In this document: in pieces, positions 1-64,000 of the stretch
Numbering within the stretch: the first letter of the stretch is position 1
How the letters are laid out: the number at the start of each line of letters is the position of its first letter
DNA from: Candidatus Nitrosotalea okcheonensis
Lineage (GTDB): Archaea; Thermoproteota; Nitrososphaeria; Nitrososphaerales; Nitrosopumilaceae
Reading direction: 5' to 3'
DNA length: 64,000 nucleotides
NCBI RefSeq assembly: GCF_900177045.1
Contig: NZ_LT841358.1
Location: forward strand, 1,017,396-1,081,395
Translations under genes and position numbers: made by a program
The notes under the pieces: model-generated
Database searches by the model: none
What the model was told of the DNA's origin: nothing
What the model saw: the letters and a program-made list of their open reading frames with translations, nothing else

Positions 1-17
1 TTTTCTAGTGTATACAA

Positions 18-827
18 ATGAGTGAAAAAAGTCAGATTGAAAAAACGGTTCTAGAGGGTATAAGCTATGCCAAGCTTGAAAGGCACAAAGATGCAGTATC
101 ATTTTTTGACAAGGCGTTAAAACAAGACTCAAAAAATGTAGATGCGTTATACAACAAAGGAATGTCTCTTTTGAAACTAAAGAAAAACAAGGATGCAGTA
201 TCATGCTTTGAAAAAATAATTGAATACGATCCCAACCACGTAGACGCACTAAACAATCTAGGGAACCATTTTGCAGAGTTGCAACAGTTTGAAAAAGCAG
301 TTATGTATTATGACAAGGCGTTAGTAAACGATTCAGGATACATCCCAGCACTATATAACAAAGGAATTGCGTCAATTAGACTTGAAAAATATGATGCTGC
401 CATAGATTGTCTGAACAAGGTACTTGATAAAGAACCTGAAAACATGCAAGCAATGCACTACAAGGGATTGGTACTTGGCAAACAAAAAAAACATGAAGAT
501 GCATTATCATACTTTAATAAAATTTTAGAAAGGGAGCCAGAAAATAACGAGGCAACATTCTACAAGGCTACGGAGCTATCAGAGATGGGCAGACATGAGG
601 AGGCAATCACAATCTTTGATAAAATACTAAAAGAGTTTCCAAAAAACGGTACAATAATTTATGCAAAGGCGCGAAGTAAAGCACAAATGGGACAAAATGA
701 TGATGCCCTTGTTCTTCTTGCACAGGCAATATCCCATTACGGCAAAACCATAAAGAATTGGGCTATCAAAGACTCGGCATTCGATAAGATAAAAGGGGAT
801 CCCAGGTTTAAGACAATAGTGAAATAA
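18..827 (+). CDS. TPR-repeat protein
   Basis: The 269-residue product is almost wholly tandem tetratricopeptide repeats. About seven 34-residue units carry the usual A/G-Y/F-A pattern, for example ALYNKG, ALNNLG and AMHYKG near the start of successive helices. There is no signal peptide or membrane segment, so it is a cytoplasmic scaffold for protein-protein contacts. The stop codon is followed one base later by the ATG of the next gene, so the two are probably co-transcribed. The repeats do not reveal the partner; the tubulin-family gene lies about 450 bases downstream on the same strand. Confidence 0.85.
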   Translation: MSEKSQIEKTVLEGISYAKLERHKDAVSFFDKALKQDSKNVDALYNKGMSLLKLKKNKDAVSCFEKIIEYDPNHVDALNNLGNHFAELQQFEKAVMYYDKALVNDSGYIPALYNKGIASIRLEKYDAAIDCLNKVLDKEPENMQAMHYKGLVLGKQKKHEDALSYFNKILEREPENNEATFYKATELSEMGRHEEAITIFDKILKEFPKNGTIIYAKARSKAQMGQNDDALVLLAQAISHYGKTIKNWAIKDSAFDKIKGDPRFKTIVK

Positions 828-828
828 A

Positions 829-1128
829 ATGTCAGAAGATATGCTAAAAACAATCAAGGGTCTGCTCGCATCGGGCAGGGGAAATCCAAAGAGATTACGA
901 GAAATAATGGAGATTATAAAAAACGATGAGCCAATTGTTATGTCAGACTATAGATACATCCAGGATTTGGTAGAGTCTCACAACAGTACAGAAATAGAGC
1001 AGCCTCAAGTTACAGCCCAACCCAAAAAAGATACATCTGTGGAGCTTCTACGAATTAGACTTGCAGAAGGACAGATATCAATAGAAGAATTTCGTGTACT
1101 CAAACAAGCCCTGACAGAAGAAGAATAA
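829..1128 (+). CDS. Small protein with SHOCT-like C-terminus
   Basis: The 99-residue protein has a basic helical N-terminal half (about 1-50), a Gln/Thr linker and a C-terminal helix pair (about 72-99) of the form LLRIRLAEGQISIEEFRVLK. This matches the short C-terminal SHOCT domain (leucine-rich helix, G-x-I-[ST]-x-E-E-[FY] turn, second helix), an oligomerisation module. It begins one base after the TPR gene. The SHOCT call is from pattern only and no function for the N-terminal part is recognised. Confidence 0.65.
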   Translation: MSEDMLKTIKGLLASGRGNPKRLREIMEIIKNDEPIVMSDYRYIQDLVESHNSTEIEQPQVTAQPKKDTSVELLRIRLAEGQISIEEFRVLKQALTEEE

Positions 1129-1180
1129 ATCATTCCTAAATCTTAAATTCAAAAAGATTAGCTTATTTCTAGGATTAAAA

Positions 1181-1282
1181 GTGGAACAAAAACAACATCA
1201 TGTCTATAACAATCAAGCATGGACTGTACAATCTTGGACTATACCATTAAAGAGACAAGTTCTAGTTTCAAACAGTGATTAG
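1181..1282 (+). CDS. Possible 33-aa mini-ORF ahead of artubulin
   Basis: A GTG-initiated frame runs 33 codons and ends in TAG two bases before the TTG start of the tubulin-family gene. That is the same spacing as between the tubulin gene and its downstream partner. The peptide starts MEQKQHHVYNN and ends QVLVSNSD; it is polar with two Trp. An AT-rich promoter-like stretch (around 1142-1170) lies upstream. No homologue is recognised. It may be a leader peptide, a small partner of the tubulin-like protein, or chance. Confidence 0.35.
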   Translation: MEQKQHHVYNNQAWTVQSWTIPLKRQVLVSNSD

Positions 1283-1284
1283 AT

Positions 1285-2673
1285 TTGTCAAAATTTGCCC
1301 CACTACCACCAGCGCCGGTTATAATGACATGTTTTGGTCATTGCGGAATTGGCCTGGGTGCAGAAGCATATAGAAGACTATTGATTGATGTTGGAGCAGA
1401 TCCACTAAAACCAACATTAAAGGGCGAAAAGGACGAGTCCCGCATACTCAAAAGATATGGAAGTACAATTTTACGATTTCCAAACGCTTATGGTGGAAAT
1501 GAAATTCCACTCATCCCAAGAGCGCTTTTAATTGATCTAGATCCAAGAGCTGCCAATTTAATTTTACAGTCATATCCAGACCTGTTTGCCCTAAGAGACA
1601 AGCATGTAATTTCAGGTGCAGGCGGTGCTGCCAGAAACTGGGCAGAGGGCCGTACTAGATTCATCAAAGAAGTAAGTACAAAATATGACATGCAAAAACA
1701 GCTTGCAAGCCTTTCCCCAGAACCAGTAAGAGGTTTCACAATTCCATTTGCAATGGGAGGGGGCACAGGTGCTTCATTTGCAAGTGCGTTTATGCAATAT
1801 ATCAAAAAAGACACAAAAGAGCATGCTACAATTGCATCATTTGGATTATTGCCAGAATTTGGATGGGATCCTGTAATTCTAGAGGCATCTGCAATTAACA
1901 TAGTAATGAATCTTGAACACCAGATAAAATACAGTGATTGTTCCATATTATTTTCAAATAAAAGACTAAGAGAGCTTGCACAAAAACATGAAAAGAGGTT
2001 GGAAAAAATATCTTCCATAATAGACGACCTTCCAAAGGAACACGAGGTAGGTTGGAAGGACTATAGAGGAATGAATTTGATTGCAGCAAATGCAATTTCT
2101 ATGTTTATAGCATCTTTTGCAAGAGAGACAGAATGGGACATGTCGAACTATAGGACATGGCTTGCAACAAAGAGACCAAGATTTGCAGTTACTTGGGTAA
2201 TTCCAGTTATTCCTGAAGAGAGACAGTGGAGTTCTGATCTGATGACAAGTACCAAACACAATACAATGGAGGGAATTGTAGAACACATCAACAAGAAAGA
2301 AGATGCAGTACTGTTTGATATTGATGAAAACGACATAAGAGACAAGGGAGGACCAAAGGATTCCTGTTGTGTGCTTGTAAAAGTAAAAGGAGATTTTGAA
2401 GCAAAAGAAAGAGATGTACTAAAGAACATCATAAAAGATAGATTCCACATTGAGGAATCAAGAATGATATTTATCAAGATCCCAATTCTAGAAACGGAGC
2501 AGGCAAATGTTACAATACTTGTCAATACAAAGGCAATCGGAACAAAGATCTTAGAGATTGCAAGTGAAGCAGAAGCTTCATGGGATGCATTCAAAGACGA
2601 ATATGGCAAGTGGGGATTGTCTACTGAAGAATTCAAGGCAAGCCTTATGGACGTAGTCCATGAGTTTAGCTAG
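1285..2673 (+). CDS. Artubulin-like tubulin-family GTPase
   Basis: The 462-residue protein resembles eukaryotic tubulin more than FtsZ. T1 loop: GHCGIGLG (18-25), like tubulin GQCGNQIG. T3: IDLDPRA (83-89), like VDLEPTV. A NWAEGRT segment (118-124) is like tubulin NNWAKGHYT. T4 phosphate loop: GGGTGAS (158-164), tubulin GGGTGSG. The helix before T7, the segment WDMSNYRTWL (284-293) and the CCVLVKVKGD segment (361-370, tubulin CCLLYRGD) also align, as does a C-terminal helical region. Length matches tubulin, but there is no acidic tail. TTG is chosen because strand beta-1 (PVIMTCFG) needs the residues before the first ATG. It should bind GTP and polymerise, but the T7 Glu position looks like Asn, so hydrolysis may differ. 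Artubulins are known from Nitrosoarchaeum. Confidence 0.88.
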   Translation: MSKFAPLPPAPVIMTCFGHCGIGLGAEAYRRLLIDVGADPLKPTLKGEKDESRILKRYGSTILRFPNAYGGNEIPLIPRALLIDLDPRAANLILQSYPDLFALRDKHVISGAGGAARNWAEGRTRFIKEVSTKYDMQKQLASLSPEPVRGFTIPFAMGGGTGASFASAFMQYIKKDTKEHATIASFGLLPEFGWDPVILEASAINIVMNLEHQIKYSDCSILFSNKRLRELAQKHEKRLEKISSIIDDLPKEHEVGWKDYRGMNLIAANAISMFIASFARETEWDMSNYRTWLATKRPRFAVTWVIPVIPEERQWSSDLMTSTKHNTMEGIVEHINKKEDAVLFDIDENDIRDKGGPKDSCCVLVKVKGDFEAKERDVLKNIIKDRFHIEESRMIFIKIPILETEQANVTILVNTKAIGTKILEIASEAEASWDAFKDEYGKWGLSTEEFKASLMDVVHEFS

Positions 2674-2675
2674 AA

Positions 2676-3221
2676 ATGGCTGACTTTGCCTTTCTAGAGC
2701 AGGTTGCATCACGCATCAGAGAAAATAGGTCACAGCTAAAAGATACTGAGGACGAGCTTGCAACAGTGAATTTTAGAATTCATGAGATTCCCCTGAAGAG
2801 TCCAACAGAGTCTACATTTGCAAAAATGATAGGTCAAGACTACTATGATGCATCAGTAGATTTGGAAAAGGCAAAAGAGAAGTTAATTGCACAAAAAGAT
2901 GATCTCAGTACAAAAGTAAAAGAAGATATTGCATCATTCATAACAGAGTTTACTTCACATGACCTTGTCATTCCTCTAGAACCAAACCCAAAGATTGCAG
3001 ATGGTAACACTGTCTTTCACTACAAAAATAACGCAGTTTTTAATAACATACTTGCTATACTAGGCGAACTTTTGGGACTATCTCCACCAATACTTGTCAA
3101 GGACGTAATGTTCGCAGCCTCAGAAATAACAATCAAGGTAACAGATGAATATGAAGCCAAACAGAAATTTCTGAGTAGTATAAATGAAGTTCAGAAAACC
3201 TTATCAATCAAGAGAAAATAA
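2676..3221 (+). CDS. Predicted coiled-coil protein paired with artubulin
   Basis: The 181-residue soluble protein starts two bases after the artubulin stop, so it is almost certainly in the same transcript. Residues about 8-35 and 60-95 form charged heptad-like helices (RIRENRSQLKDTEDELA; DLEKAKEKLIAQKDDLSTK). A mixed C-terminal region (about 100-170) with predicted strands follows, and the tail is basic (SIKRK). There is no membrane segment and no recognised domain. The arrangement suggests a filament-binding or nucleating partner of the tubulin-like protein. This is inference from linkage and coiled-coil character only. Confidence 0.7.
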   Translation: MADFAFLEQVASRIRENRSQLKDTEDELATVNFRIHEIPLKSPTESTFAKMIGQDYYDASVDLEKAKEKLIAQKDDLSTKVKEDIASFITEFTSHDLVIPLEPNPKIADGNTVFHYKNNAVFNNILAILGELLGLSPPILVKDVMFAASEITIKVTDEYEAKQKFLSSINEVQKTLSIKRK

Positions 3222-3288
3222 CGTCTAAGAACCATACTCGTACGATTTTACGTATAAAATATAACAAGGTAAAAACAGCCAAGATTTT

Positions 3289-4836
3289 ATGAATAAAAAT
3301 ACCAAAAAGCTTCTTGCATTATCATTTATGGCAATTTTCATAGTTTCCACAGTAAGTGTTGCATTCCTAGGAGGCGGCCGGGTCGCAAACCGGGTTAGTA
3401 CCACAGATAGAACAATCACTGGTACACCAGCAGATAATTACAAAGACAAGGACAGGCCAACATTTTGTCAGACAGGTCCAGCCAAATCAAACAAGTACAT
3501 AACAGAATTTAAGATACCCACAGCATGTACCCAGCCGCTTGCAATAGTAGTAGACTCGTCTGGCAGCGTTTGGTTCACAGAATCAAACACAGGAAACTTG
3601 GGCAAGTTTGATCCATCTTCAAAATCATTCCAAGAATTTGCCAATCCACAGTGGCAAAGTGGAGAAAAATCCATGATGTGGGGACTTGGCATTGCACAAG
3701 ATGGAAACATATGGATTACAGACTCGCAACACAGCTTGGTCTGGAAATTCAATCCAATAGACAAGAGCTATCAGAGGTTTGTATTTCCAAAGAGCAATTC
3801 GTCAGGTGGATCTTTCCCACAAATGTTACTAATTGATGGTAAAAATGCTTACATCAATGACTTTACTGGAAGACAGATTGGAGTATTTTCCACAGATCAT
3901 ATAGGTCCAGACATAGGCATGACCACCATTCCATCCCCTGGCAATAACAACTTTACAAGTTCAATGGTCACGGATTCTTCAGGAAAAATATGGTATACAA
4001 CTTGGATATATCAACAGGGAGGAAATCTTGTAAGCTATGACCAAAAAACAGGTAACTTTACCCAGTATACTTTGCCCCAAGATATTCAAGCACCAAATGG
4101 AATAACAATTGACTCCTCAGGAAAGTTATGGATAATGGACACTGCAAGCAGTTACTTTTTTGATTTTGATCCAATAAGTAAAAAATTTACAAAGCATACA
4201 ACTTCCCCACCGCCAGTATCGGCATATGGTAATGCATCAGGATTAATCAAGACGCCAATATCAAGACCATACTGGGATCATTTTGATGACAATGGAAGGT
4301 TATGGTTCAACGAACAAGTTGCGAACAGTTTGGGAGCATATGATCCATCAGCCCAATCCCTTGTAGAATATGTAATCCCATCCAAAAATCCCAATTGGTC
4401 AGATTGTGGAACCATACCAGACTGCGGAGTGGCCCAGTTACTGGACTTTACAGTAAATCACAACAAGGTATGGTTTACAGAATGGGTTGAAAACAACATT
4501 GGAGTTTTGGATCCTAGTGTTGCGCTTCCAATCAATGTAACTACATCTGATGCTTCAATCATCATACATCATGGACAAAATGCAACAGTATCGTTTAACA
4601 TCAACCCACAAGAGCAGCTCAGTTCTCCGGTGTCCATAATTACAGCAAATACCGCTGGACCTCAAACCATCTCAGTTAAACCACAACAGACTAGCATCAC
4701 AGTTGATACACCGCAGACCGTCAAGGTCAGAATATCAGCGGACAATTTTGCCACGCCAGGAACGTATAATGTCTTGATAGGTGCAAGGTATCAAGATATC
4801 ACGGTATCAAAGTACATCAGCGTGACATTAGAGTAA
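3289..4836 (+). CDS. Secreted Vgb/NHL-type beta-propeller protein
   Basis: The 515-residue protein has an N-terminal hydrophobic signal segment (about 7-30). It is followed by repeated blades with the virginiamycin B lyase/SMP-30 pattern: G-x-[IL]-W-F-T-E, GNLGKFDP, GKIWYTT, GKLWIMD, GRLWFNE and VWFTEW. The C-terminal 110 residues look like an Ig-like beta domain (TTSDASIIIHHGQNATVSFNI). Such proteins are common on the thaumarchaeal cell surface. The fold is clear, but lyase activity cannot be claimed from sequence. It lies just downstream of the artubulin pair with its own upstream region. Confidence 0.8.
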   Translation: MNKNTKKLLALSFMAIFIVSTVSVAFLGGGRVANRVSTTDRTITGTPADNYKDKDRPTFCQTGPAKSNKYITEFKIPTACTQPLAIVVDSSGSVWFTESNTGNLGKFDPSSKSFQEFANPQWQSGEKSMMWGLGIAQDGNIWITDSQHSLVWKFNPIDKSYQRFVFPKSNSSGGSFPQMLLIDGKNAYINDFTGRQIGVFSTDHIGPDIGMTTIPSPGNNNFTSSMVTDSSGKIWYTTWIYQQGGNLVSYDQKTGNFTQYTLPQDIQAPNGITIDSSGKLWIMDTASSYFFDFDPISKKFTKHTTSPPPVSAYGNASGLIKTPISRPYWDHFDDNGRLWFNEQVANSLGAYDPSAQSLVEYVIPSKNPNWSDCGTIPDCGVAQLLDFTVNHNKVWFTEWVENNIGVLDPSVALPINVTTSDASIIIHHGQNATVSFNINPQEQLSSPVSIITANTAGPQTISVKPQQTSITVDTPQTVKVRISADNFATPGTYNVLIGARYQDITVSKYISVTLE

Positions 4837-4839
4837 GAA

Positions 4840-6039
4840 GTGGTTCCTAACCTAGACAAACTGATTGGAATTTCTACTTATTGTACCAAGACAGAGGGTA
4901 CGGGAGGTAAGATCAAATCATCTCCAGAGCAGTTTTTCGTCTCTGAAATATTGCGAGACAAGGTACTTGACAAGATTTCATCGTCAGGAAGTTATGCAAT
5001 ATACAAGCTAAAAAAACAGGGCATAGACACAAACCATGCACTATCAGATATTTTTACGAAATATGGTTTGAGACTCAAAGCTCTTGGCCTCAAGGATGCA
5101 AATGCTACAACTGAGCAGTATGTATGCGATATGACAACAGGAAGATCTGCAGATACATTAATTACAAATAGATACACACTTGAGAAAATCGGTCTTGTTC
5201 AAAAACCCCTTACAAAAAAAGACATGGTTGGAAACCATTTCAAAATAAAAATAGAAAATGCAGATTTTGTAAAAGTTGCTCAATTTACAGACCATGACAA
5301 GATTCTAAATTTTTTTGGATACCAAAGATTTGGAAGCAAGAGACCAGTATCTCACATAATAGGAAAAGCCATTTTGCAAAAAAATTTTGATTATGCGGTG
5401 GAGACTTTGCTTTCCTTTACTTCAGAATATGATTTGGTACACAATAACAAGGTACGTGAAATGCTCAAGGACAAGTCAAATTATGCCAAAGTCTTTGACC
5501 AGGTTCCTCCACAAATGGACATTGAAAGAATCGTATTAAGTGAAATGATAAGCCATGATAATCCACTCAAGGCGCTTCGTGCAATACCAATACAGTTACG
5601 GAGGTTTTTTGTTGAGGCATTCCAGTCATTTGTGTACAACCAAACAATGTCAAGAGCATATGAGTTTGGAGAGAACATGATACAGCCACAACAAGGGGAT
5701 GTATGTTTTGATAAAGACGATAACCTTGGAAGATACGAAAATGATCCAAAGCAGAGATTAGCAATTCCGCTTGTAGGTTACTCGTACTCAAAAAAGAATC
5801 GATTTGACAGTTTCATATCACAAATACTTGTAGAACAGCAGATAACTCCAAAAGAGTTTTTTGTAAAAGAGATGCAGGAAGCAAGTACGGAGGGAGGGTT
5901 CAGACAGGCCATCATATCATGTAATGATTTTGCAATAAAGGAACCATATGTTGAGTTTACCCTCTCAAGAGGATCATATGCAACTACACTATTACGTGAG
6001 ATAATCAAGCCATCAGACCCAATAGCTGCTGGGTTTTAA
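4840..6039 (+). CDS. truD: tRNA pseudouridine(13) synthase TruD
   Basis: The 399-residue enzyme isomerises uridine 13 of tRNA to pseudouridine. The TruD catalytic motif is visible near residue 85 as LGLKDANATTEQ, with the nucleophilic Asp in GLKD. Further TruD signatures are FGYQRFGSKRP (about 162-172) and the insertion domain characteristic of the family. It starts with GTG three bases after the previous stop and contains a late LSRGSYATTLLREI motif typical of TruD C-termini. Length is normal for archaeal TruD. Confidence 0.93.
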   Translation: MVPNLDKLIGISTYCTKTEGTGGKIKSSPEQFFVSEILRDKVLDKISSSGSYAIYKLKKQGIDTNHALSDIFTKYGLRLKALGLKDANATTEQYVCDMTTGRSADTLITNRYTLEKIGLVQKPLTKKDMVGNHFKIKIENADFVKVAQFTDHDKILNFFGYQRFGSKRPVSHIIGKAILQKNFDYAVETLLSFTSEYDLVHNNKVREMLKDKSNYAKVFDQVPPQMDIERIVLSEMISHDNPLKALRAIPIQLRRFFVEAFQSFVYNQTMSRAYEFGENMIQPQQGDVCFDKDDNLGRYENDPKQRLAIPLVGYSYSKKNRFDSFISQILVEQQITPKEFFVKEMQEASTEGGFRQAIISCNDFAIKEPYVEFTLSRGSYATTLLREIIKPSDPIAAGF

Positions 6040-6218
6040 TCAAGGCCTTAGAAAACAGTGCCACGTGTTTTTAGAAAAAATATCATTGATCAGCATCTAT
6101 TTTTTCAAAATTTAAAAATATATTTCATAGAACAATTATCTAGAATTATACAATAGCAGATTTCACTGACAAATTCAACTCAAGTCTTATTAATTATGAA
6201 TTTTAGCGTTGTTCATAA

Positions 6219-7286
6219 TTGAGAAAAATAATATTATTTTTGATATTTATTGCAATTGTACCATTAGGCAATGTGGTATGGGCATCAGATCTTGGTACAC
6301 TTGGCAGTCCATATGTTACAATATCTCCAAATTCTGGACCTCCTGGAACCAAGATAACTATCACTGTGTCCCACATTCCAGACATATCAAAAACAAGTTA
6401 TCCATATCCTGATCTTTACATTTATCTTCCATTTTCACAGTCTTTTGGCACTACTCTGACAAGTAATTGTGGAGGGCAAGACTGTTTCCCAATATATACA
6501 CATGACGATGCAATAAATCACGATTTTGCTGACAGAGTCATCACATTTTCATTGCCCAGCATAAACAATTCAAAGCCCGTCTTTCTCAATGGTTTTGAAA
6601 ATTCAGTGTGTGATGTAACATCAAATGGAAAGATATTGGAGAGGTTTTCCACCCTCTGTAACACAAAAGATGAACCTGTAGGTATGTATCAAATCAAACT
6701 TGGGTGGGTACTTGAAAGTGATTCTGAACAAAATTATACTACAAATATTATTCCATTCCTAGTTACGCCCGGAATACCTCCATCTGGTGTACCAATCGCA
6801 GATAATGGTGATACCATTTTAAAAGAATATCAGAACGGAACTATTAGTCAGGCTCGGTTTTATGCAGAACTCAAGGCGCGTAGCTGGACTGATGAACAAA
6901 TAAGGCAAGCGCTTGCAGTCATAGGTAAACTGCCACACCAGATGGGCACATCAGGCCCTGATTATGGATTGCCAACATATCAAAATTCTACAGTTAGTCC
7001 TACAAACACTATACAAAAAAACACTATAGATCAAAATGCATCACAGTCAGAAATTCAGCCACATGTCAATACCAATACGATTAGAGAGCAGGACAATGTG
7101 TCACTGCAAGACAGTCAAAATACTTCTATGATCAAACCCATACAAAGCAATTCCACATTTCAACCTGCTCAAAATAACCCCCTTTGGAATAACATCATAA
7201 CGGCATTATCAGTTATAGCTGCTACGATAATGGCAGGTGTTGTCATATTTGTAAAAATATACAGGAGTAAAGTAAATGCCAGATAA
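6219..7286 (+). CDS. Membrane-anchored extracellular protein, unknown function
   Basis: The 355-residue product has an N-terminal signal segment (IILFLIFIAIVPLGNVVWA), a long Ser/Thr/Asn-rich exterior region and a single C-terminal transmembrane helix (about 325-347) followed by a short basic tail. A compact helical motif at about 200-235 (ILKEYQNGTISQARFYAEL) resembles a SHOCT-like turn. The start is TTG, with a TATA-like TTATTAATTAT about 25 bases upstream, so the transcript is probably leaderless. The last 11 bases overlap the next gene. No enzymatic motif is seen. Confidence 0.7.
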   Translation: MRKIILFLIFIAIVPLGNVVWASDLGTLGSPYVTISPNSGPPGTKITITVSHIPDISKTSYPYPDLYIYLPFSQSFGTTLTSNCGGQDCFPIYTHDDAINHDFADRVITFSLPSINNSKPVFLNGFENSVCDVTSNGKILERFSTLCNTKDEPVGMYQIKLGWVLESDSEQNYTTNIIPFLVTPGIPPSGVPIADNGDTILKEYQNGTISQARFYAELKARSWTDEQIRQALAVIGKLPHQMGTSGPDYGLPTYQNSTVSPTNTIQKNTIDQNASQSEIQPHVNTNTIREQDNVSLQDSQNTSMIKPIQSNSTFQPAQNNPLWNNIITALSVIAATIMAGVVIFVKIYRSKVNAR

Positions 7287-7986
7287 ATCATGCAGAACAT
7301 GTGGAGGAGACCTCATCAAATGGTCTGCATGTACGGAGTGCAGGAAGGCTATACAAAAAATATGCCTAACATGCAGCGAAAAAACTATCGCAGAATTTCA
7401 TTCTCATCACATACATCTTGAACCATGCAAAATAGATAATGCACAAAGAACAGTTACTACAATCCAGAGTTATGACAGATATACAAAACTAAAAAATCCA
7501 AAAAAGAATCCTCGCAACAAGAATTACAGAAATATACTTGTTATTTCAGGACTAATTGTAGCAATTATGATTCTGGGCATGTTAGGCATGAGCAATACAG
7601 AGTCTTTTTCAAGTTCTAGATCATCTCAGATCCAAATGATTATTCCTTCAGAACATTCAGGTGTGATCGAGTCAATCAAGGAAACACCTAGTGTAGATAC
7701 CCATCGTGTAGATACACAACATGTAGATACACAGCATCCTAGTACTAATGCCAAGTACACATACAGTAATTGCCTAGGTGTTTCAGATGGAATGCATCTA
7801 ACAGTCACTTGTCCTACCGAATATGGCAGTGTGTACAAGGCAGTAGTAGATATGCCATCGGAATTAATATCTCAATTTGAGAATGGTGTATTCAGTTTGA
7901 GAGGTCTTGCAGTGACAGAGCATTTAGATTCCATATCAATACAATATGCAAAAAAAGTATATGAAGCCAAGTTTGTCAATGGCTAA
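7276..7986 (+). CDS. Zinc-finger (B-box-like) single-span membrane protein
   Basis: The 236-residue protein opens with a Cys/His-rich module (residues 4-55: CRTCGG, CTEC, CLTC, HSHHIHLEPC) that resembles a B-box-type zinc-binding finger. A transmembrane helix (about 88-108, ILVISGLIVAIMILGMLGM) follows. A short VDT-H repeat (about 137-150) then leads to an exterior C-terminal domain with two Cys. It overlaps the preceding membrane protein by 11 bases, so the two are translationally coupled and may act together. Function is unknown. Confidence 0.68.
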   Translation: MPDKSCRTCGGDLIKWSACTECRKAIQKICLTCSEKTIAEFHSHHIHLEPCKIDNAQRTVTTIQSYDRYTKLKNPKKNPRNKNYRNILVISGLIVAIMILGMLGMSNTESFSSSRSSQIQMIIPSEHSGVIESIKETPSVDTHRVDTQHVDTQHPSTNAKYTYSNCLGVSDGMHLTVTCPTEYGSVYKAVVDMPSELISQFENGVFSLRGLAVTEHLDSISIQYAKKVYEAKFVNG

Positions 7987-7995
7987 AACTATCTT

Positions 7996-8526
7996 TCATT
8001 CAAAGAATTCAAACGAGATCATTGTCTTGTCAATGTTTATGTCAATTTTTTTATTAAAGACTTCCTCAAATATTAATTCAAGAATTGTCTTGTGGTATAC
8101 AGACCAGTTTTTTCCCAATTCATGTTTCATGACATATTTGTGAAATCCATCATCTTCATGAATATGGCTTACTTGAACTGCCGAGTTTATCATTCGTAAT
8201 TCAAACCACGCCAAAAAGGACCTGATGTCAATCCTGCCGTTCATAAATAATGCCATGTTTTTTACCTCATCTTTGCCAACACTAGTGGCAACATCAACTA
8301 TTTCTTTTTCGTCAAATTTGTTAAAAACGTGGACAAAAACCTGTTTGTTTATTATTACAAATCCAACTGTGGACTCGTACATGCCCCAATCCAGAAACTG
8401 TTTCAGCGCCTGATTTACAAGCGTATTAGTACTTACTTGCCTATGCCCAGACTCGTTACGTAATCTTTTGATGGTATTTTCATCAAGACGAAATGTGATT
8501 GTGGATGTTTTTTTACTTGAGCTCAA
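7996..8526 (-). CDS. Ribbon-helix-helix transcriptional regulator
   Basis: The 176-residue protein begins with a ribbon-helix-helix DNA-binding domain (TITFRLDENTIKRLRNES, about 8-50, with NTLVNQALKQFLDW as the second helix). A C-terminal region of about 120 residues (KQVFVHVFNKFDEKEIVDVA) follows, probably a sensing or dimerisation domain. It is convergent with the membrane pair. Two copies of a 12-bp direct repeat lie in its upstream region (8568-8579 and 8632-8643) and may be its own operator. Confidence 0.75.
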   Translation of the reverse strand: MSSSKKTSTITFRLDENTIKRLRNESGHRQVSTNTLVNQALKQFLDWGMYESTVGFVIINKQVFVHVFNKFDEKEIVDVATSVGKDEVKNMALFMNGRIDIRSFLAWFELRMINSAVQVSHIHEDDGFHKYVMKHELGKNWSVYHKTILELIFEEVFNKKIDINIDKTMISFEFFE

Positions 8527-8567
8527 CTCCTTTTAGTATATGTTACTGAGCTTTTAAGATTTGTACC

Positions 8568-8643
8568 AATTTGTCGTATAAAGCGCGCTGTAAATCTGAC
8601 ATAACAATGTTAACTGTGTTTTTAGTAAAATAATTTGTCGTAT
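8568..8643. promoter_or_regulatory. Paired 12-bp direct repeats upstream of RHH gene
   Basis: AATTTGTCGTAT occurs at 8568-8579 and again at 8632-8643, 64 bp apart, in the 5' region of the ribbon-helix-helix gene. Proteins of this class bind short tandem sites, so these are candidate autoregulatory operators. The repeat is seen directly; the role is inferred. Confidence 0.45.
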
Positions 8644-8741
8644 TATATCATGTAAATCATCCCAAGATCATAAGATGAAATGTCGGCATGAACTGCAATG
8701 ACTGTCATGATCACAATTTTTTCAACTCTAGGAATTTTCAT
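8643..8741 (-). CDS. Possible 32-aa ORF downstream of TFB
   Basis: An ATG-initiated 32-codon frame lies between the TFB stop and the RHH promoter region, on the TFB strand. It encodes a hydrophobic peptide beginning MKIPRVEKIVIMTVIAV. No Shine-Dalgarno sequence is visible. It could be a small membrane peptide or chance. Confidence 0.18.
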   Translation of the reverse strand: MKIPRVEKIVIMTVIAVHADISSYDLGMIYMI

Positions 8742-8772
8742 ACCCGAGAATACATGAAAAACATATTTCTTG

Positions 8773-9774
8773 TCATTTATTTTGCCAAGTTTTTTGCAAA
8801 TTATCTTTATCTTCTGACTCTATACATAATTTTTTTAGATCATTATATCTTGCACGTATTGTAGTAGAGGTAACACCCGAGGCCTTAGTTATCTCTGCTT
8901 GCGTCTTTTGTTCTGTATTTAGAATGCATGCCAAATAGAGCGATGCTGCAGCTAATGCTTTTGGATGTTTACCACGTGCAAGACCGGTTTCCTCAGCTGT
9001 AGAGATTATTTCCAAGGCCCTTCTTTTTGATTTTTCACTAATTTGTGCTTCATTTGCAATTCTTGCTAAAAATTCTTTAGAGCTAAAAGGAATTATAGAT
9101 AGATCAAATTTTTCAATCAGGCTTCGATAAGTTCTTGCAATTTCTTTTTTTCCTACGTTACTTGTAAGAGATATTTCAAGAATAGATCTAGGGATTCCGC
9201 CTTGTTTACAAGATGCATAAACGCATGCACACATTAGATTTTTTGACTTTCGTCCAACAGTCATTCTGGAGCGCATTGCCTTTCTGTACAGATGAGCAGA
9301 ATTTTCTGTCACAGAATCTGGCATTCCCAGTTTCATCTGTAACATATTTAGAAATAAAAGGGCAGCCCGTAGTGTTTTATTTCTAGAAGTAATACTCCTT
9401 GTGTTCAGCATTTTCAGGCGATGAAAATCATTCTTGGCGGTTCTGGAAAGAGAATTTCCTAGGCTATCCCTGTCTGAGATTATGGTTGTCATGTTCATAT
9501 CGAACATTGTCAGAGAGATACCCATTCCAGAATTTTTTTTTGCCAGATAATCAGTCGAATCATATGCATATGGCGAAATAGTTTCTAGAGATTTTTCTTC
9601 TAAAACTAGTCCGCAGGAACCACAAAGGATCTCACCTGAAACATTATCAGTCACTATTGGCCATCCTTTACAATTAGGCGTAGTACATTTTGGAAACAAT
9701 TCGTTTATTTTCTGCGAACTGTTTGTAGAAACGTCTAGTACTGGTTTTACCAGTATTTGTTTGTGTTTACTCAC
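8773..9774 (-). CDS. tfb: Transcription initiation factor IIB
   Basis: The 333-residue archaeal TFB recruits RNA polymerase to the TBP-promoter complex. It has an N-terminal zinc ribbon (about 30-60: CTTPNCKGWP then CGSCG), a B-reader/linker and two cyclin-fold repeats (about 115-215 and 225-315, with typical GLARGKHPKALAAASLY). Thaumarchaeota carry several TFB paralogues, so this may be one of a set. The GTG start lies inside the end of the upstream SRPBCC gene (8-base overlap), which indicates translational coupling. Confidence 0.95.
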   Translation of the reverse strand: MSKHKQILVKPVLDVSTNSSQKINELFPKCTTPNCKGWPIVTDNVSGEILCGSCGLVLEEKSLETISPYAYDSTDYLAKKNSGMGISLTMFDMNMTTIISDRDSLGNSLSRTAKNDFHRLKMLNTRSITSRNKTLRAALLFLNMLQMKLGMPDSVTENSAHLYRKAMRSRMTVGRKSKNLMCACVYASCKQGGIPRSILEISLTSNVGKKEIARTYRSLIEKFDLSIIPFSSKEFLARIANEAQISEKSKRRALEIISTAEETGLARGKHPKALAAASLYLACILNTEQKTQAEITKASGVTSTTIRARYNDLKKLCIESEDKDNLQKTWQNK

Positions 9775-10234
9775 GAATCAAATCCACCCATTGTTTTCTG
9801 TCTTTTATTTGAAAGGGTTCAATTTGTTCAATGTCTTCTTTTATCAACTGTAATGCCAGTTCAGATTCATTTTGTAATTCCTCTGAAATACGTCTGGAAC
9901 GAAGTTGTGCAATTCCTTGTATCTCATAGTTCATCTCAACTTCCAAAAGGGTTTGATTCCCGATTTGCGTTATCAAAATGTCTTTTATACCAATTATTGA
10001 TCCTCTAGTCCATTTGATATGAATGCCTTCGATAGGAAAGAGAGTGACTTTTTGATAGCATTTATCAGAATTACTCAATGTCACCTCCCGAGTAAACACA
10101 TTTCTACCATGTGATGTATTCCGTACTCTTTCAAGACCTTTCCAAAAATATGGATCCCTTTCAATTGCAGATATTACACTCCAGACTTTTTTAGCAGATG
10201 AATTTATCATTATTTTTGATACAATGTGAATCAT
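9767..10234 (-). CDS. SRPBCC (START-like) family protein
   Basis: The 155-residue protein has the SRPBCC lipid/polyketide-binding layout: beta-1 IVSKIMINSSAKKVWSVIS, a short alpha hairpin, a curved sheet (FTREVTL, IHIKWTRGSI, LEVEMNYEI) and a long C-terminal helix (about 118-150). Members bind small hydrophobic ligands. It overlaps the TFB start, so it shares a transcript with a basal factor. The ligand is unknown. Confidence 0.75.
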   Translation of the reverse strand: MIHIVSKIMINSSAKKVWSVISAIERDPYFWKGLERVRNTSHGRNVFTREVTLSNSDKCYQKVTLFPIEGIHIKWTRGSIIGIKDILITQIGNQTLLEVEMNYEIQGIAQLRSRRISEELQNESELALQLIKEDIEQIEPFQIKDRKQWVDLIRE

Positions 10235-10286
10235 GCATCAGTATAGCAAACTTGAGTTAAAGTCTAGTTAGTACACACTGCAATCT

Positions 10287-10550
10287 ATGTCATTCAAATA
10301 CAATGATTACAAAGATAAAGACTTGCAAGAAACATTTGTTCTCATAAACTGTCATCTTGGAAAAGAACAACAAATAGTCAAATCCCTACAGAAATTACAT
10401 GGTGTCAAAGAAGTACAAGCAACACATGGCGTATATGACGTGATAGTAAAAATTCAAACCATGACAGAGAGAGAGTTAAACGAGACGGTACGTTCAAAAA
10501 TTCTAGGCCTGGGACCAGTTACTAGCATACTTATGCTCCAGTCAGAATAA
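10287..10550 (+). CDS. Stand-alone Lrp/AsnC ligand-binding (RAM) domain protein
   Basis: The 87-residue protein is only the effector-binding RAM domain of Lrp/AsnC regulators. The betaalphabetabetaalphabeta pattern is visible: FVLINCHLGKEQQIVKSL, then GVKEVQATHGVYDVIVKI, then TERELNETV and a final strand TSILML. There is no helix-turn-helix. Such proteins may form mixed oligomers with full-length Lrp regulators or act as amino-acid sensors. Two further RAM-only genes are in this window (12864-13094 and 50476-50703). Confidence 0.85.
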   Translation: MSFKYNDYKDKDLQETFVLINCHLGKEQQIVKSLQKLHGVKEVQATHGVYDVIVKIQTMTERELNETVRSKILGLGPVTSILMLQSE

Positions 10551-10568
10551 ACATTTACGTCATGGGAT

Positions 10569-10859
10569 TTATAGATTATCTCCAAAATTTCTTGTGTGAG
10601 CATCAACTTCATCTTGCGGAGAAGGGGACTTGTTTTCATGTTTGTGTTCACTTTTGTGAATGCGTCCCTCCATTTTCTTCTGGTGTTCCTCCCTTGAATG
10701 GTGAAGCCTATCCTGTTCATGGATAAACTCTTTTCCACATGTGTCACATTTGACAATGTCATGGTGATGATCATGACGGGCGTGTTTTATCAGATCATCA
10801 TAAACTGTAAACTTGGCATCACATTGTTCACATTTGAATTTCTTTTTAAAAAGATCCAA
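10569..10859 (-). CDS. C2H2 zinc-finger protein
   Basis: The 96-residue protein has two C2H2 fingers. Finger 1 is FKCEQCDAKFTVYDDLIKHARHD (given as C9, C12, H25 and a following His cluster). Finger 2 is VKCDTCGKEFIHEQDRLHHSREEH (Cys pair near 37/40, His pair near 53/58). A polar His/Lys-rich tail follows. C2H2 fingers are unusual but known in archaea. It is small and may bind DNA or RNA. It is convergent with the RAM-domain gene. Confidence 0.8.
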   Translation of the reverse strand: MDLFKKKFKCEQCDAKFTVYDDLIKHARHDHHHDIVKCDTCGKEFIHEQDRLHHSREEHQKKMEGRIHKSEHKHENKSPSPQDEVDAHTRNFGDNL

Positions 10860-10960
10860 TGTTAACGAAAAGATGTGGTAGATTAATAAAATTATCGCAT
10901 TAAGAATGGCATTAGTATTGAAGAGCTGTTAAATAATCAAAATCTTAAATTTGTATATTC

Positions 10961-12451
10961 ATGTTTGACAACATATTTTCCAAAGTTACCAAGGCACCAG
11001 AATTTCCCCCGGAATTTAATTGGGTCAACACAAAAGAACCGCTTTCACTTGAAAAACTCAGGGGCCATGTGATAGTATTAGACTTTTGGACCTATTGTTG
11101 CATAAATTGTATGCACACATTACCCATACTTGCAGAGCTTGAAAAAAAATACAGCGACATGCCAGTTGTATTCATAGGAGTACATTCTGCAAAATTCTTC
11201 AATGAGCAAGACAGGAAAAATATTGAACAGGCAGTAGCAAGGTATGAGATATCACATCCAGTACTAGTAGACGAGAAAATGGCCGTCTGGAACAAGTTTG
11301 GAATCAATGGCTGGCCTACAATTGCCATAATTGATCCCAATGGGATCCTAGTGTACAGACAGTCGGGAGAGGGTCAAAAAGAGATGATAGAAGATACGAT
11401 TGATGTCATTTTAGAAAAGCATGAAAGATCTCACACGCTGGCAAGAGAACCAATCAAGATTGCGAAAACTATCAAAAAGAGTAGTGCAACATTATCTTTT
11501 CCAGGCAAGATATCAGTATCAAAAGACATGATTGCCATATCAGACTCGAATCATAATAGAGTCATTGTAACAGATCTTTCAGGCAAAGTATTGCACATCA
11601 TTGGTAGTGGAAAGATAGGACTAGAAGATGGCAAATTTACAGATGCTGCATTTTTCAGACCCCAGGGAGTGGTATGGAAAGATGATTTCATCTTTGTTGC
11701 AGACACAGAAAATCATGCGTTACGAAAAATAGACCTGCAAAACAATCACGTTACTACACTTGTTGGAACAGGTAAACAAGGTCCATGGAGATCATCAGGT
11801 GGTAGAGGAAAAGAAGTTTCAATTTCATCCCCATGGGATGTTGCAGTAAAAGATGACTTGGTCTTTATTGCAATGGCAGGAAATCATCAGATATGGGTAT
11901 ATGATATCAATACAGATTTGACAAAGCCTTTTGCAGGGAACGGTCAAGAAGACATCATAGACGGCAACAGGATGCAAGCACATCTTGCACAGCCAAGTGG
12001 AATTTTCATTCATGATGACACGATATACTTTGTAGATAGTGAAACATCATCAGTCCGGGAAATAGATCTCAAGACGCAGTATGTCAGAACCATTGCAGGT
12101 CATGGACTATTTGCATTTGGATACAAAGATGGCAAAATCAGTGAATCATTATTCCAACACTCATTAGGATTGTGTGTAACTACAAACAAAATATTTGTTG
12201 CAGATACTTACAATTCTTCAATTAGAGTAATTGATCAAAAGAATGATTCAGTCATGACATTAATTGGAAAGCAGGGCATGAGCACAACATGTAGACTGGA
12301 TGATCCAAGTTGCGACACACTAGAACTATACGAGCCAAGTGATGTCAAATGGTATCAAGACAAGCTGTACATTGCAGATACAAATAACCACATAATACGA
12401 GTTTATGATCTCATGACAAATATTCTAGAGACATTAGATATACAAATTTAG
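10961..12451 (+). CDS. Thioredoxin-like/NHL-repeat protein (NHLRC2-like)
   Basis: The 496-residue protein joins an N-terminal thioredoxin-like domain (about 1-155) to a C-terminal NHL beta-propeller (about 170-490; repeated ADTENHALRKID, ADTYNSSIRVID and ADTNNHIIRVYD). The redox centre is CCINC (about 46-50) after FWTYC, the same motif seen in NHLRC2 and related bacterial proteins. No signal peptide is evident, so it is probably cytoplasmic. The CxxC suggests a disulfide reductase or oxidase acting on a partner held by the propeller. Confidence 0.85.
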   Translation: MFDNIFSKVTKAPEFPPEFNWVNTKEPLSLEKLRGHVIVLDFWTYCCINCMHTLPILAELEKKYSDMPVVFIGVHSAKFFNEQDRKNIEQAVARYEISHPVLVDEKMAVWNKFGINGWPTIAIIDPNGILVYRQSGEGQKEMIEDTIDVILEKHERSHTLAREPIKIAKTIKKSSATLSFPGKISVSKDMIAISDSNHNRVIVTDLSGKVLHIIGSGKIGLEDGKFTDAAFFRPQGVVWKDDFIFVADTENHALRKIDLQNNHVTTLVGTGKQGPWRSSGGRGKEVSISSPWDVAVKDDLVFIAMAGNHQIWVYDINTDLTKPFAGNGQEDIIDGNRMQAHLAQPSGIFIHDDTIYFVDSETSSVREIDLKTQYVRTIAGHGLFAFGYKDGKISESLFQHSLGLCVTTNKIFVADTYNSSIRVIDQKNDSVMTLIGKQGMSTTCRLDDPSCDTLELYEPSDVKWYQDKLYIADTNNHIIRVYDLMTNILETLDIQI

Positions 12452-12455
12452 AAAT

Positions 12456-12719
12456 TTATTCAAAAAAGCTTTCTGCAACTATTTCATATTTTAGTGCAAA
12501 TTCCTTTATCTGAGAAAATTGTATTTTTCCCTTATGATATTGATCCCATATAAAATCAAGCAGTTCTATACTTGACAGATGTTCCTGATCCATTGCCGGC
12601 GTGGTTCCAAGTATTTCAGTACAAAAAATCTGCAAGTCGGCAAACTGAAAGTTATCAAGCAATACCCTCATTTGTTCAATGGTATCATCTCGTGGCTTTG
12701 ATTTTCCAAACAATCCCAT
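12456..12719 (-). CDS. Conserved small protein, function unknown
   Basis: The soluble, acidic, helical protein is about 87 residues. I place the start at the internal ATG (MGLFGKSKPRDD), which looks like a natural N-terminus; an upstream ATG would add eight residues (to 12743). No known domain is recognised. It is convergent with the thioredoxin-NHL gene, with only four bases between the stops. Confidence 0.6.
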   Translation of the reverse strand: MGLFGKSKPRDDTIEQMRVLLDNFQFADLQIFCTEILGTTPAMDQEHLSSIELLDFIWDQYHKGKIQFSQIKEFALKYEIVAESFFE

Positions 12720-12863
12720 GAAATAGCATTTCAAGACTGCCATTTAATTCCATGGCTAATACCAATTGGCGGAAAATCCAAGTTGAGCCATGATATAGCT
12801 TGGGAAGAAAGACACCAAAGGCATGGAATAAGGATTTAAGCTTGTATCACAATTTAACATAGT

Positions 12864-13094
12864 ATGGAAAAAGCATACGTTTTGATCGGTTGCGAGCTTG
12901 GTTCCGAAAACGAAATTGTTGAAAAATTGAAGAAAATAGACAAAGTAAAGGATGCAAAGGTAGTATACGGTGATTACGACATCGTAGTAGAAGCTGAAAC
13001 CGATACTGAATCCCAGATGGACAGCCTAATTACAAAAAAGATTCGTCAATTAGCTAGGGTCAGATCCACTATGACTTTGGGCGTCGTAAGCTGA
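12864..13094 (+). CDS. Stand-alone Lrp/AsnC RAM-domain protein
   Basis: The 76-residue RAM-only protein contains YVLIGCELGSENEIVEKL, a central VKDAKVVYGDYDIVVEAE and a last strand VRSTMTLGVV. It is the second of three such genes in the window and lacks a DNA-binding domain. A TATA-like AAGGATTTAAGC lies just upstream, which points to a leaderless or short-leader transcript. Its last 26 bases overlap the convergent small membrane protein. Confidence 0.85.
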   Translation: MEKAYVLIGCELGSENEIVEKLKKIDKVKDAKVVYGDYDIVVEAETDTESQMDSLITKKIRQLARVRSTMTLGVVS

Positions 13095-13281
13095 TTCCAA
13101 GACCTGCAGCCAAGATCAATGCACCACCAACGGCAATCCATTGACCGTTTACAATCCATTTCGGATTTGAATACATGAACGATGAAGTAGGGCCAACCAT
13201 GGAATTTCCTTGAAGGTAGAAGATTATTCCAAATGCAAAAACTACAATGCCAATAGCCATGAGTATAATTTTTGCTTTCAT
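13069..13281 (-). CDS. Small two-helix membrane protein
   Basis: The 70-residue protein has two transmembrane helices (about 5-25, IILMAIGIVVFAFGIIFYL, and about 47-65, WIAVGGALILAAGLGISL) and a basic C-terminus. Its 3' end overlaps that of the convergent RAM-domain gene by 26 bases. No function is recognised. Confidence 0.6.
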   Translation of the reverse strand: MKAKIILMAIGIVVFAFGIIFYLQGNSMVGPTSSFMYSNPKWIVNGQWIAVGGALILAAGLGISLRRPKS

Positions 13282-13386
13282 AATACAAGATGGACAAGTC
13301 CCAAATAAAAGGCAAAATGAGTTGATAAGAAAGGCAAAATCCTTTTTATTTCCTTCTTTAATTCACAATTTTACAGCAATATCAAG

Positions 13387-14076
13387 TTGGATGATTGGGG
13401 AGTAGACCTATTGGATCTAAAGAAGAACAGAAGTTCAATAGATATTGCAATATTTTTAGGAGCAGCGGCACTAGCTCTAGTCTCATATCTCACATTGGGA
13501 CCAGATATTGACAGAATGATAAGACAGAGTCCTTTAATTATGGACTTGATGTTTGCACCATCCTTTGGAATTGGTTTTCTATATGGCCTTAAAATGACTG
13601 ACAGGGTAATGCATCCTTCAGAATCCCGCAGCCCATTAAAACGAGCATTCTTCAAGGTATTCTTGTTTTTATTCATGATGGGGGCAATTTTTACGGCAGT
13701 CTCTTTTGCACTTCATGGGGGCGTACAACCATCACACAAGTCAATCTTTACAGACGGCTTGATTCCATGGGCAACAGAATTTATTCAGACAAATGGAGGG
13801 CTGACATTTTTGATAGTATCAAGCATAACAATAATGGCAGCTGCAACAAGGAGAATAGTTGGGATGGAGGGAATATTTAGCAAAATATTTACATTTGTTG
13901 GGACATACATCTTCTTTTCCATGCTTGCTCTTACCTTTACCCACTCAGACCCAACACATTCTCAAGTTTACCTATACGCATTTTACCAAGCAGGTATTGT
14001 TGGCGGAATATTTTATCAGATGAACAAGCTTACAACAAGAGCAAACATGTGGGAAGACTATAACAATGGATTTTAG
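13387..14076 (+). CDS. Multi-pass membrane protein, unknown function
   Basis: The 229-residue protein has about five to six hydrophobic helices: IAIFLGAAALALVSYLTLG, LMFAPSFGIGFLYGL, AFFKVFLFLFMMGAIFTAVSF, LTFLIVSSITIMAAA and YIFFSMLALTF. Starting at TTG gives the N-terminus MDDWGVDLLDL. Short loops and no catalytic motif leave the function open. The 3' end overlaps the convergent PEFG-CTERM-like gene by four bases. Confidence 0.7.
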   Translation: MDDWGVDLLDLKKNRSSIDIAIFLGAAALALVSYLTLGPDIDRMIRQSPLIMDLMFAPSFGIGFLYGLKMTDRVMHPSESRSPLKRAFFKVFLFLFMMGAIFTAVSFALHGGVQPSHKSIFTDGLIPWATEFIQTNGGLTFLIVSSITIMAAATRRIVGMEGIFSKIFTFVGTYIFFSMLALTFTHSDPTHSQVYLYAFYQAGIVGGIFYQMNKLTTRANMWEDYNNGF

Positions 14077-14570
14077 AATTTTTTAATCCTAGGTATTAAC
14101 AAGACCATTGAAATAGACAATACCATTACAAGCAAAGCGACATTTGAAAATTCTGGAAGATATGTTGTTCCAATGATACTTGTATTTGTAGTACCAGTCT
14201 GATTGAATTTCAGCATTACTGTGGAGCTGTCAGTTCCAGGAATCACTATGGAAGAGACTGGCTTTCCATCTTGTGTTACTGTTAGTTTTCCACCTATCAG
14301 ATTGGTTGGTATCTGAATTTCAGCAATGTTTCCATCATGTGTACTGTTGCCAAGAAAAACAAGTTCCTTGTTCATCTCGTTAAAGGTTACATTTTGCATT
14401 TCATAGTTTGATACTGTAATAACATCAAAGGTGTAATTTTCTGCTTTTATCTTCCAGTCCCATTTGATACCAGGGTGATCAAGGCTTTTTGGAACCGAGA
14501 TTTGTGCAAAAGCTGGTACTGTTAACATACCTAGTAAAATCATACATGATAAGAAAATTTGAGATCTCAA
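14073..14570 (-). CDS. Secreted protein with PEFG-CTERM-like anchor
   Basis: A signal segment (IFLSCMILLGMLTVPAFA) precedes an exterior beta-rich domain of about 100 residues. The C-terminus is LPEFSNVALLVMVLSISMVL followed by basic IPRIKKF. This matches the thaumarchaeal PEF(G)-CTERM layout (PEF motif, hydrophobic helix, basic tail) used for surface sorting, with Ser in place of Gly. I chose the TTG at 14570, whose first bases overlap the L15e stop (ATTGA). The longer frame to 14657 lies inside L15e and is rejected. Confidence 0.68.
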   Translation of the reverse strand: MRSQIFLSCMILLGMLTVPAFAQISVPKSLDHPGIKWDWKIKAENYTFDVITVSNYEMQNVTFNEMNKELVFLGNSTHDGNIAEIQIPTNLIGGKLTVTQDGKPVSSIVIPGTDSSTVMLKFNQTGTTNTSIIGTTYLPEFSNVALLVMVLSISMVLLIPRIKKF

Positions 14571-15034
14571 TTTTTCAGAGTAGCAAGTTTGCCGCGAATT
14601 TCTTTGTCTTTTATAATTCTGGGATGGGAAATATCTGCAAGTATTACTTCGTACCAAAGATACAAACCATCTTGATGGACATAGTATGAACCGAGAAGAT
14701 CCATGTTAGGAAATCGCTCCAACACTCTACGCTCTGCAACTCTTTGCATGCTAAGAGCAGGCTTGATTCGAAGTACACCCAAGTGTTTTGGTCTTCTTCC
14801 TGCAACTGGCCTCTTCTTGCGCATGTTGCCCTTACCTACACGCATTCTTACTACAACAATTCCCTGTTTTGCCTTGTATCCTAATCTTCGTGCCCTTTGG
14901 ATTCTGCTTGGTCTATCCACACGTACTAGAGCGTTTTCTTTTCTCCATTGTATGGCCTTTGCCCTAAGCTCTGGAGAATTTTCTTTCCACATCTTGATCC
15001 AGATTTGATCCTGTTGGCTAGGCATACTCGGCAC
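14567..15034 (-). CDS. rpl15e: 50S ribosomal protein L15e
   Basis: The 155-residue basic protein has clear L15e signatures: WRKENALVRVDRPSRIQRAR, LGYKAKQGIVVVRMRVGKG, RKKRPVAGRRPKHLG and the C-terminal YYVHQDGLYLWYEVILAD. It is a component of the archaeal/eukaryotic large subunit. Its stop overlaps the TTG of the downstream secreted-protein gene. Confidence 0.96.
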   Translation of the reverse strand: MPSMPSQQDQIWIKMWKENSPELRAKAIQWRKENALVRVDRPSRIQRARRLGYKAKQGIVVVRMRVGKGNMRKKRPVAGRRPKHLGVLRIKPALSMQRVAERRVLERFPNMDLLGSYYVHQDGLYLWYEVILADISHPRIIKDKEIRGKLATLKN

Positions 15035-15142
15035 TACAGATTTACCCTTTATATTCTGTTAGAAAATTAGACAGGGTTTTGCTTACAAAATAAATCAAAT
15101 GTTAGAGAAGCCTATTTATGAAATTAATTTTTCTTAGTTTTT

Positions 15143-15769
15143 ATGAAATGGTCAAGACATATTTTGATATTTGCCATGATTGGGGCATTAGTACTTGGTA
15201 CACAGTATAGTTTTGCAGTTCCCTCGCTTGTGATATCTACAAGCAAGCATGTTTATGAATATGGAGACTTGCTTTCAATCAACGTGCAGGTTTCAGAACT
15301 TGTCAGCAACAGTATAACTATACATATCACCGACAGTTCAAACAAGACAAGCGCACCGATTAACTTGCCAATATACAAATTAAACAATACGATAACCTCA
15401 CCATTTCCCTTTTACAAGACAACCTTCAATCCCGGAACTTACCGCATTGATGCGAAATATTCCAACTCTACTGCCAGTGTTTCTTTTGATCTAATAGACA
15501 CTGGCAAAATCGTCATACCGATTGAATTCAAATCACTTGTAAAGACATTGGAACAAGGATCTCCTACTGACAAGATGTATGCAGGAGTAATTCGTGAACT
15601 GATAAACAACAACATACTCAATGTTCCAAATTACAACCCTACAAATCAAACATACGTACCACAATGGTTCAAGAATAATGTCAAATGGTGGTCAAATGAT
15701 TCCATCTCAGACAATGAATTTGGCATGTCAATAGAATATCTAATTCAAAAAGGAATCATCCAAGTCTAG
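15143..15769 (+). CDS. Secreted protein with thaumarchaeal C-terminal module
   Basis: The 208-residue protein has a signal peptide (ILIFAMIGALVLGTQYSFA), an Ig-like beta domain (about 30-125) and a C-terminal module: VPQWFKNNVKWWSNDSISD followed by a helix ending IEYLIQKGIIQV. This PxWxKNNxKWW...YLIxxGII module recurs in many thaumarchaeal surface proteins. A substrate-binding or adhesive role is possible but not shown. Confidence 0.72.
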   Translation: MKWSRHILIFAMIGALVLGTQYSFAVPSLVISTSKHVYEYGDLLSINVQVSELVSNSITIHITDSSNKTSAPINLPIYKLNNTITSPFPFYKTTFNPGTYRIDAKYSNSTASVSFDLIDTGKIVIPIEFKSLVKTLEQGSPTDKMYAGVIRELINNNILNVPNYNPTNQTYVPQWFKNNVKWWSNDSISDNEFGMSIEYLIQKGIIQV

Positions 15770-15898
15770 GTTTTACTTTTTAATTGATTTGTGATCTGGT
15801 AGAGTATACAATTACAATAGTTACTAGCGTTGTAGTAGCACAAGTAAAAGGTTAGATTAAATCAAAAATAAGGTCGTCAATAATCCTGGCTTGATTAA

Positions 15899-16831
15899 CT
15901 ATATAACACCGCGAAGAATCATGATTATTTTTTCTCCTATCACATTTGCTGCAAGGGTCTGCGCTTCTTTTGTCTGAGCACCAATATGCGGGGTGCATAT
16001 AATATTTGGAAGTAATGTCAGTTTATTTCCAACTGCGGGTTCTTTTTCAAATACATCAAGTGCAGCACCTGCAATCCTGCCATCTTTGAGCGCGTCATAC
16101 AATGCATTTTCGTCAATGATCTCACCCCTTGATGTGTTTATTATGTATGCCGTCTTTTTCATAGTAGAGATTCTTTTAGCGTTTACCAAGTGATTGGTAG
16201 CATCAGTGAGCGGAACATGAAACGAAACATAATCTGCACTTGAGAGCAGAGTATCAATATCCGCTTTAATCAACCCTACATCACGTGCAAAATCGTCTGC
16301 AATTGGCATCACATCAAATCCAATAATATTCATATTCAACCCCCTTGCAAGTTTCGCAAGTCTTTTTCCAATATTTCCCAAACCAACTATGCCAAGATAT
16401 TTTCCAGAGAGCTCACTTCCCATGAGTTCTTTTTTGAGCCACTTGCCATTTCGTATCTCTCTGTCTGCTCTAGGTATTTCTCTTGCCATTGAAAGCATCA
16501 ATCCCAAAACAAGTTCTGCAACCGCATTCATTGCACCCTCTACTGCGTTGATAACCCGTATGCCTTTTGTCTTGGCAGCCTCAACGTCAATATTATCAAG
16601 GCCTACTCCCACACGTGCAATTATTTTGCACTTGGTAGTACGATCAATCATTTCTTTTGTTATCTTTGTCCTGCTTCTTACTATAACTATATCAAAATTA
16701 GAAATTTTCTCTTTTATTTGATCTGGTGTAATTTCTGGTTCGTATGTTATTTTTAATCCATTTTTTTGTAATATATCATTTAGAATTGGCGCCACCTGAT
16801 CACAGATCAAAACAGATTGGTCCATAGACAT
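15899..16831 (-). CDS. serA: D-3-phosphoglycerate dehydrogenase-type oxidoreductase
   Basis: The D-2-hydroxyacid dehydrogenase is about 310 residues. The NAD-binding loop is GIVGLGNIGKRLAKLARG, the catalytic Arg lies in INTSRGEIID, the Glu in LDVFEKEP, and the His in TPHIGAQT. It probably makes phosphohydroxypyruvate for serine synthesis. There is no C-terminal ACT domain, so it is the short form. I start at MSMDQSVLICDQ; an extra 13 upstream residues (to 16870) are hydrophobic and unlike the family. Another hydroxyacid substrate cannot be excluded. Confidence 0.85.
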   Translation of the reverse strand: MSMDQSVLICDQVAPILNDILQKNGLKITYEPEITPDQIKEKISNFDIVIVRSRTKITKEMIDRTTKCKIIARVGVGLDNIDVEAAKTKGIRVINAVEGAMNAVAELVLGLMLSMAREIPRADREIRNGKWLKKELMGSELSGKYLGIVGLGNIGKRLAKLARGLNMNIIGFDVMPIADDFARDVGLIKADIDTLLSSADYVSFHVPLTDATNHLVNAKRISTMKKTAYIINTSRGEIIDENALYDALKDGRIAGAALDVFEKEPAVGNKLTLLPNIICTPHIGAQTKEAQTLAANVIGEKIIMILRGVI

Positions 16832-16870
16832 GAAAGAAAACCACCAGTAACAGCATATAATCATTGCCAA

Positions 16871-17171
16871 GATAATTTTTTTGTTATCAAATTATATGGA
16901 AAAAATAAGATAACCTAGATCTCTTGGAGATTATGCAGTTAATATTCTACTGGGCCAAGACAATATGTTATTCAATAAAATAATCTGGAACATCATAATT
17001 GGTTGTACTGTCATATCTCTAACTCAAATCCCACCAGAGTTGAAAGTCATATGAAAATTCTCATCTAATCTAACTCAGACAAGTGTGACAACTGCAAGCA
17101 GCTGAACATGATCAATACAGAATAACGAGTATACTGTTAAATTAAAAACAAAAAGAGAAAGATTTGGGGAT
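16871..17171. other. Intergenic region, no convincing gene
   Basis: The roughly 300-base AT-rich stretch lies between the serA-like gene and NirK. It contains a 29-codon plus-strand frame at 16965-17054 (MLFNKIIWNIIIGCTVISLT...) without a clear promoter, which I do not call. No RNA gene or repeat is evident. The 3' end of the NirK transcript must terminate here. Confidence 0.5.
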
Positions 17172-18509
17172 TTACCCGCTCAGTGATTTCGCAATTGCAG
17201 CTGCTTGATCGTCAGTACATAGACAGTGAACTATTTCCTTTTGTGGAATAGAATCTACACCTACTGGAGGTACTGCATCAGATGGGTTTGGCATATCGCC
17301 TGGATGATATCCCAAGTTGAATGGGTCACCTGCGACAAATACTGTGGCCGCACCTGTAAAGATTGCTGCATAGTCATGATTGACTGCTACATATGCACCT
17401 GGACTATCAAAGACAGCATCAATGATTGCATCCTGTGAGCCACCAATCAACCAAGTCTGAACTCCTTGAGCTTGTACATGGTTGCCTTGCACTACACGAG
17501 CAAGTTGTCCTCCTACAATGTGGAAGAAGACTGGCATGTTTCCTTGATTCACTACAAAGAGTCTGTAGTGTGTGTCAAGGTCGACAAATAATGGATGTCC
17601 TTGATACTGTTTTAGCGATGGATCATTCCAAGGTTGCACTGGGAAGACATTCTTTGTTGGATCACCCTTTATCAGCTTGTTGATATCTGCGTTGGGTGTA
17701 TAACCAAATGCCATTCCGTTTACAACAGTTTGTGTTGTATTGTGAAGGAACATTGCTGTTTGGTCATAGCTGCCATCTGCGTTCAAGTACAATTGGTTGT
17801 ACTGTAAGACAAATTCTTTTGCGGCAGCCTCATACCTATGATGTACGACTATGACTTTACCACCTTGGGTAGCGGTCTTGTCTACTATCAATGGATTGTA
17901 ACCATTCAATGGATCAACGATTAATACTCCGTACATGCCGGACAATACATGTTGGTCCATGGATGCAAGATTAACTCCTTCACAGTGGTACTTGAATGCA
18001 CCAGGAGTCTCAGCGATAAATGCATAAGTGTTGGATTGACCAATCTTAACAGCTCCAAAGTTTGTTGCACTAAGTTGAGCTGCGTGCATATCTATGGAGT
18101 GTGGAGTTGATTCAGTCGATGGTACAGTGAGAGTTACTCTGACGATGTCGCCTTGTGTAACTCTTACAGTTGGTCCTGGGACTTGGCCGTTAAAGGTCAA
18201 TGCGTAATATTTTCCGCCGCCCATAATAGGCAAAGTAGTGCTTTGAGCTACCAACTTTACATCTACTACATGACGTCCCTGTGCAGTCAAATTAGCAATT
18301 TGATCTACCGGTATCTGTGCAAATGCATTTGGCATTTGTAATTTGATACCACCCATGTCATCGACTGCCTTAATCGAGGCCTGTGCCGGTGCACTAGGTA
18401 CACTCTGACTTGATGCAGTCATCTGAGTCTGTGAATATGTGCTTGCGAACAATAATCCTGCTACTGCCACTACTGCGGCAATAGACATCATACTGTATCG
18501 TCTGTTCAT
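17172..18509 (-). CDS. nirK: Copper nitrite reductase NirK / multicopper oxidase
   Basis: The 445-residue exported two-cupredoxin protein has a hydrophobic signal anchor at about 8-24. Likely type 1 Cu ligands are H137, C176, H187 and M192 (HSIDMH; FKYHCEGVNLASMDQHVLSGM). Likely type 2 Cu ligands are H142, H175 and H330 (FFHIVGG). This is the NirK pattern of ammonia-oxidising archaea, where the enzyme reduces nitrite to NO, a proposed intermediate of ammonia oxidation. A TATA-like TTAATATATTTAG sits about 25 bases before the ATG, consistent with a strong leaderless promoter shared divergently with the fumarase-type gene. The C-terminus carries an unusual CLC motif. Confidence 0.92.
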   Translation of the reverse strand: MNRRYSMMSIAAVVAVAGLLFASTYSQTQMTASSQSVPSAPAQASIKAVDDMGGIKLQMPNAFAQIPVDQIANLTAQGRHVVDVKLVAQSTTLPIMGGGKYYALTFNGQVPGPTVRVTQGDIVRVTLTVPSTESTPHSIDMHAAQLSATNFGAVKIGQSNTYAFIAETPGAFKYHCEGVNLASMDQHVLSGMYGVLIVDPLNGYNPLIVDKTATQGGKVIVVHHRYEAAAKEFVLQYNQLYLNADGSYDQTAMFLHNTTQTVVNGMAFGYTPNADINKLIKGDPTKNVFPVQPWNDPSLKQYQGHPLFVDLDTHYRLFVVNQGNMPVFFHIVGGQLARVVQGNHVQAQGVQTWLIGGSQDAIIDAVFDSPGAYVAVNHDYAAIFTGAATVFVAGDPFNLGYHPGDMPNPSDAVPPVGVDSIPQKEIVHCLCTDDQAAAIAKSLSG

Positions 18510-18607
18510 CGTTTCGAATGATAAAATCTAAATATATTAACTTATTGGGGATTTTCTTAAGAAAATCGCAGAATCTCGCTATTTCCAATCATTCTTAATT
18601 CTAAAAA

Positions 18608-20008
18608 ATGCGAATGCATATTAGGAAAATTAATTGTAGTTTTGGCGTGAAGTTTAGAACTGATTCTGATTCTTTGGGCAAGGTGGAAATTCCAGTAGAA
18701 GCATATTATGGAGCATTTACAGCAAGAGCAATAAAACATTACCATGTAAGTGGACAGAAATCCCATCCATATCTTATCATGGCATTTGTCATGATCAAGA
18801 GATCGGCAGCAATTGCAAACATGAAAGTAAAAGCACTTGACACCAAAAGAGGAAATGCAATAATTAAGGCCTGTGATCAAGTCCTGTCAGGAAAATATCT
18901 TGATCAGTTTGTTGTAGAGGCAATCAATTCTGGTGCAGGAACAGCATTCAACATGAATACGAATGAGGTAATAGCAAACATTGCACTCGAAGTGATTGGA
19001 GAGCAGAAAGGAGATTACAAAGTCATACATCCAAATGATCATGTAAACATGTCACAGTCAAGCAACGATACATTTCCAACTGCAATGCATGTCGCAATTT
19101 TATTTAATGTAAACCAAGTAATACCAGCAATTGACGAGCTTGTAAAGACGTTAACAAAAAAAGCAAAAGAATTTTCAAGTTATCAAAAAATTGGAAGGAC
19201 CCATTTGATGGATGCACTTCCTGTAACTCTTGGAAGTGAATTTGCAGCATATGCTACAGCAATTGCAAAGGCTCGTGATGCAATCTTTGAATCAAAAAAA
19301 GATCTAGAACATGTCGCGCTTGGAGGAACCGCAGTAGGCTCCGGTGCAAACACGCCAAAGGGATACAGATTATTTGCAATAGCAGAGCTTGGTAAGATAT
19401 CAAAACTTCCACTCAAACCAGAACAAGACATGCAATTTGGACTTGAGAGCAGATTTGCAATTGCAAGAGTTTCATCTACCCTGAGAAATCTGGCCCTAGA
19501 ACTTGGAAGAATATCAAATGATATTAGACTAATGGCGTCAGGACCTGTAGCAGGTCTATCTGAGATTGGAATTCCTGCAGTACATGCAGGATCTTCAATC
19601 ATGCCAGGCAAGGTAAACCCATCTCTTGCAGAATGTATGAACATGGTATGTTTTGACATAATTGGAAAGGATTCCACTGTTGCACTTGCAGCACAAGCAG
19701 GTCAGTTTGAACTCAATGTGATGCTTCCTGTAATGCTAAAATCAGTCCTTGATTCCATGGACATGTTAAGAAACTTTGTTCCAATATTTTCAAGGAATTT
19801 AATCGATGGACTAACTGCAAACAAGACAAAGCTTAGCCAATACATAGAAAACAGTCCAGTCATAGTAACTCTTCTCACTCCAAAGATTGGATATCAAGTT
19901 TCTGCAGATTTATTCAAGGAATCTCTCAAGACAGGAAAGACCATCAGGCAATTAGTGATCTCAAAGGGATTGTTGACTGAAAAAGAAGTAAAGGCCCTAC
20001 TCAGATAA
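18608..20008 (+). CDS. fumC: Class II fumarate hydratase (fumarase/aspartase family)
   Basis: The 466-residue lyase has the superfamily signature GSSIMPGKVNP (about 330) and the substrate loop HPNDHVNMSQSSNDTFPTAMH. The NDTFPTA form and the MPGKVNP variant favour fumarase over aspartate ammonia-lyase (NDVYPTA, MPAKVNP), but some residues (QFELNVMLPV, GLLTEKEV) are intermediate. It interconverts fumarate and malate in the central carbon pathway feeding the 3HP/4HB cycle. Four bases separate its stop from the methylthiotransferase gene. Confidence 0.87.
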   Translation: MRMHIRKINCSFGVKFRTDSDSLGKVEIPVEAYYGAFTARAIKHYHVSGQKSHPYLIMAFVMIKRSAAIANMKVKALDTKRGNAIIKACDQVLSGKYLDQFVVEAINSGAGTAFNMNTNEVIANIALEVIGEQKGDYKVIHPNDHVNMSQSSNDTFPTAMHVAILFNVNQVIPAIDELVKTLTKKAKEFSSYQKIGRTHLMDALPVTLGSEFAAYATAIAKARDAIFESKKDLEHVALGGTAVGSGANTPKGYRLFAIAELGKISKLPLKPEQDMQFGLESRFAIARVSSTLRNLALELGRISNDIRLMASGPVAGLSEIGIPAVHAGSSIMPGKVNPSLAECMNMVCFDIIGKDSTVALAAQAGQFELNVMLPVMLKSVLDSMDMLRNFVPIFSRNLIDGLTANKTKLSQYIENSPVIVTLLTPKIGYQVSADLFKESLKTGKTIRQLVISKGLLTEKEVKALLR

Positions 20009-20011
20009 ACA

Positions 20012-21280
20012 ATGGCAAAAATCTGGGTAGAGGCATATGGTTGTTCTGCAAGTTTTGCAGATTCAGAAATGATATCAGGTCTAGTTGTAAACGGAGGACA
20101 TACCCTTGCAGAAAACCAGAAAGATTCTGATCTTAGTGTGATAGTTACTTGTTCTGTAAAGGATGTAACTGCACACAAGATGGTGCATAGGATAAAAAAA
20201 CTAAAATCGAATCCACTTGTTGTTGCAGGTTGTCTTCCTAAGGCAGAACAGACAACTGTAGAAAAGTTCAGTCCAAAAGCAAGCTTGCTTGGACCAAATT
20301 CCCTTGGAAGGACTTTGGATGTCATCACTTCCACATTAAACGGAGTGCGAAAGGTAGAGCTTGCAGATACAGATATCAACAAGGTTGGACTTCCAAAGGT
20401 CAGACTAAATCCAGCAGTAGGGATTATTGAAATAGCAAGCGGGTGCATGAGCGAGTGCACATTTTGCCAGACAAAGATATCCAAGGGAGACTTGACAAGC
20501 TATCGAGTCGGAGACATTGTAAGACAGGTACAGCATGAAATCCAAGATGGTTGTTCAGAGGTCTGGCTTACCTCAACTGATAACGGCTGTTATGGATTTG
20601 ACATTGGTTCCAATCTACCTGAATTGATACAAAGTGTTTCAGGAGTAGAACATGAATTCATGGTACGTGTAGGAATGATGAATCCCATGTATCTCCCACG
20701 CATCAGAGAGAAACTCTTGGAGAGTTTTGTAAATGACAAAGTTTTCAAGTTTCTCCACATTCCAGTCCAGAGCGGCAGTGACAAGGTCCTCAGAGACATG
20801 AAAAGGCAACATACTTCAAAGATATTTTATGATACAAGTCATGCATTTAGGAAACGATTTGACAGATTTACCATTGCCACAGACATCATAGTAGGCTTTC
20901 CTACAGAGACTAGGGAAGATTTTGCCAAAACTGTTGATCTGATAAAGGAGACAAAGCCAGATGTCGTAAACCTCTCAAGATATAGTGCAAGGTCTGGCAC
21001 CAAGGCCTCCAAAATGGAGCAAATAGACGTGTCAGAGGTCAAGCGAAGAAGTAAGATATTATTTGACATTACAAAAGAGATCTCACAGCAGAGAAATGAA
21101 GAATGGATAGGTTGGAAGGGAAAAGTTCTCTTCGATGAGGTGTCAGACGGAATAACAAAGGGAAGAAATTTTGCATACAAACAGGTAATTATAGACAACA
21201 AGGTCAGACTTGGACAAAGGGCCACGGTAAAGATCGATGGGGCTGCACCAAATGGTCTGTATGGCACCATAGTGAGCTAA
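20012..21280 (+). CDS. tRNA-t6A37 methylthiotransferase, CDKAL1/MtaB type
   Basis: The 422-residue radical SAM enzyme is of the MiaB family. The N-terminal UPF0004 domain has CSASFAD, CSVKDVT and AGCLPKAE Cys ligands. The radical SAM motif is SGCMSECTFCQTK (about 148-160). A C-terminal TRAM domain lies at about 365-420 (WIGWKGKVLFDE...GQRATVKI). The archaeal/eukaryal e-MtaB clade makes ms2t6A37 in tRNA. It follows the fumarase gene closely. Confidence 0.92.
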   Translation: MAKIWVEAYGCSASFADSEMISGLVVNGGHTLAENQKDSDLSVIVTCSVKDVTAHKMVHRIKKLKSNPLVVAGCLPKAEQTTVEKFSPKASLLGPNSLGRTLDVITSTLNGVRKVELADTDINKVGLPKVRLNPAVGIIEIASGCMSECTFCQTKISKGDLTSYRVGDIVRQVQHEIQDGCSEVWLTSTDNGCYGFDIGSNLPELIQSVSGVEHEFMVRVGMMNPMYLPRIREKLLESFVNDKVFKFLHIPVQSGSDKVLRDMKRQHTSKIFYDTSHAFRKRFDRFTIATDIIVGFPTETREDFAKTVDLIKETKPDVVNLSRYSARSGTKASKMEQIDVSEVKRRSKILFDITKEISQQRNEEWIGWKGKVLFDEVSDGITKGRNFAYKQVIIDNKVRLGQRATVKIDGAAPNGLYGTIVS

Positions 21281-21354
21281 ATATTTTAGATCCGATCTTG
21301 GATCAAAACTAAGCAACAAAGTTTTTTAATCAATTTTGTAAGCAACAATAAGTC

Positions 21355-22308
21355 ATGGAATTTCAGTTGAAAGATCCAGTTTTAATCATAGGTTTAGGAG
21401 GTGCAGGGTGCAAGCTGGCTGTTAACATCAAGGAGAAATTAGGTCACGACTGCCTCCTGATAAGTCATGACGAAAGAGATCTCAACCATGATGTCTCAAA
21501 GATTTTGATCGATACTAGCCCTATTTTGAATCCGTCAGCATATCTCATAAGAGGTGTGTCATTAGGTGCAAGAGATTCTATTGAAGAAAAAATTAAGGCA
21601 TATTCAACAGTAATGGTCATTGCAAACCTAGCAGGAAAATCAGGTGCCGCACTTGCTCCCATAGTATCCCAGATTAGCAAAGAATCAGGAAAGAGTACAC
21701 TCTCCTTTGGAATCATGCCATTCAAGTTTGAAAAAGACAGGATATTCTTTTCAGGGGTTTCTTTGAAGAGGTTGAAGACAAATTCAGATTGCACAGTAAT
21801 AATAGATAATGACGCATTACTTGAGAGTAACCCAGATCTCACTCCAGATGCATGCAATGGAATCACAAATTCTGCCTTGGTACATGTAATATCCACCCTA
21901 AAGAATTCATCATTACCACTTGAAACAAGTATACTTTCAACTAGCAAGGACATTTCAGATGTAGAGACTTCACTTAGAGATTCCATCAAGATGTTATATG
22001 AAGACGCATCACCAAACAACATCAAAAGCGCATTAATGTATGTAGTAGGCGGAAACAAAGTTCCAGTCGGAGTTTTGAACTCAATGGTAAATACAATAAG
22101 CGGAATTTTCGGAGATGATAGTACAAGAGTAAGCATGTCAGTCACAGCTGGAGAAAGTTCCAAAGTTGTCCTGCTCACTTCAATTGAAGGTGAGACACGT
22201 TTTGACAGATATGACCCACTTGGCTTCATATCAAAAGACAATGTACTTGATTGGGATGAGCCTGACGCAAGTGTGAAAATTGATCTTAATTTAGATCAAA
22301 TAGAATAA
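21355..22308 (+). CDS. Divergent thaumarchaeal FtsZ-like protein
   Basis: The 317-residue tubulin/FtsZ homologue has an intact T1 loop (IIGLGGAGCK, 11-20). A TVIIDNDALLE segment matches FtsZ's nucleotide-pocket strand. The T4 glycine loop GGGTGTGAAP is replaced by LAGKSGAALAP (92-102), and the T7 catalytic loop NxDxxD is missing. It therefore probably does not hydrolyse GTP normally. Thaumarchaeota divide mainly with CdvABC, and this degenerate FtsZ is a known lineage feature of unclear role. A TATA-like TTTTTTAATCAA lies about 35 bases before the ATG. Confidence 0.86.
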   Translation: MEFQLKDPVLIIGLGGAGCKLAVNIKEKLGHDCLLISHDERDLNHDVSKILIDTSPILNPSAYLIRGVSLGARDSIEEKIKAYSTVMVIANLAGKSGAALAPIVSQISKESGKSTLSFGIMPFKFEKDRIFFSGVSLKRLKTNSDCTVIIDNDALLESNPDLTPDACNGITNSALVHVISTLKNSSLPLETSILSTSKDISDVETSLRDSIKMLYEDASPNNIKSALMYVVGGNKVPVGVLNSMVNTISGIFGDDSTRVSMSVTAGESSKVVLLTSIEGETRFDRYDPLGFISKDNVLDWDEPDASVKIDLNLDQIE

Positions 22309-22365
22309 GATTCAGACAAAAAACAATCTGGTCTAATACAAATATAGTAAATTAAAATTTAGAAT

Positions 22366-22941
22366 CTACTCTTTCTTTGACTTTTTTTCTGCCTTGGGTT
22401 CAGTTTTCTTTTCTTCCTGCTTTGGTTCCACTTCAGTCTTTTTTTGTTTCTCTTCTGGTTTCTTTTCCTCTAGTTTTGATTTCTCTTCTGGTTTCTTTTC
22501 CTCTAGTTTTGATTTCTCTTCTGGTTTCTTTTCCTCTAGTTTTTGTTTCTCTTCAGTCTTTTTTTGTTTCTCTTCTGGTTTCTTTTCCTCTTTCTTTGAC
22601 TTGTTACCAGATTTCTTGTCTTTTTTCTTTTTACTATCAGATTTTTTGTCTGATTTTTTTGAGGTTTCTTCTGTCTTATTTTCTTCTTGATATTTTGAGA
22701 CAATAACGGTACCATCATCTTTTGTAATCTTCACACGAATTTTTCTTGGTGGGTGTCGGATTCCTCGTGCCCAAACCAAGTGACTGATTTCTTCCTCAAT
22801 CTTTACATTTTCAGATTTCATATGTTTGGTGGCAAACTCTCTTATCATATTGATTGCCCTCTTTGCCCTTTGATTATTTGGAGACAAGAGTACTTTGCCG
22901 AGATTAATAGTGTAAATTCGTTCTATGGATTCAGTAGACAT
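22366..22941 (-). CDS. rpl31e: Ribosomal protein L31e with long Lys/Glu-rich tail
   Basis: Residues 1 to about 92 are a normal archaeal L31e (YTINLGKVLLSPNNQRAKRA, HLVWARGIRHPPRKIRVKI). Residues about 95-191 are a very low-complexity tail of Lys, Glu, Pro and Ser, including a tandem 11-residue unit EEKSKLEEKKP. The gene is twice the usual L31e length. It starts one base after the L39e stop, so both form one ribosomal unit. The tail should be disordered and surface-exposed. Confidence 0.93.
   Translation of the reverse strand: MSTESIERIYTINLGKVLLSPNNQRAKRAINMIREFATKHMKSENVKIEEEISHLVWARGIRHPPRKIRVKITKDDGTVIVSKYQEENKTEETSKKSDKKSDSKKKKDKKSGNKSKKEEKKPEEKQKKTEEKQKLEEKKPEEKSKLEEKKPEEKSKLEEKKPEEKQKKTEVEPKQEEKKTEPKAEKKSKKE
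22449..22547. repeat. 33-bp tandem repeat within L31e tail
   Basis: Three near-identical copies of a 33-bp unit start at 22449, 22482 and 22515. Each encodes the 11-residue EEKSKLEEKKP-type block of the L31e tail, and the last copy diverges at its end. Being in frame, copy-number change would lengthen or shorten the tail without frameshift. Confidence 0.85.
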
Positions 22942-22942
22942 T

Positions 22943-23101
22943 TTATCCTACACTCACATCAGTTCTGCGCCACTGTCTCTTCTTAGGATTAGTTCTCACT
23001 CTTCGTTTTGTCCTAACAATTATCCAAGCTGGTACAGACGAATTCTGTTTTATCTTCTTCATCAACCTGTTCTTTCTTGGAGTTGACTTGCGGGCAGCCA
23101 T
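22943..23101 (-). CDS. rpl39e: Ribosomal protein L39e
   Basis: The 52-residue basic protein reads MAARKSTPRKNRLMKKIKQN then SSVPAWIIVRTKRRVRTNPK and ends WRRTDVSVG. The P-x-W-[IV] core and Arg/Lys richness are diagnostic of L39e, which lines the ribosome exit tunnel. One base separates its TAA from the L31e ATG, the usual archaeal L39e-L31e pairing. The gene is very short and easily missed. Confidence 0.94.
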   Translation of the reverse strand: MAARKSTPRKNRLMKKIKQNSSVPAWIIVRTKRRVRTNPKKRQWRRTDVSVG

Positions 23102-23154
23102 AAAAATTTGACATTTTAGCCTCTTTTTAAATGAATCTCATATACACAGATGGA

Positions 23155-23736
23155 TTAGAATAATATCTTGTCATGAATTTGTTTTAGCATTCTTGCAGAT
23201 GCACCCCATATCAAGTGATTATCAAACTTGAAAGCATACATTTCCATGATTGAATGATGTAATGGATCCTTGTCATTTTCAATTGTTTTCAAAAGTGGAA
23301 ACAGCGGTATTCTAAGAACTGAAGCAATTTCAGAACTTGTCAAAATTTTTGGCAACTCATCCAACATCGTAATAAATGGAACTATCTTAAAGCCTGAGTT
23401 CAGAGTTGTTACGGGCTTGAGTTGTCCAATTATCATCGATTTTGAAATTTCCAGTCCCAATTCCTCCCTCGTCTCCCGGATTGCAGTTCCAAGCAAATCA
23501 CCATCCCGTGGCTCCCAAGTTCCGCCAGGAAAAGATATTTCGCCTGCATGATGATTCATTGTTTTAGATCTCTCAGTCATCAATACTGTAGGTTCATTTC
23601 CAAAGACAATTATCATGACTGCTGCAAGTTTGCTTGTAGAATTATCTTGTGGTTCTGCCATGATTTCACTAGACAGGATCTGTTTTAGGTTTACGACATC
23701 CAATGTTTCATCATTCCCGTGATTCATTATTGTCAT
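23155..23736 (-). CDS. Nudix hydrolase, CoA-pyrophosphatase-like
   Basis: The 193-residue protein has a Nudix box from ISFPGGTWEPRDGD to TAIRETREELGLE (about 70-100), with the metal-binding REtREE core. The upstream VLMTERSKTMNHHAGEISFP is the typical UPF0035 context of CoA/ADP-ribose pyrophosphatases. The expected reaction is hydrolysis of a nucleoside diphosphate-linked substrate such as CoA. The exact substrate is inferred. Confidence 0.85.
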   Translation of the reverse strand: MTIMNHGNDETLDVVNLKQILSSEIMAEPQDNSTSKLAAVMIIVFGNEPTVLMTERSKTMNHHAGEISFPGGTWEPRDGDLLGTAIRETREELGLEISKSMIIGQLKPVTTLNSGFKIVPFITMLDELPKILTSSEIASVLRIPLFPLLKTIENDKDPLHHSIMEMYAFKFDNHLIWGASARMLKQIHDKILF

Positions 23737-23759
23737 TTATTATTGCATGCATCATATCA

Positions 23760-26264
23760 CTAGAGAACAAAGTACTCTGCTTCAGGGTGATGTACTACAA
23801 TAGCCGCAGTTGATTGTTCAGGAATTATTTGGCCTGCTTCTGTAAGAGTCATGCCAGATTTTTGTGGTTCCAAAAGTTTCCATACAATATGATGTTGTGA
23901 TACATCAGGACAGCTTGGATATCCCCAACTGTAACGTAGTCCTCGCTTTTCCCCAATCTTGAGATCCTCTCTAATTTTGTGGTTTATCCACTCTGCCATT
24001 GCTTCTGCTGTCTCCACTGCAATTCCATGAAGATAGTAGGCATCAGTATATCGATCTTCTTTGTTCCATTTCTCTATCAAGTCAGATACCTTTGTTCCCA
24101 CAGTAACTGCCTGAAATGCAACTACATCGTCTTTGCCAAAATAGTCAGTAAGACAGAGATGCTTTGATTTGGAAGAACGTGGAAAATCAAATAGTAATTT
24201 TTCTCCGTTTGGATGGTCTACAACCATCTTTCCATCTTTGTTGTGGCAGATAAAGTATCCATATACTGCGCTTGGTTCGAATAGTTTCTCGTCAAGTATC
24301 TTCTTTTTCCATTCTTGGAACAACATTTCATGCTCTTGCTCAGAGTCTTTGGCAGATTGTCCTCTAACTCCCCAAGATAATACAAACAAGGATTTTTTGT
24401 TCAGATATTTCCAGACTTCGTTGAGGTCAATATCTCTTGATTCCAATCGTATGACATGATTTAGTTGTGTACATACAGGTGGCGTTACAGGAACAATTTC
24501 ACTATGAACAAACTCAGATGCCTCAGTTTTTTCGAAAGTAGGCTCTTTCCATTTCTCAATTTTTTCTTGCCAGTCTTGCACAAATTTTTGTTTTTCTGGT
24601 GAAACTAGAGTATCCATAATTTTTAGTCCGTCAAACATAGTCTTGCAGTAAAATACACCAGGCATGTAAATCCCTCCCTCTTTTGCGACACGATTTATGT
24701 AATTGGTGTTGATTGCAGCACCTCCACAGAGAACAGGAATTTTCATATTATTCTTTCTTGCATGTTCCACAAAATACTGCATCTGTTTTGATGTAGATAC
24801 CAACAGTGCCGAAAGCCCTATGGCATCAGCGTTTACCTCTTCAATTTTTTCAAGAAATTTTTGCAGTGGTACCTGCTTTCCAAGATCGTATACAGCATAT
24901 CCATTGTTTTCAAAGATGGTTTTAACAAGATTTTTTCCAATATCATGTACATCGCCATAGACTGTTCCAAGAACTAGCCTTCCTTTGCTTGATCCCTCCT
25001 CCTTTAACAGATATTTTTCAAGCTCTACAACAGATGCCTTCATACATTCTGCAGACTTTAGCACAAACGGTAGGATTAGTTCCCCTGAGCCAAACTTGTC
25101 ACCAACTTCCTTCATTGCAGGCAAGAGATCTTCATTTAGTGTCATAATGGCAGCCTTGTGGGTCAAGCCCCTAGGGGCACCAATTTCGAGTTTACCATCT
25201 TTTTCTACCAGATTAAGTTCGGTAGTAATTTTTTCTGCGATTGCACTTACTACATCATTTTCTATTCCATCACGAAGTCTATTTACAATTCTAAAGTTTG
25301 CCCTCTTTCCTGCAGACCAAGTTGGATCCACGTCTATTTTTTTACCAGATGTCTGGACTGTTTCTTTTGTATTTTCAAAGTATGTGATAAAATCTGCAAG
25401 TGCATTTTGATGCTTGTTAAATATTAGATCCTCTGCAAGTTTTTTTTCCTTCTCATCAATCGCGGTGTAAGGTATGACATCTTTCGGATTGATGATAACT
25501 GTGTCTAATCCATATTTTACGGCATGATACAAAAATACAGCATTGAGAGTCTTTCTTGCACGTGGAGCAAGACCAAAACTGACATTACTCAGTCCAAGAG
25601 TTGTAAACGAATTTGGAAATCTTTCCTTAACAAGATGGATTCCTTCCAACGTATTTTTCCCCGCATCTAAAAATTCAGTCTCTCCAGTAGCCAAGGTAAA
25701 TGTGAGTACATCAAAAATAAAATGCTCTTCCGTCAAACCATATTTCTTACCAGTTGCAACCAAGAGTTCTGCAGTTTCTAGTTTTTCTTTCGAAGTCTTT
25801 GCCATTCCTTTGGGTCCAATGCACATGGCAACTGCCGGAACTCCATATTTTACCATCAAAGGGGCAAGCAAGTGAAATCTGCTTCCATCACCCTCCAGGT
25901 TTATCGAATTTATGATTGGTTTTCCAGGAATTTGTTCCAGTGCAGCAGCAATCACTTTAGGTTCAGTAGAATCAATTACTAGCGGTGCGTCAATTTCTAG
26001 GCTTAATAGTTTTACAAGTTTTTTCATAAACTCTAACTCATCGGAGCGTTCTGTTGTTGCAACACAAACATCAAGACAATGTGCCCCATCTTCAACCTGG
26101 TCTCGCGCAAGTTTTACCAATTCTTCAAAGTTGTCATTTAGGACGCATTCCTTTGCCTTTTTAGATCCTTGAGCATTTAGCCTCTCTCCAATTATCAGTG
26201 GCGGTGGATTTTGTGCCAGATCAACTGCCTTTAATGCGGAACTTACTCGTGGAATATTCAACAA
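23760..26264 (-). CDS. metH: Methionine synthase MetH, folate/B12/activation part
   Basis: The 834-residue protein has a pterin-binding domain (about 20-290: PPLIIGERLNAQGSKKAKE), then the cobalamin cap and B12-binding domains (about 330-560) with GTVYGDVHDIGKNL as the DxHxxG cobalamin His motif. A C-terminal SAM-dependent reactivation domain (about 600-834, RYSWGYPSCPDVSQH) follows. The homocysteine-methyltransferase domain is separate, in the gene 29 bases upstream. Together they transfer a methyl group from methyltetrahydrofolate to homocysteine. B12 is made by these archaea. Confidence 0.93.
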   Translation of the reverse strand: MLNIPRVSSALKAVDLAQNPPPLIIGERLNAQGSKKAKECVLNDNFEELVKLARDQVEDGAHCLDVCVATTERSDELEFMKKLVKLLSLEIDAPLVIDSTEPKVIAAALEQIPGKPIINSINLEGDGSRFHLLAPLMVKYGVPAVAMCIGPKGMAKTSKEKLETAELLVATGKKYGLTEEHFIFDVLTFTLATGETEFLDAGKNTLEGIHLVKERFPNSFTTLGLSNVSFGLAPRARKTLNAVFLYHAVKYGLDTVIINPKDVIPYTAIDEKEKKLAEDLIFNKHQNALADFITYFENTKETVQTSGKKIDVDPTWSAGKRANFRIVNRLRDGIENDVVSAIAEKITTELNLVEKDGKLEIGAPRGLTHKAAIMTLNEDLLPAMKEVGDKFGSGELILPFVLKSAECMKASVVELEKYLLKEEGSSKGRLVLGTVYGDVHDIGKNLVKTIFENNGYAVYDLGKQVPLQKFLEKIEEVNADAIGLSALLVSTSKQMQYFVEHARKNNMKIPVLCGGAAINTNYINRVAKEGGIYMPGVFYCKTMFDGLKIMDTLVSPEKQKFVQDWQEKIEKWKEPTFEKTEASEFVHSEIVPVTPPVCTQLNHVIRLESRDIDLNEVWKYLNKKSLFVLSWGVRGQSAKDSEQEHEMLFQEWKKKILDEKLFEPSAVYGYFICHNKDGKMVVDHPNGEKLLFDFPRSSKSKHLCLTDYFGKDDVVAFQAVTVGTKVSDLIEKWNKEDRYTDAYYLHGIAVETAEAMAEWINHKIREDLKIGEKRGLRYSWGYPSCPDVSQHHIVWKLLEPQKSGMTLTEAGQIIPEQSTAAIVVHHPEAEYFVL

Positions 26265-26293
26265 TATCGTTCTCTAGTACTTTTTCTAAATAC

Positions 26294-27256
26294 CTAGCGG
26301 TTATTCTCCGTGGCCTTTTCGTCAATTACTTTACGTAGAAGTGAAATATGGTCAACATTTGTACCGCAGCATCCTCCAATCATTCTCACATTGTGGTATT
26401 GATCCAAAAAATCGGCCATTACGCTTGCCATATCTTTTGGCTCCATCTTGTAGACTGCCCGGCCCCCCTGATTTTCAGGCATTCCAGCATTTGGTACAAC
26501 AAGCAATGGCAAAGAATTTTGCTCGTTTAACCATTGCACACTTGGAATCATTTCAGTAGGACCAGTAGAGCAGTTAAGTCCAAACGCATCAATTCCCATT
26601 TCAGACACTGTAGTATAGGCAGATTGGATGTTTGTGCCAAGAAGCATTTTTCCATACTTGTCTAATGTTACATTTGCAATTATAGGAATCCTCTTGCCAG
26701 TTTTTTTAAATGCGTTATGACATGCCTCAATTGCAAGCTTTACCTCCAGGATATCTTGGCTTGTTTCAATCAACAAGGCATCTACCCCTCCAAGAATAAG
26801 ACCCTCGGCCTGAATTTCAAATGCATCTCGAATCTCATCAAGTTTTATTTGTCCAAGAGATGGATCGTTTGAGCTTGGAAGAAAACCTGTTGGTCCCATT
26901 GAACCGATCACATATCGTGGTTTATCGCTAAATTCTTGTGCCACATCAACAGCAAGTTGTGCTATTTTTTTGTTAAAATCTAATGTCTGGTTTCCATATC
27001 CATACTCATCTAGCTTTAGCTTGTTTGAACCAAACGTATTGGTCTCAATACAGTCTGCTCCAGATTGTAGGTATGAACGGTGGATCTTTTTTATCCATTC
27101 AGGTCTTGTAAACGAGAGTCCATCATTGAATCCATCCTTACCATCCGGAAAGTCATCAGGTTTAGGATTTAGTTTTTGGATCTCAGTACCCATTGCACCA
27201 TCAAGGAGAACAACTTTATCTTTCATCAAAATATCTAGAGGTATTTTTTCAGTCAA
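26294..27256 (-). CDS. metH: Homocysteine S-methyltransferase domain of split MetH
   Basis: The 320-residue barrel has the zinc ligands in GLNCSTGP (about 228) and GGCCGT (about 296), the standard three-Cys site that activates homocysteine. The N-terminus VVLLDGAMGTEIQKL is typical. It is the missing N-terminal module of the downstream B12-dependent MetH and is transcribed first. It is divergent from the MTHFR-like gene, which supplies methyl-folate. Confidence 0.92.
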   Translation of the reverse strand: MTEKIPLDILMKDKVVLLDGAMGTEIQKLNPKPDDFPDGKDGFNDGLSFTRPEWIKKIHRSYLQSGADCIETNTFGSNKLKLDEYGYGNQTLDFNKKIAQLAVDVAQEFSDKPRYVIGSMGPTGFLPSSNDPSLGQIKLDEIRDAFEIQAEGLILGGVDALLIETSQDILEVKLAIEACHNAFKKTGKRIPIIANVTLDKYGKMLLGTNIQSAYTTVSEMGIDAFGLNCSTGPTEMIPSVQWLNEQNSLPLLVVPNAGMPENQGGRAVYKMEPKDMASVMADFLDQYHNVRMIGGCCGTNVDHISLLRKVIDEKATENNR

Positions 27257-27356
27257 TTACAATTCAGTGAGATTATCATCTACTTAATTCTATTTTGTTT
27301 TAACATAATGTAAATTTCCTTCAAAGGTTATAATCAAGTAGTCAGGACAATCAATT

Positions 27357-28112
27357 ATGACCATAATTTATGAAATTAATCCCCCAAAAGTTATTCAAGA
27401 CACCATATTGTCTCATGACCAGCTCTCAGAATCTGTTGAAAGACTAAAGGAGAGAGCTACCAAGATTGGTCAGACAAGTGATGGAATTCATCTAACGGAT
27501 TCAGTCCTCGGAATTCCAAGGGTTTCACCAATTACAGCTGGATTTTTCATACGAAACTCTAACAGCAAGATACGAATCACTGCAAGCATACGTGTTCGTG
27601 ATAGAAATCTTACCTCAATTACGCAGACAATATGTGATGCCATCCTATTGAACCTAAACGGAGTTCTGGTTCTCAAGGGAGATACCCCGCCATCAGGCCC
27701 AAAAGATTCAGGACTAGTTCCAAGTGACATAGTAAAACAGTTTAACGAACAAGGTTTTGGAAAAAGAATTGATATGTTTCTTTCTATCTCAAGTAATCCG
27801 GATTTTGAAAAGATGCACAAAAAAATAGAAGCCCAACCAAAGGGATTCGTCACCCAAGTCATAAGTTCCATCAATCAGGTCACTAGAATGGTTGACATAC
27901 TAAAACCTCAAGGATTCAAGATAATTCCATGTGTGTTGTTATCATCTGAGAAAAACAAGAAATCCGCGCAAATGCTAAATCTTGACTGGTCAGAATACAG
28001 CAAGGATGTTGTAGGATTTGTCAAGCAGATAGACAGAATTGCAGGGAACGTACTAATTAGCTCTCCAAACGACTTTGCAGGTGCGTTGGATCTCTTATAT
28101 AGACTAAGATAA
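27357..28112 (+). CDS. Methylenetetrahydrofolate reductase-like protein
   Basis: The 251-residue protein has MetF-family features: YEINPPK near the N-terminus, the central strand IRITASIRVRDRNLTSI (usual HLTC region), a GVLVLKGDTPPSG motif and a C-terminal PCVLLSS. It is shorter than E. coli MetF. Its position divergent from split metH supports a role in producing methyltetrahydrofolate, with FAD as likely cofactor. The substrate may be a folate or a folate analogue. Confidence 0.8.
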   Translation: MTIIYEINPPKVIQDTILSHDQLSESVERLKERATKIGQTSDGIHLTDSVLGIPRVSPITAGFFIRNSNSKIRITASIRVRDRNLTSITQTICDAILLNLNGVLVLKGDTPPSGPKDSGLVPSDIVKQFNEQGFGKRIDMFLSISSNPDFEKMHKKIEAQPKGFVTQVISSINQVTRMVDILKPQGFKIIPCVLLSSEKNKKSAQMLNLDWSEYSKDVVGFVKQIDRIAGNVLISSPNDFAGALDLLYRLR

Positions 28113-28206
28113 TCAAGCAGACAAAAATTTTCATGCCACAAGTAACAGATGGGAGAATTAAGACCTAGATTAAAATTAAAGATTGACTCTAGATGAATGT
28201 CATCAA

Positions 28207-29259
28207 ATGCAATTGTTTGCCATAGTGTCTGTATTTACAGTACTGATCGGCTTAGGATTTGTTGCTACTCATACTGCATCAGCCAATGTATGGATCCCAG
28301 ATAATGAATTCAAGGGATTTTACGATATAAATGGAACTTATACAGTAATTGGTGCAGTAAAAAATACTGAAGCCAATGCGATAATTCCGACAATCACAAT
28401 CAACATAAAAGATAATGACAAGACCATATCAGAAAAATATATTTTATCAACTGTGAATTCTCAAAAAGATATTCCATTTAATATCAAGATATTTCAAGTT
28501 GAAGGAAAAAATGCAACTTTAGAAAAACCTCAGGTTAGTTTTGTTACGACAGATCACAATTTTAAAGATATTGAAATAATTTATGACAAGACATTAAGAA
28601 AACACTTTGATGGTCATGAGACAGGTTTTATTGTAAATAATGACACTTCTACTGCGTACGGAGTAAGAGTATATGCTGCAATATATGGAAAAGATGGCAA
28701 GTTTTTGGATGTCGGCAAAAGTGTTGAGACAATTGACAAGATAGACCCAGGACAAAAGATTGCATTTTCCATGTACCCAGATCCCCAACATGCATCAATG
28801 ATAAGTTACTATAGCTGCTTTGTAGTTGGAGATGATCCGACAATGCCCGTATCTGTTCTCAAAGACGGCAAACCATACAATTTCACATATTTGACTTCAG
28901 GTTCAGTTACAGATACTAAATTTGACGATTCTACACACAGCATAACCGCAACTGTAAGGTATCCATTTCCAGATACAGGATTTGTGAATTTTATGTTTCC
29001 AGAAGAGACAGGTGGAGAAAAATTTTCAGTGTTATCAAATGGCAAACCAGTGAAATTTGTGCAGAGTAAGGATCCAGACGGATATTGGCATGTGGCATTG
29101 TCACTCCCCCCAAGATCTACATCATATCTTGCAATTTCAGGATTTGACAAATCTGGATCATTACTACCCACAGACGACTCTAGAAATTATCTTTTGGTAA
29201 TAATACCGATTGTAGCTGCTGCAATTAGTATAACGATTTGGAAGAAGAAAAAAGACTAG
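28207..29259 (+). CDS. Exported membrane-anchored protein, unknown function
   Basis: The protein is about 350 residues. Its signal peptide is MQLFAIVSVFTVLIGLGFV with ASA before the mature start. Two to three Ig-like beta domains follow, then a C-terminal transmembrane helix (VIIPIVAAAISITIW) and a KKKKD tail. I prefer the ATG at 28207 because it gives a proper signal peptide; the in-frame TTG at 28183 would add eight residues. It is convergent with the ABC transporter, with seven bases between the stops. Function is unknown. Confidence 0.7.
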   Translation: MQLFAIVSVFTVLIGLGFVATHTASANVWIPDNEFKGFYDINGTYTVIGAVKNTEANAIIPTITINIKDNDKTISEKYILSTVNSQKDIPFNIKIFQVEGKNATLEKPQVSFVTTDHNFKDIEIIYDKTLRKHFDGHETGFIVNNDTSTAYGVRVYAAIYGKDGKFLDVGKSVETIDKIDPGQKIAFSMYPDPQHASMISYYSCFVVGDDPTMPVSVLKDGKPYNFTYLTSGSVTDTKFDDSTHSITATVRYPFPDTGFVNFMFPEETGGEKFSVLSNGKPVKFVQSKDPDGYWHVALSLPPRSTSYLAISGFDKSGSLLPTDDSRNYLLVIIPIVAAAISITIWKKKKD

Positions 29260-29266
29260 AAAAAAA

Positions 29267-30028
29267 TTATTTAGACAGTCCCCAGCGTGCCAGAATTTTT
29301 GCTTCAATTTTTTTAAATACAAATCCATCAACTAGAATTCCAATGATCATTATAATGACAAGTATGCCAGATACTTGAGATATGTTATTGTCATGTTTTC
29401 CTGTATTTAGTAAAAATCCTAGTCCGGCTATAGAAAATATGATTTCAGCTGCAATAACACCTCTCCAGGCATAAGCCCATCCTTGTTTGAAACCAGATAT
29501 CAGATATGGAAGGGCTGCGGGAATCATAACATTTGTAACAAGTTGCAATCCACTAGCCCCCATATTTCTAGCCGCTGCGATATATGTAGGAGGAATATTT
29601 TTGATTCCAGAATGAGTATTAATAGAAATTGCAAATAGAGCACCTGCAACAGTAACAAATATCACACCTGCATCAGTTGGACCAAACCATAAAAGAGCAA
29701 GAGGTACCCAAGCAACAGAAGGAATTGATTGTAAACCTAGTATGAGAGACCCCATGGTTTGATTAGCTGTTTCCACCTTAGCCATGAATATTCCAATAAT
29801 CATGCCACCAATGATTGCAATAATCAATCCAGTTACAAGCCTCCACATACTATTTGCAACTGCGTACAGTAGACTTCCATCAGATGCTTCTTTTACCAAT
29901 GTCTGTCCCACTTGTATTGGAGAAGGCAAGGATTGTTCTGGTACTACATGAGTCAAAAATACAATCTGCCACACTGTAGCAATTCCGACATAGAACAAAA
30001 TTTGTTTATGGAGAGTTTTTATTTTCAT
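29267..30028 (-). CDS. ABC importer permease, SsuC/TauC/NrtB family
   Basis: The 253-residue membrane protein has about six helices and the EAA loop typical of binding-protein-dependent importers (NIPPTYIAAARNMGASGLQL). The family moves nitrate, sulfonates, taurine, cyanate or thiamine precursors. It overlaps the ATPase gene by four bases. No substrate-binding protein is encoded next to it, so the substrate cannot be named. Confidence 0.88.
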   Translation of the reverse strand: MKIKTLHKQILFYVGIATVWQIVFLTHVVPEQSLPSPIQVGQTLVKEASDGSLLYAVANSMWRLVTGLIIAIIGGMIIGIFMAKVETANQTMGSLILGLQSIPSVAWVPLALLWFGPTDAGVIFVTVAGALFAISINTHSGIKNIPPTYIAAARNMGASGLQLVTNVMIPAALPYLISGFKQGWAYAWRGVIAAEIIFSIAGLGFLLNTGKHDNNISQVSGILVIIMIIGILVDGFVFKKIEAKILARWGLSK

Positions 30029-30801
30029 TTGGAATCATCTTTTGATCTTGCAATGACTTCACTTTTTAATTCGTCAAGAATTTGATGATAGTATTTTTGG
30101 AGATTCTCATCTTCTGCAAGTCGTGGTCTTCTATAATCAATTACAATCTCTTTTTTAATTTTTGATGGTCGGTTCTTGAATACCTCAACCTTGTTGCCAA
30201 GTATTACAGACTCTGAAATATTGTGTGTAACAAATATGATTGTCTTTTTAGTTCTCTCCCAGATCAATTGCAATTCAACAAGCAACAAGTCCCTTGTTTG
30301 AGAGTCAAGTGCTGCAAAAGGCTCATCCATCAAAAGAATTTCAGGATCCATTGCAAGCGCTCTGGCTATTGCAACACGTTGTTTCATCCCAGTTGATAAT
30401 TGATACGTATACGAATCTGCAAATTTTGTAAGCTGCATCATGTCAAGATACCTCTGAGATATTTCTCTGCGCTCATCTTTTGGGATTCCTGCCATCTTTA
30501 ATCCAAATTCTACATTGTCAATGACTTTGAGCCATGGAAAAAGCGCACCTTCCTGAAAGACCATCGTCCTATCAGGACCTGGTTCTGATATAGGAGTTCC
30601 ATTTAGTAAGATCTCTCCCGAATCTGGTTTTTCAAGACCTGCTACAATATTCAAGAATGTAGATTTTCCACATCCAGACGGACCTACTATGCAGACGAAA
30701 TCTCCTTCCTCGACATTTAGATTTATACCATCTAATGCAACTACAGAGTTCCCATTATGATCAAAATGTTTTACAATATTGTTGGCTTGAAGTTTAGTCA
30801 T
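30025..30801 (-). CDS. ABC importer ATPase, SsuB/TauB/NrtD family
   Basis: The 258-residue ATPase contains Walker A (GPSGCGKST, about 40), Q-loop, signature LSTGMKQRV (Thr in place of the usual Gly), Walker B (ILLMDEP) and the switch His (FVTHNISES). It energises the permease encoded directly downstream. Its ATG overlaps the stop of a 24-codon upstream ORF. The Leu-Ser-Thr-Gly signature is a minor variation. Confidence 0.9.
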   Translation of the reverse strand: MTKLQANNIVKHFDHNGNSVVALDGINLNVEEGDFVCIVGPSGCGKSTFLNIVAGLEKPDSGEILLNGTPISEPGPDRTMVFQEGALFPWLKVIDNVEFGLKMAGIPKDERREISQRYLDMMQLTKFADSYTYQLSTGMKQRVAIARALAMDPEILLMDEPFAALDSQTRDLLLVELQLIWERTKKTIIFVTHNISESVILGNKVEVFKNRPSKIKKEIVIDYRRPRLAEDENLQKYYHQILDELKSEVIARSKDDSK

Positions 30802-30872
30802 GATTTCAAGTCCCTTGTGTCCATTACTGAAACAGTTGAAACTAATACCGCAATACCATGTATGATTTTCAT
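30798..30872 (-). CDS. 24-aa upstream ORF coupled to ABC ATPase
   Basis: An ATG frame of 24 codons starts with a signal-like MKIIHGIAVLVSTVSV and ends DLKS, with its TGA overlapping the ATPase start as ATGA. A TATA-like AAATATTATA lies about 25 bases before its ATG, so the mRNA may begin at this codon. It could be a leader peptide, or the leftover signal peptide of a deleted substrate-binding protein. No homologue is recognised. Confidence 0.4.
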   Translation of the reverse strand: MKIIHGIAVLVSTVSVMDTRDLKS

Positions 30873-31042
30873 ATAACGTCGTTATAATATTTATCTTAAA
30901 TAGTGATCGAATTTTAGCTTGGACTAACTTGTTTTATCTCATACAACAAAAAACCAATTTTGTGATTTTTTTCAAAACAAAAAACTAGATCGAGTGCTGA
31001 TCATAAAAGATAAATGCTAATTTATGATCACAGAAAATCTCT

Positions 31043-32233
31043 ATGATGAAAGGAAAAGCAGTTCTAGCTTTCTCTGGAGGACTTGATACTTCGGTTGTGA
31101 TAAAATATCTCCAAGACAAACACAATCTTGATGTTATTACAGTCACAGTAGATGTAGGCCAAGAAGATAACCTCAAAAAGATTTCAGCCAAGGCGAAAAG
31201 TCTTGGAGTTTTAAAACATTACAACATTGATGCGCGACAAGAGTTTGTAGACAGTTTTATTTTTTCAGCCATCAAGGCAAACGCTTTGTACCAAAAAAAA
31301 TATTGCCTTGCAACTGCACTTGCACGCCCATTGATTGCACAAAAAGTAGTAGAAGTTGCAGAAAAAGAAGGCGCATCAGCACTTGCACATGGTTGTACAG
31401 GAAAAGGAAATGATCAAGTAAGATTTGATGTCACGTATCGTTCAGGCTCTAATCTTCCAATCATTGCACCAATACGTGATCTCAATCTCACGCGAGATGT
31501 CGAATTGAAATATGCACAAAAACACAGCATACCAATCGATACCACAGCAAAAAGATTCAGTATTGATCAAAACTTGTGGGGAAGGGCAATTGAAGGTGGT
31601 GATATGGAAGACGCATTTTCAGAGCCACCTGATGATGCATTTATCTGGGTCAAGACAAAAAATTTGCCAGAGAAACCACAATATTTAGAAATAAAATTTG
31701 AAAATGGAATACCCATCACAGCAGATGGGAAGCGTATGAAATCAATTGAACTAATCAAATACATCAACAAAAAAGCAGGCGCAAACGGAATAGGGATTGT
31801 AGACCACATCGAAGACAGAACAGTAGGCATAAAATCAAGGGAAGTCTACGAGACACCTGGTGCCACATGCATTATTGAGGCACATACTGATCTTGAAAAA
31901 ATGGTTTTGACAAAACACGAATTAAAGTTCAAGGCCATGGTTGATGCGGAATGGTCGTGGCTTGCATATTCTGGACTGTGGCAAGATCCACTAAAGTCAG
32001 ATTTAGATATGTTTATCAATGCTACACAAAAGAGGGTTAGCGGAACTGTCAAGCTCAAAATGTTCAAAGGAAGTCTCAGAGTTGTTGGAAGAAAATCAGA
32101 ATATTCATTGTATAGCCATGATCTGGCAACATATGGAGCTGGTTCAACTTTCGATCAGACTCTTGGAAAAGGATTCGTTGAGCTATGGGGACTTCAATCA
32201 ACAGAAGCTAATAAATTACTAAAAAAGAGGTGA
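31043..32233 (+). CDS. argG: Argininosuccinate synthase
   Basis: The 396-residue enzyme ligates citrulline and aspartate using ATP. The PP-loop ATP motif is AFSGGLDTSV (about 9-18). The ALAHGCTGKGNDQVRF and DRTVGIKSREVYETPG motifs are diagnostic. The first of two tandem ATGs is taken. It starts the amino-acid biosynthesis block, directly followed by a LysW gene, which links this module to arginine. Confidence 0.95.
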   Translation: MMKGKAVLAFSGGLDTSVVIKYLQDKHNLDVITVTVDVGQEDNLKKISAKAKSLGVLKHYNIDARQEFVDSFIFSAIKANALYQKKYCLATALARPLIAQKVVEVAEKEGASALAHGCTGKGNDQVRFDVTYRSGSNLPIIAPIRDLNLTRDVELKYAQKHSIPIDTTAKRFSIDQNLWGRAIEGGDMEDAFSEPPDDAFIWVKTKNLPEKPQYLEIKFENGIPITADGKRMKSIELIKYINKKAGANGIGIVDHIEDRTVGIKSREVYETPGATCIIEAHTDLEKMVLTKHELKFKAMVDAEWSWLAYSGLWQDPLKSDLDMFINATQKRVSGTVKLKMFKGSLRVVGRKSEYSLYSHDLATYGAGSTFDQTLGKGFVELWGLQSTEANKLLKKR

Positions 32234-32244
32234 ATGATCAAAGA

Positions 32245-32412
32245 ATGAATTGTCCAGAATGTGATGCAATAATAAAAATTCCAGATGACGCAAGCATTGG
32301 GGAGATAGTCTCATGTCCTGATTGTGGGGCAGATTTTGAGATTGCTTCTAAGAACGGTGGTGTATGTGAATTAAAGCATGCTGAGAAAGTTGGCGAAGAT
32401 TGGGGAGAGTAA
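32245..32412 (+). CDS. lysW: LysW-type amino-group carrier protein 1
   Basis: The carrier is about 55 residues with two zinc knuckles (CPEC and CPDC) and the C-terminal EDWGE. The terminal Glu is the residue to which the alpha-amino group of glutamate or 2-aminoadipate is attached, which protects it during biosynthesis. The ATG at 32245 (MNCPEC) matches the second copy; a GTG five codons earlier overlaps argG. Next to argG and an ArgX-like ligase, it probably serves arginine synthesis, and perhaps both pathways. Confidence 0.94.
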   Translation: MNCPECDAIIKIPDDASIGEIVSCPDCGADFEIASKNGGVCELKHAEKVGEDWGE

Positions 32413-33270
32413 ATGCCCAAAGTTCGAATCGTGTTCGATAGAGTAAGACTGGAGGAGAAGATGCTTGAACAAAAAGCAATAGAGCTTGGACACGATACGA
32501 AGATGATCGATGCTAAAACTACTCAATTTACCACTGAAAGTAAAAAAAATAATTATGACTTCGGAGATGTTGTTTTAGAAAGATGCGTCAGTTATTTTCG
32601 TGGTCTTCATTTTACAGCAGCCTTGGAGTTTTTAGACATACCAGTAATTAACAGGACGGAAGTTGCAAACAATTGCGGAAACAAGATGTTAACATCATTG
32701 TTGTTAAAAAAACACAACGTACCCACTCCAAAAACATACTTTACATTTTCATCTGAGGCTGCAATAGAGACATTGGAAAAAGATGGTTATCCCCTTGTGA
32801 TAAAGCCAATCATAGGAAGTTGGGGAAGAGGTGTCGTGCCCCTTAGAAACAGAGAAACTGCAGATGCAATAATAGAGGTAAGAGAACTAAATGACGGACC
32901 ATTGGACAGGATTTACTATTTACAAGAAGTTGTGGAACGTCCCCCAAGAGACATACGAGCCATATCAGTTGGAGATCAACTGATCGCGGCAATGTACAGA
33001 ACATCCACAGGTGGCTTTAAGACAAACATTGCCCTTGGTGCAGAGCCAATTGCATGTGAAATTACAAAGGAATTAGAAGACATTTGTATGAAGGCATCCA
33101 AAGCAGTAGGAGGCGGAATATTGGGAATCGATGTGATGGAAGACGAAAAACGCGGATTTGTAGTACATGAAGTAAATAACACAGTAGAGTTCAAGGGGCT
33201 TGCGAAAGTTGCCAAAAGAAACATACCAAAAGAAATGATCGACTATGCAATAAGTTACGCCAAGCGATAA
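32413..33270 (+). CDS. argX: LysW-amino acid ligase, ArgX-like (RimK family)
   Basis: The 285-residue ATP-grasp ligase attaches an amino acid to the LysW C-terminus. ATP-grasp features are PLVIKPIIGSWGRGV, QEVVERPPRDIRAI and VVHEVNNTVEFKG. ATG follows the LysW stop with no gap. Its substrate-side motif (VEFKGLAKV) differs from the second copy (TEYKNTVRVTG), which looks closer to bacterial LysX. With argG beside it, I infer glutamate as substrate (ArgX). Confidence 0.85.
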   Translation: MPKVRIVFDRVRLEEKMLEQKAIELGHDTKMIDAKTTQFTTESKKNNYDFGDVVLERCVSYFRGLHFTAALEFLDIPVINRTEVANNCGNKMLTSLLLKKHNVPTPKTYFTFSSEAAIETLEKDGYPLVIKPIIGSWGRGVVPLRNRETADAIIEVRELNDGPLDRIYYLQEVVERPPRDIRAISVGDQLIAAMYRTSTGGFKTNIALGAEPIACEITKELEDICMKASKAVGGGILGIDVMEDEKRGFVVHEVNNTVEFKGLAKVAKRNIPKEMIDYAISYAKR

Positions 33271-33333
33271 ATTTCAAATGTTGAAAAAAATTTTAGAGTT
33301 TAAATTATACTATATTATGGTAGGAGAGTATCG

Positions 33334-34386
33334 ATGAAAGTAGGTGTAGTAGGGGCATCAGGGTATGTCGGCGGAGAAATTCTTAGACTACTTGTAAGCC
33401 ACCCACATGCAGAAATTTCAATGGTAACTTCAAGACAATATGTTGGAGAGTATATTTCCAGAATCCAACCAAGTTTGAAGGGATTTACAGACTTGACATT
33501 TTCAGAACTTGATTATGATAAACTAACAGACAAGTGTGATCTGGTGTTTACTGCAGTACCACATGGAACTGCAGTAGATATTGTAAAAGCACTCTATGAC
33601 AGAGGAATGAAAGTAATTGATCTTAGTGCAGACTATAGATTGCACAATCCTGCAGATTATGACAAGTGGTACGGTTGGCAGCATCCACATCCAGAATTGC
33701 TAGAAAAATCAGTCTTTGGAGTACCAGAACTTCATAGAGAAGAGATAAAAAAATCACAGATTGTATCATGTCCAGGATGTATGGCAGTAACATCAATTCT
33801 TGGATTATATCCATTGATCAAAAAGAACATTATCGATACAGAACACATTGTGGTTGATTCAAAAATCGGTTCATCTGGTGCAGGTGCAGGAACTGTTTCA
33901 GGTACACACCATGCAATGAGATCAGGTGTAATCAGACCATACAAACCAGCAAAACACAGACATACAGGAGAAATAGAGCAAGAGCTAAGCCAAGCAGCTG
34001 GAACCAAGATCAAGGTATCAATGAGCCCACATGCAGTAGACATTGTAAGAGGAATTCTTTGTACAAACCACGTCTTTCTTAAGCAACCAGTAACTGAAAT
34101 GGATCTGTGGAAGATGTATCGTGAACAATATCAAAATGAAAAATTCGTCAGATTAATCCGTGACAAGAAAGGATTTTACAAATTCCCAGATCCAAAGTTT
34201 GTTGTCGGTTCAAACTTTTGTGATGTGGGATTTGATATTGATGAAGACAACAACAGACTGGTAGTTCTTTCAGCATCAGATAACCTCATGAAGGGTGCAG
34301 CAGGCTCTGCCATCCAAAACATGAATGTCATGGCAGGATTCAACGAGATGGAAGGAATCGCATATACTCCGCTAACTCCTGTGTAA
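33334..34386 (+). CDS. lysY: LysW-acyl phosphate reductase (LysY/ArgC)
   Basis: The 350-residue NADPH-dependent reductase has an N-terminal Rossmann GVVGASGYVGGEILRLL. The catalytic Cys lies in VSCPGCMAVTS (about 148) and a His in SPHAVDIVRG. It reduces LysW-bound glutamyl- or aminoadipyl-phosphate to the semialdehyde. One copy is present, so it is expected to serve both pathways. A short AUG-UGA overlap upstream contains GGAGAG, a possible ribosome site. Confidence 0.92.
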   Translation: MKVGVVGASGYVGGEILRLLVSHPHAEISMVTSRQYVGEYISRIQPSLKGFTDLTFSELDYDKLTDKCDLVFTAVPHGTAVDIVKALYDRGMKVIDLSADYRLHNPADYDKWYGWQHPHPELLEKSVFGVPELHREEIKKSQIVSCPGCMAVTSILGLYPLIKKNIIDTEHIVVDSKIGSSGAGAGTVSGTHHAMRSGVIRPYKPAKHRHTGEIEQELSQAAGTKIKVSMSPHAVDIVRGILCTNHVFLKQPVTEMDLWKMYREQYQNEKFVRLIRDKKGFYKFPDPKFVVGSNFCDVGFDIDEDNNRLVVLSASDNLMKGAAGSAIQNMNVMAGFNEMEGIAYTPLTPV

Positions 34387-34390
34387 AAAA

Positions 34391-35191
34391 ATGATTACAA
34401 TTAAGATAGGAGGAAGTGTGGTAGACGGTCTTCATCCCACTACAATAGCAGATATAAAAAAAGTCTCAGAGAATGAAAAACTCATTTTGGTGCACGGCGG
34501 AGGAAAAGAGGTAACTAAAATTTCAGAAGCATTGGGAAAAGAGCAGAAATTTATTGTGTCCCCAGGAGGAATCAAGAGTAGATTTACCGACAAAGAGACT
34601 GTAGAGATATTTACCATGGTTATGTCAGGAAAAATAAACAAATTGATTGTAGGCATGCTCCAAAAATATGGAATCAATGCTGTCGGCCTCTCTGGAATAG
34701 ACGGCAAGATAATCCAAGCTGAACGAAAAAAGAAATTAATTGTGATGAATGAGAAGGGTCGCAAGATGGTAATAGATGGTGGTTATACTGGAAAAATACA
34801 AAATATCAATACAGGATTGATTCATTCCATATTAGACCAAGGATATGTTCCAGTGATATCTCCCATCGCAATAAGTGAAGAGAGTGATTTTCTCAATGTT
34901 GATGGGGACAGGGCAGCTGCATATGTAGCAGGCAAGATGCAGTCAGATAAGATATTATTTCTTACAAATGTAGATGGTTTGCTCATGGAAGAAAGGCTGG
35001 TTGAAAAACTGTCATTGGCAGAGGCAAAAGAGATGCTACCAAAGATTGGATTTGGCATGGAAAAAAAGATTCTTGCTGCAACAGAAGCATTAGAAATGGG
35101 CGTCAAGGAAGCACTTGTTGCAAACGGTAAAAAGGAAAACCCAATATCAGCGGCAATTGCTCATCATAACTGTACGGTGATATCAAGATGA
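34391..35191 (+). CDS. lysZ: LysW-aminoadipate/glutamate kinase (LysZ/ArgB)
   Basis: The 266-residue amino-acid kinase starts IKIGGSVVDG, has the GGGKEVTKISEALG substrate loop (HGGGKE) and a nucleotide-binding FLTNVDGLLMEERLVEKL. It phosphorylates the side-chain carboxylate of the LysW-bound amino acid. It overlaps the downstream aminotransferase by four bases. Shared by the lysine and arginine routes. Confidence 0.92.
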   Translation: MITIKIGGSVVDGLHPTTIADIKKVSENEKLILVHGGGKEVTKISEALGKEQKFIVSPGGIKSRFTDKETVEIFTMVMSGKINKLIVGMLQKYGINAVGLSGIDGKIIQAERKKKLIVMNEKGRKMVIDGGYTGKIQNINTGLIHSILDQGYVPVISPIAISEESDFLNVDGDRAAAYVAGKMQSDKILFLTNVDGLLMEERLVEKLSLAEAKEMLPKIGFGMEKKILAATEALEMGVKEALVANGKKENPISAAIAHHNCTVISR

Positions 35192-36363
35192 CAGAAGATC
35201 AATTCATGGGAAATATCTATCAGAGATTTCCTGTAACAATAGAACGTGGACTAGGAGCTCATGTATGGGATGCAAGTGGAAAGGAATATCTGGATTGCAT
35301 GGGTGGCTATGGCGTTGCATTGGTTGGCCACTGCAATCCCAGAGTAGTAAAGGCAATAAAAAATCAACTCGATAAAATAATCACAGTACATAGTTCACTT
35401 TACAACAAGACGCGAGAAGAATTTCTTGAAAAATTAATAAAAATTGCACCAAAGAATCTAAGTCAGGTATACCTAAACAACAGCGGAACGGAAGCAGTAG
35501 AAGCTGCAATCAAGTTTGCACGCAAGTTTACAGGAAAGAAAAAAATGGTTGCAATGAACGGTTCATACCATGGAAAATCACTTGGTGCACTGTCAGTTAC
35601 ATTCAATCAAAAGTACAGAAAGGCCTTCGAACCTCTTGTTGACTCGGTAAGTTTTTCATCATTTGGCGATATCGAAGCATTGCGAAATACAGTGGATTCT
35701 GACACAGCAATGGTGATCATGGAGCCAATCCAAGGAGAAAGTGGAATCAATGTTGCCCCAGATGGATTTCTACAACAAGTCAGAAAATTATGTGATGAAA
35801 AGGGAATTGTTCTGGTATTTGACGAAATTCAGGCAGGTCTTGGAAGGACTGGAAAGATGTGGGCAAGTCAACATTGGGACACAGTACCAGACATAATGTG
35901 TCTTGCGAAGGGCATTGCAGGAGGCGTACCAATGGGTGCAACCCTAGTAAGACCAGACATCTTGGCTTCGATTAACAAGGGAGAGCAATCTTCTACATTT
36001 GGCGGCAACCCATTATCATGTGCGGCAGGAATTGGGGCAATTGATGCACTTGTAGAAGACAAGCTAGTTGAAAATGCAGACAAGAATGGAAGGATATTCA
36101 GAGAAGGTTTAGAGAGACTGAAAGAAAAACACAAGATTATCAGAGAGATAAGAGGTAAGGGCCTGATGATTGGTGTTGAAATGAAGTTTGAAGTAAAGGA
36201 CATATTATTTGATGGAATTGCAAATAATCTACTCTTGCTTTATTCCGGCAAGAACATACTCCGATTATTACCTCCTCTAGTCATATCAGAGTCTGACGTA
36301 AACAAAGCTTTAGAAACTCTAGATGTAATACTAACAAAGGAGGAACAGCGAAGAAATGTCTAG
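35188..36363 (+). CDS. lysJ: LysW-semialdehyde aminotransferase (LysJ/ArgD)
   Basis: The 391-residue class III PLP aminotransferase has a cofactor loop LNNSGTEAVEAAIKFARK, the aspartate in VFDEIQAGLGRTG and the PLP lysine in MCLAKGIAGGVPMGA (about 241). It converts the LysW-bound semialdehyde to the ornithine or lysine derivative. Its 3' end overlaps the Lrp-type regulator by eight bases. Confidence 0.93.
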   Translation: MTEDQFMGNIYQRFPVTIERGLGAHVWDASGKEYLDCMGGYGVALVGHCNPRVVKAIKNQLDKIITVHSSLYNKTREEFLEKLIKIAPKNLSQVYLNNSGTEAVEAAIKFARKFTGKKKMVAMNGSYHGKSLGALSVTFNQKYRKAFEPLVDSVSFSSFGDIEALRNTVDSDTAMVIMEPIQGESGINVAPDGFLQQVRKLCDEKGIVLVFDEIQAGLGRTGKMWASQHWDTVPDIMCLAKGIAGGVPMGATLVRPDILASINKGEQSSTFGGNPLSCAAGIGAIDALVEDKLVENADKNGRIFREGLERLKEKHKIIREIRGKGLMIGVEMKFEVKDILFDGIANNLLLLYSGKNILRLLPPLVISESDVNKALETLDVILTKEEQRRNV

Positions 36364-36775
36364 AGATAAAACAGATGAGACAATAATTGAGATACTAAAA
36401 AAAGACTCGAGACAATCGTTTGTAGAAATTGGGGAAAAACTTGGATTATCAGAATCGGCAGTAAGAAGAAGAGTAAAGAATCTTACAGGTGGAGGAATAA
36501 TTAAAAAATTTACAATTGAAACCGGAGATGCAAATTCTACAAGTGCCATAATTTTGATCTCAGTTGATTCATCAACTGATACATCAAAGGTATCAGCAAA
36601 ACTTTCTAAACTACATGGAGTTCACACAGTATTTGAAATAACAGGACAATATGATATTGCTACAATAATCAAGGCACCTACAATTACAGACATCAATGTA
36701 TGCATTGACGAATTACGAAAGGTCCCAGGTGTGTTTGATACAAACACTGTCATAATATTGCGTACAGTCACATAA
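36356..36775 (+). CDS. lysM: Lrp/AsnC-family regulator, LysM-like
   Basis: The 139-residue full-length Lrp protein has a winged helix (about 5-55, IIEILKKDSRQSFVEIGEKL...VRRRVKNL) plus a RAM domain (about 60-139, HGVHTVFEITGQYDIATII). It sits inside the lysine/arginine operon, where Sulfolobus has LysM, the lysine-responsive regulator of the LysW genes. The same role is inferred. An intergenic region of 116 bases follows with the homocitrate synthase promoter. Confidence 0.85.
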   Translation: MSRDKTDETIIEILKKDSRQSFVEIGEKLGLSESAVRRRVKNLTGGGIIKKFTIETGDANSTSAIILISVDSSTDTSKVSAKLSKLHGVHTVFEITGQYDIATIIKAPTITDINVCIDELRKVPGVFDTNTVIILRTVT

Positions 36776-36777
36776 AA

Positions 36778-36870
36778 CGAATATCGACATATAATTCTGA
36801 AAATCGCCTAAAATCGTTTCAAAAATAACCAAACTAGACGATTTCTGTACGAATATGTTTATATTTGTAA
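36778..36870 (+). promoter_or_regulatory. Promoter and possible LysM operator of homocitrate synthase
   Basis: A TATA-like GTTTATATTTG at about 36857-36867 sits about 25-35 bases before the ATG of the next gene. The octamer ACGAATAT occurs at 36778-36785 and 36849-36856 on either side of the AT-rich centre. This could be a binding site for the Lrp/LysM protein encoded just upstream. Sequence seen; function inferred. Confidence 0.4.
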
Positions 36871-36891
36871 AACCCAAGTAAAAATTGAGAA

Positions 36892-38082
36892 ATGGACGAC
36901 GCAAATTATTACGCATACCAGTATAACGAAATGGGTGTAAAACCAAAGAAAATCAGAATACTTGACAGTACACTAAGAGAAGGGGAACAGCATCCCGGTG
37001 TTACTTTTTCAAACAAACAAAGAATCCAGATTGCATGGATGTTGGATTATTTTGGAGTGGATCAAATTGAGATATCACCTGTAGTATCACCAGATCATAA
37101 AGAAGCAACGAAGACAATCATCAAGCAAGGATTGAAAGCAGACATTGTAGCACATGTTAGAGCATTAAAAGAAGATGTAGATGTTGCAATAGATTGTGAT
37201 GCAACATGGATGGCAACATATCTTGGTATTTCTGAAATTCACATGAAGGACAAGCTAAGAATAACAAGAGAAGAAGCATTGCGAAGATCAGTCGAGACAG
37301 TAGAATATGCCAAGTCACATGGCCTCAAGATGAGATTTACAGTTGAGGACGGCAGCAGAGCAGACCCAGAGTTTCTAATGCAGATATGTAAAGCAATCTC
37401 TGATGCAGGTGCTGACAGGATCAGTTTGCCAGATACTGTAGGAATAATGAGACCAAACGGAATGTACAACTTTGTAAAATCAATTCGTGATGAAATAAAA
37501 ACACCACTTGATGTCCACTGTCATAACGACATTGGACTTGCACTTGCAAATGCGCTGGCAGGATGCGACGGTGGTGCAGATCAGATTCATACAACAATCG
37601 ATGGAATAGGTGAGAGAACTGGAATACCAGCACTTGCAGAAACAGCTGTTGCTTTGACATATCTGTACAAGTCTCCAAATAATTTCAGACTGGACATGCT
37701 CATGGACCTCTCAAGGCTAATTGAACAGTATACCGCAATTGTACCCTATGATTCAAAGCCAATTGTTGGACCTACTGCTTACAAGCACAAGGCTGGAACA
37801 CACCTGGCAGCTATTTTGAGAAACCCTGCTGCATATGAGCCAATTGAGCCAAAGGTAGTAGGAAACAGGAGAAGGATTGTCTTTGGAGAACTTGCAGGAA
37901 AAAACGGTGCAGCATACTTGATGTCGCTATTAGGTCTTGAACAAAACGAGACTCATGCAAAAGCAGTGGCAGCTGGCCTGAAGAATCTCAGGATGGGAGA
38001 TTTGCTTGAAATACCACTTGATGACAGACTTGAACGAAAGATAATTAATGACACCGAAGTGAAGGTAAAAACAGGAAAATAA
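36892..38082 (+). CDS. lysS: Homocitrate synthase
   Basis: The 396-residue member of the DRE-TIM metallolyase family has the motif ILDSTLREGEQHPGVTFSN near residue 25. The metal-binding HCHNDIGLALANALAG lies at about 205. The set of residues after EGEQ and the linkage with LysW/LysX/LysK favour homocitrate synthase (acetyl-CoA plus 2-oxoglutarate) over isopropylmalate synthase. It begins lysine formation through the aminoadipate route. The next gene, a second LysW, starts one base after its stop. Confidence 0.87.
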   Translation: MDDANYYAYQYNEMGVKPKKIRILDSTLREGEQHPGVTFSNKQRIQIAWMLDYFGVDQIEISPVVSPDHKEATKTIIKQGLKADIVAHVRALKEDVDVAIDCDATWMATYLGISEIHMKDKLRITREEALRRSVETVEYAKSHGLKMRFTVEDGSRADPEFLMQICKAISDAGADRISLPDTVGIMRPNGMYNFVKSIRDEIKTPLDVHCHNDIGLALANALAGCDGGADQIHTTIDGIGERTGIPALAETAVALTYLYKSPNNFRLDMLMDLSRLIEQYTAIVPYDSKPIVGPTAYKHKAGTHLAAILRNPAAYEPIEPKVVGNRRRIVFGELAGKNGAAYLMSLLGLEQNETHAKAVAAGLKNLRMGDLLEIPLDDRLERKIINDTEVKVKTGK

Positions 38083-38083
38083 T

Positions 38084-38248
38084 ATGAAATGTTTAGAATG
38101 TGACGCAAACATCAACCCTCCACAGGATTCGATGGAAGGAGAGATAGTAACCTGTCCCGATTGCGGTGCAAGTTTTGAACTTGTCAAAGGATCCTCCGGC
38201 TTTGAGTTAAAACCAGCACAATCTGTTGGTGAGGACTGGGGCCAGTGA
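38084..38248 (+). CDS. lysW: LysW-type carrier protein 2, C-terminus EDWGQ
   Basis: The 54-residue protein has the LysW layout: CLECDANINPP and CPDCGASFEL zinc knuckles, an acidic middle and the tail VGEDWGQ. It ends in Gln rather than the canonical Glu (GAG GAC TGG GGC CAG TGA). The last codon overlaps the GTG start of the next LysX gene. It is too short to be seen by simple ORF cutoffs. The tail change is odd because the side-chain carboxylate of the last Glu is the attachment point in LysW. Confidence 0.9.
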   Translation: MKCLECDANINPPQDSMEGEIVTCPDCGASFELVKGSSGFELKPAQSVGEDWGQ

Positions 38249-39093
38249 GCTCAGGTTTATCGATTCTCTACGATACCATCAGGTGGGAAGAAAAAGCACT
38301 CTTTGATGCTGCCAAGGAGAAAGGCATCAATACAAAGATGGTAGACTGTAAGAATTTATCCATTAATTTAGATAAAAGTAAGGAAGATCACGGTATCGTA
38401 ATACAGAGATGTGTGAGTTATTACCGTAGTCTTCATTCCACTGCAGCACTTGAAGGAAAAGGAGTCAAGGTAATCAATTCCTTGAATACTAGCATCTTTG
38501 CAGGAAACAAATTATTTACTCACATGCTTTTGCTGAAAAAAGGCATACCAACTCCATTTAGTGCAGTTACATTTTCAGAAGAATCTGCACTTGATCTTCT
38601 TGACAAAAGAGGGTATCCAATGGTGATTAAACCAACTGTAGGCAGTTGGGGAAGAATGATTGCCATGATAAAAGACAAGGAATCGGCAGAGGCAATAATA
38701 GAAAGCAGAGAGAGCATGTATCCAATTTATCAGGTATACTACCTTGAAGAATTTGTTAACAGACCTCCGCGCGACATTAGAGCAATTGTAATAGGGGACA
38801 GAGTCGTTGCTGCAATTTATCGCTATTCGGGAGAAGACCAGTGGAAGACAAACATGGCACTTGGTGGCAGGGCTGAGGAACTTAAAGTAACAAAAGAATT
38901 AGAAGACATTTGCATCAAGGCAAAAGAGACAGTTCAGGGGCAAATAGTCGGAGTAGATCTAATGGAAAGCAAGGAAAATGGTCTTGTGGTACATGAAGTA
39001 AACAATACAACGGAATACAAAAATACTGTCAGAGTTACTGGCGTAAATATACCAGCAATGATGATTGATTACGCAGTAAATCTAGGAAAATAA
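38245..39093 (+). CDS. lysX: LysW-2-aminoadipate ligase (LysX)
   Basis: The 282-residue ATP-grasp ligase is paralogous to the ArgX-like gene at 32413. Motifs are PMVIKPTVGSWGRM, EEFVNRPPRDIRAI and VHEVNNTTEYKNTVRVTG, the last closely resembling Thermus LysX. Lying after homocitrate synthase and LysW2, it most likely attaches 2-aminoadipate. The start is GTG, overlapping the LysW2 stop by four bases. Confidence 0.88.
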   Translation: MSSGLSILYDTIRWEEKALFDAAKEKGINTKMVDCKNLSINLDKSKEDHGIVIQRCVSYYRSLHSTAALEGKGVKVINSLNTSIFAGNKLFTHMLLLKKGIPTPFSAVTFSEESALDLLDKRGYPMVIKPTVGSWGRMIAMIKDKESAEAIIESRESMYPIYQVYYLEEFVNRPPRDIRAIVIGDRVVAAIYRYSGEDQWKTNMALGGRAEELKVTKELEDICIKAKETVQGQIVGVDLMESKENGLVVHEVNNTTEYKNTVRVTGVNIPAMMIDYAVNLGK

Positions 39094-39096
39094 GAA

Positions 39097-40239
39097 TTGG
39101 ACTCATCAGTAACTAGTACACCAAGATATTCAGTAAAAGTGCTAGAGAAGGCCCTGAGGATTTACACACCATCTCTTTCAGAAAAACCGCTCGCAGAATT
39201 TCTAGCAGACAAGTGCGATGATTTTGGATTTGAAGACATCCACATAGATGATGTTGGAAATCTTATCGCTACAAAGGGTTCTGGATATCCAAGAATAATG
39301 TTATGTGGACACATGGATACAGTTCCAGGAAAGATAAAGGTAAGAAATGAGAACGGATTCATTTATGGACGAGGTGCATCTGACGCCAAGGCGCCTTTAA
39401 TTTCCATGCTACTTGCAGCAGCATCAGTCCAGAGCAACAACAATGGAACAATAACATTTGCAGCAGTAGTCGATGAAGAAGGGAATGCCACAGGAATCAA
39501 GAGCTTGGTAAAACAAAAGCCAGAGATAGATTACGCAATATTTGGAGAACCAAGTGGAATTAAAAATATTACAATTGCATACAAGGGCAGAATTGCAATA
39601 AACTTGAGAGTAAATGTAGGCGATAGTGCACATGCAAGCGCACCATGGCTTGCAAAAAATGCAATTGAGGAGTCATATGTATTTACCAGTGCGCTAAAAA
39701 AATCACTGGAGCAAAACCAAGATGGTATAGCAAAGAGCATGATGCTTACATCATCTCTTACTGAAATCAAAGGTGGCAGCAGTCACAATGTAACGCCCCT
39801 AGAATGTGATGCAATAATGGATATCAGAATCCCAGTAAACATGAATTGCAAAATGGTTGGAGAAAGAATTGCAACAACAGTTGAAGAGATTGCAAAAAAA
39901 CAAGGAGTTAATGCATTTTATTCTGTAATAGATGAGACTGAACCTTTTGAGGCGCCACACAGTTCTCCGCTTGTCAGAGCTCTGACATTGGGAATAATGG
40001 ACGTAGAAAAGGCAAGGCCACAGCTAATTCGAAAGACAGGCACAGGTGACATGAACATAATAGGAAACTCGCTAAACATACCAGTTGTCACATATGGACC
40101 AGGAGATCCACATGCATCGCACACAATTGACGAACGAGTATCAACGGACGAGTTTCTAAGAAGCATTGAAGTTTTCAAGAGGATGCTGTCTCACTTGAGA
40201 AGATTACATGAATTCAAAAACCCGTCCACCAAGTCCTAA
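39097..40239 (+). CDS. lysK: LysW-lysine/ornithine hydrolase (LysK)
   Basis: The 380-residue M20 metallopeptidase has the metal-binding MLCGHMDTVPG (about 68-78), FAAVVDEEGNATG and IFGEPSG motifs and a dimerisation domain. It releases free lysine (and ornithine) from the carrier protein in the final step. The TTG start lies three bases after LysX. It is the only LysK/ArgE-like gene in the block, so it should serve both pathways. Confidence 0.92.
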   Translation: MDSSVTSTPRYSVKVLEKALRIYTPSLSEKPLAEFLADKCDDFGFEDIHIDDVGNLIATKGSGYPRIMLCGHMDTVPGKIKVRNENGFIYGRGASDAKAPLISMLLAAASVQSNNNGTITFAAVVDEEGNATGIKSLVKQKPEIDYAIFGEPSGIKNITIAYKGRIAINLRVNVGDSAHASAPWLAKNAIEESYVFTSALKKSLEQNQDGIAKSMMLTSSLTEIKGGSSHNVTPLECDAIMDIRIPVNMNCKMVGERIATTVEEIAKKQGVNAFYSVIDETEPFEAPHSSPLVRALTLGIMDVEKARPQLIRKTGTGDMNIIGNSLNIPVVTYGPGDPHASHTIDERVSTDEFLRSIEVFKRMLSHLRRLHEFKNPSTKS

Positions 40240-40279
40240 AACGAAGCTCAAAATATAGAGCGGCGGGAGTTTTTTTATA

Positions 40280-41326
40280 ATGCTATGGTTTGTAGGTCTT
40301 GGCATTTCAGGGCTTGATGGTACAAGTGTGAATGCCATCCAGGTTTTGAAAAAGGCAGATATGACATTTTTTGAGAATTTTACTAGTCCCATTGGAAAAT
40401 CAGAAGTGTTAAAAATAAAAAAACTGGTTAAAGGAAAGCTAACTATTGCACCAAGATGGATGGTAGAAGACGGCAAGGCAATCCTGGCACTTGCCAAAAA
40501 GAAAAATGTAGTACTGTTAGCTTATGGTGATCCATATGTAGCCACAACCCATCTGGAATTGCGTACAAGAGCCGAGAAAGACAAGATTAAAACAAAGACA
40601 ATTCATAATGCATCCGCAATCACATCTTTGATCGGAGAATGCGGTTTGCACCATTACAAAATTGGAAGACCCGTGACAATCATGAGGGAAACTCCATCAC
40701 TAACCACCGTGTATCATACAATTTATGAGAACATGATAAAGGGAAGTCATAGTTTGTTAATCTTGGAATTTGATAATAGTTCCAATTTCTTCATGAATCC
40801 AAAAGATGCGCTATACAGTTTATTGGAAACAGAAAAAGGTCAAAAGCGAAATGTCATAGACCAATCTACATTTGCAATAGTTGCATCAAGAATTGGTGCA
40901 AAGAATCAGAAAATAATTTCAGGGAAATTATTAACTCTTGTCAAGGCAGACTTTGGCAAGCCCCCACATACTATCATCATTCCCGGAAAGTTGCACTTTA
41001 CAGAAAGTGATGCAATCAAGATATTTTCCCAATGCCTTGATGAACCATTTGATAATTCATCAAAGATTCAAAAAATATCAGACCAGATGCTTTCAAAGTA
41101 CATCCCAAAGGCAAGAAAGGCGTTAGAGGAGGTTGTAAAAATGTTCAAAAATGATACCAGTCTTGGTCCAGTCATAGAAAATGCTCAGTTGTATATTGAT
41201 GATGCAGAAAAATTCCAAAAGGACGGACAAGAAGAACTTGCAGTACTCAGCATCGGATACGCAGAAGGGCTGATGGATGCATTACGCCTCTCAAGAGGAA
41301 TTGATCCTTGGACACAGAGTTTATAG
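40280..41326 (+). CDS. dphB: Diphthine synthase Dph5 fused to a DUF357-like domain
   Basis: Residues about 1-260 form a SAM methyltransferase of the Dph5 type (MLWFVGLGISGLDGTSVNAI, ENFTSPIGK, LLAYGDPYVATTHLELR, IGECGLHHYKIGRPV), which methylates the modified histidine of EF2. Residues about 265-348 form a helical bundle (KARKALEEVVKMFKNDTS..., AVLSIGYAEGLMDALRLS) resembling the archaeal DUF357 family. The fusion makes it longer than ordinary Dph5. Confidence 0.9.
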   Translation: MLWFVGLGISGLDGTSVNAIQVLKKADMTFFENFTSPIGKSEVLKIKKLVKGKLTIAPRWMVEDGKAILALAKKKNVVLLAYGDPYVATTHLELRTRAEKDKIKTKTIHNASAITSLIGECGLHHYKIGRPVTIMRETPSLTTVYHTIYENMIKGSHSLLILEFDNSSNFFMNPKDALYSLLETEKGQKRNVIDQSTFAIVASRIGAKNQKIISGKLLTLVKADFGKPPHTIIIPGKLHFTESDAIKIFSQCLDEPFDNSSKIQKISDQMLSKYIPKARKALEEVVKMFKNDTSLGPVIENAQLYIDDAEKFQKDGQEELAVLSIGYAEGLMDALRLSRGIDPWTQSL

Positions 41327-41365
41327 ATAAACCAAATTGTAATAGTTTCGCTCTAGTGATAAGAT

Positions 41366-41983
41366 TTGGATGCATTTGATAAAGAGATAATTACGGCCTT
41401 TTTTGTGGCATCACTTTCAGGCGATACAGCCACGGATATCATACGAAAAAAGATTTCCCTCAGCCCAGAATACATCCAAGAAAAAATAGATTATCTTGTA
41501 AAAAATGGGTTTATTGAAAATAATAAAAAAACCCTTACTGAATTTGGAAGAAACTCCATACGGGTTGTACTGGCTGGAGGAGTTTTTGACATAATTCATC
41601 CAGGACACATCCACACCCTCAGGGCAGCAAAGGCCCTTGGCAATGTATTAGTTGTAGTTATTGCAACTGACAAGACTGCACAAAAAATGAAGAACCGAAT
41701 CCCGTTACACAACATGGAACTTCGTAAGGACTTGGTAAGATCACTTTCAATGGTAGACTATGCAGTAGTAGGATACGAAGGCAACATATTCAAGTCAGTT
41801 GAGATCATCAAGCCAAACATCATTGCATTAGGCTATGATCAGGTACATCAAGAGAAGTTCATAATAGATGGATGTAAAAAGATTGGAATCGATGTATCAA
41901 TTGCAAGACTCCAGTCTCCAATACCAGACATCAAGAGTTCAAAGATAGAAAACGACTATGGCAAGTCAATCTATGGAATTTAA
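41366..41983 (+). CDS. ribL: Archaeal FAD synthetase RibL with winged-helix N-terminus
   Basis: Residues about 65-200 are a nucleotidyltransferase of the RibL/cytidylyltransferase class: GGVFDIIHPGHIHTL (HxGH) and a late KSSKIE. It adenylates FMN to FAD. Residues 1-60 look like a winged helix (TDIIRKKISLSPEYIQEKIDY). The TTG start gives MDAFDKE. Its last four bases overlap the convergent riboflavin kinase gene. Confidence 0.87.
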   Translation: MDAFDKEIITAFFVASLSGDTATDIIRKKISLSPEYIQEKIDYLVKNGFIENNKKTLTEFGRNSIRVVLAGGVFDIIHPGHIHTLRAAKALGNVLVVVIATDKTAQKMKNRIPLHNMELRKDLVRSLSMVDYAVVGYEGNIFKSVEIIKPNIIALGYDQVHQEKFIIDGCKKIGIDVSIARLQSPIPDIKSSKIENDYGKSIYGI

Positions 41984-42675
41984 CCCAAGACAGGCTTTAC
42001 ACTTATTGGAACCCGTATTGTAACTTTTGAACCGGTAGAAAGTTTTGCTGCCTTTTTGATGTTTTCCTCTGAGATCAGCTCAATTATAGAATCATCGTGA
42101 TGAGTACGCTCAAGTAGAATCAGCGCTGCGTTGATGCCGTTTATTTTTGCCGTATAGCATTTTACCCATCCATATGTTCTCTTTCCATCTGAGAAACCAT
42201 CAACCAATATCGCAGTATATGCATCAAGTGAGCGCTTGGCTTCAATTGATTCCTTGTCCTTTAGTTTTACATTCAATGTTCCAGGAAATGGAACGTAGCC
42301 AAGCTTTGTCTTGAATTGCTTTGTGTATCCCTTCATCGACATGTAATATGCCCCCTCACCCATTCCAGATATTATAGTTCCCTTGAATTCCAAATGTGCT
42401 GGAATTGACTCGAGGCTTGATTTTAACACAGAAGATATCCTGATCATTTCAGAATGACCTTTGGTTGTTATTCTTACAGAGACCTTTTGCCCGCTTCGAA
42501 GTCTCTCCACACATCCACTTGCCTCCAATTCCATGAGATGTTTTGATGCAGCCTGCTGCGACTTGTTGATGCTCCTTCCAAGAGAAGATGTAGTTATTGG
42601 AACAAAATTATAACGTGCGCCCTTGGTAAAAAGTTCTGCAAGTGTAAGAATATGTTGAATCTTTAGTTCTGGCAT
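41980..42675 (-). CDS. ribK: CTP-dependent riboflavin kinase RibK with HTH domain
   Basis: The 231-residue protein has an N-terminal winged helix-turn-helix (about 15-75, SSLGRSINKSQQAASKHLMELE). The RibK core at about 95-225 includes KGTIISGMGEGAYYMSM, LGYVPFPGTLNVKL and YGWVKCYTAKINGI. It makes FMN from riboflavin using CTP. In related archaea the HTH version (RbkR) also regulates riboflavin genes. It is convergent with FAD synthetase, the next step. Confidence 0.9.
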   Translation of the reverse strand: MPELKIQHILTLAELFTKGARYNFVPITTSSLGRSINKSQQAASKHLMELEASGCVERLRSGQKVSVRITTKGHSEMIRISSVLKSSLESIPAHLEFKGTIISGMGEGAYYMSMKGYTKQFKTKLGYVPFPGTLNVKLKDKESIEAKRSLDAYTAILVDGFSDGKRTYGWVKCYTAKINGINAALILLERTHHDDSIIELISEENIKKAAKLSTGSKVTIRVPISVKPVLG

Positions 42676-42680
42676 TAATT

Positions 42681-43826
42681 TTATGCAACACCAAGCTCTG
42701 TAAATGTTTTGAGTATCAATCCATCAGTGGACTTGAGATTAGCCATTCTGTGACCAATCAAATACTCAATTCCGGCTTGTTTTGCAGAGTCTACTAGTCT
42801 TTGTGTTATGATTCCATCAAGTATCAGAAACTTGATACCAGAACCAGGAGCAAGTTTTCCTACAACCTCGCTTACTGGTACCTTGAAGAGTTGATTTGTA
42901 CCAACATCAAGAGCTATTGCTTCTAATGATTCATTGAGCTGTGGATATACCTTCTTTACAACATTAGCAATGGGTTCATCCTTTGAATCCTTGAGCACTG
43001 GTTTTGCAGTCTCCTTTTTCATGTCTTCCGCAGTATCTTTGAGAATGTCTGCAATTTGCATAGGGGTAAGCTCTTCAACTTCTACACCCTCTGGTGCTCT
43101 GTGTACCACGTCTACAGTAACAAGAGATTTTAATTCTTTTAGTATGAATCCACCTGCTCTATCGCCGTCAAGGAATGCAACTACTTTGGATTTTGAATCA
43201 CATAATGATTTTATTGATTCATCGATTCTTGCACCCTCTATTGCAAGCGCATTATCAAAACCTGCTCGTAATAAATTTATCACATCTGCCCTACCTTCAA
43301 CTAGAATTATCCATGGAGAGTCAAATACTCCGGAGCCACATGCGAGTTTTTCTCTTCCAAATGATGCAAGTTTCCCGGCAGAGCCAATGTCAGATACATC
43401 CTTGAGCATCTCCTCACCTTCACTGATTGTTTTTGTAGACCATTTTTGTACGATATCCTTTGCCCTATCTACAATCTCTTTTTTCTTGGCAGTGCGTACA
43501 TCGTCAATTGCATCTAACTTGAATTTGGCTTGAAATGGACCTACTTTATCAATACTTTCTATTGCAGCTGCAATAAGTGCGGCTGTGTTGATATCAGTAC
43601 TCATAGGAATCAGAGCATCTCCTTTTGTTTGAGTAGACGAGGCCGTAGTATTGACTTCTATTCGTCCTACCTTCGACACCTTCTGGAGTTCATTCAGGTT
43701 CATTTCGGGGCCAAGCAGACCTTCTGTCTGGCCGAAAATCGCACCTATGATATCTGCTTTTTCAACGAGTCCATCGACGTCGAAGCTGAGCTTAACGTGA
43801 TACTTGACAATTCCTGTATATGGCAA
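42681..43826 (-). CDS. dnaG: DnaG-type primase (archaeal)
   Basis: The 381-residue archaeal DnaG has the TOPRIM domain at about 165-255 with WIILVEGRADVINLLRAG, ALAIEGARI and VAFLDGDRAGG (the catalytic Glu and DxD). There is a conserved N-terminal domain (FDVDGLVEKADIIGAIFGQ) and a basic C-terminus (LIGHRMANLKS). In archaea it associates with the exosome and also has primase activity. It lies immediately upstream of RibK. Confidence 0.94.
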   Translation of the reverse strand: MPYTGIVKYHVKLSFDVDGLVEKADIIGAIFGQTEGLLGPEMNLNELQKVSKVGRIEVNTTASSTQTKGDALIPMSTDINTAALIAAAIESIDKVGPFQAKFKLDAIDDVRTAKKKEIVDRAKDIVQKWSTKTISEGEEMLKDVSDIGSAGKLASFGREKLACGSGVFDSPWIILVEGRADVINLLRAGFDNALAIEGARIDESIKSLCDSKSKVVAFLDGDRAGGFILKELKSLVTVDVVHRAPEGVEVEELTPMQIADILKDTAEDMKKETAKPVLKDSKDEPIANVVKKVYPQLNESLEAIALDVGTNQLFKVPVSEVVGKLAPGSGIKFLILDGIITQRLVDSAKQAGIEYLIGHRMANLKSTDGLILKTFTELGVA

Positions 43827-43903
43827 ATCATTATCCTCTTAATGTTTGATCAATTATTTTTCCTAACGGTATGATATAAGTGCTTATTCCTTATTCCTTC
43901 GCG

Positions 43904-44278
43904 CTAACCCTCAAATTCGTATGTGGATAGATCTTCTACATTTTTTATTTTGCCTTTTGTGATAATGGTAAGATATTTTCTATACGAGAGATCAATTGTC
44001 ATCCTATGTTGAAGTTGAGAGATTATCCTCTTTGTAAGATAACGCCCCTTTTGGTCAGAGTCTAATAACAGTATGAGAATGTTGTACTTGGGCATACTGT
44101 CGGCAAATTTTATGAGACCTTTGAAGCTGTGAAACTGGCATATTTTTCCAGAAACCCCCAATTTTTTCAGTGCTTCCTCGTCACGCTTTCCTTCTACAAC
44201 AATTATGCTGTTATGTACAGAGTTGAGTGATTTTACAAAACCTTGTATTTTGTAGATTTCATCTGATTCAAAATTCAC
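43904..44278 (-). CDS. Small stand-alone TOPRIM protein
   Basis: The 124-residue protein is little more than a TOPRIM domain: IIVVEGKRDEEAL (catalytic Glu), a central fold and LILLLDSDQKGRYLTKR (DxD). It resembles the RNase M5/OLD-type small TOPRIM group, which cuts or modifies RNA or DNA. It lies on the same strand as DnaG, 78 bases upstream of it. Function is not known. Confidence 0.8.
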   Translation of the reverse strand: MNFESDEIYKIQGFVKSLNSVHNSIIVVEGKRDEEALKKLGVSGKICQFHSFKGLIKFADSMPKYNILILLLDSDQKGRYLTKRIISQLQHRMTIDLSYRKYLTIITKGKIKNVEDLSTYEFEG

Positions 44279-44322
44279 AAGCTTATTTACAAGCTAGACT
44301 ATTAAGCAATTTTCAGACTCGC

Positions 44323-45012
44323 ATGTCAGAATTTCTTATAATCCAAAATACAAAGGTGGAAGGAATCGGGACGTTAGGAGATCTATTCAAAGCAGATGGA
44401 TTTAGTACAAAGACAATCCTTGCAAAAAATGAAAAAATTCCAGAAACTAGATATGATGCCATAATAGTTCTAGGCGCCCCAGAGAGTGCAAATGATGATC
44501 TTCCATATCTAAAACAAGAGATGGTATTGATTCGTGATTCGGTAAAAAGAGATATTCCAGTGTTAGGTATTTGTCTTGGGTCACAGCTTATTGCCAAGGC
44601 ATTTGGTGCCAGAGTATACAGTGGACCCAGAAAAGAAATAGGATTCTACAATGATATTGAGTTTGACAATATTTCCCAGTCAAAACTCTTTGATGGAATA
44701 AAGAGTCCATTTCTTGCATTTCATTGGCATGGTGACACTTTTGATCTGCCAAAGAATGCAATCAGACTAGCACATTCGGTACATTATCAAAATCAGGCAA
44801 TAAAGATAGGCAGTGCAGTTGGAATACAGTTTCATCTTGAGGTGGATGAATCAACCATAAGACTCTGGCTAGAAAAATCAAAGGAAGAACTAGGCAAGAC
44901 AGACTATATCCATCCAAGCATAATTGAGAAACAGATACCTGAAAAAATTGGCGTGGTCAGAGAGAATCTACGAGTATTTTATAAGAATTTCAAGTCAGAA
45001 TTCAATCTTTAA
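44323..45012 (+). CDS. Class I glutamine amidotransferase-like protein
   Basis: The protein is about 229 residues. The catalytic Cys is in LGICLGSQLIAKAFGA (about 83) and His/Glu in GIQFHLEVDES. It resembles GMP-synthase-type amidotransferases and may deliver ammonia from glutamine. The start is set at MSEFLIIQNTK. The longer frame back to 44227 reads through the divergent TOPRIM gene and is rejected. Confidence 0.85.
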   Translation: MSEFLIIQNTKVEGIGTLGDLFKADGFSTKTILAKNEKIPETRYDAIIVLGAPESANDDLPYLKQEMVLIRDSVKRDIPVLGICLGSQLIAKAFGARVYSGPRKEIGFYNDIEFDNISQSKLFDGIKSPFLAFHWHGDTFDLPKNAIRLAHSVHYQNQAIKIGSAVGIQFHLEVDESTIRLWLEKSKEELGKTDYIHPSIIEKQIPEKIGVVRENLRVFYKNFKSEFNL

Positions 45013-45122
45013 ACCATAAAAAAAGTGGCGTAGATTTCCATCGTAATATCCCTCCATAGGAAGCAAATCATAAATGCGTCAAAACGACTTAATCTTTAAT
45101 TATAAAATCCTAATTCAAAAAC

Positions 45123-45524
45123 ATGACCAAACTCACTAAAGAACTGATTATTGAAATTAACAAAGGCATCATACAAGAATGGTTAGAGCAATCCAACTGC
45201 GTTTGAAGCCGTAAATGTCAATCAAGATGAATTGAAAAATATTTTGAAGGTGGTCGACAAACAAGAAAACCTCATAATGAAGGCATCTTACATTTTTGGT
45301 GGAATACCATGGGCACAACCATTTAGTGGAGGAAATAAAAGAACCGCCTTTGTATGTGCAGACACACTTTTACGATTGAATGGTTTTAGGCTCGCAATTG
45401 ACGATGAAAACGAGAAGAATATCTTAGAAAACTACTAGAGATTCAAGAAGAGAGGTCTAAATTAAACGAAGATGTAATGGCTAAAATAATTTTATATGTA
45501 TCAAAGAGGATTAGAAAGATATGA
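45123..45524 (+). pseudogene. Fic/Doc-family gene broken by two frameshifts
   Basis: Three overlapping frames reconstruct one Doc-type protein of about 133 residues. It begins MTKLTKELIIEINKGIIQEW (from 45123), shifts frame near 45200 to AFEAVNVNQDEL, runs through QPFSGGNKRTAF, and shifts again near 45432 to LLEIQEERSKLNEDVM, ending at 45524. The Fic motif HPFxxGNxxR appears as QPFSGGNKR, so the catalytic His position is Gln. Either it is a real pseudogene or there are two assembly errors. Its end overlaps the next ATG by four bases. Confidence 0.75.
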
Positions 45525-45748
45525 ATCAAGAAGCATTACAAGTGGCAAAGGAGAGCATGAAGGACAATCGAAAATTGCTTACTGCTCTTGGCAATGAAAA
45601 ACCAATCCATTTGACTCTTGCTCCAAAAGAAGAAAAAATCTTATCATCAGTATTGGACTTGCTGCCAAAATCAACAGAAGGTAAATTAGTTTTAGCAAGT
45701 CTAGTCGCTTTTGTAGCATGGGAACTACGTAATAAAGATCGAAAATAG
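45521..45748 (+). CDS. Small protein downstream of Fic pseudogene
   Basis: The 75-residue protein has a polar helical N-terminal half, an HLTLAPKEEKILSSVLDLLP segment and a C-terminal hydrophobic stretch (LVLASLVAFVAWEL). The ATG overlaps the last codon of the Fic frame (ATGA), so the two form a translational unit. It could be a partner or an antitoxin-like protein. No family is recognised. Confidence 0.5.
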   Translation: MNQEALQVAKESMKDNRKLLTALGNEKPIHLTLAPKEEKILSSVLDLLPKSTEGKLVLASLVAFVAWELRNKDRK

Positions 45749-45865
45749 ACCTACAAAAGATCTGGTAGTGGATTGAACGTATCGCATATCCATTAACTTA
45801 ACAAGATCCATTTTGACAAAAGTTTAATGCAGTGTTAAACTCTCTTAAACTAATTAGTGGGCTAC

Positions 45866-46222
45866 CTATTTGAACAAATTACAACTACAATGTATTGAAT
45901 AATTTCCTTTTTTACTAGCCCATTTGATAAGCGGTATAATCGCTTCTCTTAATTCTCTTCCTCTTGTGGATAAGGAATATTCTACTCTGGGCGGAATCTC
46001 TCTGAAAACTTCCTTTTCTATGAGTTCCTCTTTTTCTAAATCCTTTAGCATTGATGCAAGCGTTGATGGGCTTATTCCTTTTAATTCTGACATTAATTCA
46101 TTGTAACGCAATATCCCATGATTTCCTATCTCATTTACTATCAGCAATCCCCACTTTTTTCCTATGGTATCTATTACACCATCAAGTGGGCAGAGACAAA
46201 TTGCATTACTCTGATTTTTCAT
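45866..46222 (-). CDS. HxlR-family winged-helix regulator
   Basis: The 118-residue protein has the HxlR layout: N-terminal Cys-containing CLCPLDGVIDTIGKKWGLLI, a helix-turn-helix LMSELKGISPSTLASMLKDLE and a wing ending RVEYSLSTRGRELREA, with two more Cys near the C-terminus (HCSC). HxlR proteins often sense aldehydes or redox state through such Cys. It is divergent from a small Cys-rich protein. Matching operator-like sequences cover both start codons. Confidence 0.87.
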   Translation of the reverse strand: MKNQSNAICLCPLDGVIDTIGKKWGLLIVNEIGNHGILRYNELMSELKGISPSTLASMLKDLEKEELIEKEVFREIPPRVEYSLSTRGRELREAIIPLIKWASKKGNYSIHCSCNLFK

Positions 46223-46280
46223 AGTAACTACTATACTACGAACTTTGTATTTTAAATACTTTGATTTTCATAGTAATTAC
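46216..46280. promoter_or_regulatory. Duplicated HxlR operator-like element
   Basis: TTTTCATAGTAACTAC (46216-46231) and TTTTCATAGTAATTAC (46265-46280) are 49 bp apart and differ at one base. The first covers the HxlR start codon; the second ends at the ATG of the divergent gene. The first contains an inverted TAGTA-AC-TACTA and the second a GTAATTAC palindrome. These are likely operators for the HxlR protein. Confidence 0.6.
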
Positions 46281-46439
46281 ATGGTAAAAGAAATTGATAA
46301 CAACAACACGAGATTATTCCTATGTGAGATATGTAAACTAGGTTATGATGATGTCAAATTTGCTCAAATGTGCGAACACCATTGTAATGCATCAAACAGT
46401 TGTTCGCTTGAGATAACAAAACATGCAGTTCTAAAGTGA
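46281..46439 (+). CDS. Small Cys/His-rich protein
   Basis: The protein is about 52 residues. CEIC (about 17-20) and a later CEHHCNASNSC suggest binding of a metal ion such as Zn or Fe. It starts just after the operator copy. The upstream in-frame TTG at 46245 would add a hydrophobic lead that I judge non-coding. It lies seven bases ahead of the membrane protein gene, so the two are one unit under the HxlR operator. Confidence 0.6.
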   Translation: MVKEIDNNNTRLFLCEICKLGYDDVKFAQMCEHHCNASNSCSLEITKHAVLK

Positions 46440-46446
46440 TTATGAT

Positions 46447-46920
46447 ATGAGTACAATTTACAATGTAATACAAAAACCTCGCTATGCCTTCATTGCTGCC
46501 ATTATTTTCATCACATTATCTGCTCTATTTTGGCTTTTGACATTCTACTTTACACCAACACCACTTCCAAAATATATTGAGATGTACGGATTGTCGTTTA
46601 CCTATATTACTATAACATTGGGTTTTGTGATAGCAATTTTGACAGGGCTGAATACATCGCTGGTTTTGTGCAGAAAACAAATGACAGGAAGTTTAGGTTT
46701 CAAAAAAGGCGCTGGATCAAGTGCATGTAGTGCGTTCGTCGGTGCAATAGCATCTGGATGTCCTCTTTGTACTGCGCCTCTGTTAGGTGTTTTTGGGCTT
46801 GGTGGTGCATTAGCATTGTTTCCCTTTCAAGGTCTTGAACTCAAAACTGCTGCAATAATTATATTGGGAATATCGTTGTATTATACTTCAAAAAATGTTA
46901 GAATAGCATGCAAGTTGTGA
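46447..46920 (+). CDS. Four-helix membrane protein with Cys motif
   Basis: The 157-residue protein has about four transmembrane helices (FIAAIIFITLSALFWLLTF, YITITLGFVIAILTGL, a helix after GASSACSAFVGAIASGCPLC, and AAIIILGISLYY). The third helix carries Cys residues including a CPLC motif (CxxC). The Cys pattern and HxlR neighbour suggest a redox, thiol or metal-transport role. No exact family is recognised. Confidence 0.62.
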   Translation: MSTIYNVIQKPRYAFIAAIIFITLSALFWLLTFYFTPTPLPKYIEMYGLSFTYITITLGFVIAILTGLNTSLVLCRKQMTGSLGFKKGAGSSACSAFVGAIASGCPLCTAPLLGVFGLGGALALFPFQGLELKTAAIIILGISLYYTSKNVRIACKL

Positions 46921-46997
46921 TTTGACAATTAACTGATATTGCAAGCCCAAGTTTGACAAAAGTTTAATATAAAACACTTAGACCTTCGAATTTCGTC

Positions 46998-47063
46998 ATG
47001 ATACACAAAAAAACACAGATCTCATCATTGCGATCTGCAAATAAAGAGGAGAGATCCTTTTGA
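46998..47063 (+). CDS. 21-aa leader ORF overlapping acyl-CoA synthetase
   Basis: ATG at 46998 opens 21 codons ([20 protein letters not shown], then Phe) whose TGA overlaps the TTG start of the downstream gene as TTGA. A TATA-like TTAATATAA at about 46964-46972 lies 26-34 bases before this ATG, so the transcript may start exactly here. A GAGGAGAG ribosome-site-like motif inside the mini-ORF precedes the main start by a normal distance. This suggests translational coupling. Confidence 0.4.
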
Positions 47064-49183
47064 ATCCAGTAACAAAGATTTTTGAAGAAACATTTGCAAC
47101 AGATCATAAGGTAATCACCGAAGATCTATCCAAAGCAGTATTGAAAAAATATGGAATTAAAGTTCCAGGCTATGCACTTGTAACCAATACAAAAGATGCT
47201 GTAAAAGCAGCAAAGAGATTAGGTTTTCCACTAGTTATGAAAGTAGTCTCACCACAAATACTTCACAAGAGTGATGTAGGAGGAGTAAAGGTCGGACTAC
47301 AAAACGAGAAAGAAGTAAAGAAGGCATTTCTTGAAATGTATCCAAGACTCTCAAAGAAAAAAGGAGTCCATGTAAAAGGAATTTTGCTTGAGAAGATGGT
47401 CCCGCAAGGAGTCGAACTCATCATAGGGCTCCAGAATGATCCACAATTTGGTCCGGTAATCATGGTAGGACTAGGCGGCGTACTAACTGAAATATTCAAG
47501 GATGTTGCATTCAGAATGCTACCAATTACAACAGAGGATGCAAAATCAATGCTCGTAGAATTGAAGGGCTCAAAGATCCTTCAAGGGTACAGGGGTAGCA
47601 AATCAATTGATTTGAATATGCTCTCAAAAGCAATTGTACAAATCAGCAAGGTTGGTGTAGACAATGCAAAATATTTTGACAGCGTAGATTTCAATCCAAT
47701 AGTAGTTTATCCAAAGTCATACTATGTAGTTGATGCAAAAATAATCTTAAGAAAAGAGATCAAAAACGATGCAATCTCAACAGCAAAACCAAACATCGAG
47801 TTCATGGAGACATTCTTTACTCCACAATCAGTTGCACTAGTTGGTGCATCTGCAACTCCTGGAAAAGTAGGAAACTCGGTTCTTGACAGCATTGCAAAAC
47901 ATGACTATACTGGCAAAGTATATCCCATAAATCCAAAGGCAGAAGAAATTTTGGGACTAAAATGTTATCCATCGCTTGAGGCAATACCAGACAAAGTCGA
48001 CTTGGTTGTAGTATGTGTTGACTTGTCCATTACACCTCCTGTCCTTGAAGCATGCGCCAAGAAAGGAATCCACAACATGGTAATCGTATCAGGAGGCGGA
48101 AAAGAACTCGGAGGAGAGAGAGCAGACTTTGAATCTCAAATCAAGAGCCTTTCAGAACAGCACAAGATTAGAATAATTGGTCCAAATTGCATCGGTATGT
48201 TTAATGCAGCAAATAGACTAGACTGTGCATTCCAAGGTCAAGAGAGAATGGTTCGTGCAAAACTCGGACCAGTCGCATTGCTATCACAGAGCGGTACAAT
48301 GGGAATCAGCTTCCTTGAAACTGCAGACTCGTTCGGACTATCAAAGATGGTAAGCTATGGTAACAGATCAGATGTAGACGAGGCAGACATGATCTGGTAC
48401 TTGGCAAATGATCCTCAGACCAAAGTAATTGCATTATATGTTGAAGGTTTTGGCGATGGTAGAAAATTCGTCGAGACCGCAAAACGCGTGATGAAAGAAA
48501 TGCACAAGCCAATCGTAATTTGGAAGAGTGGAAGAACTACACTGGGGGCAAAGCAAGCAGCATCACATACAGGTTCACTTGGAGGCTCTAACGCAATAAT
48601 CCAAGGTGCATTCAAGCAGGCAGGAATAGTTTCAGTAGAAAGTTATCAAGAACTTGCTTCAGTTGCAAAAGCACTAGCATGGCAACCAGCAGCTAATGGT
48701 CCAAGAGTTGCGCTTGTCAGCAACGGTGCAGGTCCTATGATTGGTGCAATAGACCAATTTGAAAAATATGGACTAGAGCTTGGCAAAGTAACAGAAGCAA
48801 CACTCAAGGAAATGAAAGATCATTATCCTCCAACATATGTAATTGGAAATGGTAATCCTGCAGATGTCACAGGAGGAGCAAATGCTGATGACTATAGATA
48901 TTCCATACAAAAATTCATGGACGATCCAAATATCGACATTGTAATGCCTTGGTTTGTATTCCAGGACGATCCACTTGAAGAAACAATAATTGATTATTTG
49001 GGAGAATTCTCAAAACAAGGTAAAAAGCCATTACTTGTAGGTGGAAACGGCGGTCCATACACAGCCAAAGTCTCAGGATTAATTGAAAAGCACAATGTCC
49101 CAGTGTATGACGATATCCGAAACTGGGTTGCAGCAGCATCTGCCCTGCACCAGTGGGGAAAGATCAAACCCAACAAGGTTTAA
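47060..49183 (+). CDS. ADP-forming acyl-CoA synthetase (3-hydroxypropionyl-CoA type)
   Basis: The 707-residue fused enzyme has an ATP-grasp domain first (about 1-240), then the CoA-binding Rossmann domain ([17 protein letters not shown], about 255), ligase domains and the phospho-His motif ASHTGSLGG (about 493). It makes acyl-CoA from an acid, CoA and ATP with ADP as product. The partner crotonase directly downstream matches the N. maritimus order of 3-hydroxypropionyl-CoA synthetase and dehydratase, so I favour 3-hydroxypropionate. 4-hydroxybutyrate remains possible. The TTG start has GAGGAG eight to ten bases upstream. Confidence 0.86.
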
Positions 49184-49208
49184 TTTCCACATAGTTTGGA
49201 GTTTGTGC

Positions 49209-49970
49209 ATGTCTCTAGTTAACGTCTCAAAATCAGAAGGAATTTGTACAATCAAGATAAACAGACCGGACAAGCTTAATGCCATGAACATGGATGTAGC
49301 AAATGACATCATCAAGGAATTCAAAGAAATTGAAAAGGATGACTCTGTAAAGGTTGTAATCGTCACAGGAGAAGGAGACAAGGCATTTTCTGCAGGGGCA
49401 GACATTGCATACATGTCGACAATCACGCCAATAGAATCAGAAACTTATGCAAAACTTGGTCATCTGCTCACACATACAGTAGAAAACTGCAGCAAGCCAA
49501 CAATTGCAGCAATCAATGGATTTGCACTCGGAGGCGGATGCGAGCTTGCACTTGCATGTGATATCAGAGTAGCTGCAGATACTGCAAAGATGGGACAACC
49601 AGAAGTAACAATAGGTGTATGCCCAGGCTGGGGAGGAACCCAAAGATTACAAAGAACAGTTGGAATTTCCCAGGCAAAAGATTTGATCTTTACTGGAAGA
49701 ATTGTAAAGTCAGATGAGGCAAAAGAGATGGGTCTAGTAAACAAAGTAGTAGAACTTTCAAAATTAATGGAAGAGACTAACAACATTGCAAAGATGATTG
49801 CTCAGAATTCTGCAATGGCAGTAAGAATGTCAAAAATTGCAATAAACAAGGGAAGAAATTCAGACATTGACACAGGTCTTGCTCTTGAATTATACACATG
49901 GGGCTTGTGCTTTACCCATCCGGACAGAGTAGAAAGAATGACGGCTTTTGTAAACAAGTCAAAAAAATAA
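49209..49970 (+). CDS. Crotonase: 3-hydroxypropionyl-CoA dehydratase/crotonyl-CoA hydratase
   Basis: The protein is about 253 residues. The oxyanion-hole motif is [11 protein letters not shown]. The two catalytic glutamates of true hydratases are present in [12 protein letters not shown] and [12 protein letters not shown]. It acts in the 3HP/4HB carbon-fixation cycle, dehydrating 3-hydroxypropionyl-CoA and hydrating crotonyl-CoA. Start at MSLVNVSKS; the longer frame back to 49083 overlaps the synthetase. The 25-base gap from the synthetase indicates an operon. Confidence 0.9.
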
Positions 49971-50043
49971 GCTGGACCTAATCTGTGATTCCTATTATGT
50001 CAGGTATGAAAAGATTATTATAATTTAAAGGACGAATAGGTTC

Positions 50044-50394
50044 ATGAGTAACACACAGACCACAAAACTGGTCACAATTACACCAAAAGCCGCAGAAAAA
50101 GTAATTGCTTTCATGGCAGAAGAAGCCGAAAAGCCACAATTTCTACGAGTCTACGTACAAGGCGGAGGATGTTCAGGATTATCCTATGGAATGGGATTTG
50201 AAAAGGCATCTGAAGAAGACGACCTTGTGATCGAAGAAAATGGTGTCAAGATGGTAATTGACAGTTATAGCGTCGACTACCTCAAGGGTGCAAATATCGA
50301 CTATATTGAGAGCCTAATGGGTGCTGGATTTAAGATCAACAATCCAAATGTAACCAAGTCTTGCTCTTGTGGAAGTTCATTTAGCACATCCTAG
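50044..50394 (+). CDS. HesB/IscA-type iron-sulfur assembly protein
   Basis: The 116-residue A-type carrier has the three conserved Cys: one in GGGCSGLSYGM (about 40) and two in SCSCGSSF (about 108-110). It passes Fe-S clusters to apo-proteins. A TATA-like TTATAATTTAAA about 25 bases before the ATG suggests a leaderless transcript. Confidence 0.92.
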   Translation: MSNTQTTKLVTITPKAAEKVIAFMAEEAEKPQFLRVYVQGGGCSGLSYGMGFEKASEEDDLVIEENGVKMVIDSYSVDYLKGANIDYIESLMGAGFKINNPNVTKSCSCGSSFSTS

Positions 50395-50475
50395 ATTCGA
50401 AATTTTTCAATTTTTATTTTCTAGCAACTAGTGTAAACTAGATCAACATACAATTTAGAAAAGTATTATCGAATT

Positions 50476-50703
50476 TTAGATGACCATCAAAGTCATAGTA
50501 GTCAAGACATGTGGAATTTTTCTTACTTCCTTTGTTATTATTTTCTCAAGAGTCATGGAGTCAGATGCCTCCACCTTTATTATTATATCATACAGTCCCA
50601 AGGTTCCTGTAACTTCTGTTATGCCTTTGATTTCCATAAGTTTTCTTATCACTGGATTTTCTTTTCCAGTTTCACAATGTATTGCCACAAAAGCCTTGCT
50701 CAT
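50476..50703 (-). CDS. Stand-alone Lrp/AsnC RAM-domain protein
   Basis: The 75-residue RAM-only protein contains FVAIHCETGKENPVIRKL, ITEVTGTLGLYDIIIKV and a last strand VLTTMTLMVI. Third of its kind in the window. It is 36 bases beyond the glutamate dehydrogenase stop on the same strand, so it may sense an amino acid linked to that enzyme. Confidence 0.83.
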   Translation of the reverse strand: MSKAFVAIHCETGKENPVIRKLMEIKGITEVTGTLGLYDIIIKVEASDSMTLEKIITKEVRKIPHVLTTMTLMVI

Positions 50704-50739
50704 AGAACATTATCACAATATATCAAGTATTAGGTATTT

Positions 50740-51987
50740 CTATGGCCAGAGGCCTCGTGCTTCAAATGCTTCGAGCACTCTGCCAACTGCAAGCACCATG
50801 CTTGCTTTTCTCATGTCTACACCGTGTTTCTTTGAAAGAGCATATGTATCATTGAAACCACGTACAATGTGGTGTTCCATTTTACTTGCAACTTCATCAA
50901 ATGTCCAATAGTACCTTTGTAAGTTTTGTACCCATTCCAGATATGATATACACACACCACCAGAGTTTGCCAAAATATCTGGAATAACCATGATTTTCTT
51001 TTTGAATAAAATATCATCAGCGTCAGGAGTTGTAGGACCATTTGCGGCCTCTGCAAGTATTTTACATTTAACGTTTCTTGCAACTTGAGGAGTGATCTGA
51101 TTCTCAAGTGCTGCAGGTACAAGAACATCACAGGGGGTAGTAAGTAGTTCCTCTGTTGATACCTTTTTACTTCCAGGATAGCCAACAACGCTCCCATGTG
51201 CATTCTTGTATTCAAGCACCTTCTTGGAGTCAAGTCCTTTAGGATTAATTATGGAACCTTTGGAATCACTTACTCCAATAATTTTTGCGCCCATCTTTTC
51301 AACATATTCTGCTACAAATGTTCCAGCATTACCATAACCCTGAATGACAACTTTTGCCCCCTTGAGGTTGAGTCCAATCTTCTTTGCGCCTTCTCGTATA
51401 CAATAAGCAACACCAAGACCAGTAGCTACATTTCTTGCAAGAGAGCCTCCAGCTGAAATTGGTTTTCCTGTGATAACAGCTGGTTCTGCCTGTCCATGCA
51501 TTACACTATAAACATCCATTATCTGAGCCATTTCTTTTCCAGTTGTATACACATCAGGAGCTGGTACATCTTTGCCAGGTCCAATAATTTCAGATATAGC
51601 ATATGCATATCTTCTTGTCATTCTCTCTTTTTCTCCAGCCGAAAGCCTTTTTGGATCACAGATGATTCCTCCTTTTCCTCCTCCAAATGGAACATCGACA
51701 ATAGCACACTTCCAAGTCATCCACATTGATAGTGCCTTTACCTCCTCGATTGTAACATCAGGATGATATCGTATACCTCCCTTGTGTGGACCTCTAAAGT
51801 CATTATGTTGTGATCTATATCCTGTGAATATTTTGATTCTACCATCATCCATCTTAACAGGCAGAGAAACTATCAGAATTTTTTTTGGATTTGCAAGCAT
51901 TTCATGAATGCCAGCATCAAGTTTCAAAATTTTTGCGGCATCTGCAAGTTGCTTGAGAGCATTTTGCCAAGGATCGATTTTAGTCAA
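50740..51987 (-). CDS. gdhA: Glutamate dehydrogenase
   Basis: The 415-residue enzyme has HKGGIRYHPDVTIEEVKALS and VPFGGGKGGI (substrate Lys and Gly loop), the Rossmann GYGNAGTFVAEYVEKMGAKI and a catalytic Asp region VPAPDVYT. It interconverts 2-oxoglutarate/ammonia and glutamate, the entry of ammonia into biomass. A TATA box lies at 52013-52024 on the minus strand, about 26 bases before the ATG. Confidence 0.95.
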   Translation of the reverse strand: MTKIDPWQNALKQLADAAKILKLDAGIHEMLANPKKILIVSLPVKMDDGRIKIFTGYRSQHNDFRGPHKGGIRYHPDVTIEEVKALSMWMTWKCAIVDVPFGGGKGGIICDPKRLSAGEKERMTRRYAYAISEIIGPGKDVPAPDVYTTGKEMAQIMDVYSVMHGQAEPAVITGKPISAGGSLARNVATGLGVAYCIREGAKKIGLNLKGAKVVIQGYGNAGTFVAEYVEKMGAKIIGVSDSKGSIINPKGLDSKKVLEYKNAHGSVVGYPGSKKVSTEELLTTPCDVLVPAALENQITPQVARNVKCKILAEAANGPTTPDADDILFKKKIMVIPDILANSGGVCISYLEWVQNLQRYYWTFDEVASKMEHHIVRGFNDTYALSKKHGVDMRKASMVLAVGRVLEAFEARGLWP

Positions 51988-51998
51988 TCTTTATCGAT

Positions 51999-52241
51999 AT
52001 GTCTCACTGGATATTGTATTTAAATTTGTTGAGACATAATCTTTGGACCCACCAAAATTCAGGAAGCGCGATAACTGTCAATGGACTTGATGGTGTAATG
52101 CACGATATGCTACAGGTACAGCAAGATGGTGAAACAATATCTCAGCCCGCAGAGATAGTAGTATTCAAACACGGCCTGATGATATCGATAACTGCCATGT
52201 TGTCTTCTGACGAACTCATAAAAGTAGCAGAGACTTTATGA
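51999..52241 (+). CDS. Small protein, start uncertain
   Basis: The 80-codon frame's conserved-looking part begins near GSAITVNGLDGVMHDMLQVQ and ends AMLSSDELIKVAETL. The core resembles a DUF4367-like short beta-rich module (VNG-x-x-G pattern and ISITAMLSSDELIKVAE). The first 15-25 residues overlap the gdhA promoter and are probably not translated, so the true start is likely near 52040-52070. Function unknown. Confidence 0.45.
   Translation: MSHWILYLNLLRHNLWTHQNSGSAITVNGLDGVMHDMLQVQQDGETISQPAEIVVFKHGLMISITAMLSSDELIKVAETL
52013..52026 (-). promoter_or_regulatory. TATA box of gdhA
   Basis: Reading the minus strand, AAATTTAAATAC lies about 26-37 bases upstream of the gdhA ATG at 51987, the normal position for a leaderless archaeal promoter. 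It lies inside the short plus-strand frame at 51999-52241, whose first codons are therefore doubtful. Confidence 0.6.
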
Positions 52242-52371
52242 GCGCATCCCTTATTTTTTATTTTTATATGTGAAATTGATCATGATGTATAGAAATGAAC
52301 AACTTACTATTGTCTAATCAAGCATAAATCAGAAGCAACTCCTTTATTTTATCACAAGCGGATATGATTTA

Positions 52372-53052
52372 GTGAAAATTCAATATTCTAGAATAATAAT
52401 TATTGGAATTATAGTTGCTGCAATTGTACCAATGTTAAGTATCTCAGATAGCGTTTACAATACAATGACATCTTATGAGCTCCCACAAACGCCTAATATC
52501 ACATTACATTTCAATGGTAGTGATTTTGATCGTTCTCCATTCAACCAATTTGAAATAAGACAAGGACAGAATATGACACTCGTGTTAAATGTAACCTCAG
52601 AACCCACAAATATTCCAGTTACACTTAGTACACTACATCATATTGGATTTACAAAAACAAATGGATTAGACTTCCAATTATCATCTACTAATGTCACTAC
52701 TCCAAATAAAGTGATACTTTACATATCATCTACAAAAGATGCAACTCCAAATACATACAGGACTAGAGTATTTGCAAGTACACTAGTGAATGGAAGTTTT
52801 ACTATTGGAACAGATCTAAGAATACTAGTTACCAATACAACCTCAACAATAGGACAGATTGGAAAGCCTTGGATTATAGGAATGTCTTCTCCCTTGGAAC
52901 AATACAGATCAGGTATTAAAATACATGATATTCAATGTCAGCCTAATTATTTCACATTAATAATCAAAGCCGAAAATAATTCTCCTGCATGTGTAAAACC
53001 TGATACTACCACCATACTCATTAAACGTGGTTGGGCAAAAGCAATACAATAG
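52372..53052 (+). CDS. Secreted protein with archaeal C-terminal Cys module
   Basis: The 226-residue protein has an N-terminal signal/anchor (IIIIGIIVAAIVPMLSI), an Ig-like domain (about 45-160) and a C-terminal module PLEQYRSGIKIHDIQCQPNY with PACVKPDTTTILIKRGWAK. This C-terminal motif recurs in many thaumarchaeal exported proteins and has two Cys. The GTG start gives MKIQYSR. Function unknown. Confidence 0.7.
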   Translation: MKIQYSRIIIIGIIVAAIVPMLSISDSVYNTMTSYELPQTPNITLHFNGSDFDRSPFNQFEIRQGQNMTLVLNVTSEPTNIPVTLSTLHHIGFTKTNGLDFQLSSTNVTTPNKVILYISSTKDATPNTYRTRVFASTLVNGSFTIGTDLRILVTNTTSTIGQIGKPWIIGMSSPLEQYRSGIKIHDIQCQPNYFTLIIKAENNSPACVKPDTTTILIKRGWAKAIQ

Positions 53053-53057
53053 ACAGT

Positions 53058-53219
53058 TTATTTTAGAATACATCCACACTTTGAACAAAATGAAGAACCA
53101 AAACGATTGTTGTTTCCGCAACTAGTACACGTAGATCTTGAAGACATCTCATCACTTCTTATTCCAGTAATCCAACGTTCTAGTTCCTTTCTTGGATATA
53201 GTATTTTTTTCACAGACAT
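53058..53219 (-). CDS. Zinc-ribbon protein or gene remnant
   Basis: The 53-residue frame MSVKKILYPRKELERWITGI... ends CTSCGNNNRF...CSKCGCILK, a zinc-ribbon with two CxxC knuckles. The reading frame extends about 30 codons further upstream to a stop. A different frame just beyond (MDNWKDYNEKLGNQ) suggests a frameshifted longer gene. It could be a remnant of a mobile-element or integrase protein, which often end in zinc ribbons in this group. Confidence 0.45.
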   Translation of the reverse strand: MSVKKILYPRKELERWITGIRSDEMSSRSTCTSCGNNNRFGSSFCSKCGCILK

Positions 53220-53404
53220 TGTTAGACGCTTCAATCCATTTGGATCAGTAACACCATTTAGCGAGATTATTGGTTTCCCAGCTTCTCGTTATAATCTTTC
53301 CAATTATCCATGAGACAGATGGTGGGAGAACTGATCCAAAGCTTCTCTGGTAGAATAATCTAGATCTTGTTGTTAGTTATGCGACAAAGCAGGGCAGCAC
53401 ATGC

Positions 53405-53758
53405 TTATTGTTTTGTAGTATCTTGATCCAGTTTTGCAGATCCGCCGATCTTAGAGTTGACCAAATTGCGTAGATCATCATCAGTCTTGCCTTCAGTATT
53501 TACGCCCAATGACTTGGCAAGTGTTTCAAGTTTTTGTCTCTCAGACATGACAGGTCCTGAGATATTGAGGTTAAACTCGCCTTTGGCTTTCTGTATTTCA
53601 TCGTGAACCATGTTTTTTGTTTTATCATATTGAGCCATGACTCGCGCAAGTTTTTTTGTTGCATCTGGTAATCTCTTGGTTCCAAGCAGCAATACCAAAG
53701 CTGCCAGAGCAATCATTATCCAGTCATTGCCTATGATATTGAGCGCAAAGTTGAGCAT
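53405..53758 (-). CDS. tatA: TatA/B-like twin-arginine translocase component
   Basis: The 117-residue protein has one N-terminal transmembrane helix (WIMIALAALVLLLG) followed by the hinge and amphipathic helix TKRLPDATKKLARVM, typical of TatA/TatB. A long polar C-terminal part follows. It forms the pore for export of folded proteins. No TatC gene is in this window. Confidence 0.85.
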   Translation of the reverse strand: MLNFALNIIGNDWIMIALAALVLLLGTKRLPDATKKLARVMAQYDKTKNMVHDEIQKAKGEFNLNISGPVMSERQKLETLAKSLGVNTEGKTDDDLRNLVNSKIGGSAKLDQDTTKQ

Positions 53759-53853
53759 GTGGTTATTGTCTTGTTTCTAAAATTAAAGCTTTCAGAGTAT
53801 GTTTTATACGTGATCAATCAGAAGATAAACTAGATCTTTCTATTTTGTGTCTC

Positions 53854-53922
53854 TTAACATAGAAACATCAAAACTCCAGATGTGACTAATGCAGTCACAA
53901 ATGCTACCAATATTTCACCCAT
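53854..53922 (-). CDS. Possible 22-aa membrane peptide
   Basis: MGEILVAFVTALVTSGVLMF followed by Leu-Cys is one hydrophobic helix with a single acidic residue at the start. Upstream, AAAGGAG ends about eight bases before the ATG, a good Shine-Dalgarno match in an archaeon with mostly leaderless genes. It is followed 96 bases later by tatA on the same strand, which has its own TATA-like TATAAAA. Small single-span peptides of this size often bind membrane complexes. Confidence 0.4.
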   Translation of the reverse strand: MGEILVAFVTALVTSGVLMFLC

Positions 53923-54178
53923 GTTATGACTCCTTTGGTTTAGACCTCTGTGCATAGACTTGGAATATTATTTTGTCAGATCTATCTTTCATTCCTAGCA
54001 TTCAACTTCTTTCCCAATTAGTGAGGAATTTATGGCGTCCTCAACCCATTCTGGCATATTTCTTAAAATTGGGCCACTTGTTTAGAGGGTCAATTGCATT
54101 AGTTCCCAGATCTGAAAAATATTCTAAAAAGATACAATTCGCATAGTTGAATGAAATTTTTTAGATAAGAATTGCCTT

Positions 54179-54187
54179 TTTTATATA
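54179..54187 (+). promoter_or_regulatory. TATA box of RelE-like gene
   Basis: TTTTATATAA is 20-28 bases before the ATG at 54207, consistent with a leaderless transcript. Confidence 0.55.
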
Positions 54188-54206
54188 AGCAGGCATAAAC
54201 TTTTCT

Positions 54207-54518
54207 ATGAAAGTATTTGGTGATAAAAAAGATTTCAATCCTGTTTTTTTAAGTCTGAATAGAAATAGCGCATTATTCAAAGATGTTAAAAATATAATTC
54301 ATAATCTAAAAAAAGATGTGATTCCAGGCGAGAGAATTAAGTTTAAACAAATTCCAAAATATTACATAATCAGACATGGTGTTGATAATGCATTTCATGT
54401 TTATCTTCCTAATGGAATGAGACTCATCTACTCGATAACAATCTACAAGGGAGAGAAAACCGCTTTTTTGATGGAATTAACTGATCATGGCAGATATGAG
54501 AAACGATTCAATTACTAG
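54207..54518 (+). CDS. RelE/ParE-superfamily toxin-like protein
   Basis: The 103-residue protein ends RLIYSITIYKGEKTAFLMEL then TDHGRYEKRFNY. The final pattern L[PN]x[GM]xRLIY...DHxxYEKRF is that of archaeal RelE-fold toxins, which cut mRNA on ribosomes. A palindrome-rich intergenic region and a small wHTH-like gene follow, so this may be a toxin-antitoxin pair with unusual gene order. Confidence 0.72.
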   Translation: MKVFGDKKDFNPVFLSLNRNSALFKDVKNIIHNLKKDVIPGERIKFKQIPKYYIIRHGVDNAFHVYLPNGMRLIYSITIYKGEKTAFLMELTDHGRYEKRFNY

Positions 54519-54528
54519 TATATTTTCA

Positions 54529-54568
54529 TACGTATAAATACATACGTTTACATATGTATTTATATGTA
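54529..54568. promoter_or_regulatory. Large AT-rich inverted repeat
   Basis: ATAAATACATA (54534-54544) and TATGTATTTAT (54553-54563) form a perfect 11-bp inverted repeat with an 8-base loop (CGTTTACA). It extends to about 16 bp per arm with one G:T mismatch. It lies between the RelE-like toxin and the wHTH gene and is a likely operator or transcription-stop hairpin. Confidence 0.7.
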
Positions 54569-54596
54569 GGTAGACACATGGTAATTATGAAGCAAG

Positions 54597-54947
54597 ATGC
54601 CCAAATCAGTTTTTAAAAATGAAGTGAGAGTCAACAAGAGCCTACAGAGTCATCCTGATCCAATACAGATTATGAACTATATTCTAGAAAATACTCAAAA
54701 ATTCAATCCTACTATTAGAAGCATCACAATAATTGAGAAGTTAATTTACGAGTACAAGGAATTTTCTACAAAAGATCAACTATATAAAAAATTGCCAAAA
54801 GGCATGCAGTACCCCATGTTTAACTTTATTTTAGAAATGCTAGAAAAAGAAAATAAGATAATGTTTGACAAGAATGGATCTTTTTTCTGGACAGGTCAAG
54901 CTAACCAAAAGCTACAACAAAGCCTTGATTCTGCAATGGAATACTGA
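54597..54947 (+). CDS. Predicted winged-helix-like protein, possible antitoxin
   Basis: The 116-residue protein has a helical, charged middle (about 20-105) with IIEKLIYEYKEFSTKDQLYK and MFNFILEMLEKENKIMF. These look like a winged-helix module (helices, then a wing ending DKNGSFFWTG). It follows the RelE-like gene and the palindrome. A DNA-binding antitoxin role is inferred. An overlapping ATG frame at 54578 confuses the exact start. Confidence 0.55.
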   Translation: MPKSVFKNEVRVNKSLQSHPDPIQIMNYILENTQKFNPTIRSITIIEKLIYEYKEFSTKDQLYKKLPKGMQYPMFNFILEMLEKENKIMFDKNGSFFWTGQANQKLQQSLDSAMEY

Positions 54948-55138
54948 TTGTATAATGCTTTAACCAACTACAAAAATGCTGTTTAATTTTTGAGAATTCC
55001 ACGAATTCGTGAATAGTAGACAACTCTGGTTTGTGGTGATTTAACAGTCCCTCAAATAGACCAAAGGGATTCTTCAAGTATGTTTTATGCATAAATCAGT
55101 TATTTCAAGGTACAAAAAACATAGCTAAGGTTGAAGAT

Positions 55139-56272
55139 TTAGACCAGCATGACTTGCTTTCTCTTGAGAAACACAAATCCCAATACAAACAACCCCGTTA
55201 CAAATAAAATAAGATAAGGAACAGAGCTTCCAAAAGAATTGGCAATTACTCCAATAATCAAGGGCCCAAATGCCCAGCCAATTCCAAATGTTGCCTCATA
55301 TGCACCAATCAACGCCCCCGCATTTTCTTTTGTCTTTCTTATGATAATTTCAAATGTTAATGGGAAATACACACTAAACCCAAACCCAAGCACCAGTACT
55401 GCAATGCTAAATTCCACCATAGAATGCGAGTAGAACAGTATCAACATTCCAGCAGATATGGATATGATAACAAACATGATACTGATAAGAAATTTCTTCA
55501 TGAGAAAGTTTGATGCTAACAGTGATACAAGACGAGAGATTCCAAATACAAAAAAGAGCAGCTCAATGTTTGATTCAGAGATTGATCGTTCACTCATAAA
55601 TGCTGGAAGTATTGCCAAAAATACCCCAAAGCTTACACTAGAAAACAAAAGAATTACAATAACTGTTGGAAATTTTATCAAGTGTTTTGCAGATGCAATG
55701 GACATCATTGCATTGCGAGTTGTTTTTCCATCTTTTGACAACATCAACGAGGAAATCAATGAGGTTGCAATTACAAATGCGGCAACTTGGAAGAGTACTC
55801 TATAAGATACATCAAAGTGTTCAAGCAAAAATGAACCGATGAGAGGTCCAATCATAAGGCCTGCAACAAAAAAAGCCATAAATCTAGAAATTGCTTTTAC
55901 GCGATTCTGAGGACTGGTAGATTGCGATATGATAGATTCGCACGGAGGCCAGAAAAACGAATGTGCAACTCCGACCATAGTTCTAAATATTATAATCTGT
56001 GGGATCGAGTCTGCAACAGACAACAAGCAAATTGATACAGAATCAAGAACTAGCCCAAGAGAAAGAAGAAGACCCTTGTTGAATCTGTCAAGCAGTAGCC
56101 CAACAAAAAGCGGGATGAACATGTAAGGAATAAAATTCGCAAACCCAATTACTCCAAGGTCAAAATATGATGCACCCAGATCCTTTGAGAATAGCGGAAC
56201 GATTGGATTGTGCATCCCATATGAAAATCCGACAATTAGCGCAATGACATAGACAAGAGTTACTTTATTCAT
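55139..56272 (-). CDS. Major facilitator superfamily transporter
   Basis: The 377-residue protein has about 12 transmembrane helices in two six-helix halves. The first half has the MFS loop LLLDRFNKGLLLSLGLVLDS (GxLaDRxGrk-like). It is a proton-coupled efflux or uptake pump; no substrate can be named. Two bases separate it from the upstream UbiE-like methyltransferase. Confidence 0.9.
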   Translation of the reverse strand: MNKVTLVYVIALIVGFSYGMHNPIVPLFSKDLGASYFDLGVIGFANFIPYMFIPLFVGLLLDRFNKGLLLSLGLVLDSVSICLLSVADSIPQIIIFRTMVGVAHSFFWPPCESIISQSTSPQNRVKAISRFMAFFVAGLMIGPLIGSFLLEHFDVSYRVLFQVAAFVIATSLISSLMLSKDGKTTRNAMMSIASAKHLIKFPTVIVILLFSSVSFGVFLAILPAFMSERSISESNIELLFFVFGISRLVSLLASNFLMKKFLISIMFVIISISAGMLILFYSHSMVEFSIAVLVLGFGFSVYFPLTFEIIIRKTKENAGALIGAYEATFGIGWAFGPLIIGVIANSFGSSVPYLILFVTGLFVLGFVFLKRKQVMLV

Positions 56273-56274
56273 CT

Positions 56275-56964
56275 TTACTTGTATGCTGCAACCATGATTG
56301 CGCCCCCAAGCATGCCTTTTTCAAACTCCACTCTTGAAAATCTTTCAAGAAGGAGCGACTCTAGTTTCTTGTTTTGTGGCCATAATTTGTACGTGCCATA
56401 CAAAGTGGCAAATTTTAGCCCAAGTCTTCCTCCACCAATGATTGCAAGTACAGGAAGTATCATCCTCAGGTAAAATGACACCCCTGCTCTAAGTACCGCA
56501 TTATCAGGCTTGCCTAGATCAACTATGACAAATCTTCCGCCTTTTTTTAGAACTCGATATATCTCAGATATTGCAATTCGGAGATTTATCGCATCTCTTA
56601 AAGAATATCCAGTAAGTACTGCATCAAATTTTTCGTCACGAAATGGAATGTGTTCAAAGACTCCGCATGTCAATACAGGTGTTACAGAAAATAATCTGCT
56701 GGTATTTTTGAGCATTGTTCTCAGTGGATCATACAATGTGATGTTGAGATCCCCATTACATATCTCAGATGCTGTCTTTGACATGTTACCAAAACCGGAA
56801 CCTGCATCAAGTACACTATCTCCCGGATGAACCCTATTTGTTATACCCCTTTGACGAAACTCAGAGTCCCTTCCAAGTGAAATCAAAGAATTAACCTTGT
56901 CATATACAGGAATTATTTTTTCCAACACATCTAGGACTTCGCCCCAATAACTTCCAAGGCCCAC
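56275..56964 (-). CDS. UbiE/COQ5-type SAM methyltransferase
   Basis: The 229-residue protein has the SAM loop VLDAGSGFGNMSKTASEI (motif I, about 48-65), VLTGYSLRDAINLRIA and GGRFVIVDLGKPDN, and the UbiE opening YDKVNSLISLGRD. It may methylate a quinone (menaquinone in these archaea). It shares a transcript with the MFS gene. Confidence 0.85.
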   Translation of the reverse strand: MGLGSYWGEVLDVLEKIIPVYDKVNSLISLGRDSEFRQRGITNRVHPGDSVLDAGSGFGNMSKTASEICNGDLNITLYDPLRTMLKNTSRLFSVTPVLTCGVFEHIPFRDEKFDAVLTGYSLRDAINLRIAISEIYRVLKKGGRFVIVDLGKPDNAVLRAGVSFYLRMILPVLAIIGGGRLGLKFATLYGTYKLWPQNKKLESLLLERFSRVEFEKGMLGGAIMVAAYK

Positions 56965-57093
56965 GCCAGTCTAGAAATAGTACGATATTATATGTCATCA
57001 CGGTTTTGGACAGATTAAGCTCAAAGGTTTTACTAGTTATCAATACAGTATCAGAACCAAAAATTAAATCATCCAAAAGCATTCCCTGTTCTA

Positions 57094-59604
57094 GTGCATT
57101 ATTGTCCCAAGTGCAAGTCAAAGATAGACGTTCAGCGTACATTTAATCAGAAAATACACTTTAGCTGTCCCAAGTGTAAAATTGAGGACATTATAGATTC
57201 CAAGAAGAATTTGGATGAGGTATTCCTAGAGTTTTTGATAAAGTTCGATAATGACGAGATACCAACCAAGAGCCAGTCAGAATCAACTCTAGAAAAAGAA
57301 GGCATCCTGCAGACAGAAGATGAAATAAACAAGATGATAGGAAGTGCCAAAATTGCAGATATTACAAGGTCTGTTCTTTTCTCAAAGAAACATTATGTAT
57401 CATACTTTAAGATAATAGAGGAACCCGAGCCTGAAATGGGCTCGGCTGTATCAGATTCAGGTCTTGATCAGCGCATAATCGATGTCGTGGAATCAAAAGG
57501 AATAAAGAAATTTTACAAATTTCAAGAAGAGGCCATACATCATATTGTCTCTGGTGACAACATAGTAATCACCGCACCCACCGCATCTGGAAAAACAGAA
57601 TCATTTGTGATACCAATCATTGAAAGAATAGGCAATTCAAAAAATCCAGTTTCCGCAATACAGGCAATTTTTGTTTACCCAACCAAGTCTCTTTCCCGCG
57701 ACCAGTATCCAAAGATAAAAGAAATTGCGGACAAGATGGGCATAAGATGTGCAGTATTTGACGGAGATACAAAACAAATGGAACGTGGAGAAATTCTTGT
57801 AAACCCTCCTCAAATCATAATAACTAACTTTGATGTATTACACTATCACTTGTGGCATCGAACTAGGTTTGCCGCCTTGTTTAATACAACCAAATTTCTT
57901 GCGGTTGATGAAGCGCATGTATACTCTGGAATATTTGGCTCTAATGTTCACTATATCATAAAAAGATTGAAACGAATTGCACCAAAGCTGCAAATGGTTG
58001 CAGCATCTGCAACACTAGAAAACGCATTACAGTTTTGCCAGATTTTATTTGGTGTAAAGATGATCCAAGTTTCAGGCTCTGGTAAGAAAGGCAAGATAGA
58101 ATTTTCAATGCTCTTTCCATCCCTGATGACCCAGCGTGCACTAATGATTGACATACTAAAGAAATTGACATCAAAACAACACAAAACGTTAGTGTTTACC
58201 AACTCACACCTTAATTCTGAACTTTTGGCACTGCAGGCAAGAAGGCAAAAAATAGACATCAAGGTTCATCGTGCAGGCCTAATGGCAAACTATAGAAGGT
58301 CGGTTGAAAACTTGTTCAAGACTGACAAGCTGCTTGCAATCTCTGCAACTCCCACACTTGAGCTTGGAATCGACGTAGGCAATGTGGATGGAGTCATATC
58401 ATCTACAATTCCAGTAAACAGACTCACGCAGAGGATTGGCAGGGCCGCAAGAAAAGGCCAGGGCGGATATGCATTTTTGATACTAGGCAATGATCCGATA
58501 TCCCAGTATTACAAGAATCACCCGGCAGATTATTTTGAGGATGTTGAGCAGATGTACATTGATCCAAAAAATCCCTTTGTTGAGGAATTCCAGGTTATTG
58601 CGATGGCTTGTGACAAGCCGATTGCAAAACATGAACTACCAGAACACAAAGATGTCATTGATAGACATGTTGGTGCAGGCAGTCTTGTCTTGATTGAAAA
58701 TAGGTATGTCCCAAATTATGATCAAATACAATCAATTTTGGAAGATTATAGCATAAGAGGAATAGGAAGATCAATTGACATTTTCCTAAATGGCAAAAAA
58801 GTTGGAGAGCGCGTATTGCCCATTGCATTAGAAGAGCTTCACCCGCAAGCAGTTTACTTTTTGGCAGGAATTAGATACAAAGTCAAAGAGACTGGATATC
58901 CAGAGAAGATGACCGCAAAGTTAGAGCATCTTCCAAAGAATTATCCATACTACACCAAGGCACTTACAGAAGAGTGGCCAACAATAGAGACGATTTTTGA
59001 GAAAAGACTCGTAAATGGTATCGAGGTTGCATTCTGCAAGCTACACATTCAGAAGCGTGTGTACGGTTATGTCAACTTGGAGTTGGGTCAAGAGTTAGGG
59101 CAGGGACAAAAAATAATTTTAGAAAAACCGCTTGATTATGATTTTGTGACAAAGGGAATTGTATTCAAGGCCCCAAGACCATTAGATGAGATCAACAAGG
59201 CAGAAAATGAAGAATATGTAGAGGCAAGCGGATACCATGCCACAGAGCATGTTATAATAGAAGGAAGCAACATGATAACAGGCGGCGTCTCACAAGACTT
59301 GGGCGGTATATCCCTTGGCACATCTGGCTTGATCTTTGTATACGATTCTGCAATAGGCGGAAATGGTGCAAGCAAGGCACTATATGACAGGCTTGAAAAG
59401 GCCTTTGAGCGAAGTCTGGACATAGTAGCAGAATGTCCTTGCAAGAGCGAGGCAGGTTGTCCACGCTGTACTTTTTCATACAGGTGCGGCAACAATAACG
59501 AATACCTTCACAAGTTATCAGCAAGAGAGATTCTACAGAGAATAATAGATGGTCAAAGAACGGAGGTGACAGAGCCTATAGAGGGCGACAAGCCTCTGGT
59601 ATGA
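57094..59604 (+). CDS. MrfA/Hrq1-like DEAD-box helicase with DUF1998
   Basis: The 836-residue protein opens with a zinc ribbon (YCPKCKSKID...CPKCKIED, about 3-30), followed by RecA1 with Walker A ITAPTASGKTES and DEAH (VDEAHVYSG). RecA2 has TNSHLNSELLALQARRQ and QRIGRAARKGQGG. The C-terminal DUF1998 has the four-Cys motif CPCKSEAGCPRC. MrfA and Hrq1 unwind damaged or crosslinked DNA 3' to 5'. The GTG start follows an intergenic region of about 130 bases. Confidence 0.92.
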   Translation: MHYCPKCKSKIDVQRTFNQKIHFSCPKCKIEDIIDSKKNLDEVFLEFLIKFDNDEIPTKSQSESTLEKEGILQTEDEINKMIGSAKIADITRSVLFSKKHYVSYFKIIEEPEPEMGSAVSDSGLDQRIIDVVESKGIKKFYKFQEEAIHHIVSGDNIVITAPTASGKTESFVIPIIERIGNSKNPVSAIQAIFVYPTKSLSRDQYPKIKEIADKMGIRCAVFDGDTKQMERGEILVNPPQIIITNFDVLHYHLWHRTRFAALFNTTKFLAVDEAHVYSGIFGSNVHYIIKRLKRIAPKLQMVAASATLENALQFCQILFGVKMIQVSGSGKKGKIEFSMLFPSLMTQRALMIDILKKLTSKQHKTLVFTNSHLNSELLALQARRQKIDIKVHRAGLMANYRRSVENLFKTDKLLAISATPTLELGIDVGNVDGVISSTIPVNRLTQRIGRAARKGQGGYAFLILGNDPISQYYKNHPADYFEDVEQMYIDPKNPFVEEFQVIAMACDKPIAKHELPEHKDVIDRHVGAGSLVLIENRYVPNYDQIQSILEDYSIRGIGRSIDIFLNGKKVGERVLPIALEELHPQAVYFLAGIRYKVKETGYPEKMTAKLEHLPKNYPYYTKALTEEWPTIETIFEKRLVNGIEVAFCKLHIQKRVYGYVNLELGQELGQGQKIILEKPLDYDFVTKGIVFKAPRPLDEINKAENEEYVEASGYHATEHVIIEGSNMITGGVSQDLGGISLGTSGLIFVYDSAIGGNGASKALYDRLEKAFERSLDIVAECPCKSEAGCPRCTFSYRCGNNNEYLHKLSAREILQRIIDGQRTEVTEPIEGDKPLV

Positions 59605-59666
59605 CGGAATAAAACTTGAAAGATCGAAATGATACAAATTATTAATATCATCAGCAATGAATTATC

Positions 59667-60491
59667 ATGGAAAAAGTTGCAATAGTAACTGGCAGTTCAA
59701 GCGGAATAGGTTTTGAGACTGCACTTGCATTGGCACGCGAAGGATACCGCACATATGCAACAATGCGGGATGTCAAAAAAGGAGACAGGATTCTAGACAT
59801 TGCAAAAAAAGAGAATCTTAAGATCAATGTAATAGAACTTGATGTCAATAATGAAAATACTATTAAAAAAGCAGTTGAATGCATAATAAGCGAAAAAAAG
59901 AGAATTGATGTTCTAGTAAACAATGCAGGTTATTTTCTGGTGGGATGTCTGGAAGATCTAACTATTTCAGACCTAAAGGATCAGTTTGAAACAAACTTTT
60001 TCGGAGTGGTAAGAACAATCCAGGCAGTACTGCCTACAATGCGCAGTCAAAAGTCAGGAACAATAGTAAACATAAGTTCGGTCGCAGGAAGAATAGGCTT
60101 TCCAGTTACTCCGGGATACATTAGCTCCAAGTTTGCATTGGAGGGTCTAAGTGAATCAATGCGATATGAACTGTTTCCGTTTGGAATAAGGACAATAATC
60201 ATAGAACCCGGAGTCATCAAGACAAACCTGTTTTCTACCCTGAAAAAGGCAACAAAAGCAGAGTCTCCATATAAAGACATGACTGAAAAAGTAATGAAGG
60301 GATTATTGATGATGTCAGAGATGGGAACCCCTCCACAAGAGGTTGCCAAGACAATTGTCAAAGCAGTTTCATCTGAGAATCCACTGCCACGCCATCCCGT
60401 TGGCAATGATGCAATAATGTTTCTAGAGGCAAAAAAAGACAAGACGGACATGGAGTTTGAAAATTACATAAAAAAAGAGCTTTTCAGCTAA
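59667..60491 (+). CDS. Short-chain dehydrogenase/reductase
   Basis: The 274-residue Rossmann protein contains VTGSSSGIGFETALALAR (TGxxxGIG, about 8), NNAGYFLVG, ISSVAGRIG (catalytic Ser) and the YISSKFALEGL catalytic Tyr-x-x-x-Lys. It reduces or oxidises a small alcohol/carbonyl with NAD(P). The substrate cannot be inferred. There is no strong neighbour link. Confidence 0.9.
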   Translation: MEKVAIVTGSSSGIGFETALALAREGYRTYATMRDVKKGDRILDIAKKENLKINVIELDVNNENTIKKAVECIISEKKRIDVLVNNAGYFLVGCLEDLTISDLKDQFETNFFGVVRTIQAVLPTMRSQKSGTIVNISSVAGRIGFPVTPGYISSKFALEGLSESMRYELFPFGIRTIIIEPGVIKTNLFSTLKKATKAESPYKDMTEKVMKGLLMMSEMGTPPQEVAKTIVKAVSSENPLPRHPVGNDAIMFLEAKKDKTDMEFENYIKKELFS

Positions 60492-60648
60492 AATACACCT
60501 TTTTTAATGTAATTTTACCAATACTAGAATATTATCGCATAAAATTCTATGAATATCACATGATTCTTTTGGTTAGATTGATATACGACATGAGAGCAAT
60601 TTTTGTCAAAGTCAACAGATTCAATCAAAAATTTAGTGATATTAAAAA

Positions 60649-62214
60649 ATGAAATGGAAAACCCTTCAACACAATGGCATTGCGTTTCTTCCGCCCTATG
60701 AATCAAAAGGCATAGCAATCAAGATCAAAGGAGAAAAAATTTCATTAAACATAGATGCAGAAGAGATGGCCTACCAGTGGGCAAAAAAGAAAGATACCCC
60801 TTATGTCAAGGACCAAGTCTTTCAAAAGAATTTTCTTTCCTATTTTGTAAAAACACTTCCTACAAATTTCAAAAACATTTCACTTGCGGATATTGACTTT
60901 TCTGAGGCATTCAGGATTGTGGACATGGAAAAAGATTCCAAGTTGACCATGACCAAGGAAGAGAAGAAAAAAATTGCAGCTACAAGAAAAGAGATTAAAG
61001 AAAAAATGAAGGCAATGTACGGCAAGGCAATAATTGATGGAAAAGAAGTTGATGTGGCCAACTGGATGGCAGAACCACCGGGCCTTTTCATTGGAAGAGG
61101 TGACCACCCATTGAGAGGCAAGTGGAAACCACGAATTACAGAAAAAGACGTTACACTAAATCTTGGAAAAGATGCCAAAATTCCCCCAGGCAAATGGGGC
61201 AAGATAATCCACGAGCAGGACTTTATGTGGCTCGCAAGCTGGGTGGACGTACTCACTGACAAGAGAAAATACGTATGGCTTTCCGATACATCAGATCTCA
61301 AGCAAGAGCGTGACAAGATGAAATATGACAAGGCAACAAAACTGGCTGCAGAAATAGACAAAGTGTTAGGCGCTGTGATAAAGAAAATGTCAGACAAGGA
61401 TGAGAAGGTACGAAGAGTTGCAACTGTTTGTTATTTGATTTACAAGACTGCAATGAGAGTAGGGGATGAAAAAGATCCGGATGAGGCAGACACTGTAGGT
61501 GCTACCACACTAAGAGTAGAACACATAAACCTAAAACCTGGTGTCATAGAGTTTGATTTCCTTGGAAAAGATAGTGTGAGATGGCAAAAGCCACTTCCAG
61601 TGACAGAACAGGACAAGATATTTTATGAAAATCTCAAAAAACTAACAGAAAAAAAGAAAAAGGATGATCTCATATTTGACGGAATTACATCAAGACATGT
61701 CAACGAGTTTCTCTCAGGCATAGTAAAGGGACTTACTGCAAAGGTATTCAGAACATATCTTGCAACACAGGTAGTTACAAACTATCTCAAAAAAGTTGAC
61801 AGTCTAAAATCAAAATCAGAAAACATCAAGATATACCATGCAAAATTAGCTAACTTGGAAGCTGCCATAACATGCAATCACAAGAGAACCATACCAAAGA
61901 ACTTTGATGAAACATTACAGAAAAAGCGTGAGTCGATCAAGAAATTAAAGGAGGTAAAACCCAAGACTGAGAAGCAAATTGAAAAACTAAAACAACGCGA
62001 AGAAAAATTAAAACTTGCGCTAGAATTGACAGAAAAAACGCGAGATTACAATTTGGGAACTTCACTTCGAAATTACATTGATCCAAGAGTAGTCAAAGCG
62101 TGGTCAGATTCAGTGGGACTAGAGTGGGAAAAACTTTACACCTCTGCATTACAAAAGAAATTCCAGTGGGTGTCAAAAGTGGATATCAACTGGAAAGAGA
62201 TTGCGCAAGTTTGA
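60649..62214 (+). CDS. topA: DNA topoisomerase IB
   Basis: The 521-residue eukaryote-type topoisomerase I is found in Thaumarchaeota. The N-terminal clamp (about 1-215) has WKTLQHNGIAFLPPYESKGI. The core has the catalytic Arg in YKTAMRVGDEKD, a Lys near the ESTGA-like loop, and the tyrosine in LGTSLRNYIDPRVVKAW (about 480). A charged linker helix (about 400-460) precedes the C-terminal domain. It nicks and religates one strand to relax supercoils. TopoIB in archaea is a lineage marker. Confidence 0.95.
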   Translation: MKWKTLQHNGIAFLPPYESKGIAIKIKGEKISLNIDAEEMAYQWAKKKDTPYVKDQVFQKNFLSYFVKTLPTNFKNISLADIDFSEAFRIVDMEKDSKLTMTKEEKKKIAATRKEIKEKMKAMYGKAIIDGKEVDVANWMAEPPGLFIGRGDHPLRGKWKPRITEKDVTLNLGKDAKIPPGKWGKIIHEQDFMWLASWVDVLTDKRKYVWLSDTSDLKQERDKMKYDKATKLAAEIDKVLGAVIKKMSDKDEKVRRVATVCYLIYKTAMRVGDEKDPDEADTVGATTLRVEHINLKPGVIEFDFLGKDSVRWQKPLPVTEQDKIFYENLKKLTEKKKKDDLIFDGITSRHVNEFLSGIVKGLTAKVFRTYLATQVVTNYLKKVDSLKSKSENIKIYHAKLANLEAAITCNHKRTIPKNFDETLQKKRESIKKLKEVKPKTEKQIEKLKQREEKLKLALELTEKTRDYNLGTSLRNYIDPRVVKAWSDSVGLEWEKLYTSALQKKFQWVSKVDINWKEIAQV

Positions 62215-62257
62215 GCAAGCTACATTTAATTGCATCAAGAATTTAGGCGTTATTTAT

Positions 62258-62351
62258 GCCGGGGTAGCTCAGCCTGGCCTAGAGTGCCAGTCCATACAAA
62301 AGGGTAATACTCATAATCTGGAGGTCGTGGGTTCGAAACCCACCCCCGGTA
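62258..62351 (+). tRNA. tRNA-Met (elongator, CAU) with 18-nt intron
   Basis: The acceptor GCCGGGG (62258-62264) pairs with CCCCGGT (one G:U), then the D-arm GCTC/GAGT, a T-arm GTGGG-TTCGAAA-CCCAC and discriminator A. The anticodon arm only closes if about 18 bases (62291-62308) are removed. CCAG plus ACTCATAA and TCTGG then gives a 5-bp stem and a normal loop with CAU, and a 76-base mature tRNA. The absence of the initiator's three G:C pairs in the stem favours elongator Met over initiator. Intron position at about 30/31 is non-canonical; its exact ends are inferred from pairing. Confidence 0.88.
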
Positions 62352-62668
62352 TACCACCTCTGTTTCGAAACCCAATAAACGAATTTGGGGTGTTTTTTCT
62401 TGGGCCTTTAATTCAAAAGGAAGCCTTTTGATATGATGGAAACAGATCTACACAACTCGCCCAAGCGTTTTGAGAGGGAAAAGGGAAACATCTCCGGATA
62501 CCTGTCAAAGAAGTGTTTCGTGTTTTTTGGATTCATTCTTTATTTAATTTGCATTTGTAACCTAAATTTTTGACTATTGATAACATAGTTTCTATTTGTC
62601 AGCTCTAATTGCAGTCAGAAAAAGAAACTAGTTCTTCTTCCTTAGCTAAAGTATCAAAGATGGAATCA
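62352..62668. other. 317-base region after tRNA-Met
   Basis: The region begins with a weak hairpin (CCCAA at 62371-62375 pairing with TTGGG at 62385-62389) followed by a T run (62393-62398), a possible tRNA terminator. TTCGAAACCCA from the tRNA T-arm recurs at 62364-62374. A 46-codon frame from the ATGATG near 62434 reads DLHNSPKRFEREKGN, somewhat like the start of thaumarchaeal tyrosine integrases, but it ends soon after. No full gene is seen. Confidence 0.4.
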
Positions 62669-63007
62669 TTAGGTTGCTACAACATCATGATAATAACAAA
62701 GTATGGCTAGTTGTTTGAAATCTCGCTTGAATTTTTCAATATGCTTAGGAATCTCTTTTTTTACCACTCTATCAAATTTGGTCTTGGGTATAAAAATAGA
62801 AAATTCCAAGTTTGTATCCTGATAAACAAAGCCATCCTCTTTCCAATATCCTTCAGATGGACTGTCAACACTCAACCCGTCGTACCTATCAATGAAGAAA
62901 TTTTTCACATCTACAATATCTTGATCTGGAATTGGATCGCCGTTGTTATAATTGGTTGACAATTTATAATGAAGTTTTACTTTATTTTGAAGTAGGCGTT
63001 TAGACAA
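62669..63007 (-). CDS. Unknown protein, second gene of a palindrome-controlled pair
   Basis: The 112-residue protein has a central IDRYDGLSVDSPSEGYWKED and FSIFIPKTKFDRVVKKEI. It is mixed alpha/beta and basic at both ends. The TTG start lies three bases after the stop of the upstream small gene, so they are translationally linked. The pairing, small size and upstream palindrome resemble toxin-antitoxin or small mobile modules. No family is recognised. Confidence 0.5.
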   Translation of the reverse strand: MSKRLLQNKVKLHYKLSTNYNNGDPIPDQDIVDVKNFFIDRYDGLSVDSPSEGYWKEDGFVYQDTNLEFSIFIPKTKFDRVVKKEIPKHIEKFKRDFKQLAILCYYHDVVAT

Positions 63008-63010
63008 CGC

Positions 63011-63196
63011 CTACAGTTTTGTATATGGAATATTTAACTTTGAAAGTATATCACATTGTTTTTTTGAAATATAGTATTCTGTTCTTGATACTGCTCTAAA
63101 TGGTTGTCCGCTTTTTCTTAAAGCACCTATCATTTTGGCTTCAATCTTGGGATCGACCTGGACCTTTCTGTAAGTATTCAGCTGTTGTGCTTGCAT
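63011..63196 (-). CDS. Small basic protein, first gene of the pair
   Basis: The 61-residue basic protein contains VQVDPKIEAKMIGALRKSGQ and RAVSRTEYYISKKQCDILSKL. These two short helical segments could bind DNA or a partner. It is encoded directly after a 14-bp perfect palindrome located 14 bases from its ATG. It may be an antitoxin or repressor controlling the unit. Confidence 0.5.
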   Translation of the reverse strand: MQAQQLNTYRKVQVDPKIEAKMIGALRKSGQPFRAVSRTEYYISKKQCDILSKLNIPYTKL

Positions 63197-63209
63197 GTGT
63201 GTTATAATA

Positions 63210-63223
63210 AACCCTATAGGGTT
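63210..63223. promoter_or_regulatory. 14-bp palindromic operator
   Basis: AACCCTATAGGGTT is a perfect palindrome ending 14 bases upstream of the ATG of the 61-residue gene, next to an AT-rich TATA-like stretch. It is a likely autorepressor site for the unit. Confidence 0.6.
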
Positions 63224-63443
63224 ATTAATATTATTGAGCTTAATTCTAGAACAAAATAGTTACGAGCTCTCACGTTCCCACACCCTTTCTATATATGTCT
63301 GATGAAGATTCTTTTTCATCCTGCATAACGGCAACCACATTTCATTTCAGGTTGATTTTGTTTAAAGAAAAATATTAAAAATTAGTTTGTGTACATTGTA
63401 TTGGTTGAATTTCATTAATTGGGTTTCAAATCAGAACCGATAG

Positions 63444-63456
63444 ACCCACCCCGGTA
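63444..63456. repeat. Partial copy of tRNA-Met 3' end
   Basis: ACCCACCCCGGTA matches the last 14 bases of the tRNA-Met gene (62338-62351) except for one missing C. The preceding bases are also loosely like a T-arm (GGGTTTCAAATC). Together they could mark the far end of an integrated element that entered the tRNA. It could also be coincidence. Confidence 0.45.
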
Positions 63457-63476
63457 CTTTGTTTTTCAAAGTACTG
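63452..63476. terminator. Hairpin downstream of HEPN gene
   Basis: GTACTTTG (63454-63461) and CAAAGTAC (63467-63474) form an 8-bp perfect stem with a five-T loop, extendable by one G:T and one C:G pair. It lies just beyond the stop codon of the minus-strand HEPN gene and could end its transcript. Confidence 0.45.
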
Positions 63477-63491
63477 ACCAACTGTAAAATG

Positions 63492-63881
63492 TCAAATTTT
63501 TAATTTTGATTTTACCATCTTCAAGATACGTTCTGCCCATTTGATGGCATTTTCTGCATCCTTCAAGCTCATCAGATCAGGTTGGTATTCTGACTGGTTT
63601 TTCATACCAAGTAGAGTACTAAATTGCTTGCTAATGATATCATGTTCTTCTTTTGTCAAGATTCCCATGATTAGCGATAGTACGTCAGGATGCTGACCGG
63701 ATGAACGTCTGCCAATCTCTGATGTTGTCAAGGCATCTAGCGCATTGATTGAGCTGTGGACAGAACTCATTACTGCGCTATCATAGGCTTCTTTTTCCAG
63801 TGCAATTTTTGCCATCATTAACGAGTTTTCAGCCTTTGTAACATACCCTGAAGCCTTCTTTGGATCTATCGTCTTTGCCAT
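63492..63881 (-). CDS. HEPN-domain protein
   Basis: The 129-residue helical protein has a HEPN-type fold (AENSLMMAKIALEKEAYDSAVMSSVH...) and an RRSSGQH segment (Arg-x5-His) matching the nuclease motif Rx4-6H. HEPN proteins pair with minimal nucleotidyltransferases in toxin-antitoxin units or act as RNases. The upstream frame overlaps its start by 16 bases, as in HEPN/MNT pairs. Confidence 0.75.
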   Translation of the reverse strand: MAKTIDPKKASGYVTKAENSLMMAKIALEKEAYDSAVMSSVHSSINALDALTTSEIGRRSSGQHPDVLSLIMGILTKEEHDIISKQFSTLLGMKNQSEYQPDLMSLKDAENAIKWAERILKMVKSKLKI

Positions 63882-64000
63882 TTTATTTTATCAAGCTCCA
63901 AACCTGCTATAAGCATATGATTGTCAAGAATTGAGCGCACAAGATCGCCTCTTTTTTTAGAAACAAATTCTTTTTTAGAGAATACGATTGGAGAAATTCT
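63866..64000 (-). CDS. Partial gene, C-terminus of nucleotidyltransferase-like partner
   Basis: The last 44 codons are present, including FSKKEFVSKKRGDLVRSILD and MLIAGLELDK. The 5' part is outside the window. The C-terminus resembles the end of minimal nucleotidyltransferases (short kkgdlvrsIl...G pattern). Its TAG at 63866-63868 overlaps the HEPN start. The call rests on gene pairing more than on motif. Confidence 0.45.
   Translation of the reverse strand, partial: RISPIVFSKKEFVSKKRGDLVRSILDNHMLIAGLELDKIKWQRR

Follow-up and report, generated by a model that had tools for sequence, protein, structure and literature searches.

A stretch of 64,000 nucleotides from the genome of Candidatus Nitrosotalea okcheonensis, referred to here as the window, encodes what is, judged from its sequence, a genuine artubulin, the tubulin homologue of Thaumarchaeota. 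The gene directly downstream accompanies artubulin in every artubulin genome sampled, and the two very probably constitute one functional unit. The artubulin itself is a further member of an already known family. Artubulins have been known since 2012, from two Nitrosoarchaeum genomes (PMC3349469); Nitrosotenuis uzonensis was added later (PMC3835317), and recent trees also contain artubulins (PMC9871819, PMC13394414). The published artubulin work found describes neither the constant partner gene nor the uniform loss of the catalytic glutamate from the T7 loop, and against that literature both look new. A "conserved hypothetical protein" drawn in Figure 2B of PMC3349469 may be the partner. Table 1 lists the features discussed.

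Table 1. Features of the artubulin region and the FtsZ gene, in window coordinates.
Feature	Position	Strand	Basis
TPR protein, lineage-specific neighbour	18..827	+	Pfam TPR_1, E=1e-40
99-aa protein, weak SHOCT-like C-terminus	829..1128	+	SHOCT, E=0.04, below cut-off
Artubulin gene, 462 aa, TTG start at 1285, stop ending at 2673	1285..2673	+	Pfam PF00091, PDB phmmer, orthologues
T1 nucleotide loop GHCGIGLG, residues 18-25	1336..1359	+	Read from translation
T3 region GAGGAARNWAEG, residues 111-122, tubulin-type xNWAxG	1615..1650	+	Alignment to AtubB and gamma-tubulin
T4 glycine loop GGGTG, residues 158-162, intact	1756..1770	+	Invariant in 22 artubulins
T7 loop EWDMSN, residues 283-288, Asp285 kept, Asn288	2131..2148	+	22-artubulin alignment, MAFFT register
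Partner gene, 181 aa, no known family	2676..3221	+	Adjacency, 87/87 co-occurrence, AF2
FtsZ, 317 aa, degenerate T4 loop NLAGKSGAA	21355..22308	+	PDB matches, loop comparison

The TTG start of the artubulin gene is shared by close relatives. Other Nitrosotalea genomes encode the protein at 94-100% identity, N. devanaterra at 96%, and dN/dS in Nitrosotalea comparisons is 0.02-0.05, so the reading frame is not a product of chance. The Pfam tubulin GTPase domain PF00091 is recognized at E=2.3e-16, over the gathering score. A phmmer search of PDB ranks Asgard AtubA/AtubB best, followed by gamma-, beta- and alpha-tubulin, with neither FtsZ nor CetZ among the 60 matches listed. A profile built from 22 diverse orthologues reaches Heimdall AtubB at E=5.7e-22 over residues 12-233. 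These results bear out the initial annotation in calling the gene an artubulin with an intact GGGTG loop. Its further statement that both the loops and several non-loop segments resemble tubulin rather than FtsZ stands for the loops and for residues 10-235, the only part where similarity searches back it; the C-terminal segments are plausible matches, weakly aligned.

Searched alone against PDB, the C-terminal half matches neither tubulin nor FtsZ. Compared by hhalign with the C-termini of alpha-, beta- and gamma-tubulin, it gives a weak P=0.04, where the best of eight column shuffles gives 0.19. The register of that weak alignment sets CCVLVKVKGD on ACCLLYRGDV and NTKAI on NTTAI, and then continues into H11/H12. 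An AlphaFold2 model of artubulin made from a shallow 25-row alignment has a mean pLDDT of 35.

When the neighbouring genes of 34 diverse artubulins were clustered, only artubulin and the partner were common to all loci, every other neighbour being confined to one or a few lineages. The only reason that one locus, L083, is missing from the cluster count is that its genes are masked by a longer antisense ORF. The partner follows artubulin directly on the 3' side, with both genes on one strand, wherever the contig extends far enough. The gap is 2-18 bp at the 18 loci measured, and in the window the partner starts 2 bp past the artubulin stop. The upstream genes of the window behave differently from the partner: the TPR protein adjoins artubulin only in groups g1 and g5, and the 99-aa gene lies upstream of artubulin solely in the Nitrosotalea group and a few relatives (the g1, g5, g21 and g22 loci), is absent there elsewhere, and is probably outside the artubulin module.

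The partner is conserved down to about 25% identity. Among 400 Nitrososphaeria genomes, its long form occurs in 87 of the 87 that encode artubulin (Fisher p ~1e-88, a value without phylogenetic correction). The sole genome with the long partner and no artubulin is G258, where the contig ends just upstream. Partner wreckage persists in three genomes that lack artubulin, frameshifted in G195 and as fragments in G086 and G107, and two genomes (G111 and G374) carry two artubulins and two partners, each pair adjacent. Both genes are under purifying selection. Their trees are broadly congruent, with agreement in the main groups, and in a crude test their distances remain correlated after regressing out FtsZ (partial r=0.59, 0/2000 permutations). 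Adjacency and co-loss are evidence of functional linkage; that the two proteins bind each other is what we infer from it. In G119 and G220, an intact partner stands beside an artubulin that is missing all or most of its GTPase domain and keeps the C-terminal domain (L094 3810-4325 and L095 6921-7706). These truncated artubulins could result from gene decay or from faulty assembly; should they be real, they would point to the C-terminal domain of artubulin as the part bound by the partner. A third gene, of 311-325 aa and no Pfam family, lies 3' of the partner in family f4 at all examined loci but one (L086 8871-9848 and L092 8828-9763, for instance); this could be a third component particular to that lineage.

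Searches of the partner against Pfam, NCBIfam and PDB returned no family beyond generic coiled coil. Its AlphaFold2 (AF2) model, with a mean pLDDT of 65, contains a helical hairpin formed by residues 4-37 and 59-92 (pLDDT about 62-88) and an uncertain small alpha/beta domain at the C-terminus. Foldseek with this model returned nothing below E=0.001. An assignment of the C-terminal domain to KEOPS Pcc1 was rejected; real Pcc1 genes occur elsewhere in the genome, and hhalign gave nothing.

Homologues of the partner also occur away from artubulin. Family f2 has a long homologue on its own, which follows a radical SAM gene at a distance of 10-90 bp (L115 7116-7766, L116 6601-7149, L117 6573-7163, L118 7202-7759), and no artubulin was detected in the f2 genomes that carry it. 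Family f3 has a short form without most of the coil, opposite genes taken to be RNase P Rpp21, S19e and PDCD5 (L126 7142-7558, L123 6617-7093, L121 5315-5746). The idea that these homologues sit beside a divergent artubulin that escaped detection was considered and rejected: the artubulin HMM is blank at these loci, where the homologues adjoin radical SAM or ribosome-related genes. The C-terminal domain of the partner predates its association with artubulin, and since it is found without artubulin in f2 and f3, it has or had another job.

The GTP-binding loops were compared across 22 diverse artubulins from four families. In T1, residues G18, H19, G21, G23 and G25 are invariant. The T3 region GAGGAARNWAEG aligns with GQSGAANNWARG of Heimdall AtubB and with gamma-tubulin. 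In T7, E283, W284, D285, M286, S287 and N288 are each invariant in 22/22 sequences. A MAFFT alignment with fragments of alpha-, beta- and gamma-tubulin equates D285 with D251 and N288 with residue 254; in pairwise alignment this register is kept with alpha-tubulin and is not kept with beta- or gamma-tubulin. Because EWDMSN is identical throughout, Asn288 always stands in place of the catalytic Glu254 of alpha-tubulin. The initial annotation had read Asn at this position in the present protein; the multiple alignment agrees and makes the substitution general to all 22 artubulins. In alpha/beta-tubulin, E254 of the alpha subunit completes the GTPase site of beta, and K254 of beta keeps the GTP of alpha from being hydrolysed (PMC13394414). 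With Asn288 at position 254, every contact of artubulin would be expected to resemble the interface without hydrolysis.

We put at about even chances the whole picture in which positions 1285-3221 form a two-gene tubulin module that binds GTP, hydrolyses little of it and acts through the partner. Artubulin would bind GTP through T1-T4, as the conservation of these motifs suggests, and would assemble head to tail through longitudinal contacts, to which the invariant T7 and T4 faces point. The next subunit would supply Asp285 and no catalytic carboxylate. GTP at the interface would then, given N288, be hydrolysed slowly or never, so that polymers, or GTP-bound monomers, would be long-lived. The partner would bind artubulin as its obligate accessory, with one of two effects: cross-linking or anchoring filaments, or taking charge of assembly and disassembly where a hydrolysis clock would otherwise do so. 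Candidate cellular roles are shape, DNA positioning and division. Because the pair is missing from many genomes of the class, the class as a whole does not depend on the module. A broader proposal, which we advance tentatively and at somewhat less than even chances, is that artubulins supply the filaments of a two-component cytoskeletal system already present early in Nitrososphaeria. The tubulin, with Asn for Glu254 in every member examined, would not depend on GTP hydrolysis and would be governed by an obligate coiled-coil partner drawn from an older archaeal family.

Artubulin might instead not polymerize at all and serve as a GTP-dependent switch or scaffold, with the partner as its effector. 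The T7 catalytic carboxylate is missing in all members examined, the protein is single copy in a genome without a second tubulin, and its C-terminal half has no detectable sequence match to known tubulins, all of which would suit such a role. We nevertheless consider this rather unlikely, as Asp285 and the T7 residues around it do not vary at all over about 45% divergence, a pattern most easily explained by a longitudinal interface that has been kept.

No published work on artubulin function was found, and in the papers examined adjacency to an ESCRT-III gene, in one genus, is the only functional clue. That artubulin acts with ESCRT-III (CdvB/Snf7) in cell division was proposed in 2012 from the CdvB/Snf7 adjacency seen in Nitrosoarchaeum (PMC3349469). 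We recover the arrangement in the Nitrosarchaeum-like genus g4, where the gene next upstream of artubulin encodes a CdvB homologue (Snf7, E=9e-10) and a CMP/dCMP deaminase is also a neighbour, as in the published map. The genomic support for cooperation is narrow: CdvB stands beside artubulin at 3 of the 34 loci examined, all of them from g4, and at none of the 31 others. In contrast to the original description, CdvB is not adjacent in this genome, whose recognizable CdvB-like gene is about 0.48 Mb away; N. uzonensis likewise has artubulin without an adjacent CdvB (PMC3835317). The neighbour that never changes is the 181-aa gene, and its inseparability from artubulin weakens the ESCRT-III hypothesis, which we now regard as improbable.

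The artubulin search matched 88 of the 400 Nitrososphaeria genomes, or 87 after removal of G191, and these belong to four families (f1, f4, f5 and f9), with artubulin identities that range across the class from 100% down to about 53%. Matches in G191 and G150 (E ~1e-4 to 1e-6) were rejected as artubulins; they come from a FtsZ-like ORF of 903-904 aa, and the match in G191 is the T4 loop inside the 904-aa ORF. In family f6, a 903-aa ORF (L138 4412-7123) that combines a GGGTGSG loop with long stretches of coiled coil has the look of a large FtsZ/tubulin-like protein from a different subfamily. In a separate sample of 398 genomes across Thermoproteota, the artubulin profile found no artubulin outside Nitrososphaeria and matched no FtsZ at E<=1e-3.

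Distances between artubulins correlate with distances between the FtsZ proteins of the same genomes (r=0.95), and the artubulin tree groups sequences by family and genus. Both observations favour an old gene lost repeatedly over a recently acquired cassette. Recent acquisition of a mobile two-gene cassette in scattered lineages, from a source such as eukaryotes or Asgard archaea, would be in keeping with the patchy presence of the pair and with flanking genes that are unrelated between genera, yet besides the correlation and the tree it has against it that no plasmid, phage or viral copy was found, and we hold it to be very unlikely. A tblastn search of plasmids and phages gave no meaningful match; apparent matches in two viral contigs, L209 and L210, were to phage head-tail genes, by chance. 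An artubulin that is old in the class, and that has been repeatedly lost together with its partner and relocated, fits better.

That the protein is of the CetZ or FtsZ type and has been miscalled a tubulin is barely credible: although its significant matches come from the GTPase domain only and its C-terminal half has none, the listed PDB matches are all tubulins, the artubulin profile leaves every FtsZ of the Thermoproteota sample unmatched, the FtsZ of the genome is a separate gene, and indels place artubulins with tubulins (PMC9871819). The best PDB matches of the window FtsZ are all FtsZ (E=5.5e-10). The initial annotation had called this FtsZ degenerate, and its T4 loop confirms the description. 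Across the 30 genomes in which FtsZ T4 was compared (L179-L208), f1 proteins have no GGGTG-type loop and read NLAGK[ST]GxA; FtsZ of f4, in the same order, keeps a near-canonical GLGGATGSG, and f1 FtsZ diverges fast. Thaumarchaeal FtsZ shares its superfamily and its genome with artubulin; here it has lost GGGTG and is ~2.8 times more diverged (same genomes, within f1). FtsZ of N. maritimus does not polymerize in yeast (PMC3684127).

The artubulin of the window shares family, length, single copy and an accompanying degenerate FtsZ with the known artubulins (Yutin and Koonin 2012; Nitrosoarchaeum limnia, koreensis, Nitrosotenuis uzonensis), and is about 77-80% identical to members from neighbouring genera. 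By sequence profile, its closest solved relatives are Asgard AtubA/AtubB (Lokiarchaeum, Heimdallarchaeia), with similar T1, T3 and T4. AtubA and AtubB, however, are a tandem pair with slow GTPase activity that forms mini-microtubules (PMC13394414), whereas artubulin is encoded singly and carries Asn in place of E254. Eukaryotic alpha-, beta- and gamma-tubulin share with it the GTPase domain and the T3 xNWAxG motif; it differs in having Asn for the catalytic E254 of alpha-tubulin and in a C-terminal half that by itself has no significant match. The complete genome, a single contig of 1.97 Mb, has one artubulin copy and no second tubulin. Alpha- and beta-tubulin are two complementary subunits, and the suggestion that artubulin behaves as one half of such a pair finds no second half here: the genome has a single artubulin and one divergent FtsZ without a canonical GTP loop.

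Artubulins figure in discussions of how tubulin originated, and the initial annotation had supposed that this copy, from a possibly different lineage, would bear on it. That was only partly right. This is a further artubulin, from the Nitrosotalea group, but from the same class as Nitrosoarchaeum and Nitrosotenuis. A 2026 phylogeny describes artubulin placement, owing to a very long branch, as "never fully resolved" (PMC13394414), and one more close member of the same class leaves the question of origin unchanged. More immediate use lies in the inseparable partner, which, conserved to 25% identity, offers a direct and cheap experimental handle on artubulin, and in the uniform Asn at the catalytic position, which predicts a tubulin without a hydrolysis clock. 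Elsewhere in the window, a tRNA-Tyr of 96 nt at 62257-62352, its anticodon called as ata, probably contains an intron, with the anticodon misplaced.

Follow-up and report, generated by a model that had tools for sequence, protein, structure and literature searches.

A conserved small protein family encoded directly behind the artubulin genes of Nitrososphaerales, a candidate accessory of the artubulin cytoskeleton

The window analysed here, a stretch of 64,000 nucleotides from the ammonia-oxidising archaeon Candidatus Nitrosotalea okcheonensis, whose genome is a single 1.97 Mb contig, carries an artubulin gene followed at once by a small gene, called the partner below. The question raised by this locus is whether the product of the small gene works with the artubulin or whether its position is only an inherited arrangement. 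The name artubulin was introduced in 2012 for proteins regarded as possible relatives of the eukaryotic tubulin ancestor (Yutin and Koonin 2012, PMC3349469), and no experimental report on their function was found in the literature. An earlier note, made from the sequence alone, had proposed a coiled-coil filament partner and, should its association with artubulin prove conserved, a dedicated cytoskeletal module. Coordinates of the features discussed are given in Table 1.

Table 1. Features of the artubulin-partner locus (positions in the window)
Feature	Position	Strand	Details and basis
Artubulin gene, first of the pair	1285..2673	+	462 aa, TTG start; PF00091, E 2.3e-16; Asgard tubulin AtubA, E 6e-17
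GGGTG tubulin signature loop of artubulin, residues 158-162	1756..1770	+	Invariant in the artubulins aligned
Intergenic gap between artubulin stop and partner start, 2 nt (AA)	2674..2675	+	Sequence
Partner gene, conserved unnamed family	2676..3221	+	181 aa; ATG at 2676, TAA ending at 3221
N-terminal antiparallel helical hairpin (helices 4-51 and 60-92)	2685..2951	+	AlphaFold2 model; hydrophobic periodicity
Conserved hairpin tip F48-x4-G53-x4-D58	2817..2849	+	Alignment of hairpin-bearing homologues
C-terminal alpha/beta domain, residues 93-181, common to short homologues	2952..3218	+	AlphaFold2 model; alignment
G134-x-x-x-P138 loop of the partner	3075..3089	+	Conservation count, artubulin-linked versus artubulin-less homologues

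The best matches of solved structure to the upstream gene product (the best 60 were compared) were Asgard and eukaryotic tubulins, with FtsZ not among these 60, and the protein is a tubulin-superfamily GTPase standing nearer to eukaryotic and Asgard tubulins than to FtsZ. In alignments it was about 77% identical to its orthologues in the genus g24, which we infer to be Nitrosarchaeum. The g24 artubulin locus carries genes for Snf7, dCMP/cytidine deaminase and family-B DNA polymerase (PolB) on one side, and MFS and mechanosensitive-channel genes beyond the partner. Snf7, dCMP deaminase, PolB and MFS surroundings are those published for the Nitrosarchaeum artubulin neighbourhood (PMC3349469), and since the locus of the g24 orthologue is this published neighbourhood, the window gene, an orthologue of the family-defining Nitrosarchaeum proteins by way of g24, is justifiably named artubulin. 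One artubulin segment, RETEWDMSNYRTWLA (window 2122-2166), was nearly constant even where the overall identity of homologues was no more than about 54%. On visual comparison it corresponds to the tubulin T7 loop, in which Asn replaces the second catalytic acid of tubulin and FtsZ, a replacement that may alter GTP hydrolysis. A second tubulin-superfamily ORF is located at 21571-21828 of the window (+ strand; G000:C1:1038966-1039223), in an open frame of 318 residues matching PF00091 with 53 bits. It lies about 19 kb downstream of artubulin, is not next to the partner gene and is probably the usual thaumarchaeal FtsZ-like protein.

The partner ORF is conserved at 60-99% identity over many genomes without internal stops, and is therefore a genuine gene. 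As the earlier note had observed, it starts two bases after the artubulin stop codon (TAG, 2671-2673). The same note's description of a charged, helical and coiled-coil-like N-terminal half was likewise borne out: residues 1-92 contain 13 K/R and 19 D/E, the AlphaFold2 model (72 homologues, mean pLDDT 93, pTM 0.79) folds this half into a hairpin with a pLDDT of about 87-96 in both helices, and the family-averaged hydrophobicity of the hairpin has a period of 3.5-3.6 residues (permutation p 0.06 and 0.005 for the two helices, respectively). At the hairpin tip, F48 and G53 were invariant in all 57 hairpin-bearing homologues, and D58 was found in 53 of them. The C-terminal domain is modelled as strands together with helices 123-133 and 158-180.

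The searches agreed with the earlier note in recognising no family. No Pfam or NCBIfam model matched the window protein and no relative was found among PDB sequences, profile search included; the PDB profile matches were mostly coiled-coil designs and were not accepted as relatives. Weak Pfam matches to ZapB, MAP65/ASE1, Mis12 and HMMR, recorded over 72 homologues, were dismissed as ordinary coiled-coil similarity. The curated cut-offs were reached neither for ZapB (PF06005; weak matches in 5 of the 72 homologues, best E 0.001, and none in the window protein) nor for MAP65/ASE1 (PF03999; 2 of the 72, E 0.016 or worse), and prefoldin, SepF and ZapA were absent from the 25 best Pfam families over these homologues at E up to 0.05. 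Structural comparison of the partner model with Foldseek and VIA-align gave only generic helical hairpins (those of the seryl-tRNA synthetase arm, an SMC coiled coil, PI3K p85, FliJ and CHMP), all with Z under 10 or E over 0.1, and these were rejected; the searches were dominated by hairpin residues 1-99 and covered little of the C-terminal domain.

The distribution of both genes was surveyed in 400 genomes of the order, with one profile for each protein. The artubulin profile matched 94 genomes and the partner profile 136. According to the earlier note, artubulin loci lacking this gene would have spoken against a dedicated module. The survey was strongly positive for linkage: the partner was present in all 94 artubulin genomes, so that artubulin without partner was met in no genome of the 400, and for 93 of the 97 artubulin copies it lay directly downstream on the same strand, with 5-21 nt, counting the stop codon, between the artubulin match and the partner. 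The remaining four copies were split between contigs, at contig ends or on partial contigs; the seeming exceptions to adjacency (G313, G002, G339 and a second partial copy in G346) were rejected on this ground. The position of the partner directly behind nearly every artubulin gene suggests that the two proteins act together, possibly as one cytoskeletal unit. Neither gene was found outside the order in a sample of 398 genomes from the phylum, where partner-profile matches with E of about 0.002-0.009 were judged to be due to chance. Artubulin was also absent from the viral contigs scanned, in which two remote tubulin-like fragments of 27-28% identity were observed.

Clustering of ORF neighbours at 74 loci showed that the partner is the sole cluster common to the artubulin loci of all lineages. 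The pair is preceded by a TPR gene and a small gene in Nitrosotalea and its close relatives, by an Nre-family gene (PF04894) in g22 genomes and by a Snf7-family gene, directly upstream and on the same strand, in g24 genomes; the f10 pair lies between a divergent vWA gene on its upstream side and an unnamed gene on its downstream side, and the f13 pair has an AAA_assoc_C gene as neighbour. At one f13 locus (L187:4290-7707), the AAA_assoc_C-domain gene and an ABC-type ATPase gene both precede the pair on the same strand. Since the pair remains constant while its flanks turn over, general synteny does not account for the linkage. The Snf7-family gene of the g24 pairs, which agrees with the published Nitrosarchaeum locus (PMC3349469), could point to the partner as an adaptor that connects artubulin with the ESCRT-III (CdvB/Snf7) machinery of cell division. 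This function appears very improbable, given that Snf7 adjoins the pair in a single genus and is missing from the pairs of Nitrosotalea, g22, g27, f3, f10 and f13, and that the text of PMC3835317 reports no proximity of artubulin and Snf7 in Nitrosotenuis.

Duplications and losses also involved both genes. Genome G038 (97% complete, 1% contaminated) harbours two complete artubulin-partner cassettes in different surroundings (L101:1312-3247 and L102:5182-7123), a case of duplication of the module as a unit. In three lineages artubulin was lost and the partner had decayed. One g24 locus (L213) retains its Snf7 and mechanosensitive-channel flanks, without artubulin and with a broken fragment of the partner; a Nitrosotalea locus (L103) retains its TPR and downstream flanks, with artubulin gone and the partner reduced to residues 140-179; and at an f13 locus (L098) artubulin is absent and the partner contains stops and a frame break. 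No locus in the survey showed the reverse, a decayed partner behind an intact artubulin. That artubulin goes first and the partner follows is the pattern to be expected of a protein that serves artubulin. In two g27 genomes (G262 and G311), artubulins without the N-terminal GTPase half, lacking the first 228 and about 291 residues, were observed beside an intact partner (L164:3822-4880 and L165:4874-6125); these truncations, which count against such a service, may be real deletions, representing early decay, or assembly faults.

Maximum-likelihood trees of 40 artubulins and 46 partners agreed in every main clade (f13, f10, f3 and the f1 subgroups), an agreement limited by long branches and open forks. 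The distances among artubulins and those among partners were correlated at 0.98 overall and at 0.86 within f1/f3, the main family group, the partner evolving about twice as fast as artubulin. Such agreement and correlation are expected of any linked, vertically inherited genes and are taken as supporting evidence only.

The partner is not strictly exclusive to artubulin genomes. Among the 42 genomes with the partner profile alone, 31 belong to family f8 and 6 to family f2, two have the partner cut at a contig edge (G063 and G176) and three hold remnants or pseudogenes (G017, G048 and G247), so that outside f2 and f8 an intact partner without artubulin was met only at a contig edge. The f2 homologue, present in 6 of the 7 genomes of this Nitrosocaldus-like family, is full-length and diverged, and its gene stands close behind a radical SAM gene of the same orientation, in a constant, tubulin-free context of radical SAM and AMP-ligase genes (L096:4090-5766 and five other f2 loci); this suggests a second, artubulin-free role. 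The f8 homologues are short, diverged and devoid of the hairpin, but they still carry the LExxA motif at their N-terminus as well as the C-terminal domain. At the f8 loci (L196-L212 and L214), one group was observed beside genes for Nep1-like, RNase P subunit and S19e-like ribosomal proteins, and the other beside a dual-specificity phosphatase gene. The presence of homologues without artubulin in two families implies at least one other use of the family. The dedicated module proposed in the earlier note thus stands in part: pairing is found in all artubulin genomes, with adjacency wherever the contig allows it, whereas exclusivity fails for f2 and f8, the occurrence without artubulin that the note had held against its proposal being partly realised there.

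Under midpoint rooting, the f2 partners branch between those of f10/f13 and those of f1/f3, a position which suggests an artubulin-bearing ancestor of f2 and a later loss of artubulin, the root itself being unproven. Several other families of the order contain pairs of divergent ORFs of the tubulin superfamily, one of about 440 and one of about 900 residues, close to each other (G042:C9:37271-40623, G046:C93:34217-37546, G049:C1:599013-605452 and G056:C45:1704-5056) or, in G040, on separate contigs (C73 and C114). They are perhaps of the known FtsZ-like membrane-remodelling type.

The partner homologues without artubulin, each kept in its own conserved context in six Nitrosocaldus-like and 31 f8 genomes, are what would be expected if the partner had an independent role and its place behind artubulin were inherited operon structure, with co-transcription but no direct interaction. 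We nevertheless regard this explanation as improbable. Adjacency has outlasted a complete turnover of the flanks as well as a joint duplication, and the partner decayed in three losses of artubulin, while an independent gene should often have survived or relocated.

Comparison of artubulin-linked with artubulin-less homologues pointed to a particular region of the protein. G134 and P138 were invariant in the 51 artubulin-linked homologues, while G134 was found in only one of the 21 homologues from genomes without artubulin (1 of 6 and 0 of 15, in the only two such clades). In f2 this loop is shorter, and the f8 sequences keep P138 but have another residue, mostly H, in place of G134. Conserved with artubulin and altered in f2 and f8, the G134-P138 loop is the best candidate for an artubulin contact, a pattern for which two artubulin-less clades stand behind the comparison.

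The explanation that we favour, and hold to be reasonably probable, makes the partner an accessory protein dedicated to artubulin and expressed with it from a two-gene operon. The two genes would be co-transcribed and translated together, and the partner would probably bind artubulin directly, most likely by the C-terminal domain with its G134-P138 loop. The stiff hairpin could then serve as an arm whose conserved tip contacts another protein, another filament or the membrane, and the partner would link, place or regulate artubulin filaments or control their assembly. Prediction of the two proteins as a fused chain, in which the stop was read through at several in-frame natural pairs with a single stop (paired alignment, 35 rows), gave a mean pLDDT of 68 and a pTM of 0.58, the tubulin part itself being poorly modelled, so that the low pTM counts neither in favour of binding nor against it.

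The nearest rival to a linking function is an action on subunits. Tubulin cofactors and stathmin-like helical proteins are examples of assembly factors that handle subunits, and the partner might in the same way chaperone, sequester or nucleate artubulin subunits without decorating or cross-linking filaments. A subunit chaperone would account equally well for the close, stoichiometric linkage in an operon and for a helical hairpin whose tip is conserved, and decay of the partner after artubulin loss fits a client-specific chaperone. On the other hand, neither tubulin cofactors nor prefoldin came up as fold or sequence matches, in a structural comparison that covered little beyond the hairpin, and homologues persist in two families without the artubulin client. 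An assembly factor of this kind is considered rather unlikely, and the filament accessory is retained as the preferred reading.

Small dedicated accessories of tubulin-superfamily polymers, several of them coiled coils, are known from TubZ with TubY/TubR and FtsZ with ZapA/ZapB. The artubulin pair is alike in kind, but the partner has no Pfam match above cut-off and no match to an HTH domain as in TubR and TubY, and its domain order, hairpin first and alpha/beta domain last, is unlike that of ZapA. The prokaryotic tubulins BtubA/BtubB are likewise accompanied by a conserved accessory gene, although its product BtubC is a kinesin light chain-like TPR protein (PMC3349469), unlike the partner; the TPR gene near artubulin occurs two genes upstream and in Nitrosotalea and its near relatives only. 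Genes beside archaeal tubulin-like genes, including the neighbours of OdinTubulin, have been reported often to contain coiled coils (Santana-Molina et al. 2023, PMC9871819). The genes considered there are varied and unrelated, those beside OdinTubulin having no homologues, whereas here a single family runs across the artubulin clade. The report on Nitrosarchaeum (PMC3349469) concerns the same artubulin family, and our g24 loci show the same surroundings; its text stresses Snf7 and does not name the downstream gene, which its figure may draw as a 'conserved hypothetical protein', while in our data the constant neighbour is the downstream partner and not Snf7. No description of the partner family or of its constant tie to artubulin was found in the literature covered, chiefly the running text of openly available papers. 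While a polymer with a small accessory protein is a known kind of system, this family appears new, and so does its universal association with artubulin.

On a wider scale, artubulin and the partner could form an ancestral two-component cytoskeleton of Nitrososphaerales, with the partner as a MAP-like protein that cross-links, anchors or nucleates and that evolved alongside a tubulin near the base of the eukaryotic tubulins, independently of Asgard tubulins and of the bacterial Zap and Tub accessories. Taken as a whole, this scenario is put forward tentatively and as somewhat unlikely. The published picture of artubulin is also changed, because its previous main clue, the Snf7/CdvB neighbour, is confined to one genus and the partner is not. 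A partner found family-wide offers the first general handle on the artubulin system in the form of a defined set of two proteins, and its conservation is a reason against reconstituting artubulin alone.
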